From the NCBI GenBank assembly GCA_023078555.1, contig CM041198.1, positions 1,786,800-1,850,799 of the forward strand: a stretch of 64,000 nucleotides of DNA. The letters are read 5' to 3'. This stretch comes from Ulva prolifera (Eukaryota > Chlorophyta > Ulvophyceae > Ulvales > Ulvaceae). The notes beneath the pieces were generated by a model, which was not told the DNA's origin, made no database searches, and worked only from the letters and a program-made list of their open reading frames with translations. Of the stretch, positions 1 through 64,000 are shown piece by piece. A program made the translations under genes and the position numbers. Positions within the stretch are counted from its first letter, which is position 1. Each line of letters starts with the position of its first letter.

Positions 1-3000
1 CAGCATGTAAACTGTCCACAGGGAGCCGTCCTCAGAAGCCTCGCCGAACGCCGGCCGCCACGGCTCCGCCACCGAGGTGTGGTGCACGTCATTGCCTGGA
101 CTGCCAAGCTCGCAAGAGTCGCCCACCTGCACCGCACACGACACCCTCCTGATTCCCAAGCGAGGCCTCCGCACCGAAGCAGCATGCCACCACACCACGT
201 TGAAGTTTGAGGAGCAGGAACTCGATGCAAAAGAGCAAGCGCTGTCGATACGAGGAACACGGGATCATTCTGTTCCGCCTAAACATCGCAGGCTCGCGGT
301 GCTGACCAAGTGCTGAGTCACACTGCTGAGGCGCTGAGGTGCAAACGCATGCCAGTCAGTGCCAGCCACGGCGTCCTGAGCTCATAGCTCCAAAACAGCC
401 AAAAACAGGGCAGACCCGATGTCCAGCACAGTCACCTGGGGACTGTGGCCGCTTGCAGATGCCGTGTGGTCAGGCGCACCTGCAACGGGCGCCCCTGGTA
501 GCCACCTAGGTTGCCGGAGGGGAAGGTGGAGCGGCTCCCCAGATACAAAGGGGCGTCGAAGCCACCATCCACTGCGATGTAGCACCGGACGCCCTGCGCT
601 ACAGCGCCGACAGAGACGATGTCGCCAGCAGCCACTTGGAAGTTCTCCCACATCGGGCGTGCTACGGCAGAGCCACCTGATGCCACGTTGACGGGCGTTT
701 CGCCGCCACACACCGCGACAGTGGCCGCGCGATGGAACTTCAGCCGGGGCCCCCTCAGCGTCACCTCGAGTGCCGCGGTGCGGTCGTCGTTGCCGCAGAG
801 TGCGTTGGCATACTGCAGCGACAGGGCGTCCATCGGCCCGGAGGGTGGCACCTGTAGACACGATTCGGCGTACATCGGGTGCATGACCGAGTGGGCGATG
901 ACTGACCTCGTGCGATGAAGGCCTCAGGCATACGTCGCGGTGTGCTGGAGCAGATGTGTAAAGGCTGGCCCAAGGCACGAGACAATCATGGCTAAGGGCC
1001 ACCAGTGGCCAGACCCCTAGGTTCATCCGACTGTGTTCCGCAGCATGCATGGGGTCACATGGCGCGCAGCATGCATGCGGGCACATGGCCAGACTGGCAG
1101 AGAGCACACCCCTACAGACCACAGCTTGGTGCGCCCTGGGAAGTCCTGGACTGTTGTCGACACACCCGCGTCCAGCACCTGCAGAGGCAGTTGCACGTTG
1201 GCGTGCCGCAGGCGGACAGCGGACGGCACCGCGCACCCACACCGCCGATGCCACGGGGCAGCCTCGGGACATCATGTGCCCTGTCCGTATGTGCCAGACG
1301 CTCGGACATGACGGCGCCGACAGCCCGCCGCGCAACAGCGCCGAGAGCTTCCCACTCAAACGCACCGCGCATGCAATGCACTACACACCCTTACGGAGGC
1401 TCCACAAACGGATGAATTGCGGCACCAGGTGTTCATGTGAGGAGGCCGATGCATGTACGCGCAAAAACCGTGTCCTGTCATAGTGGATGTAGCTCTGCCA
1501 GAACATGCTGCAGCGTTGTGTACGGCCGTGCATGCATGCTTGTGGGACCCCATTCACATCGCGGCCCCCCCCCCCGGGGGGTCGTAGCCCGCCCGACGCA
1601 CACACGCAGGTGGAGGGGAACACACACACCTCCACGAAGCTGGGAGTAAACTCCAGGTGTGAAAGCAGCGTCGTGTCGTACTGCGACCCCGCAAACAGCG
1701 CACTCCCCAGCACACACTCCAGGAGCTGCGCGTTGGTGGCGATGCCCTTCACGCGCATGCGCGCGAGCGCCTCGGCCATGCGTTCCAGAGCCTCCTCACG
1801 GCTGCTGCCATGCACCATGACCTTTGCCAGCAGCGAGTCGTAGTTCGGAGTCACCTCGGTGCCTGCCGCGATCCACGTGTCCACGCGCAGCCCCTCCACC
1901 TCCGGCCACGCCACCTCTCCAATCGTCCCACTGCACCCACGCACAATGTCTCCCGATATCCGCGTTGACCACCTTTTGACCACCTTTCGCAGATTGAGTG
2001 TGGTGGCGATGTGCTGTGCAGCGACGGGAGCACGGCCGGCGCCGTCGTCCACATGAAATGCTGGGGCAACAACATGATCACAGGCCGACATCTAGCAAAC
2101 TTGTCTATCAGACGTGAGAGCTGCCACCAGGCTGTGGGCGCGTGCCTGGCAGGGGTGAGGCCATGGCAAGGGTCCTCTGCACACAGCCGGCACTCGATCG
2201 CGTGGCCTTGGAGCTGACAGTCGAGCTCCGCAAGGCTCGCTGCTGCTGTCGCTGGCGTTGACGCCTTCACCTCTTCTCCGGCCGCATTCTTGCCCGCAGG
2301 TATCTGCAGCGGTCGGGTATGTGGCTGTGAAACTTGTATGACATCAGACGACTCTGCCTGAGCACATCAGATCAACAGCGTGATGCCGTTGTTGCTGTGC
2401 AGATGAACTCGAGACGATACACTGGTACACTCCCTGCTCCACCGGTAGCCGCACACCAGCCGTGGTGCAGCACGGCAGTGAGCATGCGGTGCGGCCCATG
2501 GACATTTCGGGGCAACACGCACGTCTTTGCCACCAGTAGCCACGTTGTCCTCCATGCATGCAGCACGCACCCAGGCGGCGCCATTGCAAAGTGACGGGCC
2601 GGGCGAGCACACCTCGAGCTGCAACCGCAGCATCCACTGCACGATGTCGAGCCCGGTGACCATCTCGGTGATCCCGTGCTCGACCTGCAGCCGCGTGTTG
2701 ACCTCGAGGAAGAAGAAGTCCTCCGTGTCGGCGTCCACGAGGAACTCGACGGTGCCGGCGGAGCGGTAGGCCGCCGCGCTGCACAGCCGCACGGCGGCGG
2801 CGAGCAGGCGCTCCCGCAGCGCCCGGCTCACAAACGGCGACGGCGCCTCCTCCACGACCTTCTGGTGCCGCCGCTGCACGCTGCACTCTCGCTCCCCCAG
2901 CGCCCTCACCTCCCCCTCGCCGTCCCCCAGCACCTGCACTTCGATGTGTTTCGCGCGCTGGATGAACTTCTCGACGAAGACGTCTCCATTGCCGAAGCTC

Positions 3001-4201
3001 TTCTCGCCTTGGCTCACCGCCAGGGGGAAGTTGCGCTGCACCTCCGCCGCGGAAGTGCACGTGTAGATGCCCATGCCTCCACCGCCGCCGGTCGCCTTGA
3101 GGAGGACGGGGTATCCGACAGCCTCTGCGGCTCGTACTGCTTCTGCAGGTGAGGAGCCGGCCGTGGGACAGACAGGCAGCGCCACATTTATATTTACTTT
3201 ACTTTACATGCCAGAGTGTTGCTGTGGAATCGTTCAACAGTACCACGTGAAATGTGCATGCAGCAGAAGTTGATGGCATGGAAGTGTGCACGGCGCAGTT
3301 CAGGACGGCAGGAGAGATTGGTCGCTGTCTTACCTGTGGCGGATGCAACAACCGGGCTGCCAGATAGAACCGGCACGTCTGCGGCGATGGCTCGCTCCTT
3401 GGCAACATGCTTCAAGGCGAATTCCTTCATGGTGGCAGCACGGGGCCCCAGCCAGACGAGGCCTGCTGCCTCCACCGCCGTCACGAATTCAGGACTCTCT
3501 GAAAGGAATCCATAGCCGGGGTGGACGGCTGTCGCACCAGAGGCTGTCGCGGCCTGCAGACGGGTCACACATGTACAGGCGACACCATCCCGGGCAAACA
3601 CCCAGGTTCATCTTAGGCATGGCAACGCAGCGGCAAACAGCTTATCACGGATGTGGCACCTGCATGAGCGATTCCATGTCCGTGTACAGTGCCGGCCCCT
3701 CGCCGAGGCAGACTGCTTCATCTGCCAACGTGGTGTGGGCGGTGCCACGGTCTGCAACGCACGTCGCAAGTGAAGTGTGTAATGACTCACATTACGTTCA
3801 AGATTACATGTACCTGACACGACGAGGCTACAGCGCCTTGACGCTGCGGCGGATGGTCGTGTGCCGCAAAGGCGATGGTGGTGCGCAGACAGCGTCGTGA
3901 ATACTGCGGACAGTCAGCCCGCGCGCCATCTTCATGCGATCACCGACGTGAGCAGCCCCCGACATATTCCCACGTTTGCCAAGACGTGTTGCCGGAGCGC
4001 GTCCTGCGCAGACTTGTCGGCTCGGTCATGCAGACACCGCAACAACGCTCGACAGTGTGTGGGCGCGCCTGGCTCCGTGAAGACAGCAATCGCCTTCAAG
4101 CTCAGCTTATGGCATGCCTTGATGATTCTGCACGCGATTTCAGCGCGATTTGCGACCAGCACCACGGCCTGGCTGGCACTCGCGGGGTCTTTCGCAGACA
4201 T
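1..4201 (-). CDS. DUR1: Urea carboxylase, 5' nine exons (C-terminus beyond window)
   Basis: Biotin-dependent ligase: urea + bicarbonate + ATP gives allophanate. Exons read by eye on the minus strand: 4201-4069, 3751-3660, 3553-3334, 3142-2613, 2303-2146, 1930-1630, 1178-1110, 851-480, 126-1; all junction phases agree, giving 667 codons. Residues 1-480 are the biotin carboxylase: ANRAEIACRII at the N-terminus, HPGYGFLSE, the ATP-grasp glycine loop GGGGGMG, and NTRLQVEHGITEM (HG rather than HP is usual in urea carboxylases). From about residue 480 comes the carboxyltransferase half (STTVQDFPGR, VPPSGPMD, CGGETPV, GGYQGRPLQ), a KipA/AHS2-like fold. The remaining carboxyltransferase and the biotinyl domain lie outside the window (family about 1200 residues). 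Introns after exons 1 and 5 have GC donors. Symbol follows algal usage and is an inference; the enzyme identity is strong. Confidence 0.93.
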
Positions 4202-4523
4202 GTTTCACAGCGTGAGTCACGTCACAAACTCTCCAGCAAGGCGCAAACACGTGTGTTCAACAGATCACAATTCTGTCTGCGACCAACAGAAGTTGCTGCT
4301 GAAGGCACAAGTGATTTCTTGAGTCGTCTACGCCAACCTTCTGCCAAGTGCCTGCGGGTGCATGTGCGAAGCGATCTTGTGTTTTTGTTTCGATCTCGCC
4401 ATGCAACGGGCCGCTTGCACAGCAAGCCGCATGAGATGAAGCAATTGACGCTCGCAACAGATGCGATATACGCCACCGACGACGATAGGCCTCTTACCCG
4501 AGAGGTACGTGAAGTGAAGCGCA
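4202..4523. promoter_or_regulatory. Bidirectional promoter between urea carboxylase and allophanate hydrolase
   Basis: Only 322 bp separate the two divergent start codons, so both genes must share this control region and both 5' leaders lie inside it. An overlapping pair of bZIP-type sites, TGAGTCACGTCA, sits at 4213-4224 close to the urea carboxylase start. No classical TATA box is placed well for either gene. Co-regulation by nitrogen status is expected from the pathway but is not shown by the sequence. Confidence 0.7.
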
Positions 4524-7131
4524 ATGGATCTGAAGAGCTTGCAGACGCGCTACAGAGACGGTGCCGCACCGGTGAACGTGGCGCTTCAAGTCCTCCAGTC
4601 CTGCGAGAGCAAGCCGGAGCTACGCGCCTCTTTCATTTGTCTTGCATCTGAAAAGCAAGTGCGGCAGGCCAGCGCTGATGCAGAAGCCATCGCTCCTGCT
4701 GCCAGGTGATCTTCTCACGCAGCGCAACCGTCCGTCCGCCTTCGATGAGCTGGAACGTTGACACTGCTAATCATCTTTTGAAAGCGTGTCATCTTCCTGC
4801 TGCGTGCAGACGTCTGTGGCTGGTACCGCATTGTCGACGTGCTGTGTTCAAAGGACCACGCTGCGACTCGCTGCGTGTGGATTCAATTCGAGAAGCGATG
4901 CTGTCTGAATCTTGCAGTGGCCATAATGGTTAACATGTTTACCTTCTGGAGCTGAAGGTTGATGTGATTGCTGACTTGCGCACCACTACACCTGTGCAGG
5001 GGCCCCCTATGGGGCGCGTGCTTCGCAGTGAAAGACAACATAGATGTCGCTGGCTTCCAGACCACCGCAGCATGCCCGGAGTTCTCATACCCAGCCCAAC
5101 AGAGTGCCCCAGCAGTCCGTGCCTTGCTCGAGGCAGGGTGCATCTGCATCGGCAAAACAAACATGGACCAGTTTGCCGCTGGCCTCAACGGCACCAGGTC
5201 GCCGTACGGCGTTCCGATCAATGCCGTTGATGGCCGGGTCATCCCGGGGGGCTCGTCGTCTGGCTCAGGCGTTGTTGTAGGAAGCGGGCTCGTGACATTC
5301 TCGCTGGGCACGGACACCGCAGGCAGCGGGCGAGTGCCGGCCGGGTTGAATGCTGTGGTTGGGGTGAAGCCCACTGTCGGCTCGATCTCCACACAAGGTG
5401 CAGTGCTGCTCGCAGTGATGCAAGTCTCATCCCGCTGATTCGATCTGCACCGCCCCCGCGGGTCCCAGTCAGTCCGAAGCCTGGCCTGTTGTGTGTAGGA
5501 GTAGTCCCGGCATGTGGCTCTATTGACTGCGTGAGCGTATTTGCTCAGAATGTGACTGATGGATGCATGGTCACCATGGTGCGTCTGCCAGGCTGGCTCG
5601 AGATCGTCCTGCTGCAAGCTGCAGCCTGTCAGCGCCCTTCTTGCACCACCTGGGTTTTTGCGGTGCAGGAAATGGCAAAGGCATCCCGATACCCAGCTGA
5701 CCACACACTTCGGTTCCAGCAGCCATCGCCGCAGTCCCTGCAGTTGGCGCCTCCTGACGACCTCCCGGCCTTTGCGTTTTCAGCTCCAGCAGACCATTTG
5801 CTTGATTTCTCCGGCCCCCGCGGAGATGACTACAACAAGCTATGCAAAGCTGCCATGGCTGAGGCAGTCTCTCGGTGCGTGTGTGGCTGTTGTTGCTGCT
5901 GACAGGGACCGGCCTTGCTGCTGCCTCCGTGCTGCCGGCAAAAGTTTGCAGTACCTTCCACTGGCGTACTGATTGCCCTAATCACCGAGGCTCTGTCATC
6001 GCTGATCGGCCGCCAGTGTAGGATTGAGGGTCTCGGGGGGGTGCGCAAGGAACTGGACTTTACCCCGCTCTGTGACGTGGCACAGATGTTGTATGGTTCA
6101 GCCCTCGTCAGCGAAAGGTATGCGGGCATCTCAGAGTTCTTGTTGCAAGGTGATGCTGGGAAGCAGGGGACAGGCGTTCCTGACATAGCGGAAGATGAGC
6201 GCCTGCTGCCTATCACCCGCTCCATCATCAATGGCGCTGGTGCGCCAACCCGCCTGGCCTGATGAGGCTGTTGCTGTATGTAGACCGAGTCATGCACGGC
6301 CTCAGCGACAGCTTTCACATTGAGATGCTTTCACATCGAGATGCTCAAGAGCACGTATGCTCTCTGGACAACGAGCATGTAGACGAGGGCATTCCACACT
6401 GCAGCTCCATGCTCATGCGTGCAGGCTCCTATTCTTCAGTAGATGTTTTCACAGCACAGGCGCTCCTGCGAGAGAAGGTGGCCCGTTGTCGAGCAATGAT
6501 GGCCGAAGCTGGGTGCACATACCTGGTCGTGCCGACGGTCATGCACCACTACCTCGTCTCTGAACTCCAGGCTCAGGAGGATGGCGGCAGCGTGCAGTTC
6601 AACGCTCATCTTGGCAAATTCACCAACTTTGTCAACCTGCTCGGGCTACCGGCTATGTCAGTCCCAGCAGGCTCGCTGCCTCCGTTGCAGGAGGAGGTGC
6701 GCCTCCTCGCGGCTTGAATCTAGCTAGCTTCCTTTCACGGACACCAGGTGCTCACGTGCTATGATACCGGCGATTGGCCGTAAAGGATGCCGTGCCGAGG
6801 CGTGCCTGTCTTTTGGCTGCAACCGCTCCCTGCTTGCTGTTGCCCGCGCCCGCGATGTAGGCCTGAATCTGCGGTTACAGGGCAGTCCCGTTCAAAACAC
6901 CTCAGCTCTGCATGGGCTGCACATCGCTGGCGCCAAGCTGCTGCTGTGTCAGCGAGCATGTGGAGATTGCACCGAGTCACACATCGCATGCAGGGACTGG
7001 GAGACCCAATCAAGTGTGCTTTTGGGGTAACTTTCATAGCCGCAAGTGGTGAAGACCCTACATCCCAGCTGCCGTTATGGGCACTCGCACAGGCATTCGA
7101 GTTGAACCAAGCCTTAGGATCACAGCAGTGA
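4524..7131 (+). CDS. DUR2: Allophanate hydrolase (amidase-signature), seven exons
   Basis: Hydrolyses allophanate to ammonia and CO2, the step after urea carboxylase. Exons read by eye: 4524-4705, 5000-5397, 5499-5578, 5669-5874, 6022-6239, 6425-6696, 6994-7131; phases are consistent, giving 497 residues. Amidase-signature motifs: [11 protein letters not shown] (catalytic Lys about 72), GGSSSGSG (cis-Ser about 146), [13 protein letters not shown] (nucleophile Ser about 169), then [23 protein letters not shown] and [12 protein letters not shown] near the end. The family is usually near 600 residues with a C-terminal helper domain. That domain is not visible here, so the protein is either amidase-only or extra 3' exons were missed. 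A split carboxylase/hydrolase pair is typical of chlorophytes. The last intron is the least certain. Confidence 0.9.
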
Positions 7132-10024
7132 AGGCAGCTCCAATTAAAACAGCGAGGACAGCAGCCACAGCCACAGCCGGTCATGACTCAAAAAACCATG
7201 CAGTGATACATTCGTGTAATTAAACGAGCAGGTAGGCTCAGAGGGACAGTCCAGAGGGGGAAAGAGAGAAGAGAATACACGTCCGAAGCTGGCGGGCAGT
7301 GTTCTCCCGCATTGACAAGTTGTCTGCACCATCATGCAGTTGTATCGATGCTGTGCCTGGAGCACCTTTGAACTGTCGCTGTGGTACCATACGCTGTACC
7401 GGGGTCAGTCTTATCCATGAATCATTCAGGCATTTCAGCGCGGACTGTGCAGAATATGCTCGTACTGACACGGATTCAGAGGACGGCTGCACGCGGACAA
7501 AGCCGTTGGACGATGCCCATGTGTCCAACCTCTGATGGAGTATCACGTGCGGCATGCTGCCATCGTTGGCATCATGATGCCATCATCCGCATGATGCTGC
7601 CGATGCGTGTGATTGTGCGGACTCCAGCGCCACGAGTCAGCGTCCTGCACAAGTGTGTCGCTTCGGGGGCACTGCAACGGTCCAACAGACTGCACGCGTA
7701 GCAGCAGTGCAGGCCCGTGCAACTGAGCATCTGCCCGCACGTGCCAATGCTGATTGGTCCTGGTCATGAGTTCACCGCCTCCATCCATGTCGCATCTTGG
7801 ATCCGCGTCTGCTCAGCGAGGGGCGCCAGACTTATGCACACGGGCAACGGAGCGTTTGCAAAGTGGGAGTGAGTCCAAGGAATGCCGTTGATGCAGGGCC
7901 CGCAGAAGTGGACACCCAGGAACAGGCACAGGCCCCAACAGATGGAGAAAGCTTCTGGAACATGTATGCTCCATGACCTCTGCGACACACCACCAAGGAA
8001 AGGCACGCGATATGCCCCATTCCCCAGTGCCACTGCAGCCGGTGTGCAAACCCGCGTTGGAAATGGCCTGCTATATGGTGCTTTCCAGCTCTCAGGAGCC
8101 ATAGGCCACCTGCATAGCTGATTAGTGATCATACGCCTGGCTGCAGAGTGACTGACATGGTGACAGCTTTTAGTGTACTGCGTTCCTCTGCAACATGAAC
8201 TGGCAAGTTCGGTGGCAGGCAGCCTGATCCGCCAATATGGTCACCGTAAATTGGGATGGCAATAAGAAATGCCATTATGGTTTGCTAAACAGAAGCTCGT
8301 GCGAACACAGGGAAAAGTGCATATCCAGCGGCAGTGGACCAGGGCTACTGAAGACCCATCAAATACAAATCGTGCACACTGCAATTATTATCACACAGGC
8401 AGTGATGCATCCATTTCACTCGACAACCAGTGGCTATGATCGGGCTCCGCTGTGTGTTGTGACGCGAACAAGCGGCTGCTGCTGTGCTGTGGCTCGCAGC
8501 TCGAGGTACAGCTGTGGGATGTATACTTATGCAGGACCATCGATAGAAATAATCCCGAAAAAAAGCCTATCACGTCGGCGTTAGGAATTATTCACGTGAT
8601 CTTGTCTGGGATGCAAGCTGCTCTCTGAATCCTTGTGTGCTTCACTTGAGCATAATATGACGCAAATTCACCAAGACTCCCAAATCGTGATCAGAAGACG
8701 TGCAGCTTCACATGAATTACTGTTTTGAGTTTGGTCTGAAGCGGAGCCGAAGATGCTACCAGAAGCACAGCGGGCGTCATTGACTGGAGACGACATAACC
8801 AAATTCCGGCCAGCTTCAATCGTTAACCTTACGAGCCTCTTCAGGGAGTTGACCAATGCAAGTGCGTACATAGCAGTAAGGGGGGGCCATGAGAGGCGAC
8901 ACAGGTACGGCCATGTGCATACTACCCCGGGTACAACGGATCGAATCCAGTGACATGCGAGGACGAAACCAACACAGATCCGCCGGCACACAGAACCCTT
9001 TAAAGCTGCCTCAGCCAATTTTCTGCTTGACTTGCCAAGCGTTGCGGCTCAAGTCTGCAACAGAGTGCCTAGTCACAATGCATGCTCTATTCAGCTGCAT
9101 GCCCCATGCAAGTCAACAAAGTTAGGCGTGACTTCGCACGCCGTAGCTTCAGACTATAGTCCCAACTATAATCACAAGTCCAGCAGCGGTGTCAACATGA
9201 TACTCACCTCCAGCCTGTGCTGAGCTGCCGGGCAGCATGTCAACTCGGGTCACTAACCTAACGACTATAGCTGTATACAGCCGCATAGGTTCAGGCTCTG
9301 AGCTGTCTCCCGATGTACCTGCCTCTCCAACTTTGGCCTCGTGACGAAGTGCGATAGGGGATCGAACATCCAGTACCTGAACTCGTCTCAAAACAGCTGT
9401 CCTCACACATCGTGCTGAAGTGTTGTGTGTCGTGGGCAGCCACTGCAGCAGGCAGCCACTGCATCCCAACACAAAACAGAGCAACACCATAGCCTAGACA
9501 AGCTGGGCTTCGGCTGACAGCCGAGACAGCCACATCCGGCAGCCTGGAGTCCTTCTGTAAGCACTGTGTACCAGATCTGCCAGAGGGCCAGCGTCTGTGC
9601 CAGAGGGCCAGCGTCTGTGCCACAGAGCCAGCGTCTATGCATGCTGAGAGCGCCTGCTGCATACCGGGCCTCACGTGCATGACACGGATCACTGAACAAC
9701 TGCTGCCATGTCTTGTATGGAAATCAATGATTTAAAATCATGCAACACGCGTCGGCATGTAGAGGCCCTCGGTCAGAAGCCCGTTGGGGCGCAGCAAATT
9801 TCAGAGGTGCATCTCCATCATTGTACATTTCTAGAATCCTTGGAGTGCTCACACTGAGACAATCGCTGTTGCAAATTGGGGACCTGAGCCAGTGATACCA
9901 ACCAGTGTCTTGCCTGGAGCGGTGTTCATCAGAGGCCACACCCATCACACGTTTGGAATACTAGCAGATATTATCCATTCTGAATACCAGTCTCGACAAG
10001 ACCTCCCCGCCACCAACACACAGA
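7132..10024. other. No confident gene; scattered coding-like stretches
   Basis: No family was recognised in 2.9 kb after allophanate hydrolase. Short plus-strand stretches look exon-like: about 7890-7978 (a polar stretch ending FWNMYAP), about 8447-8536 (a WD-repeat-like LEVQLWDVY) and about 8750-8880 (TSLFRELTNASAYIAV before a GT donor). They could be exons of one unassigned spliced gene or chance. Minus-strand reading frames around 9150-9490 are also open but show no motif. Confidence 0.3.
9581..9640. repeat. 20-bp minisatellite, three units
   Basis: Three head-to-tail units of CAGAGGGCCAGCGTCTGTGC: the first two are identical and the third carries three changes. Confidence 0.9.
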
Positions 10025-10377
10025 TGTCAGAAATGCTACATCTTGTCAGGTCAGACGCGCAGTCTCAGTTCAGGTCACATCAGGTCAGCCAGTGTTCCAT
10101 ACCTTCTGCGCACAGAGGTAGAACCGAGGAACACTTTAAACGGGGAGATGCTAATACCGTGAAACAGTAAGAAGAAATGGTTACAGATCACAGTGTGCAC
10201 ATCCTTATATGCACACTAAAACACTCAAGGTTACGGCGGGAAAACCCTCACAGGATCTCCCTCACTACATCGAGACAATCCTGGCTGGCGGCTTACCCCT
10301 GCACTGGATCCGCGGATCGTCCGTGCATGGGTGCACCTGTCACCACGCAGCTGCCCGCAGGCTCATGCATTGTGACA
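10025..10377 (-). repeat. Copia LTR, reverse orientation
   Basis: A 353-bp copy of the Copia LTR seen at 10718 and 16955, but inverted: it starts TGTCAG and ends TTGTGACA on the plus strand. It abuts directly the old Copia pol fragment that begins at 10378. Flanking bases (ACAGA left, AGCGC right) are not duplicated, so this is a rearranged join rather than a simple solo-LTR insertion. Confidence 0.85.
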
Positions 10378-10717
10378 AGCGCATGGACTACACAATATCA
10401 GATGATGAACAAGCTGCGGCCCATCAGAATCTGGAGGCTCAGCGGGTCCGTTCGGGAAGTAATTCGGCTACGGCCTCAGCATCTGGCGCGGGGGCAGTTG
10501 CTCAGCCCCTGCGAGGTGCCGAGGCGCCGAGGCCTTTCTGGGAGGATGAGCCATATGAGGTGGAGACCGGGTCTGAATTAGGGGGAGAGGTCCCGGACCC
10601 TTCAGCCGCTGTCGGGGTTGATTTGCCCGATGAGGTGAGGGCCATTCCAGCTGCCTTGCCTCGAATTAAAATCAATCCTCTTGTACGCAGACGCCTTGTT
10701 CCACTGGCTGCGGATGT
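10378..10717 (+). pseudogene. Old Copia pol fragment, left of nested insertion
   Basis: Encodes the acidic linker just before the reverse transcriptase (motifs SGSNSATASASGAGAVAQP, RIKINPLVRRRLVPLAADV), closely matching 14822-15159 of the young element. It stops exactly at the GATGT target duplication of the young Copia element and resumes at 17311. Confidence 0.88.
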
Positions 10718-11073
10718 TGTCACAATGCATGAGCCTGCGGGCAGCAGTGTGGTGACAGGTGCACCCATGCACGAACGATCCGCGGATCCAGTGTAGGGGT
10801 AAGCCGCCAGCGAGGATCGTCTCGATGTAGTGAGAGAGATCGTGCGAGGGTTTCCCGCCGTAACCGTGAGTGTTGAGTGTTCAGTGTGCATATAAGCATG
10901 TGCACACTGAGATCTGTAACCATTCTCTTTACTGTTTCACGGTATTAGCACTCTCCTTTCAGCATCTCTCGGTTCTACCTCTGTGCGCAGCAGGTACGAG
11001 ATGCTGGCTGTTCTGACCTGACCTGAACAAGGACTGCGCGTCCTGACCTGCACGAATCATAGCTTTTCTGACA
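10718..11073 (+). repeat. Copia 5' LTR
   Basis: 356 bp, TGTCA...TGACA. The probable promoter TATA (CATATAAG) lies at 10889-10896 and is enclosed by 8-bp inverted arms (AGTGTGCA at 10883, TGCACACT at 10901). Confidence 0.95.
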
Positions 11074-11379
11074 TGGTATCGGTGAAGTTAGCGTAATGTC
11101 TGTTTATGGTCTTGTTCAGGAAAGCCGTCGGCCAATGTCTGCGCGCAGACACGGCGGGCATTCCACTGTTCTGCCGGCGCTCAGACTGCGGTCAAAAGCG
11201 CAGGCATCATTTAGCTCTCTCGTAGTATATTGTTGTTAGACACAATTCGAGAAGCTTGTTTTAATGATAAGCGCTGAGAAAAGCGAACGCGTTCGCTTGT
11301 TCTCTCAACCTGTTTGCTTGCGAGCAATCCCACTGGTTAGTTGCTGCGCGCGACACACAACCATCTGTCCTGATGCAGG
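11074..11379 (+). promoter_or_regulatory. Copia leader: primer-binding site and palindromes
   Basis: The primer site starts at 11074 (TGGTATCGGTGAAG). The leader holds a perfect 18-bp palindrome AAGCGAACGCGTTCGCTT at 11281-11298, and another, CTCTCCTCGCGAGGAGAG, at 11412-11429 just inside gag. Both positions suit RNA dimerisation or packaging, but that is inference. Confidence 0.75.
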
Positions 11380-14300
11380 ATGTCTCTCTCGAACGCCAAC
11401 TCCAACGCCAACTCTCCTCGCGAGGAGAGGCGTGACGATGCTGACCAGCAGCCTCTCGTCGACAGGGACGCTGACCAGCAGCTCCCTGACGGAGAACAGC
11501 CTGCGGGTATGTTGCTCCGGGGCGGCCGAATTGTCCGGCCACGACCCTCTTCCCACACTGGGCAGAGCAGTCAGCAGGTGCCTTTTTCCTCTCATGTCGT
11601 GAACGATCCTGGTCACACTGAGTCACTCATATCACTCGAGACGTTAACCGAGGCGCTGCGCGCATCTCGGGGGCGTAGCGAACCTGATTTGACTAAAGGG
11701 AAATTGCCTGATTGGAATTACAAGACTGAAAGTTTCGTTGCGTACGAACAGAAAGTCTTTTTGTGGTTAGGTCAGTTCGAGTTAGATCATCTGTTGCAGC
11801 ACGCACCGTCTGCGGACGAACAGCGTGTTCACGCTAGGGCGAGGACACAGGTCCTAATGTCTTTGCCTGACGCGGATAGGACGACTGTCTATCGCATGTC
11901 GCATTTGTGTGAAGCATGGTCTTACTTGACTGCCAAGTACAGACCTAGCACTGAAGCCGAGATCCACAGACTGTGGAGTCGGTTCAATTCTTTGTCACAA
12001 CACAATAAAGATGTCGCGACATATTGTGGTGAGGTGATGAGTGTTTACACTCAACTGGAGGCACTAGGTGCCGATGTGGGCCAGCGATGGCTTCGATTGA
12101 AACTGTTAGAGGTGGGGGAAGAGTTCAACGCTGTGCGCGGCGAAGTTCAACACTCCTCCCCTCATGTGATAATATCGCGTTTAACTGAGCATGCTGATTT
12201 GCTCAAACAACAGCGGTCGCTGCAGGCTAGGTCTGGGGCGCCCGCGGGCAAACCAGGCCATGGCTGGCGCAAGCAGCACCGTGGTGACGGCCCTGTGGTC
12301 GCTGCTCTCGCAGCTGGCCAGGCTCCTCGCGAGGAGACCAGGACCTGTTTCTTCTGCAAGAAGAAGGGACATTTGCGTGCGAACTGCCCCCAACGCAAAC
12401 AGGCTGCGGCCAGAGATGTTTGCACTATTGAAATGCCTGCCAAGTATCCACAGCCGGACGCGTCCATGCCGTGGAACATCATTGTTGATAGTGGGTCGGA
12501 CATGCATATAGTAGGAAATCGGGAAATGTTCACTGAGTACGGCCCGTGTCAGAAAGTTGCCAATCTCGCGGGACCAGGGCAGCTTTCTATCATGGGTAGG
12601 GGAACCATTCAGGTGAACCTGGGTACTTATGTGGACAAGCATGGGAACACGCACCCACTGGATGTGGAAATTCCCGGTGTATACTATGCTCCTGAATGTC
12701 CGTACAACCTGCTCAGCACGATGGGTCTTAGACACGAGCAGATGTTCTTAGACACGCGTAGGAATGTGTTGTATGTCCCTGGTCTGGGTGATATGGCTAC
12801 CGACGTAGAGGACGATGCCAAATATCAGGAACTAGATATGGATGGTCACCCTGTCTTTGCGTTCAAAATGGCAGTAGAGTCCAAACCCATTCTCGTCGGT
12901 GCGCCTGTCAATAGGGGGGTAGTCTGGTCTAACCAGAGCAGTCCGACCTCAGTTGTTGAGGATCAACAGCAGTGGCATCATGTGGCGGTCGCGGCCATTG
13001 ACCTGCAGCGACCCAATGCTGGGGGAGCTGAGGTCCCGCATGATGCATACTTGCTGGAACCTGCTTTTCTAGCACACTTGTCTTTTCACCAGTCAAATTG
13101 GGTCCTTAAACGCATGCAATCTAATAGTGAATTTTATGGTCATTTGAATTTGGATGTCGATTCCGAGCCATTGGGGAATCGGTGTCACGGCTGCAGAATT
13201 GGCAAGGTGCCTGCGGGTAACTTCTCTGCCAATGATCGTGAGCTCATGGGTCAGGCCAAGTGGCCTGGTGAGCAACTGCATGCCGATTTAGCTGGTCCTG
13301 TCTCTCCGGTAGGAATTGGTGGTGTGAAATATGTTTTGTTTGTGATGTGTGCCTTTACCCGTTATACTTTCGTGGTAGGTCTGCGCAAAAAGAGTGAGGC
13401 TGCGGCCATGATCTCTTATATTATCGAACGCATTCGGGTGAATGTGGTGAAGCCAGGTGAACCGGGTGTGCGCATCCTACACACCGACAAAGGGGGAGAG
13501 TTTATGGTCGCGGCCTTAAAGCTCTACCTCCAGCGTCGTGGCATCACTCACCGCTTAACCCCCACAGCCGCTCATCGCTGTAATGGCATGATCGAGAGGA
13601 GGATCGGAGTGGCCTTTGAGTCACTCCGTGCTGTGCTGCTCGCGAGCGGCCTGCCTCTGTTTCTGTGGATTGAATGCCTCGCCAGTGTTGTCCATGGTCA
13701 CAACCTCACGCCGTCGTCGGCGTTGTACCATGACAAATTGGCGAGCATCCTCAAGGGCTTGAAAGCTCAGCATGCTGTCAACGCATCTGCGGATGTTGAC
13801 GAAGCTGAGAAGAGCCTGGGGAAGGGTAAGCGCATGAAAAAGGCCGAGCGCGATAAGTTGAGGGATGAGGAAAAGCGCAAGTACAAGTTGCTTGCGACGA
13901 CAGAATTAGATGAGTTTTTAGTGCGGTCTTGTGATAAGGATATCATTCCTTATATGGCCTTTTTCAGAGACACCTCCGTTGAGGTGTTCCAAGATCTGCT
14001 GCGGCAGCAGCGTCCATGGGGGGTTGAAGTGTATGCATACCCTAGGGATGACAAACTGCGGAAGTTGTCCCCGCGGGGTGTGCCTGCATACTGGGTCGGG
14101 GCTGGGTTAGGCCCCAGCATGCAGCGTGTGTACGCCCAGGACGTTCCTGGGGGTAGGGTTTTTGTTGTGCGTCAGGTGATGTGCACTGCGGATCAGATGA
14201 TCCGGCACGTACGCAAGTACGATGCGTCCGCCGTTGTGGACAAGAGGGAACCTAAGGAATTTGCGAACTCCTATACGGTTGCCTTCGAGGGGGACGATGA

Positions 14301-16377
14301 GGGTGAGCGTGTGACTGACGCCGATGTCCCTCCTTTCGCGGCAGAGCACACGTATGATGGGGGAGTGTTGCGCCGTCTGCGTGACCAGCTCCACACCCCC
14401 CCTGGTCATGGTAGGGTCCCTGTCATGGAAATGACATTCCGGCAGGACAACCCTGACCCTGATCCTACTGCGTACTCTCCACGATTTGGAGCTGGCTCCT
14501 CTGCGGAGATTATCCGACGTGACCCTGCTAGGGCAACGCCGGAAATAGCCAGAGCAGCTTTGCACCGCACGCGTGCAATGTCCAGAGCTGCTGCTCATCC
14601 TGCCGTCCCTGCCCCCCCTCGTGTTCACGGCGAAGTGCATCATCCTGTCGCCACGCCCTCTCGCACCGCGCGGTATGTTGTCACGCGCAATGCTGTGTTG
14701 CACGACCCTGGTGTAGAAGTTGCGTTCCCCATTCCAATGTCTGTCAGTGCGTCTGATGACGACATGGAGGATCCGTCCGATGATGACAGTCGTGGCATCT
14801 ATGACGACGATGACGAACAGCGCATGGACTACACCGTTTCAGATGATGAAAGAGCTGCGGCTCATCAGAATCTGGAGGCTCAGCGGGTCCGCTCTGGGAG
14901 TAATTCGGCAGCGGCCTCAGCATCTGGCGCGGGGGCAGTTGCTCAGCCCTTGCGAGGAGCTGAGGCGCCGAGGCCCTTCTGGGAGGATGAGCCAGATGAG
15001 GTGGAGACCGGGTCCGAATTAGGGGGAGAGGATCCGGACCCCTCAGCCGCGGTTGGGGTTGATTTGCCTGACGAGGTGAGGGCCGTTCCAGCTGCCTTAC
15101 CTCGTATTAAAATCAATCCTCTTGTACGCAGACGCCTTGTTCCATTGGCTGCGGATGTAGCAGCTGTACAAATGCATGAGCCTGCGGGCTCTGACATTGC
15201 TAGTAGTGAAACAGTTGTAGCTGCTATTGATGTTTCAGCTTGCGAACAGGACACATCAGCCGCGGCTGACTGTGGAGTGTCCTGTGCAGGCCTGAAGCCT
15301 CAGCATGTGGAGTCTGGTGAGCAGCAGAATGCTCAGCGTCGTGGGTCGCGCAGAGCAGCTGCCGCCAGGAAGCAGAAGGCCTCCGACCCTGATATGCCTT
15401 CTTTGAAGGAGGCACTCGCGAGTGCTGACAGGGATGCATGGCTGCGTGCCATGCAGGAGGAGGTAGATGCACTGGGTGAGCACGGAACCTTCGGGTTGTG
15501 CTATCTGCCTGCGGGCAAACGGGCTATCTCGGGCAAATGGGTGCTCAAGATCAAGCGTGGGCCTGCTGGCGAGGTTCAGCGGTATAAGGCACGATATGTA
15601 GCTCGTGGTTTTTCTCAGGTAGAAGGTGTAGACTTTTTTGAGACTTGGTCTCCTGTCGGTAGTTATGCGACACTGCGTGTGTTGCTGTCAGTTGCTGCTC
15701 AGGAAGACTTAGAGATTAGGCACATAGACATTCAGTGCGCTTTTCTGAATGGCGAGCTAGAAGAAGAAGTGTTCGTTGAACAGCCCCCGTTCTTCACTGA
15801 CGGGACAGCACATGTCTGGAGATTGCATAAAACCCTGTATGGCCTGAAGCAAGCTGCTCGCGAGTGGCATAAAGCTTTAATAAAGGTCTTAGCTGAGATG
15901 GGATTTGTGTGCGCACAAAGTGATCCCGGACTGTATGTCAGAACATCTGGTCGCTGCTTTATTTTCTTATGGGTCGATGACTTGTTCATATTTAGTAGCT
16001 CTGCGGGGTTACAAGAACTTGTCGACATCATTCTCACAAAATTTGAGGGCAGAGATTTAGGTGAACTTGCATGGGCACTTGGCACAGAGATCATGCGTGA
16101 TCGCAAGGCCAAAACAATCATCATGACACAACGAAACAAAATTCGAAACTTGCTTGAAAAGTACAGTATGTCTGACTGTCGCAAGTCTCCCACTCCCTTA
16201 GTGCCGCGGCAACAACTAAGGAGTGCGAAAGAGCATCCTGACCTGGAAAAAGCCAGTGCTGCTGAGCATTCCAGGTTCATGAGTGCTGTAGGAAGCATCC
16301 AGTATATTGCAGGAGTGACACGACCTGACCTGAGCTATGTGGCACATCCCTGGCCCGGCACATGTCTAGTAGTCTAA
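11380..16377 (+). CDS. Copia Gag-Pol polyprotein (frameshifted before RNase H)
   Basis: One 1665-residue frame. Order is Gag, a CCHC knuckle CFFCKKKGHLRANC (residues 323-336), an aspartic protease with DSG at 370-372, the integrase zinc region (about 566-610), a DD35E integrase core (D about 635, D 703, E 739; HTDKGGEFM, MIERRIG), a long acidic linker, then reverse transcriptase (YKARYVARGFSQ, HIDIQCAFLNGELEEEVFVEQP, LWVDDLFIF with DD at 1533-1534). The Copia order integrase before reverse transcriptase is clear. The tail reads PWPGTCLVV because one base is missing near 16348 relative to the old copy (ACATGCCC in the old copy, ACATCCC here); RNase H follows in another frame. Gag and Pol share one frame with no stop between them. 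Confidence 0.95.
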   Translation: MSLSNANSNANSPREERRDDADQQPLVDRDADQQLPDGEQPAGMLLRGGRIVRPRPSSHTGQSSQQVPFSSHVVNDPGHTESLISLETLTEALRASRGRSEPDLTKGKLPDWNYKTESFVAYEQKVFLWLGQFELDHLLQHAPSADEQRVHARARTQVLMSLPDADRTTVYRMSHLCEAWSYLTAKYRPSTEAEIHRLWSRFNSLSQHNKDVATYCGEVMSVYTQLEALGADVGQRWLRLKLLEVGEEFNAVRGEVQHSSPHVIISRLTEHADLLKQQRSLQARSGAPAGKPGHGWRKQHRGDGPVVAALAAGQAPREETRTCFFCKKKGHLRANCPQRKQAAARDVCTIEMPAKYPQPDASMPWNIIVDSGSDMHIVGNREMFTEYGPCQKVANLAGPGQLSIMGRGTIQVNLGTYVDKHGNTHPLDVEIPGVYYAPECPYNLLSTMGLRHEQMFLDTRRNVLYVPGLGDMATDVEDDAKYQELDMDGHPVFAFKMAVESKPILVGAPVNRGVVWSNQSSPTSVVEDQQQWHHVAVAAIDLQRPNAGGAEVPHDAYLLEPAFLAHLSFHQSNWVLKRMQSNSEFYGHLNLDVDSEPLGNRCHGCRIGKVPAGNFSANDRELMGQAKWPGEQLHADLAGPVSPVGIGGVKYVLFVMCAFTRYTFVVGLRKKSEAAAMISYIIERIRVNVVKPGEPGVRILHTDKGGEFMVAALKLYLQRRGITHRLTPTAAHRCNGMIERRIGVAFESLRAVLLASGLPLFLWIECLASVVHGHNLTPSSALYHDKLASILKGLKAQHAVNASADVDEAEKSLGKGKRMKKAERDKLRDEEKRKYKLLATTELDEFLVRSCDKDIIPYMAFFRDTSVEVFQDLLRQQRPWGVEVYAYPRDDKLRKLSPRGVPAYWVGAGLGPSMQRVYAQDVPGGRVFVVRQVMCTADQMIRHVRKYDASAVVDKREPKEFANSYTVAFEGDDEGERVTDADVPPFAAEHTYDGGVLRRLRDQLHTPPGHGRVPVMEMTFRQDNPDPDPTAYSPRFGAGSSAEIIRRDPARATPEIARAALHRTRAMSRAAAHPAVPAPPRVHGEVHHPVATPSRTARYVVTRNAVLHDPGVEVAFPIPMSVSASDDDMEDPSDDDSRGIYDDDDEQRMDYTVSDDERAAAHQNLEAQRVRSGSNSAAASASGAGAVAQPLRGAEAPRPFWEDEPDEVETGSELGGEDPDPSAAVGVDLPDEVRAVPAALPRIKINPLVRRRLVPLAADVAAVQMHEPAGSDIASSETVVAAIDVSACEQDTSAAADCGVSCAGLKPQHVESGEQQNAQRRGSRRAAAARKQKASDPDMPSLKEALASADRDAWLRAMQEEVDALGEHGTFGLCYLPAGKRAISGKWVLKIKRGPAGEVQRYKARYVARGFSQVEGVDFFETWSPVGSYATLRVLLSVAAQEDLEIRHIDIQCAFLNGELEEEVFVEQPPFFTDGTAHVWRLHKTLYGLKQAAREWHKALIKVLAEMGFVCAQSDPGLYVRTSGRCFIFLWVDDLFIFSSSAGLQELVDIILTKFEGRDLGELAWALGTEIMRDRKAKTIIMTQRNKIRNLLEKYSMSDCRKSPTPLVPRQQLRSAKEHPDLEKASAAEHSRFMSAVGSIQYIAGVTRPDLSYVAHPWPGTCLVV

Positions 16378-16937
16378 AGGAACATTGGTCTGCCGTGCAA
16401 CATGTTCTGAGATACCTGCAGTCCACAAAGAACTTAGGAATAAAATTTATAGGCTCTGAGGGACACGGGTGTTTGTTAGAGGCTTATTCAGATGCAGATT
16501 TTGCGAACTCTGCTGATCTGAAAAGCGTGTCTGGTATGGTTATTCGGGTGCATGGGAACTGTGTTCTCTGGCGTTCGAAGAAGCAGAGTATAGTGGCTGG
16601 GGATACAACAGAGGCTGAGCTCATCGCGATGAGTGCAACAGCCAACGAGTTGATGTGGGTGAAGCAGTTGCTTCTCGATTTGAAACTCGTCCCACATAAG
16701 CCGACTCTGTGGGGTGACAATAAGAGTGCCAACATTTTGGCTGTTAATGCTGTGTCCACTGACAGATCCAAGCACATTCGTGTGCGGCACTTGCGAGTGC
16801 GGGAATATGTCCAGATGGATGAACTTAAGGTAGCATGGGTTGGTACTGTCGATCAGTTAGCAGATGTGTTTACTAAAGTGCTGCCCGGACCTGCTTTGCT
16901 AGAAGTTCGTAATAAACTCCAGCTAGTGGAGACGTAG
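16362..16937 (+). CDS. Copia RNase H, out of frame with the polyprotein
   Basis: 191 residues with RNase H features: AYSDADFANSADLKSVSG, DTTEAELIAMS, WGDNKSANILA and the conserved tail VGTVDQLADVFTKVLPGP. It overlaps the end of the polyprotein frame. The old sister copy reads through (AHALARHMSSSL), so the separation is a mutation of this copy rather than a recoding site. Ends 17 bp before the 3' LTR. Confidence 0.9.
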   Translation: MSSSLKEHWSAVQHVLRYLQSTKNLGIKFIGSEGHGCLLEAYSDADFANSADLKSVSGMVIRVHGNCVLWRSKKQSIVAGDTTEAELIAMSATANELMWVKQLLLDLKLVPHKPTLWGDNKSANILAVNAVSTDRSKHIRVRHLRVREYVQMDELKVAWVGTVDQLADVFTKVLPGPALLEVRNKLQLVET

Positions 16938-16954
16938 CAGGGTTTATGGGGGAG

Positions 16955-17310
16955 TGTCACAATGCATGAGCCTGCGGGCAGCAGTGTGGTGACAGGTGCA
17001 CCCATGCACGAACGATCCGCGGATCCAGTGTAGGGGTAAGCCGCCAGCGAGGATCGTCTCGATGTAGTGAGAGAGATCGTGCGAGGGTTTCCCGCCGTAA
17101 CCTTGAGTGTTGAGTGTTCAGTGTGCATATAAGCATGTGCACACTGAGATCTGTAACCATTCTCTTTACTGTTTCACGGTATTAGCACTCTCCTTTCAGC
17201 ATCTCTCGGTTCTACCTCTGTGCGCAGCAGGTACGAGATGCTGGCTGTTCCGACCTGACCTGAACAAGGACTGCGCGTCCTGACCTGCACGAATCATAGC
17301 TTTTCTGACA
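16955..17310 (+). repeat. Copia 3' LTR
   Basis: 356 bp, preceded by a purine-rich tract (TTTATGGGGGAG). Nearly identical to the 5' LTR and followed by the GATGT target duplication. Confidence 0.95.
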
Positions 17311-18830
17311 GATGTTGCAGCTGTACATATGCATGAGCCTGCAGGCTCTGACATTGCTAGTAGTGAAACAGTAGCTGCTTTTGAAGCTCTGGGCTGCAGA
17401 CATGACACATCAGCCGCGGCTGACTGTGGAGTGTCCTGTGCAGGCCTGAAGCATCAGCATGTGGAGTCTGGCGAGCAGCAGGGTGCTCAGCGTCGTGGGT
17501 CGCGCAGAGCAGCTGCCGCCAGGAAGCAGAAGGCCTCCGACCCTGACATGCCTTCTTTGAAGGAAGCACTCGCGGGTGCTGACAGGGATGCATGGTTGCG
17601 TGCCATGCAGGAGGAGGTAGATGCACTGGGTGAGCACGGAACCTTCGGGCTGTGCTATCTGCCTGCGGGCAAACGGGCTATCTCGGACAAAAGGGTGCTC
17701 AAGATCAAGCGTGGGCCTGCGGGCGAGATTCAGCGCTTAAGGCACGATATGTAGCTCGTGGTTTTTCTCAGGTAGAGGGAATTGACTTTTTTTAGACTTG
17801 GTCTCCTGTCGGTAGCTATGCGACACTGCGTGTGTTGCTGTCAGTTGCTGCTCAGGAAGATTTAGAGATTAGGCACATAGATATACAGTGTGCTTTTTCT
17901 GAACGGTGACCTGGAGGAAGAGGTTTTCGTTGAACAGCCCCCGTACTTTACAGACGGGACAGCACGTGTATGGAAATTGCATAACACTCTGTATGGCCTG
18001 AAGCAAGCCGCTCGCGAGTGGCATAAAGCTTTAGTAAAGGTCTTGGCTGAACTGGGATTTGTGTGCGCACAGAGTGATCCCGGACTGTATGTCAGTAAAA
18101 CCAGTCGCTGTTTCATTTTTCTATGGGTGGACGATCTGTTCATTTTTAGTTGCTCTGCGGGGCTGCAAGAAATCATCAGTGTCTTTCTCACAAAATTTGA
18201 AGGTAGAGACCTAGGTGACCTGTCTTGGGCACTTGGCACTGAGATCACGCGTGATCGGAAGGCCAAAACAATCACAATGACACAACGTACCAAAATCCAG
18301 AACCTGCTGGAAAAGTACAGCATGTCTGACTGTCGTAAATCTCCCACTCCATTAGTGCCGCGGCAACAACTAAGGAGTGTGAAAGAGCATCCTGACCTGG
18401 AGAAAGCCAGTGCTGCTGAGCATTCCAGGTTCATGAGTGCTGTAGGGAGCATCCAGTATATTGCAGGAGTGACACGACCTGACCTGAGCTATGTGGCACA
18501 TGCCCTGGCCCGGCACATGTCTAGTAGTCTGAAGGAACATTGGTCTGCCGTGCAACATGTTCTGAGATACCTACAGTCCACAAAGAAATTAGGAATAAAA
18601 TTTATAGGCTCTGAGGGACACGGGTGTTTATTAGAGGCTTTTTCAGATGCAGATTTTGCGAACTCTGCTGATCTGAAAAGCGTGTCTGGTATGGTTATTC
18701 GGGTGCATGGGAACTGTGTTCTCTGGCTTTCGAAGAAGCAGAGTATAGTGGCTGGGGATACAACAGAGGCTGAGCTCATCGCGATGAGTGCAACTGCCAA
18801 CGAGCTGATGTAGATGAAACAATATTGTTT
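17311..18830 (+). pseudogene. Old Copia pol, middle part (reverse transcriptase to RNase H)
   Basis: Continues the old copy broken at 10717. Reading frames 17329-17754 and 17890-18813 match reverse transcriptase and the start of RNase H of the young element, with frameshifts near 17740 and 17890, a TAG in the FFETW region (about 17794), and TAG replacing the Trp codon of ELMWVKQ at about 18811. Catalytic LWVDDLFIF remains. The CACTA element at 18831-23431 interrupts it; pol resumes at 23432. Confidence 0.9.
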
Positions 18831-20352
18831 CATAGGAGAATGGTGACGTGGTCGTGAGGACGGTGCGAGGAAGGTTTGAGGAAGAGGTGGTCATGCTTGG
18901 CGGAGCCCCCGGAACGTCGAAAGGACCGTTGGCGGAGCGCCCGGAAGGTAATTCGGAGCTTCGGAGGAAGTTCCTTGAGCGTTCCGGCCGGGCTGTTTCC
19001 ACGGGCAGTCCACAGGGGTGTTCCGCCGGAACGATTCCGGAGCGGTGCCGGAACGCTCGAAGGATCCGCAATGCATCCGGAGGACTGTTGGAGGAAGAAT
19101 GCTTAAAATTTCGGATCCGCGCCGGATCCGTTTGCGTTCCATCGGAGGCAAAGGAAGCGACCGAGCCTAGGCGGGAGAACGTGATGGTGCCTTTGTTAAG
19201 CTAGTCGAATCTCTGCCTACGTGGCCGTGGCATAGTGCGATTGCGAACTGCCTCGGTGTAAAGGCATCACAACCATCGCACAATTAAGCAATGGAGGTGT
19301 GACTGGTTGGAAAAACAAATCAGTCATGTGTTGCCCGGATGCCAACATCAACTATCCGGGCATGCGGCGGAGGTACGATGCGAACATGAGGTTTATCTTG
19401 TAGATACATATGTGTTGATCAGAATGATCGGTCGGGAATTCTGTGTGGTTTTGTCTTTACTTTTATGTAAACAATAAGTCAGGTCTGGTAAACACACTGC
19501 TTGCATTGATCTCAGCTCCATGCGCTTGTGTTTCCCAATACATGACCGTACGGAACCGTCGCTTGATGATTACATGTGGTGAAAAGGACTATCACGTACT
19601 ACCAGTATATATTCACCATCATACACTGCTCGCGATTAGAGCACATGCAGATTCATCCGAGCATGGCACTTGCCATACACATCCGTTCGAAACACTTCCA
19701 TCCAGATCTGGATCTTCATCTCCAAGCTCCCTCTGCACTTTCTTTGAAACAATATATTTTTCAACCTCCGATGAAGAGCCCGGCTCTGTTCTTGCATGTT
19801 TCGTCACTGAATCAAACCGTGTACACGACAGTCTTATTGCAAAACGTTATATATCAGATGTATGCACGGCGCGGCGACTGAGAATTTCAGTGTGTGTTTT
19901 CGCCTGTTCACTCCTTTGTGACTAAGAAAGGACGGTGCTCCACTATCCGCTCTCGCGGATTCTCGTAAACGACCGGTGCGGGACTGTCCACTCTAGCAGG
20001 CATGCAGAAGAACACTAAACTTACGATGGTGCGGATGTATCCCGCGTGCCTCCAGGGAAATGCAATGTCCCTCAGCTATCACGGCGAGACAGGACACCAC
20101 GTGGAGGCACCACGTACGCAGCTAGATGAAACATGTATACACTCGAAGGATTGCAGCCCCCACACAACGCACTCAAACAAGGAACGCGCCTGATAATTCT
20201 CTAAGCCCTCACTGCTGTCAACATTTTCCGGTCCTCTTAATCCTTTGGCTGCCTTGTCTTACAGTTTTGATCCCATGCACGCTTATAGAAGTCCCCGCTG
20301 GTACTGGCGAGGTCAAACTTGGACGCACGTGTGCACACACAAATGCGATGTT

Positions 20353-20440
20353 TGGGCGCTTGCTTGTTGCCACGAAGTCAATGTCGATGGCAGCAGTGCA
20401 TGTAAACGACATTGACTTCGTGGCAACAAGCAAGCGCCCA
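20353..20440. repeat. Perfect hairpin, 34-bp arms and 20-nt loop
   Basis: The left arm 20353-20386 is the exact reverse complement of 20407-20440 (TGGGCGCTTGCTTGTTGCCA... and its complement). The spacer is 20387-20406. It lies inside the CACTA element. Confidence 0.95.
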
Positions 20441-21972
20441 CTTTGTTCGCGGAGATTCATGCAAGCGCCGCGCGAGAGTGTTCAGTACCGGTACTGTCCA
20501 ACCATAGTCAATCTAGCACATACTCCAATGTTTGCTCTCCACAACGGAAGCACTTGGCATAGGATCGCACCACCTCCATGCCATGCGGTTTTGCTTGATG
20601 CCACGATCTCATGGCCGGCTCGAATGAACTTCCACGTGAGTGTGTGTTCCTCAGATAGTCTACGTAGGTATACCGGAAGATGCTGATACCCGTGACCTGC
20701 GAAAACACACCTGGTCAACAACCGATGGTGCACGCAAATGCGAGGCGCACCACAACGGTCCCAATCGAGCAGCAGAGAAGCAGGCGTAGATAGGCTCCAA
20801 GTAACATTACTGCTTAAGAGTACTCTAAGAATGTCAGTTTGTCTGAGACACGGAGTCGGACGGCAATCACCTCGGACAGCCGCTCTGCAAGCAAGGTGAA
20901 CGTGGTTCATGCGATCGGGCACCATCGCACATCCGAAGCTACAGCATATCAGAATATGATATGCGAAGTATCTCTAAAATGGTGGCAGGCGCCATCTGGA
21001 ACGGAACAATGTGTGCGCCTCGACCATCGATATCGGCACATCATGACCAGCTGCGTCTTCGACGCCTTCGCAAGGAATTGATGTCCACGACAGCGCCGTC
21101 AGACATTTAAAAATCGTCACACCTTGCAGCATGCTTCAATTGAGCATCTCGGAAGTTGCGCAGCGGCGATGACGCCTGTGGCTACTGCTTGCTAACAATT
21201 AGACGCCAGCCCAGGAGTGAAAGACCCGCCTACGATTCACACCACATTATACAATAATACCCACAGACAGATATTATAGAATACTTCAGGCGCTCTGTTC
21301 AACCAGATACGTCGCAATGATCATGTCGGTGCGCCCGCACACGCAGTACGGACTGATGTCATGGCTAGCACTCCAACGCATTGCGACAGCACAATGAATT
21401 GATCATACATTTATGCTCACTTCTGCAATGTTTAGATTTTAACAGTTCACATATGGATCGCGCCTGCCATGGCGAGCGTTACCGCCACATATCGCATGCA
21501 CGCATGCATGCAAAAACAGCATCGCGGTGAGTGTGGCGTTAGTGGACCCAGCAATGCACGCAACCCAAACAGCCCCAGGCCTCCATTACACAGATCTCAT
21601 GGTGCCTCCTGGCGCTAGCATGAACCCCGGATGATCGGCGACACCGAAAGCAGAGACACAACGGCAGTATGAGCCATACATATGTACGTGGTAGAGTAAT
21701 AAAATCGTTTTAGTGGTTCCGATGCAAGACAAGTCGGGCAAAAATGTAGTATATTCAACGCTGCCAGTGCAGTAGTACCGTTGAACGTTGTACCAATGTG
21801 GGTGTGCATGCGTGTTTGTGCGGGTGGGCAGCGTGTGTCGCGTGGCCTCCCCCCTCTCAGATGGCAGAGGTGGTTAGTATGGCTGTGACGCAGACTGGTA
21901 CAGCAGCAATAGCTCGGCAATGTATTAGGATGTTAGCAAAAGGTCGTCCTCTGCCTCATCACGCTGAGCAGA

Positions 21973-22275
21973 GGGGGTGAGAGTGATGCTGCAGCATCAT
22001 GATGGGCATGGCCATCGCTGCCGCAGCACAGTGGCACCTGGTGTTTCTGTGCTGTTATACCCTCCGCCCCCCCACGCAGTGCAGCGGGGGTGACAGTGAT
22101 GCTGCCCATCGTTGGCGCAGCTCACAGGCACTTGATGTTTCTGTGCTGCTACCCCCTCTGCCCCCGCACACGGTGAAGTGGGGGTGACAGTGATGCTGCC
22201 CATCGTTGCCGAATCACAGTGGCACTTGGTGTTTCTGTGTTGTTATGCCCTCAGCCCCCTTCATGTCTGCAGATG
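21973..22275. repeat. About 93-bp tandem repeat, three units
   Basis: Three diverged units, each starting GGGGGTGA(C/G)AGTGATGCTGC and containing TGTTTCTGTGCTG followed by a C-rich stretch. Units begin near 21973, 22088 and 22181, inside the CACTA interior. Confidence 0.85.
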
Positions 22276-22682
22276 GGTGCTGCCACGCCAGGGTCAGGCT
22301 GACCATCGCCTTAAAGACAGGCCACGGCGCCCTCACCACCCACGCCAGACATGTTATGCCGCGCTATACAAATGAATCGCAAGCATTATTCGTGCCACAT
22401 GCTGTAAACCTTCGGCTAGCCTCCCTGCACGTCAGGACAGTACCAGAGAAATACAAAGAGAGTCGATACAAATAAACTAGAAATGCATTATCATGATACG
22501 ATATCGACGCCGACGAGAGACTCCGGACGCTTATAATAGCTCATATGAATTGGCTTACATTGCTGTGGGAAGATGCTCCGTTGGTACTAGACTCGCTCCA
22601 GAGATCGTTGCTGGCGAGATGCAATGCTCGTGGGCTATCCATCGACACTGCAGTGGTGACTAGCGCATGCATTACTCGACCC

Positions 22683-22830
22683 CGTAATGGTCGGTGAGGC
22701 ACCGACCATTCCACGACGTTGCTGACTTGGCCGTAATGGGCGGTGAGGCACCGACCATTACACGATGTTGCTGACTGGGCACACGTGTATCGATTCAGAC
22801 CAGAATGGTCGGTGCCACACTGACCACTCA
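22683..22830. repeat. Tandem hairpin repeats (AATGGTCGGTG family)
   Basis: Two units of about 59 bp, each carrying AATGG(T/G)CGGTG-AGGCA-CCGACCATT, which folds into a short hairpin, followed by a third degenerate unit near 22803. Confidence 0.8.
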
Positions 22831-23234
22831 GCGACAGGAGCACGCCATTTGTCTCCTCCGAACGCGGTCCATACTTGACCACCTAAAGGAGAGTAGCACC
22901 AACTTGTCAGGCACGTCCTCGTCTTACGTGGGCATCGGATCTGCAGGCATGAGTGCTCAATCCTTTTCAATATCCTGTGGTGTACATGCATGTATGTCTT
23001 CTCCGTTCACTCTTTTGTAAACTTGTTCCAGCTCAGACTGCTGGACGTACATGCATGGGCGCAGCTTCTTTGATGTTTGTCTTCTTCCATGTGCTCGTTT
23101 GTAAAATTTTTATTTGTGTGCAGCTGCGTTCGCCCCAGTACGCAATGGATTTCCAGTGTTTCATCTGCGGAGACTGATTGGCCTGTCTCGCGCTATGGAA
23201 GAGCACACAATCATGTCAGCGCTGTTGCCGAGGA

Positions 23235-23312
23235 AGCCATAGGACATTCCGCAGCCACCAAGGAAGCCATAGGACATTCCGCGGCCACCAAGGAAGCCAT
23301 AGAACATTCCGC
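23235..23312. repeat. 30-bp repeat, 2.7 units, CACTA subterminal
   Basis: AGGAAGCCATAGGACATTCC plus GC(A/G)GCCACCA repeated head to tail near the right end of the CACTA element, consistent with subterminal transposase-binding repeats. Confidence 0.85.
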
Positions 23313-23431
23313 TTCTATCGTTCCTTGTGAAACATACGGACGCGGGCGGAAGGTCGAGAGCCTCGTAGGAACGTTCCTCTGTCAGCGGAACGCCTACGGT
23401 TCCGCGGCGGAACGTCACCATTCTCCTAGTG

Positions 23432-23703
23432 AATTGCTTCTCGACGTGAAGCTTGTCCCACACAAGCCGACTTTGTGGGGTGACAATAAGAGCGCCAATA
23501 TCTTGGCTGTGTATGCTGTGTCCACTGACAGATCCAAGCACATTCGTGTGCGGCACTTGCGAGTGCGGGACTATGTCCAGATGGATGAACTTAAGGTAGA
23601 ATGGGTTGGCACTGTTGATGAGTTAGCGGATGTGTTTACCAAAGTGCTGCCCGGTCCTGCTTTGCAAGAAGTTCGTAATAAACTCCAGCTAGTGGAAACG
23701 TAG
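23432..23703 (+). pseudogene. Old Copia pol, RNase H end
   Basis: Frame resumes after the CACTA element: LLLDVKLVPHKPTLWGDNKS, then VGTVDELADVFTKVLPGP and a stop at the same place as the young element, followed by a purine tract and LTR. Confidence 0.9.
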
Positions 23704-23720
23704 CAGGGTTTTTGGGGGAG

Positions 23721-24060
23721 TGTCACAATGCATGCGCCTGCGTGTAGTTGTGTGGTGACAGGTGCACCCATGCATGGACGATCTGCGGATCCAGTGCAGG
23801 GGTAAGCCGCCAGCCGGGACTGTCTCGATGTAGTGAGGGACATCCTGTGAGGGTTTCCCGCCGTAACCTTGAGTGTTCCGTGTGCATATAAGGATGTGCA
23901 CACTGTGATCTGTAATTATTCTCTTTACTGTTTCACGGTATTAGCACTCATCTCCCTCTGAAGCATTCCTCGGTTCTACCGGTATGGAACGCTGGCTGAC
24001 CTGATTTGACCTGAACTGAGACTGCGCGTCTGACCTGACAAGCTGCAACGGTTTCTGACA
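23721..24060 (+). repeat. Old Copia 3' LTR
   Basis: 340 bp, TGTCA...TGACA, clearly diverged from the 356-bp young LTRs, so the old copy belongs to another subfamily or is much older. It keeps the GTGTGCATATAAGGATGTGCACAC hairpin/TATA region. Confidence 0.9.
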
Positions 24061-24357
24061 CCCTGTCGACTAATGGCTGCCGGTCAGCCTCGTCGTGCCT
24101 CTCCTCGCGAGGAGAGTTGGCGTTAGAGAGATTGAGATCAGACATCCTGCAATAGGGCAGACGGTTGTTTGTCGCGCGCAGCAACTAACCGATGGGTTGG
24201 CTCGCAAGCGTATACGTTGAGAAAATTAAGCGAACGCGTTCGCTTTTCTCAGCGCTGATCATTAAAACAAGCCTCTCGAATTGTTTCTAACAACAATATG
24301 CTACGAGAAAGCTAAATGATGCCTGCGCTTATGGCCGCGGTCTGAGCGCCGGCGGAA
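24061..24357 (-). mobile_element. Inverted Copia leader and gag start
   Basis: Reverse complement of the Copia 5' leader and first gag codons (compare 11170-11475), including both palindromes (AAGCGAACGCGTTCGCTT at 24232-24249). It touches the old 3' LTR on the left, as if a plus-strand Copia had inserted in gag of a minus-strand copy. On the right it stops abruptly at LINE sequence. Confidence 0.85.
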
Positions 24358-27300
24358 AGAAATTTCGGAAAGAAAACACCCAAGTATTTGTAGGTGTGAA
24401 CAGTCTCCAACTGCGACCCCCGCAGCTGGAAGACAACTGGTGCGCCGCCCCGCGGCTGATTGAACACCATAGTTTTAGACTTCAACACATTTGGTAAGGA
24501 GCGCCATTGAAACAACCATTTATCGATTGTATCAATATGTCCCTGGAGCCCTGCCGGTGTCAAGGACATTGCATTGACATCATCTGTATAAGTGAGTCCG
24601 GAAATTCTATCGGTGTCTGGTGAGTCAAGGGGAATGCAGAGTTCTTTTGGACGGGTTTGCAGTGTTTCAAGCAGATCATCAATGAACACAACAAAGAGAA
24701 TGGTTGACAGGGGGTCGCCTTGGCCGACCCCGAGGGTGATGGGGAAGTATGGTGATTCCTGGTCTTGGAAGCGCACCCTTGATTTCGTGTTTGAGAGCAT
24801 GTGTGCGATGACCCGACCGAGGCGGCGTGTCACTCCTTTCTGGAGTAGTTTGTACAACAGACCGTCGCGCCACACAGTATCGTATGCTTTCCGGATGTCC
24901 AGGAAGAAAGCGTAAAGTGGAGTGTCCGCCGCGGCAGCCGCCCGGACAATGCGTGCAAAGGTGTGGACATGAACTACACAGCCGCGATCCTCGCGGAATG
25001 CGGCTTGAGACTCATGGAGGGTTATATTGTTTTGGAGGCGGGACCTGAGTAGTGTGCTGAGAAGCTTCCGGAATATTGAAAGCAGTGTGATACCCCGGTA
25101 GTTAGAGGGGTCTGTTGCATCCCCGGCTTTGTGGAGGCTTACAATTGTTCCGAGCGACCATGCATTGGGAATGGTTTCGTGCGTCCAGCAGAAATTGAGG
25201 AGTTGCAGGAAGACTGTTTGCAATTGCGGCCCCCCGGCCTTCAGTAGTTCGCAGATGATATCATCGTGCTCTGCGGCTTTCCAGTTGTGCATTGTAGCAA
25301 GTGCTTGTTGAAGTTCGTGAATTGTGAAGGCATCATCCATCTCTTGGTTGTGTTCAGGCTCATTTTGGCGCCATGCGTGCAATGTGTCTCTGACATGTGC
25401 ATCCGTTTGCTCGCAAAATGTGGCATGTGGGACCGGGTTCATTTCAGATTGGTAGTGATTCGAGAAAACCTGCATCACTGTGTCGATATTATCAGTGGGG
25501 ACTCCCCCAGACATAACAGAAGGCACGGGGTGCTCGGCCGTCGAGCCACCCCTGGTGAGCAGTTTCAACAAACGTTTCGCTGACACCCATGAAACTTTAG
25601 ACTCAAGTCCTGGCGTGCACGTTTTAGAGACATGGTTGGCTTGTTGTTTGATGTATGCACGTTTGAGATCGCGTTTCAGCTGGTTCTTTGCACCTCGGCG
25701 TTGCTGGAATGCTAGCTTGTCAGTGTCGCTGCCGGTCCGGCAATGTGTCTCATGAAGGGTCCAGCATTCACGTCTGAGGTCTGCATATTCTTTGTTCCAC
25801 CATTGCACGCGATGGCTCCGTACCTGGTGTTTCCCAAAGCATTTCTCTCCAGTGGTACGTAGGATGGTTGTCAAGGCAGATGTGAAAGCGTTGGCAGCTT
25901 CAGCATGCGGCATGGTACATGAGTCCATGTCGTGCAGCAACTGCGCAAGGGGCTCTTGCAGGGCTGTTTCAAAGTTTGCGACTGTCTCCTCGTTTTGCAT
26001 TGCTTTCCTATTCCACCGTTTTTTGTGTGATCGGGCGCATTTGCGCTTGCTTCTGTGTGTGGCATGTGGCAGTGACAGTGACAGTGTGAGCAGCGCGTGA
26101 TCAGAGATACACTGCCCGGCAGAGTGGATTGCAGGTGCACTGCAGCGGTCCCTACACGCAGAGGTCGTCAGACAGTAGTCAACAACAGAGGTGCCGCCGG
26201 CATGCATGCATGTCGGCGAAAAGGCGGTGTGGTTGTGCATGACATGCATGTTGCATTGTTCTACCATGTTTGTTAGGCGACAGCCCTGTGAGATACGGAA
26301 CGTTTCATTATGTAGTGGAATATGATGTGAGTTTTGTGCATTCCCAATCCTGGCGTTGAAGTCCCCGCACACAATGATGTGGAATCCCTTCTCAGTCAAG
26401 TAGTGTATGTCATGTGTGAGAGCTTCCAGCTCAGCAGCAAACCTGTCGATGTCTGCAGGACGGGTGTGTGTCTACACTGCCACCGGCCGTATGTATACAC
26501 TGCCGATTGCGGTCTTGGTTGTGTGTCTGCCGGCGTACAATTGTACCCAGGTCGTCTGATGATTTTTCTTGGAACCCCAGGATAGTGTGTGTGTAAGGTG
26601 TGACAGTGTGTCTGTCACAACGATGCCTGTGCCGCCGCCGGTCCTTGAGTTGTGTATCCCGGAGCACCATATGCAGTATACCCGTGCGCGGCAAGCATAG
26701 AAGTTTTCTCTGTGTCCGACAAGTCGAACCAGGTTTCTTGAACTGAACAAATGCCCACATGTTTAGATGACAAGGATTGTGTAAACATACCATTCACATT
26801 TATGCTTCCAAGCGTGACACATGTTGGTGCTTTAGATGTACCGGCCTGGTTGTCATGTGCAGAGGCGAGAGGTGCAAAGCGGTTGGCCGCGGTTGCAGGT
26901 TCGGTGGCACGTGGTAGGGTGGGGGCGAGCGCGGAGTGGTTTGTTCCGCCCATCGCCTTGTGGATACATCATGTATGTGAGTTCTATTTTGGTAGAGGGA
27001 GCCGTGCGGCAACCCCGAGGAAGCAGTGCCTCTGAGCATGCTTGGGCAAAAGGAACCACGCCCTGTGCGATAATTTTCGCGATGTCGAGTCTTCTGTAGA
27101 CGGACAACAGGAGGAATGGCTGCCCAGTTGTTTTGTTTCTGTGTCGTGTACGGTGGGCGGCCTGAAGTATTGAGAGGATGGCGCTGTGTGAGGTCACGGA
27201 GAGGAATGCGCCCGTGTGGCAGACAACGTCACAAGGGCCAAAGAAAGGGAACACTACGCGATTTTGTGGCACAACTTGCATCACCTCCTCATGCTCATTG

Positions 27301-27480
27301 TGCTGCTGATGCCTTATGCCGGTTTGTTGCATCACAGGCGCATTCACTGTCTCAGTCATAGAGATTCGTGTTGGAGGGGAGAGGACCAGGCTGTTGCGGT
27401 ACGGATCGAGAACGAGCATGCGCACATGGACAACTACGCACGTGGCTGTGCGACATTGCACCAGCCACCACATACTCGTC
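24358..27480 (-). mobile_element. LINE copy 1, 3'-truncated and decayed
   Basis: Non-LTR retrotransposon nearly identical to the copy at 59594-64000. Frame 26399-24358 keeps GDFNARIG (AP endonuclease), SDHALLT, and reverse transcriptase motifs (YRGITLLSIFRKL, GVGQGDPLSTILF). The catalytic box reads YTDD at 24579-24590 instead of YADD, and VFIDD is preceded by V instead of D. Frameshifts separate the 5' half (26399-27480). The last roughly 1.26 kb present in copy 2 is absent: it is cut at 24358 by Copia sequence, a 3' truncation unlike the usual 5' truncation. It may extend right to about 27775. Confidence 0.9.
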
Positions 27481-27670
27481 AAGCAGACACCAGAATGGGG
27501 GAGGGGGAGGACACCGCCCGCCCCCCAACATAACCACACCATCAAAACAGACCACGCAGGAGACTGCAACATGTAGCACAGAGAACACTTGACAGCACAT
27601 CCACGTACGGATGCCCAACAAGGGCTCCCCAGCCCAGTGTACCTACGCGGCATACAGAGCAGAGACGCCT

Positions 27671-27774
27671 CACACCGGACTGTAGGAGCCGGAACCCAGA
27701 CCAGACACCATACTCCACGACGCACACCGGACTGTAGGAGCCGGAACCCAGACCAGACACCACACTCCACAACT
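27671..27774. repeat. 52-bp tandem duplication, two units
   Basis: CACACCGGACTGTAGGAGCC... repeated at 27671 and 27723 with one or two differences. It lies upstream of LINE copy 1 in its orientation and may be part of a 5' UTR with tandem promoter units; inference. Confidence 0.8.
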
Positions 27775-29733
27775 CAGCTACTGCCTTGCACTGACAAGCC
27801 CGGCATAAGGCCGGGCGCGCGCTACTCGCGCACCGGACCCGGAGATGGAGAAGTCGCCCGGAAGGGCGTTTTGAATCATGCACTGTGCCTTTGTTGTGAA
27901 CACTCTGGGCCGGGCAGCTGGCATCGGGACACAGCGGCTGCACGAGTCAGACCCCAAGAGCATTGTGGTGTGCGTGCAAAAAGCAGGACAGGGCATTAAC
28001 GTGGTACGCCATCTTCGGGGGTGGCGGGCTTCCGCCATCTACGCCCTCAGGCTGTCTACTCGGGAGGGCAGCGAACGAGGCTACTCTTATGAGGCCCTCT
28101 CCAGCCTTAATTCGGAGAGCATGACATAGCACACAGAACCCCCACCGAACCACCCACTTGACCGTGAGCTGTCAGAGACACCCACGTGGGACAAGCGCTT
28201 GGCTCGTACAGCCCGTTTGACCGTGGGAGTTTGCCAAGCACACTCACGTTGGACAAGCATTGGGCGTGCGGCAGGGCATCCGCCGGGATCCCCCCCAGAC
28301 TTTGCACGTTTCGCGGTCTGCTCGCCACACACACACAGACTGTGATGACTACAAGTGTATGCATGGGCTCGGGCCTGCATGCCCAACAACATGCGCTACA
28401 GTCGTGCATCAGGCGTAGCCGCACAGCAAGAACGCTGACGGCACGGGCTAGCGGAGCCTGAACATCGCGGAGCCCGTAAAGAAAAGGAAAAAGCACACAA
28501 TAACTGACTTTGAGCGGCAACATGCCGCGCAGTTCGGCGTCTTGGCATTGCTAGCACAGCCCGAAACTAAACATCGCGGCGCGAGAAGACACACAACTAC
28601 CGTGTGCTCGTGCAACTGCCCACCAGAATCGGGAATCAGATGTTATAAGCGAGATGGTATGCATTCTGTGGGTGTGAAACGGGCAAAGCATGTAGAAACA
28701 AGCAGTGCGCAACAGTTCGGCAACCACGCAGCACAGGTACGGCGTCGGCAATGGGTGTTGCCGGACCAAGCTGGCCAGGAACGCACAACATAACACAATA
28801 AAACATCTAACGCGGGATCTGTGAGTTCTGGCACCTGGGATGACTTCTGGTTGCGATAGTTGCCGAGAGTGCCTCGTCTTGACTCGAGCGCAGCCTCATC
28901 GTCGCATCGTCACTGCCCGCGGGCGAACGCCGAGAGACACAAAAACAGAAACTAAGACTCAACAAGAAAACCTATCGCGTGATCAAGTTCGTGTCCGTGT
29001 CGCGATAGCCGGTCCGCTCCCCTGCCGAGAGCGTTTAGCACATCATAGCCATGGTAATCATAGACTGTGTGACAGACGATGCCCACCAACCATTCGGGCA
29101 ATCCTGCATGTCAGCATCCATGCACGGCGCGGCACACGAGAATGGATGGTGGCCCGCCAACCATTCGGACAGTCATGCATGTCACGATCCAGGCAAAGAA
29201 AGCACGCGCATGTTTGTCCTCGACGTCCTTCATGGCTGAGCGCACTTTTGGGTCCTTGCGGGCTTTCTCGCTCCGCCGCAACTTTTTGTTGTGATCAAAA
29301 GCTCGTTTAGCGAAACCGCTGCAGGAGTCAGGACTGTCGGCTTGGTCAGGCCTGGGCGTGTGTGCTTACACGAACACATGAGGACCACTGATTATGGCCG
29401 AAACATGAGCTTCCTGTCAAAGTCGCGATGTCGCATGCTCACGAGGGAACGCACGTGTACTTCAGGACCTTCAGCATTTTTGTCTGGCCCTGAAACGCTT
29501 CTGCTATGTTCCTCGCAGCCGTGTACACCGTCCCCTCTTTGCCCGGCTGCATAAGTCAATCAAATCTGGTCATCATCGAGGTACTGTGGTGGACATTGCC
29601 TCCCACGGCGCACGGTCCGCGGCGTCCACTTCCAGCCCGAAAACAACAACTGGGTCAATCACACAGCAGGCACAGCCATACATCACAACACGAATTCATC
29701 CCAATCTACCGTAATCTTTACACTACCGTATGG
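27775..29733. other. No recognised gene
   Basis: No family or long plausible frame. Two diverged units of GCCC(A/G)CCAACCATTCGG followed by CATGCATGTCA-like sequence lie at about 29080-29114 and 29151-29185. Confidence 0.5.
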
Positions 29734-30372
29734 CTACCGCCCCAGCAACTCAGCCCGGCGATACATATTCATGTTGTTACCAGGCTTGCACAAGCGTACC
29801 CCCGCTGCTGCAGCTGCGATCGCACCAACGTGCTGATGCATCAGCATACAACCTTCGTACATTCGCAGCTTTGGGACGCCGTCGTCCTTCAGCAGCGCCC
29901 CCATGAGCGGAGACGCCTTGTCCGCGTCCCTCATCTGGCCCACGATCGCCGACAACTGGTCAGTCCACATCAGCACTCCCGACTGTAGTACATCCCACAT
30001 TTGATCGCTATCGCTCGTCGCAGCGGTAGCAGTGGAGGCCGCGGTGTGTGCCGACGCCCCTGGAGCGGAGCCTCGATTCTTCCGGAGATTGATGGGCTGC
30101 ACCATCACCGGGGGCTCGATGCCGCCAGCGATCTTCCCCTTCCGGTAGTAGAAATTAATACATCTGTGGAGGGATTCCACGTTGTCGACGTCCAAGGTGG
30201 CCCCCTCGTCGATGGTCGACGCCAGTGTCATGCCGTCCGACCCCCCTCCCCTTCGCAAGACACTCCTCGCTAGCACATCTAGCATCCCATTATCTGAATC
30301 GTCGTCCGCAGTGTCTTTGTCGATCACGATCGCGGCATCTCGCATGAACAGAAATTGAAGGTCGTTCGGCAT
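29734..30372 (-). CDS. Hypothetical protein, 212 residues
   Basis: Unrecognised. It starts with ATG at 30372 (MPNDLQFLFMRDAAIVIDKD), followed by an acidic DDDSDNG stretch, a central FYYRKGKIAGG, an Ala/Thr-rich segment and a helix-like C-terminal half (VLMWTDQLSAIVGQM). No signal peptide or membrane span. It is transcribed divergently from the transposase-like gene whose first ATG is at 30703, so it may be a second gene of the same DNA transposon, but there is no motif support. Confidence 0.5.
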   Translation of the reverse strand: MPNDLQFLFMRDAAIVIDKDTADDDSDNGMLDVLARSVLRRGGGSDGMTLASTIDEGATLDVDNVESLHRCINFYYRKGKIAGGIEPPVMVQPINLRKNRGSAPGASAHTAASTATAATSDSDQMWDVLQSGVLMWTDQLSAIVGQMRDADKASPLMGALLKDDGVPKLRMYEGCMLMHQHVGAIAAAAAGVRLCKPGNNMNMYRRAELLGR

Positions 30373-31549
30373 CGCGATCTACACACTAGCGTGACTCGGA
30401 ACTTGAAAGACACACAGCAGTCAATGCGGTTACAGTAACTCCAACTTCTTTGGTACTTGGCAATGCCTATCCGTCGATGCTGATGTCCAAGAGTTTGAAA
30501 ACACAGGCCCGTGTTGGTGCCCGGCCATTGGCTACATGGACACTCCCTCGTTACATCCCCATGCATGTTGATCCCCTACCACTCCACTCGTCTCCTAGGA
30601 CGCTTTCACTACGCTTGCACCTCGTTCATACCACGCCGCTCGCTTGCGGCAACATCTTTCCATTCATCCATGCAGAGTTCATCGACGTTGAATGTATAGA
30701 GAATGGCTCCTCGTAAGCCTCGTTCCACCAAGCGTGCTGTCAACGACGATCTTGCTACCTTGGCGTGCTGCGCCTTGATCCTCCAGTTCGGTCTGGGAAC
30801 CGTACGTTCCTATACAAGAGCAATAAATGTAGCCAACCGTTTGTCAGGCTTCAGACTACCCAGAATCACCCCCGCGCCTGCCCCGGGGGACAAGTCGCGG
30901 GGCGTGCTCAGACTCGTGACGAGGGCTCCCGAGGCGGTGGAGATGACAGCCAGCCAGTGGCGGGGACCCAGCCTGCCGGCGGGGTTGACCTCGGTCGAGT
31001 CGACGAGGACCTCTTCGATGTTGTGAGATACATCTCACTAGGCGCATGCTGGCGCGGCACACCTGTAGACACCTAAGGCTGCAGCGCAGACCACAACAGG
31101 TGTCCTCGTAACTTGGACTGGCGTCTGTACAACGCCACTTATACATTATATACCACGTTAATTATTATTATAAACATATGTGCACGCAATTTCTGTACAG
31201 CGTCCTGTACACTCGAATCACAATGATACGTGTATGCCAGACACCTTACTGGACGTGGCTACGAGTGCACCAACTCGACCAGCTTACGCAGCCATGCTTA
31301 GTTGGCACTATATTATATCGGATTACTTGGACCAGCGCATTAGCGGTCATGTCCTACCCAAGCTAGACTGGTATCTTACAGACCGGGTCGCATGCAGACC
31401 TCCCATGTTTATTTGCGAACTCACGCATGTTACGCGGCAGCCTTGGGGCTTCGCATGCATGACCGCTGTTAGCAGGCACGGCACCCACATCGAACACGAA
31501 ATCAGTGTGCGATCAGCCTTCAGGCTCCGAAGGCCACATGTTCACTTTC

Positions 31550-31735
31550 TCCCGCAGTTACTCGGGATCTTGGGTCTGCGCTTTGCGCGATCCGGCGAGG
31601 CCAACTCTGACAGAGGGATCGACCCGGGCGCACACACCATCGGTATTTATACCGAGCGCTTGCTGGGACCAGGCACGTTTTACAGTGATCTGGTTGGGGC
31701 GCCATCCATTCGTGCATCACATTGTATTGACTTCT
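31550..31735 (-). repeat. Interspersed repeat with TATA-like core, copy A
   Basis: Reverse complement is similar (roughly 80 percent by eye) to 58995-59166, sharing GGATGGCGCCCCAACCAGA, CTCGGTATAAATACCG and GATCCC(T/C)CTGTCA. It could be an LTR or promoter fragment of an unidentified element; GGTCGATCCC resembles a Pol III B box, so a SINE is possible. Confidence 0.65.
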
Positions 31736-33550
31736 TGCCTCTTTTCGCATCTGTCTGTTCTATTCCTGTCTGCCTGTACAGCCTTCGTGCTGCGGCGTTT
31801 AGCCCATTTTATTCAGCTGTCCTCGCGCAGCACCGTAGGTCCGTTCCGTCCCGGCGACTCAGAGACCCCTACATTCGAGGTGCGGTGTGGGGTGCCTGGC
31901 CCTGATCACCTCGTCTGATCTCCAAGTGCTGTCTATCTGGTGATCGTGATTGGTGTCATGTGGCCAGGTCCCTGATGGCTCCGACATATCCGATGAAGAC
32001 TACGGAGACGACGATGCAGACAGCCTATACGACGACGCCAGCAGTGTCCTCTCCAGCCTGTCAGGAGATGACTGGGACACAGACTCTACTGAGGTATGTC
32101 CTTTCGGTGTCTCCCGACGCAGCCTGATTATCCGAATTTCTCTTATGCTGGGTACCCCACCTCCTGCTCCCTATCGGTGTCAATGGCTGGTGACTCCGTG
32201 CAGAGCGACGCTCTCGACGGCCGCGCGGGTCCACAGGTCGCAGGCGAGGATGCAGCCGTGAAGGGGACGGCCGCTTGGTAGCGTCAGAGGCGGATGGACC
32301 CGGTCTCCAACACCTGCCGTCTCACAGTTTTGACTGTATCAATGTGGATCGCCAGCCTGAAAAGCATGTTCCGTATGAGTGATGTTGTGGTGGACATGTG
32401 GCGTCGTTTTGTGCATTGTCTACTCTTACCAGATGGGAATATGTTTCCCCCATCCTTCCACCTGGTCAAGGCTGTCCTGGCTGTACCAGATGTCTCTTCG
32501 GTGACCCGGCACGTGTGCCCACAGTGCTGGACTCTCTTCCCAGGTATAAAGTTGTGTGATCATACCCACCACTTGGACGACGTCTGCAACACCCCAGGGT
32601 GCACCCAGAAGCGTTTCGAGGTGGACCTGGCAGGCAAGGGTGTACCTTGCCGGAGTGTCTTCTACTTTGGGGAGGCCGCATCACTGAAAGACCTGATTCT
32701 GCAACCCGGTGTCCTTGCCGCGGTTCGTGCTCATCGAGTGCACGCCCTACTAGATCCCGCCGGTTTCTGGCAGTCCCCTGCCGGACGCGCCCTGAACACC
32801 GCGTGCGGGGGGGTTTTCACATCCGCTGACCCGGAGGAGATTGAACTCCTCTTCAGCTTGGGTGCGCTCGACTTGAGTTCGACCTATCCTGTATCTCACT
32901 TGTTCCGTTGCCCGGCCGCCTAGTGCATCCGGTGGTGGTTGTAGAAAGCTCGGACCCTACATTTTGCGCGCTTGCAGGGGGTGACGGCGCCCAACTGTAC
33001 GTGAACAAGCAACACGGGACAACAATCTGGGGCATCCGCCTGCTGGACCTCCCCCCTCATCTGTCCCATTGCAATGATGCCTGGATCCCCGTGGGGGTAG
33101 TCGAGGGCCCAACTGAGCCCACAAACATGAACAGCATCCTTACACAGGTCCTCGAATTCTTCAAGAAGCATGACCCAGGTACGTGGCAGTCTCGTGAGTG
33201 TGTCCACCACGCACACATCCGGCCGGTGTTTGATTCGTCTGTGGTCCCTACAATCCCCCTACGGCGCAGCCAGGAAGGGGGTGCCAAGGATCGAGCCTTT
33301 CAAAGTCGCTATGCCTGACGGAACAGTTCTGCGCATCTGGCCTGTGCTCTGCTGTGTGGAGGGCGACATTCCATGGATGCAGAAGTTAACCAACAGCATC
33401 GGGCACGGCGGCAAGAGGGCGTGCTTCCGTTGCGCCCAGAACGGCGTCTGGGTTTTTGCAGCCAACACAGTACGGTACGTGGTTTTTTTTATCAGGGGTG
33501 CCATCGCGCGGCTGGCGGGACTGATGCAGCTGCCGGCGGCGGCCCCATCC

Positions 33551-33551
<1 letters not shown>

Positions 33552-33581
<30 letters not shown>
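33552..33581 (+). repeat. Run of 30 cytosines
   Basis: Uninterrupted poly-C followed by T and five more C, inside a probable intron of the transposase-like gene. The complementary strand is a 30-nt poly-G. Confidence 0.95.
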
Positions 33582-33584
<3 letters not shown>

Positions 33585-34998
33585 CCCGGCCGCCCGCCCG
33601 CCGCCTCTACATGGATGGGGGGACTTACGACTCGCCTTCTCATATATTCACCATGCAGGTGGCTTGGGTTCAACGGCCCGGTTGTCCAGCCTCAGCCAGT
33701 TCACGCAGCGGGTCCAGATCAGGGAAAGCCGCTGATAGCCGCGCAGGAGGCGGCAGTTGCCGCGGGGGCGGTGCCAAGGTGGCTGGTTTACTGACTGCAG
33801 ACGTCGGGGTCCCCGATGACTGTGGCAAAAGACTGCCGCTTGAAGTACTCTGCTTCTGAAATGTGCACACGCGGGCACACGATAGACCAGCTTACTGAAC
33901 AGGTGCCGCTACCCCTGTGTATCATCATCTACTGCCAGGATGTGGGTGGGCTATCCATGCCTCGGACACTTATCCCCCGCTCTGCTGTGTTCTAGCAGGC
34001 TTCCCCCACCATGTAGCCTCTGTGTAGTCCTTCACTACGTCCGGGTTGCACGCCCACTGGGTTTCCGGCATGCAGACCCACATACCCACGTTGCCGCGGT
34101 ACACGGCGAAAGATACCCTACTAGAACGGCAGACACTCGCTAAAAAGGAGCACATACGGCTGGGGGTGAAAGGATCCTCTCTGTTCAGCTCTCTCTCTTA
34201 CTTCAAGTGCGAATCACAGCCACATGTGGGACGCCTGGCGTGGCCCTGATCCCATGAGCATGCCCCTTCAGGCCCCGGTGATTGCAGTCCATGCCACTTC
34301 TTCCGCTACGGTGTCGCGCACGTGTTCCTCCTTGGCCTCCTAATGGACTTCTGGAATCAGTGGCTGCCGAGTTCAAAGAGGCGTAAGAAAGACCGCCCAG
34401 CAGGCCCTAGGCGGTTGTATCAGCTGCCTAAAGAGGTGGTGGCCCAGATCGCTGCCCGCGCGTACCACATCATGCAGACTTATCTGTTCAAGAAAGTATA
34501 CACCGACATCACCAAGTGCGGTTCCGCGGCCCCCCACAATACGTCAGCGGTCACTGGTTACTGTCCCATGCCGATGCACACATGTCGTGAACCTTACAGC
34601 CTGTGAAGGCCAGCAGGTGGCTCGCTTCAAGTTTGCACAGCTGCAGGCACCGGTCTCGGTGGCTCATGGAGGACTGGCTTGCGTTCACAGAGACATTCTC
34701 CTTGTACTTGCTGCACGACCTCTAGTGGCAGCCCGATCAAGAGGACATTCGTCTGGCGTTCGAGGAGATGTGGTCACACCTCCGAGCAGGCACCCTATAC
34801 TTCCTGCAGTATGAGGTGGGCCTGCACACCGCACCCTGGATCAGGGCAGCTCAGGACACCTTGATGAAATACTGCGCGCTGGCAGAAAAGCTATTTGCTG
34901 GGGAGGTGCTCTGTACCTTCAAGTTGCATATTGCAGCCTGGCACCTACCAGACCAGGTGACGTGCTGCGGCCCGTCCTTTTTCTGTCCGGGGTTCTAA

Positions 34999-35212
34999 CC
35001 TTCCCGCCGTAACCTTGAGTGTTCAGTGTGCATATAAGCATGTGCACATTGAGATCTGTAACCATTCTTCTTACTGTTTCACGGTATTAGCATCTTCCCC
35101 TCAGTGTTCCACGGTTCTACCTCTGTGCGCAGTAGGTATGGAACACTGGCCTCCTGACCTGACCTGAACTGAGACTGCGCGTCTGACCTGACAAGATGTA
35201 GCATTTATGACA
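34999..35212 (+). repeat. Truncated Copia LTR
   Basis: Matches the 3' 60 percent of the Copia LTR, from TTCCCGCCGTAACC through the TATA hairpin (GTGTGCATATAAGCATGTGCACA) to TTTATGACA. The first part of the LTR is missing. Confidence 0.85.
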
Positions 35213-38200
35213 ACGGAGCTCCGCTCTGAGTAGCCCGAGTTATGTAAAGATTCCTCACCGATGCTCAGATGCGACGAGCCGTTCCATGCGCGCGTTTTCT
35301 GGCTGACAGTTATCTCTGGTGTTTGATAGTGCTCCTTACCGCGAGCCTTTGTTCCATGTTGTTTACAGCGCATTACGTCAACAAACGGCTTCTTTGACGA
35401 CTATATGAGTTTGTGTTGCATTATTGACAGGCTTGGCTCCGATAGCATCCGGCAAGTCGCTGAATGTGCGTGCTATTGGCTTCCTGTCTCAGCGCGGACA
35501 TGCACGGTGGGACGTTGGTCCTGCGTCCGTCGCGAGCTGCGACGGCAATTCGTAAATAAATTTCCATTGGGAGGGTCTATGACCAATCTTTCTTGTGATC
35601 GTAGTCGCACTTGTAGCAGGGTCCCTGTTGGGTGAACGTCATGGATTCGGAGACGGTAGCCTTTGTGAACTCCGGGCGCATCGTCAGCGGAGCACATGAG
35701 AATACAATGTGATCATCTGCGTGTATTCTTGCTATTATGAGTCCGCGTGTCCAGGCAGCGCTGGTTGCCGGGTCCCGTTGCATCCACTGCCAGTAGTTGC
35801 GACCGATGCATGGTAACGCATAGCGAGTTGTGCCCGTGTTCCTGCAACTAGTATTACTCCAGGCTGCGTATGTGCGATCATGCAGCCTCGTTTTCGTCTT
35901 TCGGTGTCGCGCTGCGGTGGCCGTGGGTACCCCACGTTGTGGTATATTGCCGTGTCACAGGGCACACGCGTCGTCGCCCGACAAAAAACAGTTCGTACGA
36001 CGTTCCTCTGTCTGCAGTGAAAGTTGCAGCTCTGAATTTGCACCGCAAGGTCTGTTGTGCCAGTCGCTCACCCCTGCAATGCGCACCCCCACAGTATTGC
36101 CACCGCCACGCCTAGTGGCTCATCTTCCAGGTGCACCACTGTGGGTGCGCGATCTGAACGCTGGTGCGCCATTGATTGGTGCGCAAAACAGGACACTAGG
36201 CTAATCAATTGCCATTTCATGTGCAGTTTGTAGTATATTTCAGTGAAACATACTTGTATACATACATTGTCGTTACAGTGACCTTCACCTCACCCAACGG
36301 GCCAGCGTGCCCAATCACAGCATTGCTGAACGGGCCTCAGGCTCTACACTACACAACATGCACACATGCAGCAGCTGTACAAGACAGTGGTGCTTGGACA
36401 GGTAATACGTCCCATGAGAATGGATGTCGGATGTCGCTCCTCTCTACGGTCATTACTCTCCGGGTTCTGTGAGGATCCTGCTCTGTCAATCCGAGTTGCC
36501 TGCATACACCAGAGGTGTTCACGATCTGTGTATCACTGTACCCATGCCGGAGAGCCCACAGAAAAAAAAGGTTGCATCTAAGGAACTCTGGCTACACCGG
36601 TGTCATGCTGGCCCTGGCCAGGCGGATGGGACAACACCTGCCAGATACCGTCATGTACGCAGATTGGCTCCTCTACTCTTTGCGAGACTGATCTGGCAGG
36701 AGCTATAAGTTCCAGGCGGAGGTGCCTCGCTTGCTGGTTATGCCGGGCGGTAAAATCTTTCGGTTGCCTGCAATCATGTTGACATAAATGTGAGGACACG
36801 AGCCAATCGGTCACAATTCCACACACATACCAATGTGGCATAAATGTATGGATGACTGCAAGCTATGACTGTGAGCCCCACATTGACAGACACACCTTCC
36901 ACGCTAGACTGACTCTGTCAAAGCTGTTTTCATGGTGAGTCACGAGATGCTGTCAATTGCTGATCTGCATTCATGCACACTGCTTTGATTTTCCGCATGC
37001 CACACACTTAGGCCCGGGTCGCAACCCAATAGCAACACGGGCTGGCAACACACCCAATGACACAGACACCGGAGAACGCTTGGCCAAAACTGGTTTGTAG
37101 CTTTTGCAACGCAAGTTTCTGTTTACGTTGTTTCACCTGATAAACCTGTGCACCTGCACAAACGTTTAGTGCTGAGTGGTGAAAAGATGAAGCCTAGTGC
37201 AGCGGTTGAGCGTACACCAGCGACAACGCACCAGCAACATCAGTGCCAGTATATCAGCCGAAATGTAGGCATCAGTGGCGTTCATGTTGTGACTTCGACT
37301 GTATGGCTGTGGACGAGAACTGTGCACCAGAATTGTTGCACAGCCGGTCACAATGCGGACGTATCAGCTACAGATAAGTATCGCTCATTATGCTTTGTCA
37401 GCATTGCGATCACGTATACACAGCCACCTGTCAGAGCCACCCAGGGCGTCCCACAAGCACGTCAACGCTATGTCAATCAATATGCCATGGCAATGCATTC
37501 GCAAACGTCCGAATCACGAGGGCAAGATGATTTTGCCAGCCGATCAGGTATGATAAACGCCCGTGCAAAAGCGAAGAAGTCGTGATCTTCGCCGGACTCG
37601 CGGCCTGCTCTTGGAACAGGTCGATCAACAACGCAACTCGCGTAGAATGCACAACAGAAAACCTTACAGGTTCATACGAATGAAATAAAAAGTGTCATAC
37701 TTGCGATGTAAACTGCGAAAGCTTGTTGCAGAATATCTGCTCGCGTAGTGCCGCTAACTTGCAGTTAGCGGCACGGAGTTGCAGCTAACACTGCAACGTG
37801 CACCAGCTGCTGAGGAAGACGAGCTGGCATAATCGAAGTCCTAGACTGGTGAATCACATATTTCATGCTCGCACGAGGGGAGATCGCGCCATGCAACGGC
37901 TGCAGCTGACGAAGCAACGAGCAATGTAACCCGATGCTGCGACGGTATATTTACTTGTCCACACTGCCGACATCAACTATGAATCTTGGCATTGACACTT
38001 GATCGGGGACATATATCCCGGACGTAGCTGGCAGCTAGTACCTGCCCGCATCTTTCACGCCGCGACGTGGCAACAAGGGACATCTGGTCTACATTGCGCA
38101 AATAGTGCTGTGCACAGCGCTAAAGAAAATCCAGACAGGTGGCCGCCACATTCGCTCACTGACGCTGCTGATGATGACAGAGGACGTGCACTGGATTGGC

Positions 38201-39037
38201 ACGAAAGTAAGTGTGATGGCGATGCGTGCGCAAATGGACTGCAGGATGCGCAGCACGCAGTGCTGCGTGTATGACTTATGCCGCACCCACCATTCACATA
38301 ATAAATTTCCGAAATCAGTTTGATCGAAACGCATTTATTTCAGCTGCCATACTTGACCGCGCCTCACACATTGTGCGCCCGAGCAGCGAGGGTTGCAAGC
38401 CGTAATTTACCGCTCATGCCACACAATAGATTTGATTAGGAAGGCCTAGGATCTTGTCCGAGGCCGATTGTCTCGCGCATGCGCAAATTTGGCGACATCC
38501 AGGCACCATGCGCACCCCGCGCTGCGCACCCTTCCATGACACTCACCCCTTCCGGTGAGCCAAACCTTGTTTCACTTCCTCAGCAATGCAGGTAGCACTA
38601 CATCTAGGACATATAGACCTCATCATATGCGCCGAAATGCAGCTATGGCCAAGCATGCAGCTGCCCGTTGCGAAAAAGCCATGCTGTCTAGAAGGCACAC
38701 CCTCGGACTGCTTACCGCCAACTGAGTGCTCACCTCTGCGGTGCGCCATGGCCACGTCACGGAATGTAGAACATCACAGATACCAGTGATGTGGACCACC
38801 CAAAGGTATACGCAGCCACTAAAACACGTAGACTGCATTGACTGCCCCCTCAATGCTCTTTCAGAGCCTGTTTCGCCAAGGTACAGTCTCGCTCACCCAC
38901 ATTTGGCACCCCCGTTAGTGGCTCACCCTGGTGAGGCAATGTGGCCGTAGTCACTGTGCATGCCTGCGAGGGCGGGCTTTGGTGGGGGATGTCCTGACCT
39001 GTGCGCAGCACACCGGTTAGGGTAAGAAAGGCAATCG
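35213..39037. other. No recognised gene; two small hairpins
   Basis: 3.8 kb without a recognisable family, lying between two pieces of the transposase-like gene. At about 37750-37796 two adjacent hairpins occur: GTGCCGCTAAC-TTGCA-GTTAGCGGCAC, then GTTGCAG-CTAACA-CTGCAAC. Confidence 0.5.
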
Positions 39038-39450
39038 ATGGTGCTTGCTGAAGTACCATTTAGTAGAAGAGGGTACGGACAGGGGCCAGGATCGGTACTA
39101 TGTGGGCGACTTGCAGTACATAGTCCGTGCCAGGCTAAGCACGGCAGATGGGTCGCGTATCTGTAGAACCTGCACTGTCGAGGCCAGCGAACTGTACCTC
39201 GGTGTGACAGACGTGTACGACTGTAGTACTCCCTATACACCCGGATGCAGGGAGCTAGGCGGATGAGGTGCTGAACCGCGCTCCCGAGTTTTACAGGGTG
39301 GATGGTGTGCATCACCGTTCCTCGGCTTACACTGGCCGGTATGTAGTTAACATTGATGCTATGGCCGTGCAGCTGGTTCCGGTGAAACGGATGGCAGGAG
39401 GTGTTCAGTACTGGCAAACAGCGAATAAGGCCTCCGGGCGTACTGTGTAA
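39038..39450 (+). pseudogene. Transposase-like C-terminal piece
   Basis: Two open stretches: about 39045-39266 (RYYVGDLQYIVRARL, TCTVEASELYLG) and 39268-39450 (FYRVDGVHHRSSAYTGRYVV, MAVQLVPVKRMAGGVQYWQ, ending TANKASGRTV). The composition and QLVP...ANKASGR motif recall C-termini of large algal TNP2-type transposases; this is pattern memory, so moderate. Split by frameshift or intron near 39267. Confidence 0.5.
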
Positions 39451-40067
39451 ACAGGTCATCTCCCATACGGCGGGATGGGACCATCATGCGGAGTTGTACC
39501 CAGGTTCAAGTTGTGTTCGTGCGCACGTCTACATGCACGATGATCTCAGTGCTTAATAAGGAGATATATGAAGATGCTAGTGAAGAGTGGTATGACTGCT
39601 GCGCAACGCCTCGTAGCCACATGGTGCACTGTGTGCGACTGATCCCCACGGCGTTTTTAAGGCCAACTAACGTATCGCTGTCCGGGTATTCGACAACGCG
39701 ATATGACACATGCTTATAATCTACAAACTCTGCGGTGATGCAGTATCCGGGCCGTGTTGTATTATCTGCTCATGTACGTGCTTGAGAGCACCTGCAGGTA
39801 ATGATGTAAGTGTGTATGTACCAGCCTGAGCCGGAGGCGAGATGGACATCGCACACAACAACCTGCGCCACGTCTTACGCGGCACAGAGAGTCAGTGACA
39901 CCATCGTCTGCGCCAGCTCCACAATACACGCGCAGTAGCCATGTACCTCGTTTACAGTACACAAAGCTTCTTGGTTCACCGTGGATCATTTGACGCGAAC
40001 CTGGTTGTTGCCCACTCTGCAGTGTCTCTAGGATGAAGCTTACCATGATCACTCCGGAGTCCCTGTC

Positions 40068-40819
40068 TGTTGTGAAAGTGCCTCGTAGCGCACAAGGCAG
40101 GTGCACATGCGAATGCACGCACGGGGTGACACGTGGCAGTCACCAGCCCGCGAATGAGAAGACACATTCCAGCTCTCTGTATATGTCGAACAAGGTCATG
40201 GTTCAAGTATCTGACTCGGATACTGACCATGCAGGTGTGATCCCAGATCTCAGGCGTCATGTGCTAAGTACTCCGCACACATACTTAACATTTCGCCCAA
40301 CTAAACTTACGGTATGACGCTTCCACTCGCGCTTGCATTCGAACAGGTATCGATGAGTAACCACGATCACATGGGCCCATCATAACGTAAGCACCACATG
40401 ACGCCTGTGATCGCTCTAACATGACCTCTCGTGTGCACAACTTCCCACAGGACATTCCAAACACTCGACGCGCTCCGAGAGAACTTCCACATGTGCCTCA
40501 TGAGCTAGCTCGCACACGCTCGCTCCCGTGAAGGGGGGAGGTGTTGTGAAAGTGCCTCGTAGCGCACAAGGCAGGTGCACATGCGAATGCACGCACGGGG
40601 TGACACGTGGCAGTCACCAGCCCGCGAATGAGAAGACACATTCCAGCTCTCTGTATATGTCGAACAAGGTCATGGTTCAAGTATCTGACTCGGATACTGA
40701 CCATGCAGGTGTGATCCCAGATCTCAGGCGTCACGTGCTAAGTACTCCGCACACATACTTAACATTTCGCCCAACTAAACTTACGGTATGACGCTTCCAC
40801 TCGCGCTTGCATTCGAACA
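40068..40819 (+). mobile_element. TRIM miniature LTR retrotransposon (copy 1)
   Basis: Two 278-bp LTRs (40068-40345 and 40542-40819; TGTTG...GAACA) differing at one base by eye, around a 196-bp interior with no coding. The interior starts GGTATCGATGAGTAACC, a methionyl-tRNA-like primer site, and ends with the polypurine tract GAAGGGGGGAGG. This is the TRIM/SMART architecture, which depends on another element for all enzymes. Confidence 0.88.
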
Positions 40820-41613
40820 TGTTGACTGATCGGGTAGCGCAGGGAGCTGGGCACCCTAGCGAGCGTACAGAAACGACAGGAGAGAAGGACTCGGGTAACA
40901 ATGTAGCACACAGTGGAATGACTGGAACAGGAGCGCCCCAATCGACCAAAGGTAATTGTTTCGATCACAGCAAAACACTTGGAATATATGTGCCCAGGCC
41001 CATCCCTGCTTTGTGCTGTCCTCGCTACTGATAGCTCTGTGGAACTGTGGAATCGCGCTGCTCGTTGATCTCTGTACGGATCAGGGTGCAGCATCCCGCG
41101 AGATCTGGCGATCTGCTGCGGGCATTGGGATTTGGCATGTATCATCCTCCGTCAATCCAATGCAGCAACATCGTGCTGCATGGATACGCAGACGTAGGTT
41201 GGCTGGCATGGTCTTTGACGCTGCACCCTTGGCGTGCGCAAGCGCAGACCAGGAGTATGCATGCGCCGCATGCATGACGTGTCATGCACTGAGCTGGCAC
41301 TTCGCACTGCCAAAAGGCTGTGGCAAAAGGTGGCATGATACATGGGATTGGTATGTGAGATTATACATGTTGAGGAATGCTAGTGGCACTTTTGGGCATG
41401 TGGAATTATGCACATGTAGCTGTATGCATGCAGCTCATGTGCACAGCTGTGACGTGGTACATGCTGGCATTCTGAGGTATTCTTTGGTATACTTTCGCCT
41501 GGCTCAAGTTTTGCAAGGCACTAGCCTGAGATACATACACATGTATCCACAATTGGTGCCTGCATATCTGGAATAGGTGTGCTTCTGAGCAGACAGACTT
41601 GGCCATTACAACA
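40820..41613 (-). repeat. Ty3/gypsy 3' LTR
   Basis: In minus orientation it starts TGTTGTAATGGCC right after the polypurine tract GGGGGGAGGTG (41614-41625) and ends CAGTCAACA at 40820, 794 bp with TGTTG/CAACA termini. The matching 5' LTR is not present. Assigned from the tract and termini, since there is no second copy to compare. Confidence 0.65.
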
Positions 41614-41827
41614 CCTCCCCCCACACACGGGAGCGGAGCAGGGCAAACAAGAGTATGCTCTGCAAGCTCAGGGCAAGTCTGGAAGCTCAGGTAAGCAGAT
41701 AAATGGAGACAGCACATTGACTTGAATGGTAGGGTACATCATAAGACCGGGGCAATGTGGTATTTACAGAGAAGGGTCTACTCATCTGGAATACGGATGA
41801 GTGACCTTGTTGGAATAAAGGCTAGTT

Positions 41828-42226
41828 CTAGAGCTGGCTGGGGAACTCATCGCAGAGATCGTGGAAATACTCTGGCAACAATTGACGACCTGAGTAGCGG
41901 TTTATCATTTCACTCATGGCCTCATCTAGGTCTAGGACTGCATCATGCAGCCTGCGAGTAACTCTTCTGACATGGCAGAGGTCAGTGAGGTACTGAGAGT
42001 GGTAGTCTCCAAGCGCTGGCATTGTAGTGGCATCTAGCATCAACTGGCGGACGTTCTGGAGAAAGCGTCGACGCTGGACGAGGGAATGGGATGTCGGATC
42101 TTGTGGGATCTCAGGGACTGGCAAGTTTCTAACTGCACACATAGGTGGGTTCAGATGATGGAATTGGGTCTTATCGGGTTTTATGGAAGTCACATGATGG
42201 AAAAACAGGTTGGTGCCCCGCGACAT
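41828..42226 (-). CDS. Extra ORF downstream of gypsy pol, 132 residues
   Basis: ATG at 42226 (MSRGTNLFFHHVTSIKPDK). The C-terminal two thirds are rich in charged helices (RRRFLQNVRQLMLDATTMP, VTRRLHDAVLDLDEAMSEM). It lies between the pol stop (42358) and the polypurine tract, where some gypsy elements carry a third ORF. No signal peptide or transmembrane segment, so not envelope-like. Function unknown. Confidence 0.5.
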   Translation of the reverse strand: MSRGTNLFFHHVTSIKPDKTQFHHLNPPMCAVRNLPVPEIPQDPTSHSLVQRRRFLQNVRQLMLDATTMPALGDYHSQYLTDLCHVRRVTRRLHDAVLDLDEAMSEMINRYSGRQLLPEYFHDLCDEFPSQL

Positions 42227-42357
42227 GCAACCTGGCGGATCAGATTTAGGCAGGGGTTGGCCTTGCTCCCGGGAGCCCCCTCCTCACATCACCTATGGCC
42301 TGGAAATCCCCGGCCTCACAGAGGCAGTCTGCTTACATCCAGGCGTCCCCTTCAGCA

Positions 42358-45300
42358 TCACAGCGGGGGGGCAGCATTAGCGCACATGCGCTTTGCGGAC
42401 TCAGTCCGCATCCTACCGCAATAACTGCAATAGGTGACCCTGGAAAGTGCTGCCTTATGGGATTCGCTCAACCGAGAACTACGTCTACGCGGTTTGCGTT
42501 TGGGATCGTCGATGTTGCTGCCACCCGCGGGCACCTTCCCCCCAGCGACGGGACGCCTGGTGGATTCAGCCTTGGCTGCTATATGGGACAGATGTATCCG
42601 CGCTTCACGCGGAAACTCATGAATCATGTGCGCTCTCTGAGTACTGGAGGCATTGTGGAACAGATAATCGGCAACTTTCTCCAGGCATCCGGACAACTCA
42701 TCAACTGGTAACCAAGAGTCATGAGATGCATCGTAGCCAACCCAGCGCACCAGGTAGTGAGGGCACGCGATGGAGATGTCGTCATCGCGATGCCGCGACT
42801 GCATGTAATTGACTACACATTCAACTTCATAAGTGGTCGTGTCCACAGTGGCCGATGACTTGGCAGCTTCAGGGCTGGTGGCGCATGCAGCATCGAAGGA
42901 CTCATTGTAAGGTTTCAGCACAGAGAAGTGAAAGACATCATGTAGACCTAGGCGCTGCAGCGTGGTCGGCAATGATATACGGGCCGCGGCCCGGCCCACT
43001 ACTTCCAGAATTTTACAGGGACCCAACCAACGCGGAGTAAACTTCTTTCGGAGAGATGGATGATGCAGAGCAACCTTACGTATAGATAGCAGGACCAAAT
43101 CACCCACAGAAAAGGTTGGCCAAGCAGATTTCCTGTTGAAATCCGACCACATTGACTGCTTGGCCTCTACCAGAGCTTGCTTTGCTAGGAAGTAATACAT
43201 GCGGTGCATCACAGCTGGAGCTGGTTGCTGATGCTGTGGCAATTTGAGCGCAAGGGCTGTGGGAGACAGCGGCGGAGTGATACGGTTCAAAGAGAACGGC
43301 GTGCAGCCCGTGGCTGCCGACTTGGAGCTATTCATACTGAACTCGATATGTGGCAGGAATGCATCCCAATCATCATGTGCAGGACCGATGAAATGCCGAA
43401 CAGCTTCTTCCACAACGCGATTGTAACGCTCAACTTGCCCATTGGCTCTAGGATGGTAGGAGAATGTCAGCTGCAATGCAATGCCTAGGTGATCACAAAG
43501 GGATGTGAAAAATTTATTGTTCCACTGCGTACCGCGGTCGCTACAAATGCCAAGTGGCAGGCCATAATGGGGGTATATGTGCTGGAAAAACAATGCAGCG
43601 AATCCGGGACCATTCAGAGTAGACACTGTGGGGATCAATCTTACCATCTTGCTGAATTGATCAACAAATACAACAATGCAATTGTGCCCAGACGTGGAGT
43701 TAGGCAGTTGCGTGATCATGTCTACACTCACGATACGCCAGCATGCAGAAGGTACAGGTAGCGGGGACATGACTGCCTCCCGCTCCGACGGGGACTTCAT
43801 GGTCTGACAGCTATGGCATTGTGACACAAATTTCTTGACATCTTTGTGTATATCTGGCCAGTAAAATGAGTCTGTGATCAATGATGCTGTGCGAGAGACA
43901 CCCATGTGTGCATGCCAGGGGTGTACGTGGTGCCACAACAGAATTTGCCGGCGCAAGTGATCATGATCAGGGACAACAATCTTGTTCTTGTGCAGATAAA
44001 TCTGGTGCTTAGGGTCGTAATGGTATGATGCAGGTGGCTCGGCAAAATCAGAATCATGTGCATAGCCACTACGCAATCGCTGCCAGAAGTCGTCCGCGTG
44101 CAGATCTAGAGTCAAGTATTTGTTGGATTGTTTCAGAAGCAGCTCTGCTTGTGAATGCGTACCCACACGCTGTGCGTCGACTGCGCGGCCGTCACACACC
44201 AGGTCCTCCTGGTCGACCCAGTCCACCGCGGAAGCATCCGGCTGCGCGGTCGCCACGTCGTCCTCACGCGCGGGCTGTTGGTGGAGGGGTGAGGCCGAGG
44301 AATTCGGCCTCCTCCGCTGTAGGCGCGAAGTCAATGTCTGACATCGGAGATGGGGTGCGGAGGCAACCAGGAGCGGTCGCGGAGAACGGCGGCGGGTCGG
44401 CGTTGGCATGGGCCGGCGGGGAAGTGGGGATGGGGGCGGTGGCAGCGCTGGCGGAGATCCCGTTGGCATCAACACCGGGGACCGCTGAGACTCCAGCTGC
44501 TCGCCCATGCGGGGGCTGGACCCCGAGCTGATGGAAATCACTGATGGCGGCGGCTGCGTGGGCCGCCGTGGGTCCTGTGGCTGGGACAGAGGGGGAAATT
44601 GCGACCGGGAACGCAGGTCTGGCATGGGTGGGGACAGGCCGGGCGGGGGTGAACCGAACTTCTCCCGTAGCCGGGAGTAGTCGCAGGGCTGGGGAGAGAT
44701 TGTTGGCAACGTCTGGTGGTATGGGATGGCCTGATTCATCGGCGACGGGCCAGATGATATGGCCGTTGATCCAGTGCTGGCGATTGGCAGCTCGTATCCG
44801 CTTGGATCCGGGGATGGGGAAGAGTGGCATCTGCGCGCTATAGCCGTGGTCAGACTTACGGCCGGAAATGCATAAGAAACTTGCACTGGAATGGCATTGC
44901 CCGCACGAGAGGCACAAGAAATGGGATGGTCATCATGCAGTTGTACTGTCATGGAAGGCAGGTGCGTGGCACGAGACACTGCATCGGCCACCACGTTCTT
45001 GTCACCAGGCACGTACATGATGTGCCAATTGATGCGGGACAGCGTCTCTACCCAACGCGCTTGCTTGTTATTCAAGCGTTGCTGGGTCTGCAAGTATCTC
45101 AGTGGATTATGGTCAGAGTGGACATACACGGGGTGGCCATTTTCCAGATAGCAACGCCATTGGCGTGCAGCAAAAACAATGGCGCCCAGCTCTTTTTCAA
45201 AAGTGGCATGGTGGACCTCAGAGGAATTCATTTTTCGGCCTACCCATGCAATGGGATGCAGAGCTGCTTCATGGTCTTGCATCAAAACAGCTCCATAGGC

Positions 45301-45708
45301 ATAATCACTGGCATCTGTGTATACATGGAAGGGCTGGTTGAGATTGGGATGGCGCAGGCCTGTGGCATTGATCAGAGCATGTTTGATGTCATTGAATGCT
45401 CGAGTGCATTGTTCAGTCCATGCGCTCTTGCCTTTGGCTTTCATGCGCTCGAGGAGTGGGACAGCAAGGGTGGGAAATTTCGGAATAAATCTGCGAAAAT
45501 AGCCAGCAAGACCCAAGAATGATCGGATGGTATTGGTTGACGATTTTAAATCAGCCTCAGGCCATTGTTGCAACACTGAAACCTTGTGTGGGTCTGGCTT
45601 CACGGTATCTGCTGTAACAATATGGCCCAAGTATTTGACTTCTTGCATGGCAAATTGGCATTTGACAGCATTGCAGAAAAAGTTGTGTTCATGCAGCCTA
45701 GTCAACAC
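42358..45708 (-). CDS. Ty3/gypsy Pol: RNase H, integrase, chromodomain
   Basis: 1116 residues in the frame following a 1-nt shift near 45705. Order: end of reverse transcriptase (VKYLGHIVTADTVKPDPHKV, FLGLAGYFRRFIPKF), RNase H (YTDASDYAYGAVL, FEKELGAIVFA, VHSDHNPLRYL, DKNVVADAVSR), a Pro/Ser-rich linker of about 250 residues (about 44900-44150), integrase zinc region (HVHPWHAHMG...CHSCQTMK), DDE core (VDMITQLP, SDRGTQWNN, ANGQVERYNRVVEE) and a chromodomain (YEVECVVNYM...HYLVRWVGYDASHDSWLP) at about 42830-42640. A CxxC motif ends the protein. The chromodomain places it among chromoviruses. Confidence 0.94.
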   Translation of the reverse strand: MLTRLHEHNFFCNAVKCQFAMQEVKYLGHIVTADTVKPDPHKVSVLQQWPEADLKSSTNTIRSFLGLAGYFRRFIPKFPTLAVPLLERMKAKGKSAWTEQCTRAFNDIKHALINATGLRHPNLNQPFHVYTDASDYAYGAVLMQDHEAALHPIAWVGRKMNSSEVHHATFEKELGAIVFAARQWRCYLENGHPVYVHSDHNPLRYLQTQQRLNNKQARWVETLSRINWHIMYVPGDKNVVADAVSRATHLPSMTVQLHDDHPISCASRAGNAIPVQVSYAFPAVSLTTAIARRCHSSPSPDPSGYELPIASTGSTAISSGPSPMNQAIPYHQTLPTISPQPCDYSRLREKFGSPPPGLSPPMPDLRSRSQFPPLSQPQDPRRPTQPPPSVISISSGSSPRMGEQLESQRSPVLMPTGSPPALPPPPSPLPRRPMPTPTRRRSPRPLLVASAPHLRCQTLTSRLQRRRPNSSASPLHQQPAREDDVATAQPDASAVDWVDQEDLVCDGRAVDAQRVGTHSQAELLLKQSNKYLTLDLHADDFWQRLRSGYAHDSDFAEPPASYHYDPKHQIYLHKNKIVVPDHDHLRRQILLWHHVHPWHAHMGVSRTASLITDSFYWPDIHKDVKKFVSQCHSCQTMKSPSEREAVMSPLPVPSACWRIVSVDMITQLPNSTSGHNCIVVFVDQFSKMVRLIPTVSTLNGPGFAALFFQHIYPHYGLPLGICSDRGTQWNNKFFTSLCDHLGIALQLTFSYHPRANGQVERYNRVVEEAVRHFIGPAHDDWDAFLPHIEFSMNSSKSAATGCTPFSLNRITPPLSPTALALKLPQHQQPAPAVMHRMYYFLAKQALVEAKQSMWSDFNRKSAWPTFSVGDLVLLSIRKVALHHPSLRKKFTPRWLGPCKILEVVGRAAARISLPTTLQRLGLHDVFHFSVLKPYNESFDAACATSPEAAKSSATVDTTTYEVECVVNYMQSRHRDDDISIACPHYLVRWVGYDASHDSWLPVDELSGCLEKVADYLFHNASSTQRAHMIHEFPREARIHLSHIAAKAESTRRPVAGGKVPAGGSNIDDPKRKPRRRSSRLSESHKAALSRVTYCSYCGRMRTESAKRMCANAAPPL

Positions 45709-47423
45709 ACGATCAAGATGGCATGATCCTCAGCAGTTCTGGAAATGATGATAATGTCATCGAGGTATGCAAGGCAAATCTTGCCAATCAGTCCACGCAA
45801 GACCACGTGCATTGCTTGTTGGAAAACACTCGGTGCATTGGTGAGACCGAATGGCATCACCGTCCATTCGTACAGGCCATCAGGGGTGCGGAATGCAGTT
45901 TTTGGCTGGGATGTCGGGGCTAGTCTGATCTGGTGATATCCAGAAGCAAGATCCAATGCAGAAAAGTATCTCTGGCCTTGCAATTTATCAAGCAAGGCAT
46001 CTATGCGTGGTAATGGGTATGTATTCTTTACTGTGTTCTCATTCAGGTAGCGGTAGTCGACACACAGTCTCAGTTTACCTCCGGGTTTGGGAGCAAAAAG
46101 GACGCTGCTTGCCCAAGGGGAGATGGACGGCTGAATCCAGCCCATGTCAAGCAAATGTTGTACTCGCTTTCCCAGTTCAGAGTGTTCCAGTGGAGTCAAT
46201 CTATACTGGCGGGCAGCACGTGGTCTGGTGCCAGGCAGATTCTCAATATTCATTTCAAAGCCTAAGGCTGTGGTATTTGGGGGTGCAGGCCCGAGCGTGC
46301 CTCCGGACTTGGAATGTTTGTGTACTATCTCTTGAACACACTGTGGGATGGTGGCTACATCTTGCTGGACTGGTGCTGGTACTTGCTGTTGGGACAGAAA
46401 ACCTTTCTTTTTCGACGCCGCACATACATGCATATCGCTGGAAGGCTCGACGCGTGCATGTGCTGGTTTGACATGCACCACGTACAGAGGCGACTTACCA
46501 CATTTAGCACGATTGACCATAGATTTCAGCTTACGGCTGGTGCATGCATACTCATCTGATGTTCCCTGTGAAGCAGGTGTGCGTTTGGGTATGTGCACGA
46601 CATGCTGCCAATCACGAGAATGCTTTCGGGGGCCAGCCTTACGGCCAGGCACGATGATGCGAATGTCCGGATCATCAAACTCGAGTTTCATGTGCGTGAC
46701 GGCAATCACATCAAGACCCAATAGCGCGTGATTGGGTGCATGCCACTCTGCAGCCGGCAAACTTGCTACCACAGTGTACGTGACATCGTGACGCTGGCGG
46801 CCTATGCTTGTGCATAATGTGACAGTACCGAGGCAGGGTGCTGCACTCCCAGAGATGCCATGCGACGTGGATGCGCTTTGGTGATATGGTATGGCATTGG
46901 CCTGTAGGAATTCTACTGTAATCATGCTGTGATTGGAGGCTGTGTCTACAAGCGCCTTCAAGCGGCTGCCTTTGATGTGGATGGGGACTGTGCAGATCAG
47001 ATCCACAGCGTCAATTTTCTGACTAGCACAAGAAATAGCAGATGTATTTAGGCTCTGCTGGTTGGACATCAATCGCAAAACATGGAACGTCTGGTGACCT
47101 GGCACTGGGCGGCCGTCCGTATAGGACAACAATGCATTGGCTTTGTCTACTGTGCTGTAGCTGTGTCTGCTAGTGTACGGCACGAACGCATCACTATCAA
47201 ACAAGCGGCCAGGGATGGCTACTGTGACATGGTGCCCATTCAAGTTGATGGCATGTAAATGTCTCAATGCTACGTGTGCATCATCAGTGTATGGCAAGGT
47301 AACAACAATAGGGCAAGATAGCGTGGAAATATCGAATAATGACGTGTCAGCTGTGCTGAGTGAGGAAGGAAAAACAATGCCGTGGCCTGAGGCGTGGTCA
47401 GCCGCTAGTACAAAAGGCTCCAC
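45702..47423 (-). CDS. Ty3/gypsy Pol: protease and reverse transcriptase
   Basis: 574 codons without an ATG at the start; the frame is the same as gag (47463 and above), separated only by TGA at 47463-47465. Protease motif LVDTASNHSM near 46940 (DTA rather than DTG or DSG). Reverse transcriptase: WIQPSISPWASSVLFAPKP, LRLCVDYRYLN, YFSALDLASGYHQI, MPFGLTNAPSVFQ and the catalytic YLDD at about 45763-45774. It breaks after AEDHA because one base is missing around 45705; HLDRVLTRLHEHN continues in the other frame. Confidence 0.92.
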   Translation of the reverse strand: MEPFVLAADHASGHGIVFPSSLSTADTSLFDISTLSCPIVVTLPYTDDAHVALRHLHAINLNGHHVTVAIPGRLFDSDAFVPYTSRHSYSTVDKANALLSYTDGRPVPGHQTFHVLRLMSNQQSLNTSAISCASQKIDAVDLICTVPIHIKGSRLKALVDTASNHSMITVEFLQANAIPYHQSASTSHGISGSAAPCLGTVTLCTSIGRQRHDVTYTVVASLPAAEWHAPNHALLGLDVIAVTHMKLEFDDPDIRIIVPGRKAGPRKHSRDWQHVVHIPKRTPASQGTSDEYACTSRKLKSMVNRAKCGKSPLYVVHVKPAHARVEPSSDMHVCAASKKKGFLSQQQVPAPVQQDVATIPQCVQEIVHKHSKSGGTLGPAPPNTTALGFEMNIENLPGTRPRAARQYRLTPLEHSELGKRVQHLLDMGWIQPSISPWASSVLFAPKPGGKLRLCVDYRYLNENTVKNTYPLPRIDALLDKLQGQRYFSALDLASGYHQIRLAPTSQPKTAFRTPDGLYEWTVMPFGLTNAPSVFQQAMHVVLRGLIGKICLAYLDDIIIISRTAEDHAILIVC

Positions 47424-47462
47424 CGCCCAAGAAGGGCAGCCAAGAGGCGGCTTGCCAGTTTC

Positions 47463-48124
47463 TCAACGGATATGGTTGCCAGGGGCACGTGCTCGTTTGT
47501 TCGGAGTCTGAGGGGTATCATCATACCGTTTGCGATTGCGGGGGCCCGCGGAATTTGGAGTGTTTGCCGCGCTCTGCGGCTGCGGCGGCGGGGGTGGTGG
47601 CGGCGGTAGCTCGTCGGCGGGCTCCACTGCCATCAGGCACTTGTTCTTGTTGGCAGGGTGTTGCGCCCAGGTTGCGAGCGCCTCCGGCGCAATGGAACGC
47701 GCGGTAGGGCAGTCCGCGATGCGGTGGTACCTGTCGCTGTCAGGCATGGAGGAGGGGCAGATGCCGCAAACTCGCTTGCGGTGGTGGAAAGTTGCTTCCA
47801 AGAGGAATATCCCGACGGCCACGGGTGTGAATGGAAGGTAGTAAGGGAGCTCTTTACGGCAGGCTGCCGCAAGACCGTGGATGGTGAATGGCGCGTTGTG
47901 GTTGGCAACTTCAAACGCATACACATCTTTGATCCACTGTGGTACGGTGGGACTGCCCATGGCATTATCGAGCCAGGCCTGCTTCTGTTGGAATGGAAGC
48001 TTACGGGCGTCCCGGAGGCCTGGTAAGCGCTCCCGGTTGACGCTGGAAGATGGCGTAGATGGCTGCACATATGTTGAATGGTTGTTGGAAAATTGGCTGC
48101 GACTCTGGCCTGGTCTTTGGGTAT
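47463..48124 (-). CDS. Ty3/gypsy Gag, 5'-truncated
   Basis: About 219 residues, open at the 5' side where TRIM sequence begins at 48125. A nucleocapsid-like CGICPSSMPDSDRYHRIADC has CX2CX10HX4C spacing, longer than the usual knuckle. It is followed by an Ala/Lys segment, a Pro8 run and a basic tail (RNRKRYDD, NKRARAPGNH). It stops at TGA 47465-47463, in frame with protease. True start, leader and 5' LTR are missing. Confidence 0.8.
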
Positions 48125-49627
48125 TGTTCGAATGCAAGCGCGAGTGGAAGCGTCATACCGTAAGTTTAGTTGGGCGAAATGTTAAGTATGTGTGCGGAGT
48201 ACTTAGCACATGACGCCTGAGATCTGGGATCACACCTGCATGGTCAGTATCTGAGTCAGATACTTGAACCATGACCTTGTTCGACCTATACAGAGAGCTG
48301 GAATGTGTCTTCTCATTCGCGGGCTGGTGACTGCCACGTGTCACCCCGTGCGTGCATTCGCATGTGCACCCTGCCTTGTGCGCTACGAGGCACTTTCACA
48401 ACACCTCCCCCCTTAACGGGAGCGAGCGTGTGCGAGCTCATGAGGCACAGGTGGAAGTTCTCTCGGAGCGCGTCGAGTGTTTGGAATGTCCTGTGGGAAG
48501 TTGTGCACACGAGAGGTCATGTTAGAGCGATCACAGGCGTCATGTGGTGCTTACGTTATGATGGGCCCATGTGATCGTGGTTACTCACCGATACCTGTTC
48601 GAATGCAAGCGCGAGTGGAAGCGTCATACCGTAAGTTTAGTTGGGCGAAATGTTAAGTATGTGTGCGGAGTACTTAGCACATGACGCCTGAGATCTGGGA
48701 TCACACCTGCATGGTCAGTATCTGAGTCAGATACTTGAACCATGACCTTGTTCGACCTATACAGAGAGCTGGAATGTGTCTTCTCATTCGCGGGCTGGTG
48801 TTCGAATGCAAGCGCGAGTGGAAGCGTCATACCGTAAGTTTAGTTGGGCGAAATGTTAAGTATGTGTGCGGAGTACTTAGCACATGACGCCTGAGATCTG
48901 GGATCACACCTGCATGGTCAGTATCTGTGTCAGATACTTGAACCATGACCTTGTTCGACCTATACGGAGAGCTGGAATGTGTCTTCTCATTCGCGGGCTG
49001 GTGACTGCCACGTGTCACCCCGTGCGTGCATTCGCATGTGCACATGCCTTGTGCGCTACGAGGCACTTTCACAACACCTCCCCCCTTCACGGGAGCGAGC
49101 GTGTGCGAGCTCATGAGGCACATGTGGAAGTTCTCTCGGAGCGCGTCGAGTGTTTGGAATGTCCTGTGGGAAGTTGTGCACACGAGAGGTCATGTTAGAG
49201 CGATCACAGGCGTCATGTGGTGCTTACGTTATGATGGGCCCATGTGATCGTGGTTACTCATCGATACCTGTTCGAATGCAAGCGCGAGTGGAAGCGTCAT
49301 ACCGTAAGTTTAGTTGGGCGAAATGTTAAGTATGTGTGCGGAGTACTTAGCACATGACGCCTGAGATCTGGGATCACACCTGCATGGTCAGTATCTGTGT
49401 CAGATACTTGAACCATGACCTTGTTCGACCTATACGGAGAGCTGGAATGTGTCTTCTCATTCGCGGGCTGGTGACTGCCACGTGTCACCCCGTGCGTGCA
49501 TTCGCATGTGCACATGCCTTGTGCGCTACGAGGCACTTTCACAACAGCTGGTGACTGCCACGTGTCACCCCGTGCGTGCATTCGCATGTGCACCCTGCCT
49601 TGTGCGCTACGAGGCACTTTCACAACA
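48125..49627 (-). mobile_element. TRIM copy 2, interrupted by TRIM copy 3
   Basis: Reading minus: 5' LTR 49627-49547 continued at 48798-48596, interior 48595-48404 with primer site and polypurine tract, 3' LTR 48403-48125. The 5' LTR is split at GCTGG by copy 3. Its 3' terminus abuts truncated gypsy gag without a target duplication. LTRs are near-identical to those of copy 1, with TATCTGAGTCAGATA where copy 1 has CTGACTCGGATA. Confidence 0.88.
48799..49546 (-). mobile_element. TRIM copy 3, complete, with its own target duplication
   Basis: 748 bp: LTRs 48799-49076 and 49269-49546 (278 bp each, no difference seen by eye), interior 49077-49268. Flanked by GCTGG at 48794-48798 and 49547-49551, inside the 5' LTR of TRIM copy 2. 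This shows normal 5-bp-duplicating integration and very recent activity. Confidence 0.92.
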
Positions 49628-50632
49628 CTGTCCCATTACCTCGCCCAACTTGAAGCAAAAAAACAATATGAGCCTACATTTTATGAATTCGTAAGGGTAG
49701 CAGCGCGAGGTAACTGGTTGCCAGGGCAGCGTATCCCGCGACTGGTCCAGTACCGAGCACACGGATTTCCAGTCGACTTGATGGAATGCGGGTGGCTATT
49801 ATCTGCTTATGATGTAGCCACAATAGATAGCCTGTTAGCCGGCGACCATGCAGCGGGGCCCCGGATGATGGCAGCCTTCGCGGCAATGCGAACGAAGCTG
49901 ACGAAGGCATACATGGCGGCGACGACTGAGTACAACGCTGCGACCATCCACCTCAAAATGTTGTGGGTAGTAGTTCGTGAAGGCGCTTTTGCGCGGGCGG
50001 GTCAGACCGGAGCCCCATGCGGGCCGCAGGAGATCCAGCTGGACCGGTCCATCGCCACGACCCAAGGGTTTGACGAGGACATGGGGGGGATGCTCCTGTG
50101 ACTCCAGATGACAGTCGGAGGGGCCCCGATTATAGCATGGTGGGGTAGGCTGCAGAACAGCGAGCCGCAGACAGTGGCCAGAGGTAGTCGTTGAGCGCCA
50201 TCTCTCGGCCCCAGGTTTGCCGGTCCAACTGGCGAACCTGGGTGGGCAGCCATCAGACCCACGTGGAGGGGTGGTCGAAGTAGCCCAATCGCCAGCCCCC
50301 GACAGGGCCCCGTTCCAGCAGGCGGATTTGTCAGGGCAGAGAGACGTCCACGGCTCCACCTTGCGAACACACAGGCAATGTGTCCGGGACAACCGAGACC
50401 CGGACCTGTGCTCCAAGCGCTGCGGGGCGGAAAGAGCAAGCAGCGGGGGCGGAACGAGGGGGCAGCGCCGGACCGACAGCCGCGGGGGGGCCTGCCATAG
50501 GGCGTCCACTGATGCAGCCCGCCGTCCCCGGCCGGCGGGTCCACGGCGCAGCACAAGCTACGGCTGCAATATATAGTCCCAATAGGGCCTGAGCCGGGGT
50601 CGCCGCGCCAAGATGCCAGAGGTGCCACGCCC

Positions 50633-51450
50633 ATGGAGGTGGACACCCCAGACGGTGGGGAGGCCGCTGCAGGCCCCTCGGCAGTCCAGCCAGGGACACT
50701 GTCTCCAGCGTGCTTGCTGCCTCCGGGTAGCGATTTTCGGAGGCAGCCTCTGGTCAGTGCCCCGGAGAGGGTTGAGACCCGCCCGCTGGTGCGGCTGGCA
50801 GACGCACCTTCGCACGACGACCCCACAGGGGCACGCCTCCGTGGCCAGGTGTTCGGGCTGGACGACCTTGAGGGTTGTTCAGGATCGTCATTTGTCAAGG
50901 GTGGAAGGGTGCACCTTGCCAAATTCGAGGACGCGACGGTCACCGTCGACGTCTCCGTCTTGGACTTCAGGGATTTCTGGGTGACGGAGTGGTTCAGCAG
51001 CACTCAAGTCTAGTATGGGGTAGTCAAGGCGGCAGTCTTGGTCGGAGGGGGGGTCATTGCCGTCCCCACCTTCAAACTGAAGGGCCTGGCCAGTTGGGAC
51101 CCCAGCAGCGACGCAGAGGCCCGCTCGATGCTCCAACACCTCATCGCGTGGCTGAAGAAGGCGAAAGCACTAGCAGCTAGGTGTATCCTCATCCCGGTCC
51201 CCACAGGGAAGCACTGGGCACTTGCAGTCGTGTACTCGCCAGGTGCGGCTCCAATTACCCTGACTGCATTCTGTCTGTGGTTTTACCCCTACCATCCACA
51301 ACACACCAGGGGGCGGATACATCACTCGCCAATTTGCAGGACTCTTGATGTCCGCAAAGAGCCCTACAATGAGCTGGTATGACTCCTATCCCGACTCGTC
51401 GGGAACAGCACCGTCTGCCATCGCTGAGGTGATGACCGTGGCACTGTGTC
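50633..51450 (+). pseudogene. Ulp1-like (C48) cysteine protease remnant
   Basis: Frame from MEVDTPDGG (50633) has a TAG at 51011-51013 and then continues in the same frame to 51382: ARCILIPVPTGKHWALAVVY resembles the His-Trp block of Ulp1/SENP proteases, and YDSYPDSSGT (about 51376) in the neighbouring frame could hold the catalytic Asp, joined by an intron or frameshift. The catalytic Cys block was not found. Ulp1-like genes are often carried by plant CACTA and Mutator elements, which fits the transposase-like sequences upstream. Moderate confidence only. Confidence 0.45.
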
Positions 51451-51699
51451 AGTGCCTTGACGGTGCCCCCGCCCTCCCCCCCCTGCCCAAGGTTCAGGCG
51501 GGTTGTCGGCCCAGGGTTCTACCAATGCGGGGTGCTAAACACGGGAACGTGCCAGCGTTGATGCCTAAGGTAACACTCAACCTACGCATGGTGCGCCCTA
51601 CCCGGCAGACGCCGCCTGACAGTGTAGGAGGCGTTGCTGCGACGCATCCTGGTGTGACAGACAACACCTGGCAGACGTAGGCTCAGCTCCCATACACAA

Positions 51700-52020
51700 G
51701 GTGGGTGTACCCCTGACCGGACACGACATCGAGATCACCTTTGTCCCTCTTGTCGCCAGCCCCTTCTCCCCATGGACTGCCATCTGTACGCGTGCGAATA
51801 CTGCCACCCACCTCGGCAGTAGACACCTGCGGTACACGGTGTGAACCGGGGGGGAGCTGCTGCCGGACGCAGTTAGGGATGTCGTTGAGCTCGATCCTGG
51901 ACAATATGATCATGCGTTGCAACCGACTGCAATAGAAGCTACACAATGCCGATCCGAGACAACATGTAGTATGATGGAAACTACCCCACACCGTGTGGTA
52001 GGCACATCCGCACACCTGGC
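51700..52020. other. No gene recognised
   Basis: Nothing with family resemblance on either strand between the protease remnant and the large inverted repeat. Confidence 0.4.
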
Positions 52021-52039
52021 GCAATGTGGATTCTGCAGC

Positions 52040-53745
52040 CCCATGCTGATGTTGTAAACATTCTCATGGTGGGGGGTGGACATTCCATGATGGACCAAAC
52101 CTGATGCACACCCACAGCATCTTCCTAAACGGTGTGTGCAAGTCTGGTATACCCATGCCCCAGGGGGTCAACCACTCCCGCTACATGGTGGGCCCACCTA
52201 CGGCGCGCAAGATCGGCTGCGATTTTGGTCGCTTGGGGAAGACTTTTGCTATTGTCTATGTTGAATGGGGATTCGTAGTGTGTCATCTCGCTGTTGGGAG
52301 TCTCCCCATCGCAAACCCGGGTTTTGTCGAATTTCCGCGCTTTTCCCCAAACGAGGGTCGTTCATGCCCAAACGTGTGCCATTGCATCGAGAACACGTAG
52401 CACACTCAAAATATGCTATGATACTCACCGGGTTATGACATATTGCTTCTGTCACATTTGTGGGTAGCGTTCGGCAAGTGAGGCACTATTCAACGGCGCG
52501 CTAGCTGATCGGGCCAACATGGCGGGGCGCTCACGCACTGGTGAGGCGACATGTCAGCATTTATTGGCAGCATATTGCGTGTTGAATATGCGTGTTGAAT
52601 ATTGCGTGTTGAAGGACCCTGCCTCAATTTTATGTGCAATGGGGAATGCCCATGTTTTGTAATGCACCGTCACATCTACACCTTATTTCACAGCATGTCA
52701 CTGTAATGATACCGCAAATGCGCATCAATGATGTATCCACCGTGTATCCAGCATCCACCGCTCTATTGAAACGATTCATTAGTGTACAATGGCGAGGCAT
52801 GATCACAGCAGGCCAGAGTAACTCAACACGCCTCCAGTGACACTACGCAAAAGATGACCTAAGCATACCTACGCTGACGTCTTTGTTGAGAAGTACACAC
52901 CTAGCAGGTGGACTGCAAAGCTCCGGATCATGCTCCATCACAAGGGCCTGTAAGGCCTGTCACAGGAATCAAGATACTCATGCGCCCCATGCCGATATCA
53001 AACGTTCTACGAGAGTGACGATCAATCACGATCAGGCAGTGAAGCTTTGATATCTCGTGTATAATTCAGTTTGAGCCACTATCCCATGCTACACACATAT
53101 CGCAGGTAGGACGCCCTGGCCGGATATCCAGAGATTCGGACCTATCCAGCATTATTAGAGGGATTAATACGACTCAAATTGCATAGCGTGCGTTACTGTG
53201 TGGCCAGCCTCCAGGAAACTCAGCCGTATACAGCTTCATGAAGCCTCACCAACGAAAAAAATGCACATACAGCCTTGCGATCACCAACAAGAGCTTTAAA
53301 GAGCTCATTTTAAAGGCGTTTGGGGACGCCTGCGAACGTTTGGGGAGGTTTGGGGAGGCGACTGAGCGTCTGGGCCGGTTGGGGAGCCCGCGTCGCGAAA
53401 GGCCGATTTTCCCCAACCAGACGAGCCATATGGACGATCATGGGCCATTTTCCCCACCCGAGTGAGATGACACACTACGAATGCCCATTCAACATAGACA
53501 TTAGCCAAAGTCTTCCCCAAGCGGCCAAAATCGAAGCCGATCTTGCGCGCCGTAGGTGGGCCCACCATGTAGCGGGAGTGGTTGACCCCCTCATGCCCCA
53601 GCATGGGGAATTTTGGTGATTGTTTGTATGAAGGGGTGTAGACAGTCCACAGTGGACCAGAGGTGATGCACACCCAATGTGGGTTGTGGAGAGGTGTATG
53701 CAAAAATGGTCAACCCTTGCCCCGGCATGGAGCCAAACCAATGCA
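52040..53745. repeat. Large inverted repeat, arms about 230-300 bp
   Basis: The left arm about 52100-52330 (GGGGGTCAACCACTCCCGCT, CATGGTGGGCCCACCTACGG, GATCGGCTGCGATTTTGG, TTGGGGAAGACTTTTGC) recurs inverted at about 53440-53740. Between the arms is about 1.1 kb without genes. The right arm adjoins a segment (53320-53390) with repeated GTTTGGGGA(G/C). It could be a foldback/MITE-type element or two opposed copies. No target duplication identified. Confidence 0.75.
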
Positions 53746-54106
53746 CTCTGCCATGGGCTGAGATGGTTTCTGACCCATCATAGTCAGGCTGCTCACCCTT
53801 GTGGACCGCAATTTTAACATGCTGGCAGAATATCTCAAGCATGCCAGCATGGTACTGTATGAGGCTCATGCCACGATGCATTATGTACTTTCCAGGGCGA
53901 TCCCGATGGAAAGTGTGATATCCACACCGGAATGCCCTGGTCCACACTGCCAAAGCCATGCATCCATTGTGTGATCGGCTTGTCACAGCATGGGAGACGC
54001 ACAAAGCCAAGGTGCCGATTCATGAGACAATGGATTAATGCCGTAATGGATTTGATCATGACACAGTGGAAACACATGTTGCCTAACTGCCCTTTTGTCC
54101 TAGTGC

Positions 54107-55229
54107 CTGTCACTCCAGTAGGAATTGGAGGTGTGAAATATGTTTTGTTTGTGATGTGTGCCTTTACCCGATATACTTTCGTGGTCGGTCTGCGCAAAAA
54201 GAGTGAGGTTGCGGCCATGATCTCTTATAATTATATTATCGAGCGCATTCGGGTGAATGTGGTGAAGCCAGGTGAACCGGGTGTGCGCATCCTACACACT
54301 GACAAAGGGGGAGAGTTCATGGTCGAAGCCTTGATGCTTTACCTCCGGAGTCGCGGCATCACTCACGGCACAACCCCCACAGCTGATCATCGCTGTAACG
54401 GCATGATTGAGCGGAGGATCGGAATTGCCTTTGAGGCACTCGGTGTTGTGCTGCTTGCAAGCGGCCTGCCTCTGTTCCTGTGGATTGAATGCCTTGCCAG
54501 TGTCATCCATGGTCACAATCTCACGCCGTGCTCGGCATTGTACCATGACAAACTGGCACGAATCCTGAAGTCCCAGAAAGCTCAGCATGCTGTCAACGCA
54601 TCCGCGGATGTGGAGCAAGCTGAGAAAGGCAACAAGCGCATGAAAAAGGCCGAGCGCGACAAGTTGGGGGATGACGAAAAGCGCAAGCACCAGTTGCTTG
54701 CGACGACAGAGATCGACGCGTTCTTGGTGAGGTCTTGTGACAGGGATATCATTCCCTATATGTCTTTTTTCAGAGACACCTTCGTTGAGGTGTTCCAAGA
54801 TCTGCTGCGGCAGCAGCGTCCGTGGGGGTTTGAAGTGTATGCATATCCTAAGGATGACAAGCTGTGGAAGCTGTCCCAAAGGGGTATTCTTGCATACTGG
54901 GTCGGGGCCGGGCGGGGCCCCAACATGCAGCGTGTGTACGCCCAGGATGTTCCAAGGGGTAGGATTCTTGTGGTGCGCCAGGTCATGTGCACTGCGGATC
55001 AAATGATCCGCCATGTACGTAAGTACGATGTGTCCGCTGTTGTGGACAAGAGGGAACCTGCGGAGTTTGCGAATTCCTACACGGTTGTCTTCGAGGGGGA
55101 TAATGAGTGTGACTGATAGTGATGTTCCTCCTTTCCTGAGTGATCACGCGTATGACGGGGGAGTGTTGCGCCGTCTGCGTGACCAGCTTCACACCCCCCC
55201 CTGGTCATGGTAGGGTTCCTGTCATGGAT
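54107..55229 (+). pseudogene. Copia integrase-region fragment
   Basis: Matches 13307-14430 of the young Copia: VGIGGVKYVLFVMCAFTRY, VRILHTDKGGEFM, MIERRIGIAFEAL, VYAQDVPRGRILVVRQVMC. Residues differ at roughly one in eight positions and a small in-frame insertion (NY at about 54229) is present. The frame is lost near 55110 (GDNECD then stop). Both ends are truncated inside pol; the right end breaks at the AT microsatellite. Confidence 0.92.
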
Positions 55230-55237
55230 ATATATAT

Positions 55238-55288
<51 letters not shown>

Positions 55289-55902
55289 GCATGCATATGC
55301 ATGTGCCCGGTCACCCCTAAGCCACCATGCCTGCAGCTCCAACCAACAGAGCACCGCTCAACATTCCCTGTAATGTAGCTACTGACGACATCAAGATAAG
55401 GTGACGTCGAAGGACTGCACTTCGCAGTCGGATGCCGGTGCAAATGCAGTACAGGTAGCTGCGACACATGCATATGTATCGGCATGCATTGAACCTCCTG
55501 CGGGGTGGGGTTCGGTGTCGGGTTGCCACCCTCATTTCCCTCGTTGCCCTCATCACCCTCGTTGCCTTCGTTCCCCTCACCGCCCTCGTCGCCTTCGTTG
55601 CCCTCATCACCCTCGTTCCCATCATTTCCCTCGTCACCCTCATCGCCACCATTTCCGCCGCTGCTGCCGCTACTGACCTCGTCCCCCTCGTTGCCCTCAT
55701 GTCCATCATTGCCCTCGTTGACATCAATGCCCTCGTCGCCCTCGTCGCCCGCGTTGGCGCCGCCGGTGTCGGAGTCCATGACCGTCTTGCGCGTGGTGCC
55801 GGTGCGGGTCATCAGGTCACCCGTGCCATCGCTTCCACCAAACTGCCAGCGCAAGTCCAGCGGTGCAGACGGCGGGAGTTCTCCCTGCACACAGTCCGCC
55901 AT
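55222..55902 (-). CDS. Acidic Gly-Asn-Glu repeat protein (hypothetical)
   Basis: ATG at 55902 (MADCVQGELPPSAPLDLRWQF). Residues about 50-130 consist of short GNEGDEG-type repeats coded by a 9/12-bp minisatellite (55535-55760), then GNPTPNPTPQE. The frame runs into the AT repeat and ends in alternating Ile-Tyr. The start and first 50 residues look protein-like. The C-terminus is clearly altered by later insertion of the microsatellite. Family unknown; it could be a low-complexity coincidence. Confidence 0.4.
55226..55281. repeat. AT dinucleotide microsatellite
   Basis: About 56 bp of alternating T and A with one ATCC interruption near the start, at the broken end of the Copia fragment. Confidence 0.95.
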
Positions 55903-55909
55903 GAACTTT

Positions 55910-56910
55910 ACGGAACCTTCCCCACAGCTTCACGGACAGCAGAGGTCAAGCCGCGGTACTGCTTTGATGAGCTGCCGTGGCGGTACACCCAGGCCTGAAG
56001 CTGGCCGGCTTCGCTCAAATAGGGAACCGACTCAAAACTCAAGCAAGGGCGGTGCCATCAGTACAGCGTATCAGGTTGTGGAATTGCGCGGGATCCTTGC
56101 CCCCACGCGTGGCATCATTGCGTACATGACTGTGCCAATTCGTTAGTGTTCCAAGCCTAGGCCCCCCAGGAGAATCGCTTTTTAACATAGACAGCGTTGC
56201 CGGCCGCCGCCACCGATCACCAGGAGGCTTACAAACACTTGACAGCAGCTACTCGTGCGGTCGTCTGTGTCAAAGCTTTCGCAATCACTGTTTCCATCAA
56301 GCGCGCGACAGGCACATCTTCTGAACGCTTGACGAGCATATCGAAGCCTATTAAAAACAGCAGCCTTCCAGCTCGCGACACGGCGCTCATCTGTAGCAAT
56401 CTGTTGCGTCGGGCTTGGCTTCTTGGTGCTGCCATCCGAACATGTCGGGCTCGGTGACAGCTCGACGCCGCGGCACTGAACTTGATACGCAACCACAATG
56501 ACCACCAAGCTGTCCAATTCACCCGCTTCCAAGCCCAGATAGCATCAGCTCGCCAATGCCCATGTGCACGCAACAGCTCACTGCCTGGCGCTCGCTGACC
56601 GCATGCCAGCGAGAGGTGGCTGTCTTTGCCTCTGATGATTCATTTGACCGTTGGCAATGGCGCGCAGCTGCAGCGGGTTGCTGCCCTGATTTGTACGTGC
56701 ATGGGTCTGTTCTTGCTATACGCTGAATCGCAGCGAGCCGCGATTCGCTTGCAATGCACAATACATCCGGATCTGAATGTTCGTTCTAGGCTAGGAACAC
56801 TCTCGTGCACCTACTGATGACACAGCATACGCACTGCACAACACTCACGGCATCATTTAGCCAATGCGTGAACTGAATTTTTTACAGGAAAAGAGCATGT
56901 GCACACCGTA
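55910..56910. other. No recognised gene
   Basis: Minus-strand frames at 56182-56573 (for example GRLLFLIGFDMLVKRSEDV) are open but without family resemblance. Confidence 0.4.
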
Positions 56911-57900
56911 CACTAGGAGAATGGTGACATTCCGCCGCGGAATTGTAGGCGTTCCGCTGACAGAACCGTAGGCGTTCCGCTGACAAACATCGAATATGCA
57001 AACGTTTTGCAATAAGACTGTCGCGTGCACGGTTTGATTCAGTGACAAAACATGCAGGAACAGAGCCGGGCTCTTCAACGGCGGTTGAAAAAAATATGTT
57101 GTTCAGAGTAAGTTCTGAGGGGGCTTGAAGATGAAGACCCAGATCTGGATGAAGTGTTTCGAATGGATGTATACGGCAAGTGTCATGCTCAGATGAATCT
57201 GCCTCTGCTCTGATCGCGAGCAGCGTACGATGGTGAATATATACTGGTAGTACGTGATATTCTTTTCACTACATGTAATCATCATGCGACGGTTCCGTAC
57301 GCGTACATGTATAGGGAAACACAGGTGCATGGAGCTAAGATCAATGCAAGCAGTTTCTTTAAAAGTCCTAACTATCGTACGTTTAAACGTTTATACAAGA
57401 GTGAAGACAAAACCACACAGGATTCCGGATCAAAATCATTCAGATCTACACATATGTATCTACAAGATAAAGCTCATGTGCACATGCAACGTACCTCCGC
57501 CGCATGCCCGGATAGTAAATGTTGGCACCCGGGCAACACATGACTGACTTTGTCTGTAACCAGTCACACCTCCATTACTTAATCGTGCAATGGTTGTACT
57601 GCCTTTACACAGAGATTCACAATTACACTATGTATGCTGCGGCCACGCAGGCAGAGATGCGACCAGCTTATCAATCCGGGGCCATCACGTTCTCCCGCCT
57701 TGGCTCGGTCGCTTCCTCTGCCTTTGACGGAATGTAAACTGGTCCGTCACGAATTCGAACCCGACAATTTTAAGCATAATTCCTCCAACAGTCCTACGGA
57801 TGCATTGCGGATCCTTCGCGCTTTCCGACACTGCTCCGGAACCGTTCTGGCGGAACACCCCCGTGAAGTGCCCGTGGAAGCATCCCGGCCGGAATATCTC
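56911..57900 (-). mobile_element. CACTA derivative, internally deleted, one end lost
   Basis: Starts CACTAGGAGAATGGTGAC at 56911, the same terminus as 23431 inverted, with about 55 bp of subterminal match (GCGTTCCGCTGAC repeated). It continues with the inverted equivalents of 19925-19440 (about 57000-57550) and 19200-18950 (about 57685-57895). About 3.3 kb of the 18831-23431 element is missing. The other terminus is absent where AT-rich sequence begins. Confidence 0.8.
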
Positions 57901-57902
57901 AT

Positions 57903-58224
57903 TGCTCCAATTTGAATTCTTCAAAAATTGCAATGGCTGTTAGGATAGTATACTGGTCTTGTCTTGCTTAGTAAAAAAAATAATAATTTAAAGCTATAGG
58001 TCTTAGTTGCATAATTTACCATATTGATTGGGTTAATATAAAGCTACAAGAAATGTAAATGAAAAAAATCAACATGTTAAAAATGGTCTTTTGGATAAAT
58101 GAGGTATACTTTACTTAATTATACAAAAATGGAGAAGCATAAGAAAATGCAGTATTTCTAATTTCGTTCATTTTAAAATAATAGAAATCAACAAAAAAAA
58201 CAGATTTTGCAAATATAATATTAA
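57903..58224. other. AT-rich island of foreign composition
   Basis: About 320 bp with long A and T runs and few G/C, abruptly bounded by the CACTA derivative and by inverted Copia gag, in otherwise GC-moderate DNA. No gene recognised. Composition is like organelle DNA or an unrelated insertion. Confidence 0.7.
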
Positions 58225-58351
58225 TGTTGGGAAGAGTGTCGTGGTCGGATGACTCGTCCGCCACGAAGTAACATGCCATTGGGATGTTCCTCGTCAGGGA
58301 GCTGCTGCTCAGCGTCTCTGTCAACAAGTGGCTGCTGATCAGCCTCGTCTT
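58225..58351 (-). mobile_element. Inverted Copia gag start
   Basis: Reverse complement resembles the start of Copia gag (compare 11425-11555): GATGAGTCATCC side, tandem GACGCTGA(G/C)CAGCAG units. It touches the outer edge of a plus-strand LTR. Confidence 0.8.
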
Positions 58352-58850
58352 TGTCACAATGCATGCGCCTACTAGCAGCAGTGTGGTGAAAGGTGCACCG
58401 ATGCACGAAGGATCCGCGGATCTAGTGCAGGGTAAGCCGCCCGCGGGATTGTCCCGGAGTACTCCGAATCTACTACTACGAATCTACTACGTAGTGAGGG
58501 AGATCCTGCGAGGATCTCCCGCCGTAATCTTGACTATTCAGTGTGCATATATGTCTGTGCACACTAAGAGCTGTAACCATTCTTCTTACTGTTTCACGGT
58601 ATTAGCATCTCCTCCTAGCATTTCCTCGGTTCGACATCTGTGCGCAGAAGGTTTGGATATGCTGGCTACCTGACTTGACCTGCATAAAGACTGCGCGTCT
58701 AGCCTGCATATGATAGCGTTTCTAAAACATGGTATCGATGATGTTTGCGTTATGTCTGGTTTTGTTCAGGAAGCCGTTGGCCAAAGTCTGGGCACGGACA
58801 CGGAAGGCATTCCACTGTTCTGCCGGCGCTCAGACCGCGGTCACAAGGGC
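58352..58850 (+). mobile_element. Copia LTR, primer site and partial leader
   Basis: LTR 58352-58729 (378 bp, longer through a CGAATCTACTA duplication), ending AAAACA, followed by TGGTATCGATGATG at 58730 and leader to about 58850 (GCCGGCGCTCAGACCGCGG). Leader, gag and pol beyond this are absent, so it is a 5' remnant. Same family as 10718-17310 but diverged. Confidence 0.88.
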
Positions 58851-58994
58851 ACTGTTGAGACCTATCGGTCTGGTCTCCGGTAACAGACCTCGATGGCGGT
58901 AATCGGAAGAAATGATGGGTCAGCAGTTCGCCGCAGCACGAGGGTTGTATGGGCACAATCAGAACAGGGATACAATCACACGCAGAGATGCGAC

Positions 58995-59166
58995 GTGCTA
59001 GTGCAGAGATGGATGGCGCCCCAACCAGACTACTATCAAGCGTGTCTGGTCTCAGCAAGTGCTCGGTATAAATACCGGGGTGTGTGCGCCCAGGTCAATC
59101 CCCCTGTCAAAGCTGGCCTCGCCGAATCGTGCCGCAGAACTGCCACACTGATCCCAGATCCCGCAT
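58995..59166 (+). repeat. Interspersed repeat with TATA-like core, copy B
   Basis: Partner of 31550-31735 (inverted there), sharing GGATGGCGCCCCAACCAGA and CTCGGTATAAATACCG. Nothing else recognised between 58850 and 59590. Confidence 0.65.
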
Positions 59167-59593
59167 AAGCGCGGGAGATCTTAAATTGTGGCTCACAGAG
59201 CCTGAGATGAGTGTAAGCAAGGCTGCGCACGTAATTCGTGGGCAGCTCTGGGTGGCTGTACATATTTTATCGTGCATGCCAACGCTGGAGCCCGCCGGGC
59301 GGACCCTGTGTAACGGCGGTAATGCACACAGTAAGACGTAATATGTGCAGTAACGATTCGGCTAGCCGCATAAAGCCATAATAAGCCTATGTTGGGACAC
59401 ATTGTGCCGGGAGAAGGCTGTACACAGTGCTGATGCAATGCGCACGTAAGGCTGGTGGACGCGTGCGGTCACACGTGGCGAGTGCAGGCACGTAAGCCTA
59501 CTGAGCGTACGTGTGATCACACTGTGTACAACTCCATCGATAATTCAAAAGCTATGCGTGTGCGACCGTCCACATGGCTGGACAAGACGCTAC

Positions 59594-62500
59594 GCATATG
59601 TATGTATGTATGCATGATTACATAGCCGTATCCATTTGGACATTGACAACTCCGAAATCCGGGACCGAAAGAGGCATCCAAGCAACATGCTGCCGCAAAC
59701 TCTGACTTGCGCCACAGAATGCAACAACACGAGCCAATTCACCGAGAGGGGACGGGCGATTTGCAACACCCGACACCCCAGCATCACCACCAACACCATC
59801 AACACCGACAATAAGCACAACCGCTACATCAGACCACGAAACACCAGAGGCGCTGTCATAAGGACCTGGCCGTGCGAGCAACTGCCGCACCAAAACCGCA
59901 ACGGCGGAGACATGCCGATCACGATGTGCCACTGGGACAGGTGGCAGAACTGCCCCGATGGGTGCACGTGCGATGTAGGATGTGAAGACATCAGCAGCAC
60001 GTGAATATTCCAAATGCTTTTCACTACGGTGCCTACACAAGAAAGGAGACAGACCCGAACGAGCAGACATTAGCACACGCACAAGACCGGGCTCAACGGA
60101 GTCCATAAACGGGGCTAGTGACCCTCGTTCGTGTGTTATCACACCACGCAACCACTCTCCAGTGACCTTATTGTCGCGACCACGCTTCTCAAATCGTTGT
60201 TCAAGGTATGCCAACCACATGACAGCCACGACCTTCTCACGGGTAAGATTTGAGTACGTGATTGTGAGAGGGCTTTGTTTGGACGGCTGATCATGCATGC
60301 CGAGACGTTTGGACACCCTGGGTGGCCCACGTCGGCGGCGATGCTCAGGCTCGGGTGGAGCCTGTAAGGCAAGTCTGATGTGTGCATATCGTTTCAGTTC
60401 TGCCGCAATGGCCGTGATGCGGGAATGAAAGTCCCCGCCCACCCCCGGCCCCCGTTGAGAGTGACCCCGAATCGCGGTGGATTCCACCGCAACCGGGAAT
60501 CGCTCCGCCCCCATGTGTGTCAGCTTTGCGTACCAGCAAAGTTTAGCTGCCTTGATCATTGAGCTCACAGGCAGGAGGCCCGTGTCGGAAAAAAGAATCT
60601 CCTCCCTGCAATCGAACTGGTGCAGACCAAACACCATGCGGATTGCCTTTTTACAGATGGTATCAAGTTTGTCGAGTTCAGTTTTTGGGCCAATCCATAC
60701 CTCAGCCCCATACAAAGCAGGAGTATATATGAACGCATAAACAAGGCGGAGCCGGGCGGTCACCGGGAGGTAGTGGCAACGCAGCACTGGCCGCCACGCG
60801 CCAAGTGCCTTGTTCATCTTTGCGCGTACATGATGCATATGTTCAGACCAAGAGCCATTTGACTGGAAGAAAACACCCAAGTATTTGTAGGTGTGAACAG
60901 TCTCCAACTGCGACCCCCGCAGCTGGAAGACAACTGGTGCGCCGCCCTGCGGCTGATTGAACACCATAGTTTTAGACTTCAACACATTTGGTAAGGAGCG
61001 CCATTGAAACAACCATTTATCGATTGTATCAACATGTCCCTGAAGCCCTGCCGGTGTCAAGGACATTGCATTGACATCATCTGCATAAGTGAGTCCGGAA
61101 ATTTTATCGGTGTCTGGTGAGTCAAGGGGAATGCAGAGTTCTTTTGGACGGGTGTGCAGTGTTGCAAGCAGATCATCAATGAACACATCAAAGAGAATGG
61201 TTGACAGGGGGTCGCCTTGGCCGACCCCGAGGGTGATGGGGAAGTATGGTGATTCCTGGTCTTGGAAGCGCACCCTCGATTTCGTGTTTGAGAGCATGTG
61301 TGCGATGACCCGACCGAGGCGGCCTGTCACTCCTTTCTGGAGTAGTTTGTACAACAGACCGTCGCGCCACACAGTATCATATGCTTTCCGGATGTCCAGG
61401 AAGAAAGCATAAAGTGGAGTGTCCGCCGCGGCGGCCGCCCGGACAATGCGTGCAAAGGTGTGGACATGGTCTACACAGCCGCGATCCTCGCGGAATGCGG
61501 CTTGGGACTCATGGAGGGTTATATTGTTTTGGAGGCGGGACCTGAGTAGTGTGCTGAAAAGCTTCCGGAATATTGAAAGCAGTGTGATACCCCGGTAGTT
61601 AGAGGGGTCTGTTGCATCCCCGGCTTTGTGGAGGCTTACAATTGTTCCGAGTGACCACGCATTGGGAATGGTTTCGTGCGTCCAGCAGAAATTGAGGAGC
61701 TGCAGGACGACGGTTTGCAATTGCGGCCCCCCGGCCTTCAGTAGTTCGCAGATGATATCATCGTGGTCTGCGGCTTTCCAGTTGTGCATTGTAGCAAGTG
61801 CTTGTTGAAGTTCGTGAAGTGTGAAGGCATCATCCATCTCTTGGTTGTGTTGAGGCTCATTTTGGCGCCATGCGTGCAATGTGTCTCTGACATGTGCATC
61901 AGTTTGCTCGCAGAATGTGGCATGTGGGACCGGGTTCATTTCAGATTGGTAGTGATTCGAGAAAACCTGCATCACTGTGTCTATATTATCAGTGGGGACT
62001 CCCCCAGACATAACAGAAGGCACGGGGTGCTCGGCCGTCGAGCCACCCCTGGTTAGCAGTTTCAACAAACGTTTCGCAGACACCCATGAAACTTTAGACT
62101 CAAGTCCTGGCGTGCACGTTTTAGAGACATGGTTGGCTTGCTGTTTGGTGTATGCACGTTTAAGATCGCGTTTCAGCTGGTTCTTTGCACCTCGGCGTTG
62201 CTGGAATGCTAGCTTGTCAGTGTCGCTGCCGGTCCGGCAATGTGTCTCATGAAGGGTCCAGCATTCGCGTCTGAGGTCTGCATATTCTTTGTTCCACCAT
62301 TGCACGCGATGGGTCCGTACCTGGTGTTTCCCAAAGCATTGCTCTCCTGCGGTACGTAGGATGTTTGCCAGGGCAGATGTGAAAGTGTTGGCAGCTTCAG
62401 CATGCGGCATGCTACATGAGTCCATGTCGTGCAGCAACTGCGCAAGGGGCGCTTGCAGGGCTGTCTCAAATTTTGCGACTGTCTCCTCGTTGTGCATTGC

Positions 62501-64000
62501 TTTCCTATTCCACCGTTTTTTGTGTGATCGGGCGCATTTGCGCTTGCTTCTGTGTGTGGCATGTGGCAGTGACAGTGATAGTGTGAGCAGCGCGTGATCA
62601 GAGAGACACTGCCCAGCAGAGTGGATTGCAGGTGCACTGCAACGGTCCCTACATGCAGAGCTCGTCAGACAGTAGTCAACAACAGAGGTGCCGCCGGCAT
62701 GCATGCATGTCGGCGAAAAGGCAGTGTGGTTGTGCATGACATGCATATTGCATTGTTCTACCATGTTTATTAGGCGACAGCCCTGTGAGTTACGGAACGT
62801 TTCATTATGTAGTGGAATATGATGTGAGTTTTGTGCATTCCCAATCCTGGCGTTGAAGTCCCCGCACACAATGATGTGGAATCCCTTGTCAGTCAAGTAG
62901 TGTATGTCGTGTGTGAGAGCTTCCAGCTCAGCAGCAAACCTGTCGCTGTCTGCAGGACGGGCGTGTGCCACCGGCCGAATGTATACACTTCCGATTGCAG
63001 TCTTGGTTGTGTGTCTGCCGGCGCACAATTGTACCCAGGTCGTCTGATGATTTTTCTTGGAACCCCAGGATAGTGTGTGTGTAAGGTGTGACAGTGTGTC
63101 TTTCACAATGATGCCTGTGCCGCCGCCGGTCCTTGTTTGAGTTGTGTATCCCGGAGCACCATATGCAGTATACCCGTGCGCGGCAAGCATAGAAGTTTTC
63201 TCTGTGTCCGACAAGTCGCACCAGGTTTCTTGGACTGAACAAATGTCCACATGTTTTGATGACAGAAATGCACAAACATCCACATGTTTAGATGACAAGG
63301 ATTGTGTAAACATACCATTCACATTTAAGCTTCCAAGCGTGACACATGTTGGTGCTTTAGATATACCCGCCTGGTTGTCATGTGCAGAGGCGAGAGGTGC
63401 AAAGCGGTTGGCCGCGGTTGCAGGTTCGGTGGTGGTAGGGTGGGGGCGAGCGCGGAGTGGTTTGTTCCGGCCATCGCCTTGTGGATACATCATGTATGTG
63501 AGTTCTATTTTGGTAGAGGGAGCCGTGCGGCAGCCCCGAGGAAGCAGTGCCTCTGAGCATGCTTGGGCAAAAGGAACCACGCCCTGTGCGATAATTTTCG
63601 CGATGTCGAGTCTTCTGTAGACGGACAACAGGAGGAATGGCTGCCCAGTTGTTTTATTTCTGTGTCGTGTACGGTGGGCGGCCTGAAGCATTGAGAGGGT
63701 GGCGCTGTGTGAGGTCACGGAGAGGAATGCGCCCGTGTGGCAGACAACGTCACAAGGGCCAAAGAAAGAGAACACTACGCGATTCGGTGGCACAACTTGC
63801 ATCACCTCCTCATGCTCATTGTGCTGCTGATGCCTTATGCCGGTTTGTTGCATCACAGGCGCGTTCACTGTCTCAGTCATAGAGAGTCGTGTTGGAGGGG
63901 AGAGGACCAGGCTGTTGCGGTACGGATCGAAAACGAGCATGCGCACATGGACAACTACGCACGTGGCTGTGCGACATTGCACCAGCCACCACATACTAGT
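59594..64000 (-). mobile_element. LINE copy 2 (5' end beyond window)
   Basis: Non-LTR retrotransposon in minus orientation. Its 3' end is a (CATA)n-type tail at about 59594-59612, right after the ORF stop. Sequence from about 60865 to 64000 is nearly identical to copy 1 at 24358-27480. Confidence 0.9.
59618..63994 (-). CDS. LINE ORF2-type protein: AP endonuclease and reverse transcriptase
   Basis: 1458 residues in one uninterrupted frame from an ATG at 63994; an earlier start may lie outside the window. Endonuclease: QETW, VCGDFNARIGN (about 377), SDHALLTL (about 463). Reverse transcriptase: GTIVSLHKAGDATDPSNYRG, LSIFRKLFSTLLRSRLQN, FLDIRKAYDTVWRDGLL, GVGQGDPLSTILFD, YADD at 61076-61087 (residues 970-973). 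The C-terminal 400 residues have a Cys/His-poor basic region and no RNase H or restriction-like endonuclease that I can see. A 33-bp duplication at about 63246-63311 adds 11 residues (CAFLSSKHVDI) in the endonuclease N-terminal region relative to copy 1. It looks translatable, but that insertion may impair it. Confidence 0.93.
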   Translation of the reverse strand: MWWLVQCRTATCVVVHVRMLVFDPYRNSLVLSPPTRLSMTETVNAPVMQQTGIRHQQHNEHEEVMQVVPPNRVVFSFFGPCDVVCHTGAFLSVTSHSATLSMLQAAHRTRHRNKTTGQPFLLLSVYRRLDIAKIIAQGVVPFAQACSEALLPRGCRTAPSTKIELTYMMYPQGDGRNKPLRARPHPTTTEPATAANRFAPLASAHDNQAGISKAPTCVTLGSLNVNGMFTQSLSSKHVDVCAFLSSKHVDICSVQETWCDLSDTEKTSMLAAHGYTAYGAPGYTTQTRTGGGTGIIVKDTLSHLTHTLSWGSKKNHQTTWVQLCAGRHTTKTAIGSVYIRPVAHARPADSDRFAAELEALTHDIHYLTDKGFHIIVCGDFNARIGNAQNSHHIPLHNETFRNSQGCRLINMVEQCNMHVMHNHTAFSPTCMHAGGTSVVDYCLTSSACRDRCSAPAIHSAGQCLSDHALLTLSLSLPHATHRSKRKCARSHKKRWNRKAMHNEETVAKFETALQAPLAQLLHDMDSCSMPHAEAANTFTSALANILRTAGEQCFGKHQVRTHRVQWWNKEYADLRRECWTLHETHCRTGSDTDKLAFQQRRGAKNQLKRDLKRAYTKQQANHVSKTCTPGLESKVSWVSAKRLLKLLTRGGSTAEHPVPSVMSGGVPTDNIDTVMQVFSNHYQSEMNPVPHATFCEQTDAHVRDTLHAWRQNEPQHNQEMDDAFTLHELQQALATMHNWKAADHDDIICELLKAGGPQLQTVVLQLLNFCWTHETIPNAWSLGTIVSLHKAGDATDPSNYRGITLLSIFRKLFSTLLRSRLQNNITLHESQAAFREDRGCVDHVHTFARIVRAAAAADTPLYAFFLDIRKAYDTVWRDGLLYKLLQKGVTGRLGRVIAHMLSNTKSRVRFQDQESPYFPITLGVGQGDPLSTILFDVFIDDLLATLHTRPKELCIPLDSPDTDKISGLTYADDVNAMSLTPAGLQGHVDTIDKWLFQWRSLPNVLKSKTMVFNQPQGGAPVVFQLRGSQLETVHTYKYLGVFFQSNGSWSEHMHHVRAKMNKALGAWRPVLRCHYLPVTARLRLVYAFIYTPALYGAEVWIGPKTELDKLDTICKKAIRMVFGLHQFDCREEILFSDTGLLPVSSMIKAAKLCWYAKLTHMGAERFPVAVESTAIRGHSQRGPGVGGDFHSRITAIAAELKRYAHIRLALQAPPEPEHRRRRGPPRVSKRLGMHDQPSKQSPLTITYSNLTREKVVAVMWLAYLEQRFEKRGRDNKVTGEWLRGVITHERGSLAPFMDSVEPGLVRVLMSARSGLSPFLCRHRSEKHLEYSRAADVFTSYIARAPIGAVLPPVPVAHRDRHVSAVAVLVRQLLARPGPYDSASGVSWSDVAVVLIVGVDGVGGDAGVSGVANRPSPLGELARVVAFCGASQSLRQHVAWMPLSVPDFGVVNVQMDTAM

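Follow-up and report, generated by a model that had tools for sequence, protein, structure and literature searches.

The question raised by this locus is how LTR retroelements could have given rise to an insertion with two inverted U3 ends inside a single target-site duplication (TSD). In the window, the 64,000-nucleotide stretch of DNA that was analysed, CTGTC borders positions 40068-49627 on both sides, and the unit between these copies is composed of TRIM1 (+) at 40068-40819, gypsy (-) at 40820-48124 and TRIM2 (-) at 48125-49627. Two inverted TRIMs, separated by 7.3 kb of gypsy, thus lie within one TSD pair. The outer termini of the unit are their two U3 starts, oriented oppositely: the left one reads TGTTGTGAAAGTGCC at 40068, and the reverse complement of this sequence ends at 49627. 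A sequence-only reading had claimed that CTGTC lies directly outside the unit, that the outer ends are inverted copies of the same LTR start, that the host reading frame is unbroken once the unit and one CTGTC are removed, and that the 3' terminus of a TRIM meets the 3' terminus of the gypsy LTR at 40819/40820. All four statements were borne out, the first by direct reading of the letters and the last to the base (AACA/TGTT). The parts of the unit are listed in Table 1.

Table 1. Parts of the composite insertion, with positions in the window
Feature	Position	Strand	Remark
Left target-site duplication CTGTC	40063..40067	.	direct reading; in each of 9 paralogous empty sites a single pentamer, GTGTC, aligns here
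TRIM1 5' LTR, 278 bp, outer end = U3 start	40068..40345	+	
TRIM1 internal region, 196 bp, beginning with PBS-like GGTATCGATGAG and ending with purine tract GGGGGGAGG	40346..40541	+	
TRIM1 3' LTR; 1 substitution relative to TRIM1 5' LTR	40542..40819	+	
Joint 1, TRIM1 3' terminus / gypsy 3' LTR terminus, 0 bases gained or lost	40819..40820	.	
Gypsy 3' LTR, complete, 794 bp	40820..41613	-	length set by comparison with other copies
Gypsy internal region, 5'-truncated	41614..48124	-	compared with copy L039
Joint 2, TRIM2 3' terminus / gypsy internal region, AACA/ATACCC	48124..48125	.	
TRIM2 3' LTR, copy A, 279 bp	48125..48403	-	
TRIM2 internal region, 192 bp	48404..48595	-	
TRIM2 5' LTR, inner part of split copy B	48596..48798	-	with 49552-49627: 0 differences from copy A
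Third TRIM, nested in TRIM2 5' LTR; own TSD GCTGG at 48794-48798 and 49547-49551	48799..49546	-	
TRIM2 5' LTR, outer part of copy B; outer end = U3 start	49552..49627	-	
Right target-site duplication CTGTC	49628..49632	.	direct reading

Two earlier claims on the composition had to be modified. The unit had been described as 9.56 kb integrated as one. The single CTGTC pair agrees with this, but part of the length is the third TRIM, whose LTRs are identical to each other and which is a later, ordinary insertion splitting the 5' LTR of TRIM2; before this nesting, the original insertion measured about 8.8 kb. It had also been described as three joined cDNAs. Two TRIMs and a gypsy element are indeed joined, but the gypsy is incomplete: compared with copy L039 it is 2,525 bp short on its 5' side, the 5' LTR and 1731 bp of the internal region being absent. 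The two TRIMs are not copies of one molecule. TRIM1 measures 752 bp, the common TRIM copy 748 bp, and TRIM1 and TRIM2 differ by two to three substitutions and a 1-bp indel in the LTRs and by three substitutions and four gap columns in the internal region. Because TRIM1 differs from TRIM2, whose two LTRs are identical to each other, the unit derives from two separate TRIM cDNAs, and fold-back of a single molecule is ruled out for this unit.

The gypsy internal region contains matches to protease, reverse transcriptase (RT), RNase H, the integrase zinc-binding domain and a chromodomain in two overlapping open frames. In Pfam, Asp_protease_2, RVT_1, RT_RNaseH, Integrase_H2C2 and Chromo exceeded the cut-off and rve stayed under its own. 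The order of protease, RT and RNase H followed by integrase and chromodomain is that of a Ty3/gypsy element of the chromovirus type. For residues 1-480 of a gypsy pol frame, the highest-ranking match that bears a source name is P0026 at rank 26, 37% of the query aligning at 81% identity; its label, Ulvmu1, stands for Ulva mutabilis, which makes an Ulva-like green alga a likely source.

An uninterrupted target should be detectable in relatives of the host sequence. From 95 protein matches 10 paralogous loci were taken, one of which is the window itself. All nine others align as DNA across the junction, with 86.8-88.1% identity and no insertion, and their aligned pentamer reads GTGTC without a second copy. 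A genome search for an empty allele at CTGTC had been proposed; what the genome offers is a paralogous empty site, present in every other paralog compared. A 563-residue piece of the host paralog L060 gave no Pfam match at E up to 1. The length of the duplication is typical for both families. An exact 5-bp TSD was found at 13 of 16 TRIM loci tested, including L050 and L041, and a 5-bp duplication at all six two-LTR gypsy copies tested. The TRIM loci without an exact TSD are L047, where CCCTC matches 3 bp beyond the end used, and L051 and L053, which are rearranged or partial; of 22 mapped TRIM loci the test omitted L052, L054, L055, L056 (truncated), L001 (the window), and L003 and L005, which are the same place as L041. 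Because the termini are exact on both sides, the 5-bp duplication is typical of the family and the paralogous empty site is clean, a single integration to which either TRIM supplied one of its U3 ends, as claimed for the integrase in the sequence-only reading, is the best-supported interpretation.

The inner joints were searched in the 88.9-Mb genome. Joint 1 occurs once (exact matches to a degenerate 22-mer), as does joint 2 (22-mer, up to two mismatches), and backwards-pattern controls gave no match for either. Joint 1 forms the 8-bp palindrome AACATGTT. At the position of joint 2, all five gypsy copies printed read TACCA/ATACCC, which limits microhomology to 2 bp (CA) at most; TRIM2 ends in CA in the orientation that strand transfer would give, and the joint fits either strand transfer or 2-bp microhomology. 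A search for other exact joints between two LTR 3' ends had been suggested; the pattern of joint 1 had no second match, and the exact pattern of a TRIM-TRIM 3'-3' joint had none anywhere in the genome. Three cDNA termini, namely the 3' end of either TRIM and the end of the gypsy 3' LTR, are preserved to the base at the joints, which is what end-joining of linear cDNA should give.

From these data it appears probable that a single incomplete gypsy cDNA was end-joined with the cDNAs of two different TRIMs and that the product integrated as a block through two U3 ends. Ligation would have preceded integration, probably in one particle or nucleus, with the gypsy cDNA receiving the 3' end of TRIM1 at its intact 3' end and that of TRIM2 at its broken 5' side. 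The joined product would carry a TRIM U3 end at both extremities, and integrase encoded by gypsy, which would normally serve TRIM ends, could pair the two U3 ends in one concerted insertion with duplication of CTGTC; another TRIM would later insert normally in the right arm. The joining of gypsy before integration, the order of joining and the end-joining enzyme are parts of this scheme that we infer. TRIM and gypsy have in common the termini TGTTGT...AACA, the PBS-like motif GGTATCG[A/G]TGAG directly after the LTR, and the purine tract GGGGGGAGG; therefore, one enzyme set plausibly serves both, and TRIM ends may well be substrates of the gypsy integrase. A gypsy with a complete 3' LTR and without a 5' LTR has the shape that an aborted minus-strand cDNA would show.

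Alternatively, a tail-to-tail dimer of TRIM1 and TRIM2 could have integrated first via its two U3 ends, the gypsy being added at the centre later, either as a truncated cDNA captured at a break in the palindrome or by integration and subsequent deletion of its 5' side. In favour of this, central breakage of long palindromes is a known event, the 3' ends of the two TRIMs are complete and point towards the gypsy, and L050 (see below) resembles a U3...U3 unit without gypsy. However, the break would have to fall exactly at the TRIM-TRIM joint with zero resection on either side, and the exact TRIM-TRIM joint is unmatched in the whole genome. If the gypsy had integrated, it must have hit the last 5 bp, with a deletion stopping exactly at TRIM2, and there is no GAACA duplication beside TRIM2. 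We regard this order of events as unlikely.

A stepwise history is very unlikely. In it, TRIM1 would have entered at CTGTC, gypsy would have hit the final five bases of TRIM1 with the TSD GAACA, and TRIM2 would have inserted into gypsy with the TSD ATACC, before a deletion through a common AACA took away everything from the U3 end of TRIM2 to the host CTGTC. TRIMs nested in gypsy and TRIM LTRs are known here (L041 with TSD GGCAG, L049 with inner CTTAC, the window with GCTGG), and AACA would be present at both deletion ends. But one exact gypsy site and a deletion exact at element boundaries at both ends are required, the U3 end would stand beside the host duplication only by coincidence, and a second ATACC (GGTAT on the + strand) or GAACA is absent where predicted. 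Tandem or nested TRIMs fail as a full explanation, since nesting accounts for the third TRIM (48799-49546) alone. Misassembly or haplotype merging is judged just as improbable as the stepwise history: both joints are flanked by repeats and there is one assembly, but U3/CTGTC on both sides is hard to obtain by a swap of repeat copies, because ordinary copies end in U5 on one of their sides, and both joints are sharp (8-bp palindrome, 2-bp overlap), with no donor copy found in the genome. Least probable is autointegration, in which the processed 3' end of TRIM2 attacked gypsy cDNA at ATACC, so that integrase made joint 2 and end-joining joint 1 alone: the terminal CA of TRIM2 lies exactly at joint 2 in the orientation that strand transfer would give and Ty autointegration is described in PMC4751563, but a one-ended transfer leaves a branch needing resolution, end-joining explains the CA overlap equally well, and that paper reports for its yeast data no sign of autointegration beyond one consistent mosaic read.

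If end-joined cDNAs were integrated in this way, further opposed U3 ends within one TSD pair might exist. With up to 3 mismatches allowed and inner LTRs counted, 258 U3 starts were matched in the genome, and pairs were drawn from the first 100 listed. Among these, five + to - pairs with a spacing of 3 to 32 kb were chosen by eye. None of the five had a TSD common to the pair; read by eye, seven of their ten LTRs had an exact TSD of their own, and L071, L076 and L077 had none. A second set comprised 23 gypsy ends and 121 exact outer TRIM U3 ends (77 + 44), which are not 121 proven separate insertions. It yielded six inward pairs up to 12 kb apart, every one TRIM-TRIM, with a common TSD in two, the window unit and L050. 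The remaining four are a pair formed with the end of the nested third TRIM, the pair L081/L082 (L081 with its own TSD GTCCT, L082 with none), the two LTRs of L080 (no exact TSD of their own, none in common) and the pair L080/L084 (L084 with its own TSD GTCTG, none in common). Two pairs up to 12 kb apart from the list of 258 starts, missed by the exact filters, also had no common TSD. The counts of U3 ends and pairs are lower bounds, because the exact patterns omit ends with any mismatch, TRIM ends after GG or GT, and gypsy ends after G. L049, at first sight another inverted unit, proved to be a solo LTR into which an ordinary TRIM has inserted (outer TSD CACGT, inner CTTAC).

L050 is a 521-bp insertion at C5:3878984-3879504 of U3...U3 design, with the TSD GACAC and an inner joint at which 4 bp (CACG) overlap. 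We grade it as a probable second case and no higher, because GACAC recurs at the inner joint, which allows a reading by nesting plus deletions. The search for other insertions with two opposed TRIM 5' LTR ends was thus successful for L050 at this level, but not for four of the six inward pairs. As these four and the two further pairs are not such units, the route, if real, is rare, and the composite containing gypsy is a single case in one assembly. That cDNAs of different retroelements in this alga are recurrently end-joined via their 3' (U5) ends and then integrated in concert through two U3 ends is a tentative and rather doubtful generalization. Such a route would let LTR elements resemble elements with terminal inverted repeats, and could carry along pieces of other elements missing their own end. 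Annotation programs that require direct LTRs would probably overlook the insertion, which can be regarded as a fossil of the fate that retroelement cDNA meets ahead of integration. Its structure suggests that concerted integration in living cells can run its normal course when the integrase has brought together two like ends belonging to separate molecules. It further suggests that a parasitic element and the element hosting it have their cDNAs present at one time and in one place.

The statement that normal LTR biology does not produce inverted ends proved too strong. Among tandemly arrayed TRIMs of maize Zma-SMART, verified by PCR and sequencing, section 8 and the legend of Fig. 2C in Gao et al. 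2016 (PMC4717578) describe two inverted TRIMs in one insertion with the single 5-bp duplication CTTCA around them; because of this published case, inverted TRIM insertions are not wholly new. In contrast to the window unit, that text mentions no autonomous element inside, and legend and text specify neither the outward-facing ends nor a mechanism. The search of open-licence papers brought up no LTR composite that has a U3 end on both sides and encloses a heterologous element. Template-switch complexes of Triticeae, rice and maize (Sabot and Schulman 2007, PMC1950507) also fuse two elements before integration and have one 5-bp TSD. As described there, however, they arise in one reverse transcription cycle with normal outer LTRs in the same orientation and a shared third, inner LTR, whereas the window unit has inverted outer U3s and end-to-end joints. 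According to PMC5041404, HIV integrase that is mutated or impaired by drugs gives aberrant integrations in which a viral end can likewise be joined to more viral DNA in either orientation. There, however, it is host repair that attaches the other end, and the host DNA usually shows large duplications or deletions in place of a 5-bp repeat. Small non-autonomous LTR elements are arrayed, as here, in Cassandra (PMC7215508), with recombination or template switching discussed, and in Wukong (PMC4528315), where the LTRs usually have one orientation, attributed to unequal crossing over. TRIM arrays of the same orientation are also present in this genome, at L041, L045, L047 and L048.

When judged at the host site, the composite insertion looks like a single event: each of its outer ends is an exact element terminus, and the target-site duplication (TSD) is of the usual size for such elements. 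As the sequence-only reading had stated, CTGTC flanks two opposed TRIM U3 starts, and the host frame (MITPESLSHYLAQLEAKKQYEPTFYEF...) is restored once the unit and one CTGTC are removed. The window spans C3:1786800-1850799 of a genome of 88.9 Mb in 44 contigs, probably from an Ulva-like green alga: among relatives of a gypsy pol piece, the first match labelled with a source organism is from Ulva mutabilis (P0026). The host protein gave 95 matches in a protein search of this genome. Ten of these loci were fetched; one was the window itself, and all nine others align as DNA across the empty site with 86.8-88.1% identity, showing a single GTGTC at the aligned place. This host ORF family with its many copies (window 49475-50101 and L059-L068) is probably a repeated element or an expanded gene family; no family was found when the ORF piece was scanned against Pfam.

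Features of the composite insertion in window coordinates
Feature	Position	Strand	Remarks
Left TSD			CTGTC; left edge of the unit
TRIM1 5' LTR	40068-40345	+	
TRIM1 internal	40346-40541	+	
TRIM1 3' LTR	40542-40819	+	
gypsy 3' LTR	40820-41613	-	
gypsy internal	from 3' LTR to 48124	-	
TRIM2 3' LTR	48125-48403	-	
TRIM2 internal	48404-48595	-	
TRIM2 5' LTR, split	48596-48798 and 49552-49627	-	
Third TRIM, complete	48799-49546		Interrupts TRIM2 5' LTR; LTRs identical; own TSD GCTGG
Right TSD			CTGTC; right edge of the unit

The unit had been described as 9.56 kb of three joined cDNAs. This observation is real and well described, and its overall structure stands, but two amendments are needed. The third TRIM is a later, ordinary insertion; once this TRIM and the GCTGG copy that it added are subtracted, the block measures ~8.8 kb. 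The gypsy part is 5'-truncated: relative to copy L039 (9.84 kb between GAGCT duplications), its 5' LTR is missing, as are the initial 1731 bp of the internal region. Its remainder contains, in two overlapping frames, family matches to protease, reverse transcriptase, RNase H, integrase zinc-binding and chromodomain, the integrase core match being under its cut-off. An exact 5-bp duplication and TGTTGT...AACA termini (own orientation) were present in 6/6 two-LTR gypsy copies (L039-L044), including L041 and L043 with internal deletions. Since TRIM and gypsy have their terminal bases in common, as well as GGTATCG[A/G]TGAG following the 5' LTR and GGGGGGAGG, a purine tract, preceding the 3' LTR, the window-type gypsy family is the likely supplier of the TRIM's enzymes. 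At L041 (C4:3716600-3726200), a three-LTR TRIM array (5329-6546, TSD GGCAG) is nested in the gypsy copy, which is internally deleted relative to the window gypsy. TRIM and gypsy U3 ends of matching orientation are also separated by ~1.9 kb at C1:8822040/8823938 and C1:8849660/8851557, probably a duplicated segment.

At 40819/40820 the TRIM1 3' end abuts the gypsy 3' LTR end exactly as reported, reading AACA/TGTT with zero bases gained or lost. Further 3'-3' LTR joints, which the earlier reading had proposed to seek, were not detected: a degenerate 22-mer covering TRIM-TRIM, TRIM-gypsy and gypsy-gypsy joints matched the genome exactly only here (both strands; controls 0). At 48124/48125 the TRIM2 3' end is joined to sequence from inside the gypsy (AACA/ATACCC); 5/5 gypsy copies compared read TACCA/ATACCC, and CA may be common to both partners. 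This joint was found once in the genome (<=2 mismatches permitted). The inner boundaries had been said to lack duplications of their own, and no 5-bp duplication was found at either joint in the window.

Between TRIM1 and TRIM2 the LTRs differ by 2-3 substitutions and by an indel of 1 bp, compared with one difference between the LTRs of TRIM1 and none in TRIM2. The two TRIMs derive from different templates. Insertion through a single U3-U3 integration is very probable. That all three cDNAs were joined beforehand is favoured with less assurance: linear TRIM1, gypsy and TRIM2 cDNAs would have been end-joined, the gypsy partner, which resembles an unfinished reverse transcript, being complete at the 3' side but cut at the 5' side, and the two TRIM U3 ends would have been the only free element termini remaining for integrase. 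The observed structure is what such end-joining predicts: a 5'-cut gypsy, outer U3 ends, and joints at which three cDNA ends are intact. The strongest rival, in which the centre of a TRIM palindrome captured the gypsy later, owes its strength to retaining U3-U3 integration and shifting the gypsy step alone. Stepwise nesting followed by deletion would require several exact coincidences.

No composite resembling the unit came up in searches of a library of open-licence papers. Plants commonly carry tandem TRIM arrays; one from maize, described in PMC4717578 as two inverted TRIMs (TSD CTTCA), resembles the unit in its TRIM inversion. Template switching is invoked in PMC1950507 for complex LTR insertions with one TSD. 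For Ty DNA, autointegration and end-joining are given as possible routes to circles in PMC4751563, whose own data show little sign of either. According to PMC5041404, an aberrant end of HIV with impaired integrase may join viral DNA in either orientation; unlike the window unit, those integrations usually carry large host changes in place of a short repeat.

A search for other opposed-U3 insertions, likewise proposed earlier, yielded one candidate. Among 144 exact ends listed (121 TRIM, 23 gypsy), six inward U3 pairs within 12 kb were obtained, and two of them are U3...U3 units with a shared TSD, the window unit and L050. Two more opposed pairs (<=12 kb) among the listed matches of a separate U3-start search are not such units. 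L050 (C5:3878984-3879504; 585-1105 of C5:3878400-3880100) is a 521-bp TRIM-derived insertion with opposed U3 starts at both ends and GACAC on both flanks. Its left arm of 66 bp is followed by an inverted 5' LTR and 185 bp from the internal region; left arm and remainder overlap by CACG where they join, and the inverted arms differ at 3/66 positions. The U3...U3 design is present, but GACAC recurs at the inner joint, and nesting with two subsequent deletions could therefore give the same appearance. Two further TRIM loci 10 kb apart, L045 (C3:1858600-1862600; three LTRs) and L046 (C3:1868900-1870700; two LTRs), share TSD TGCGG and identical flanking bases, which looks like a segmental duplication in which the array has contracted or expanded.
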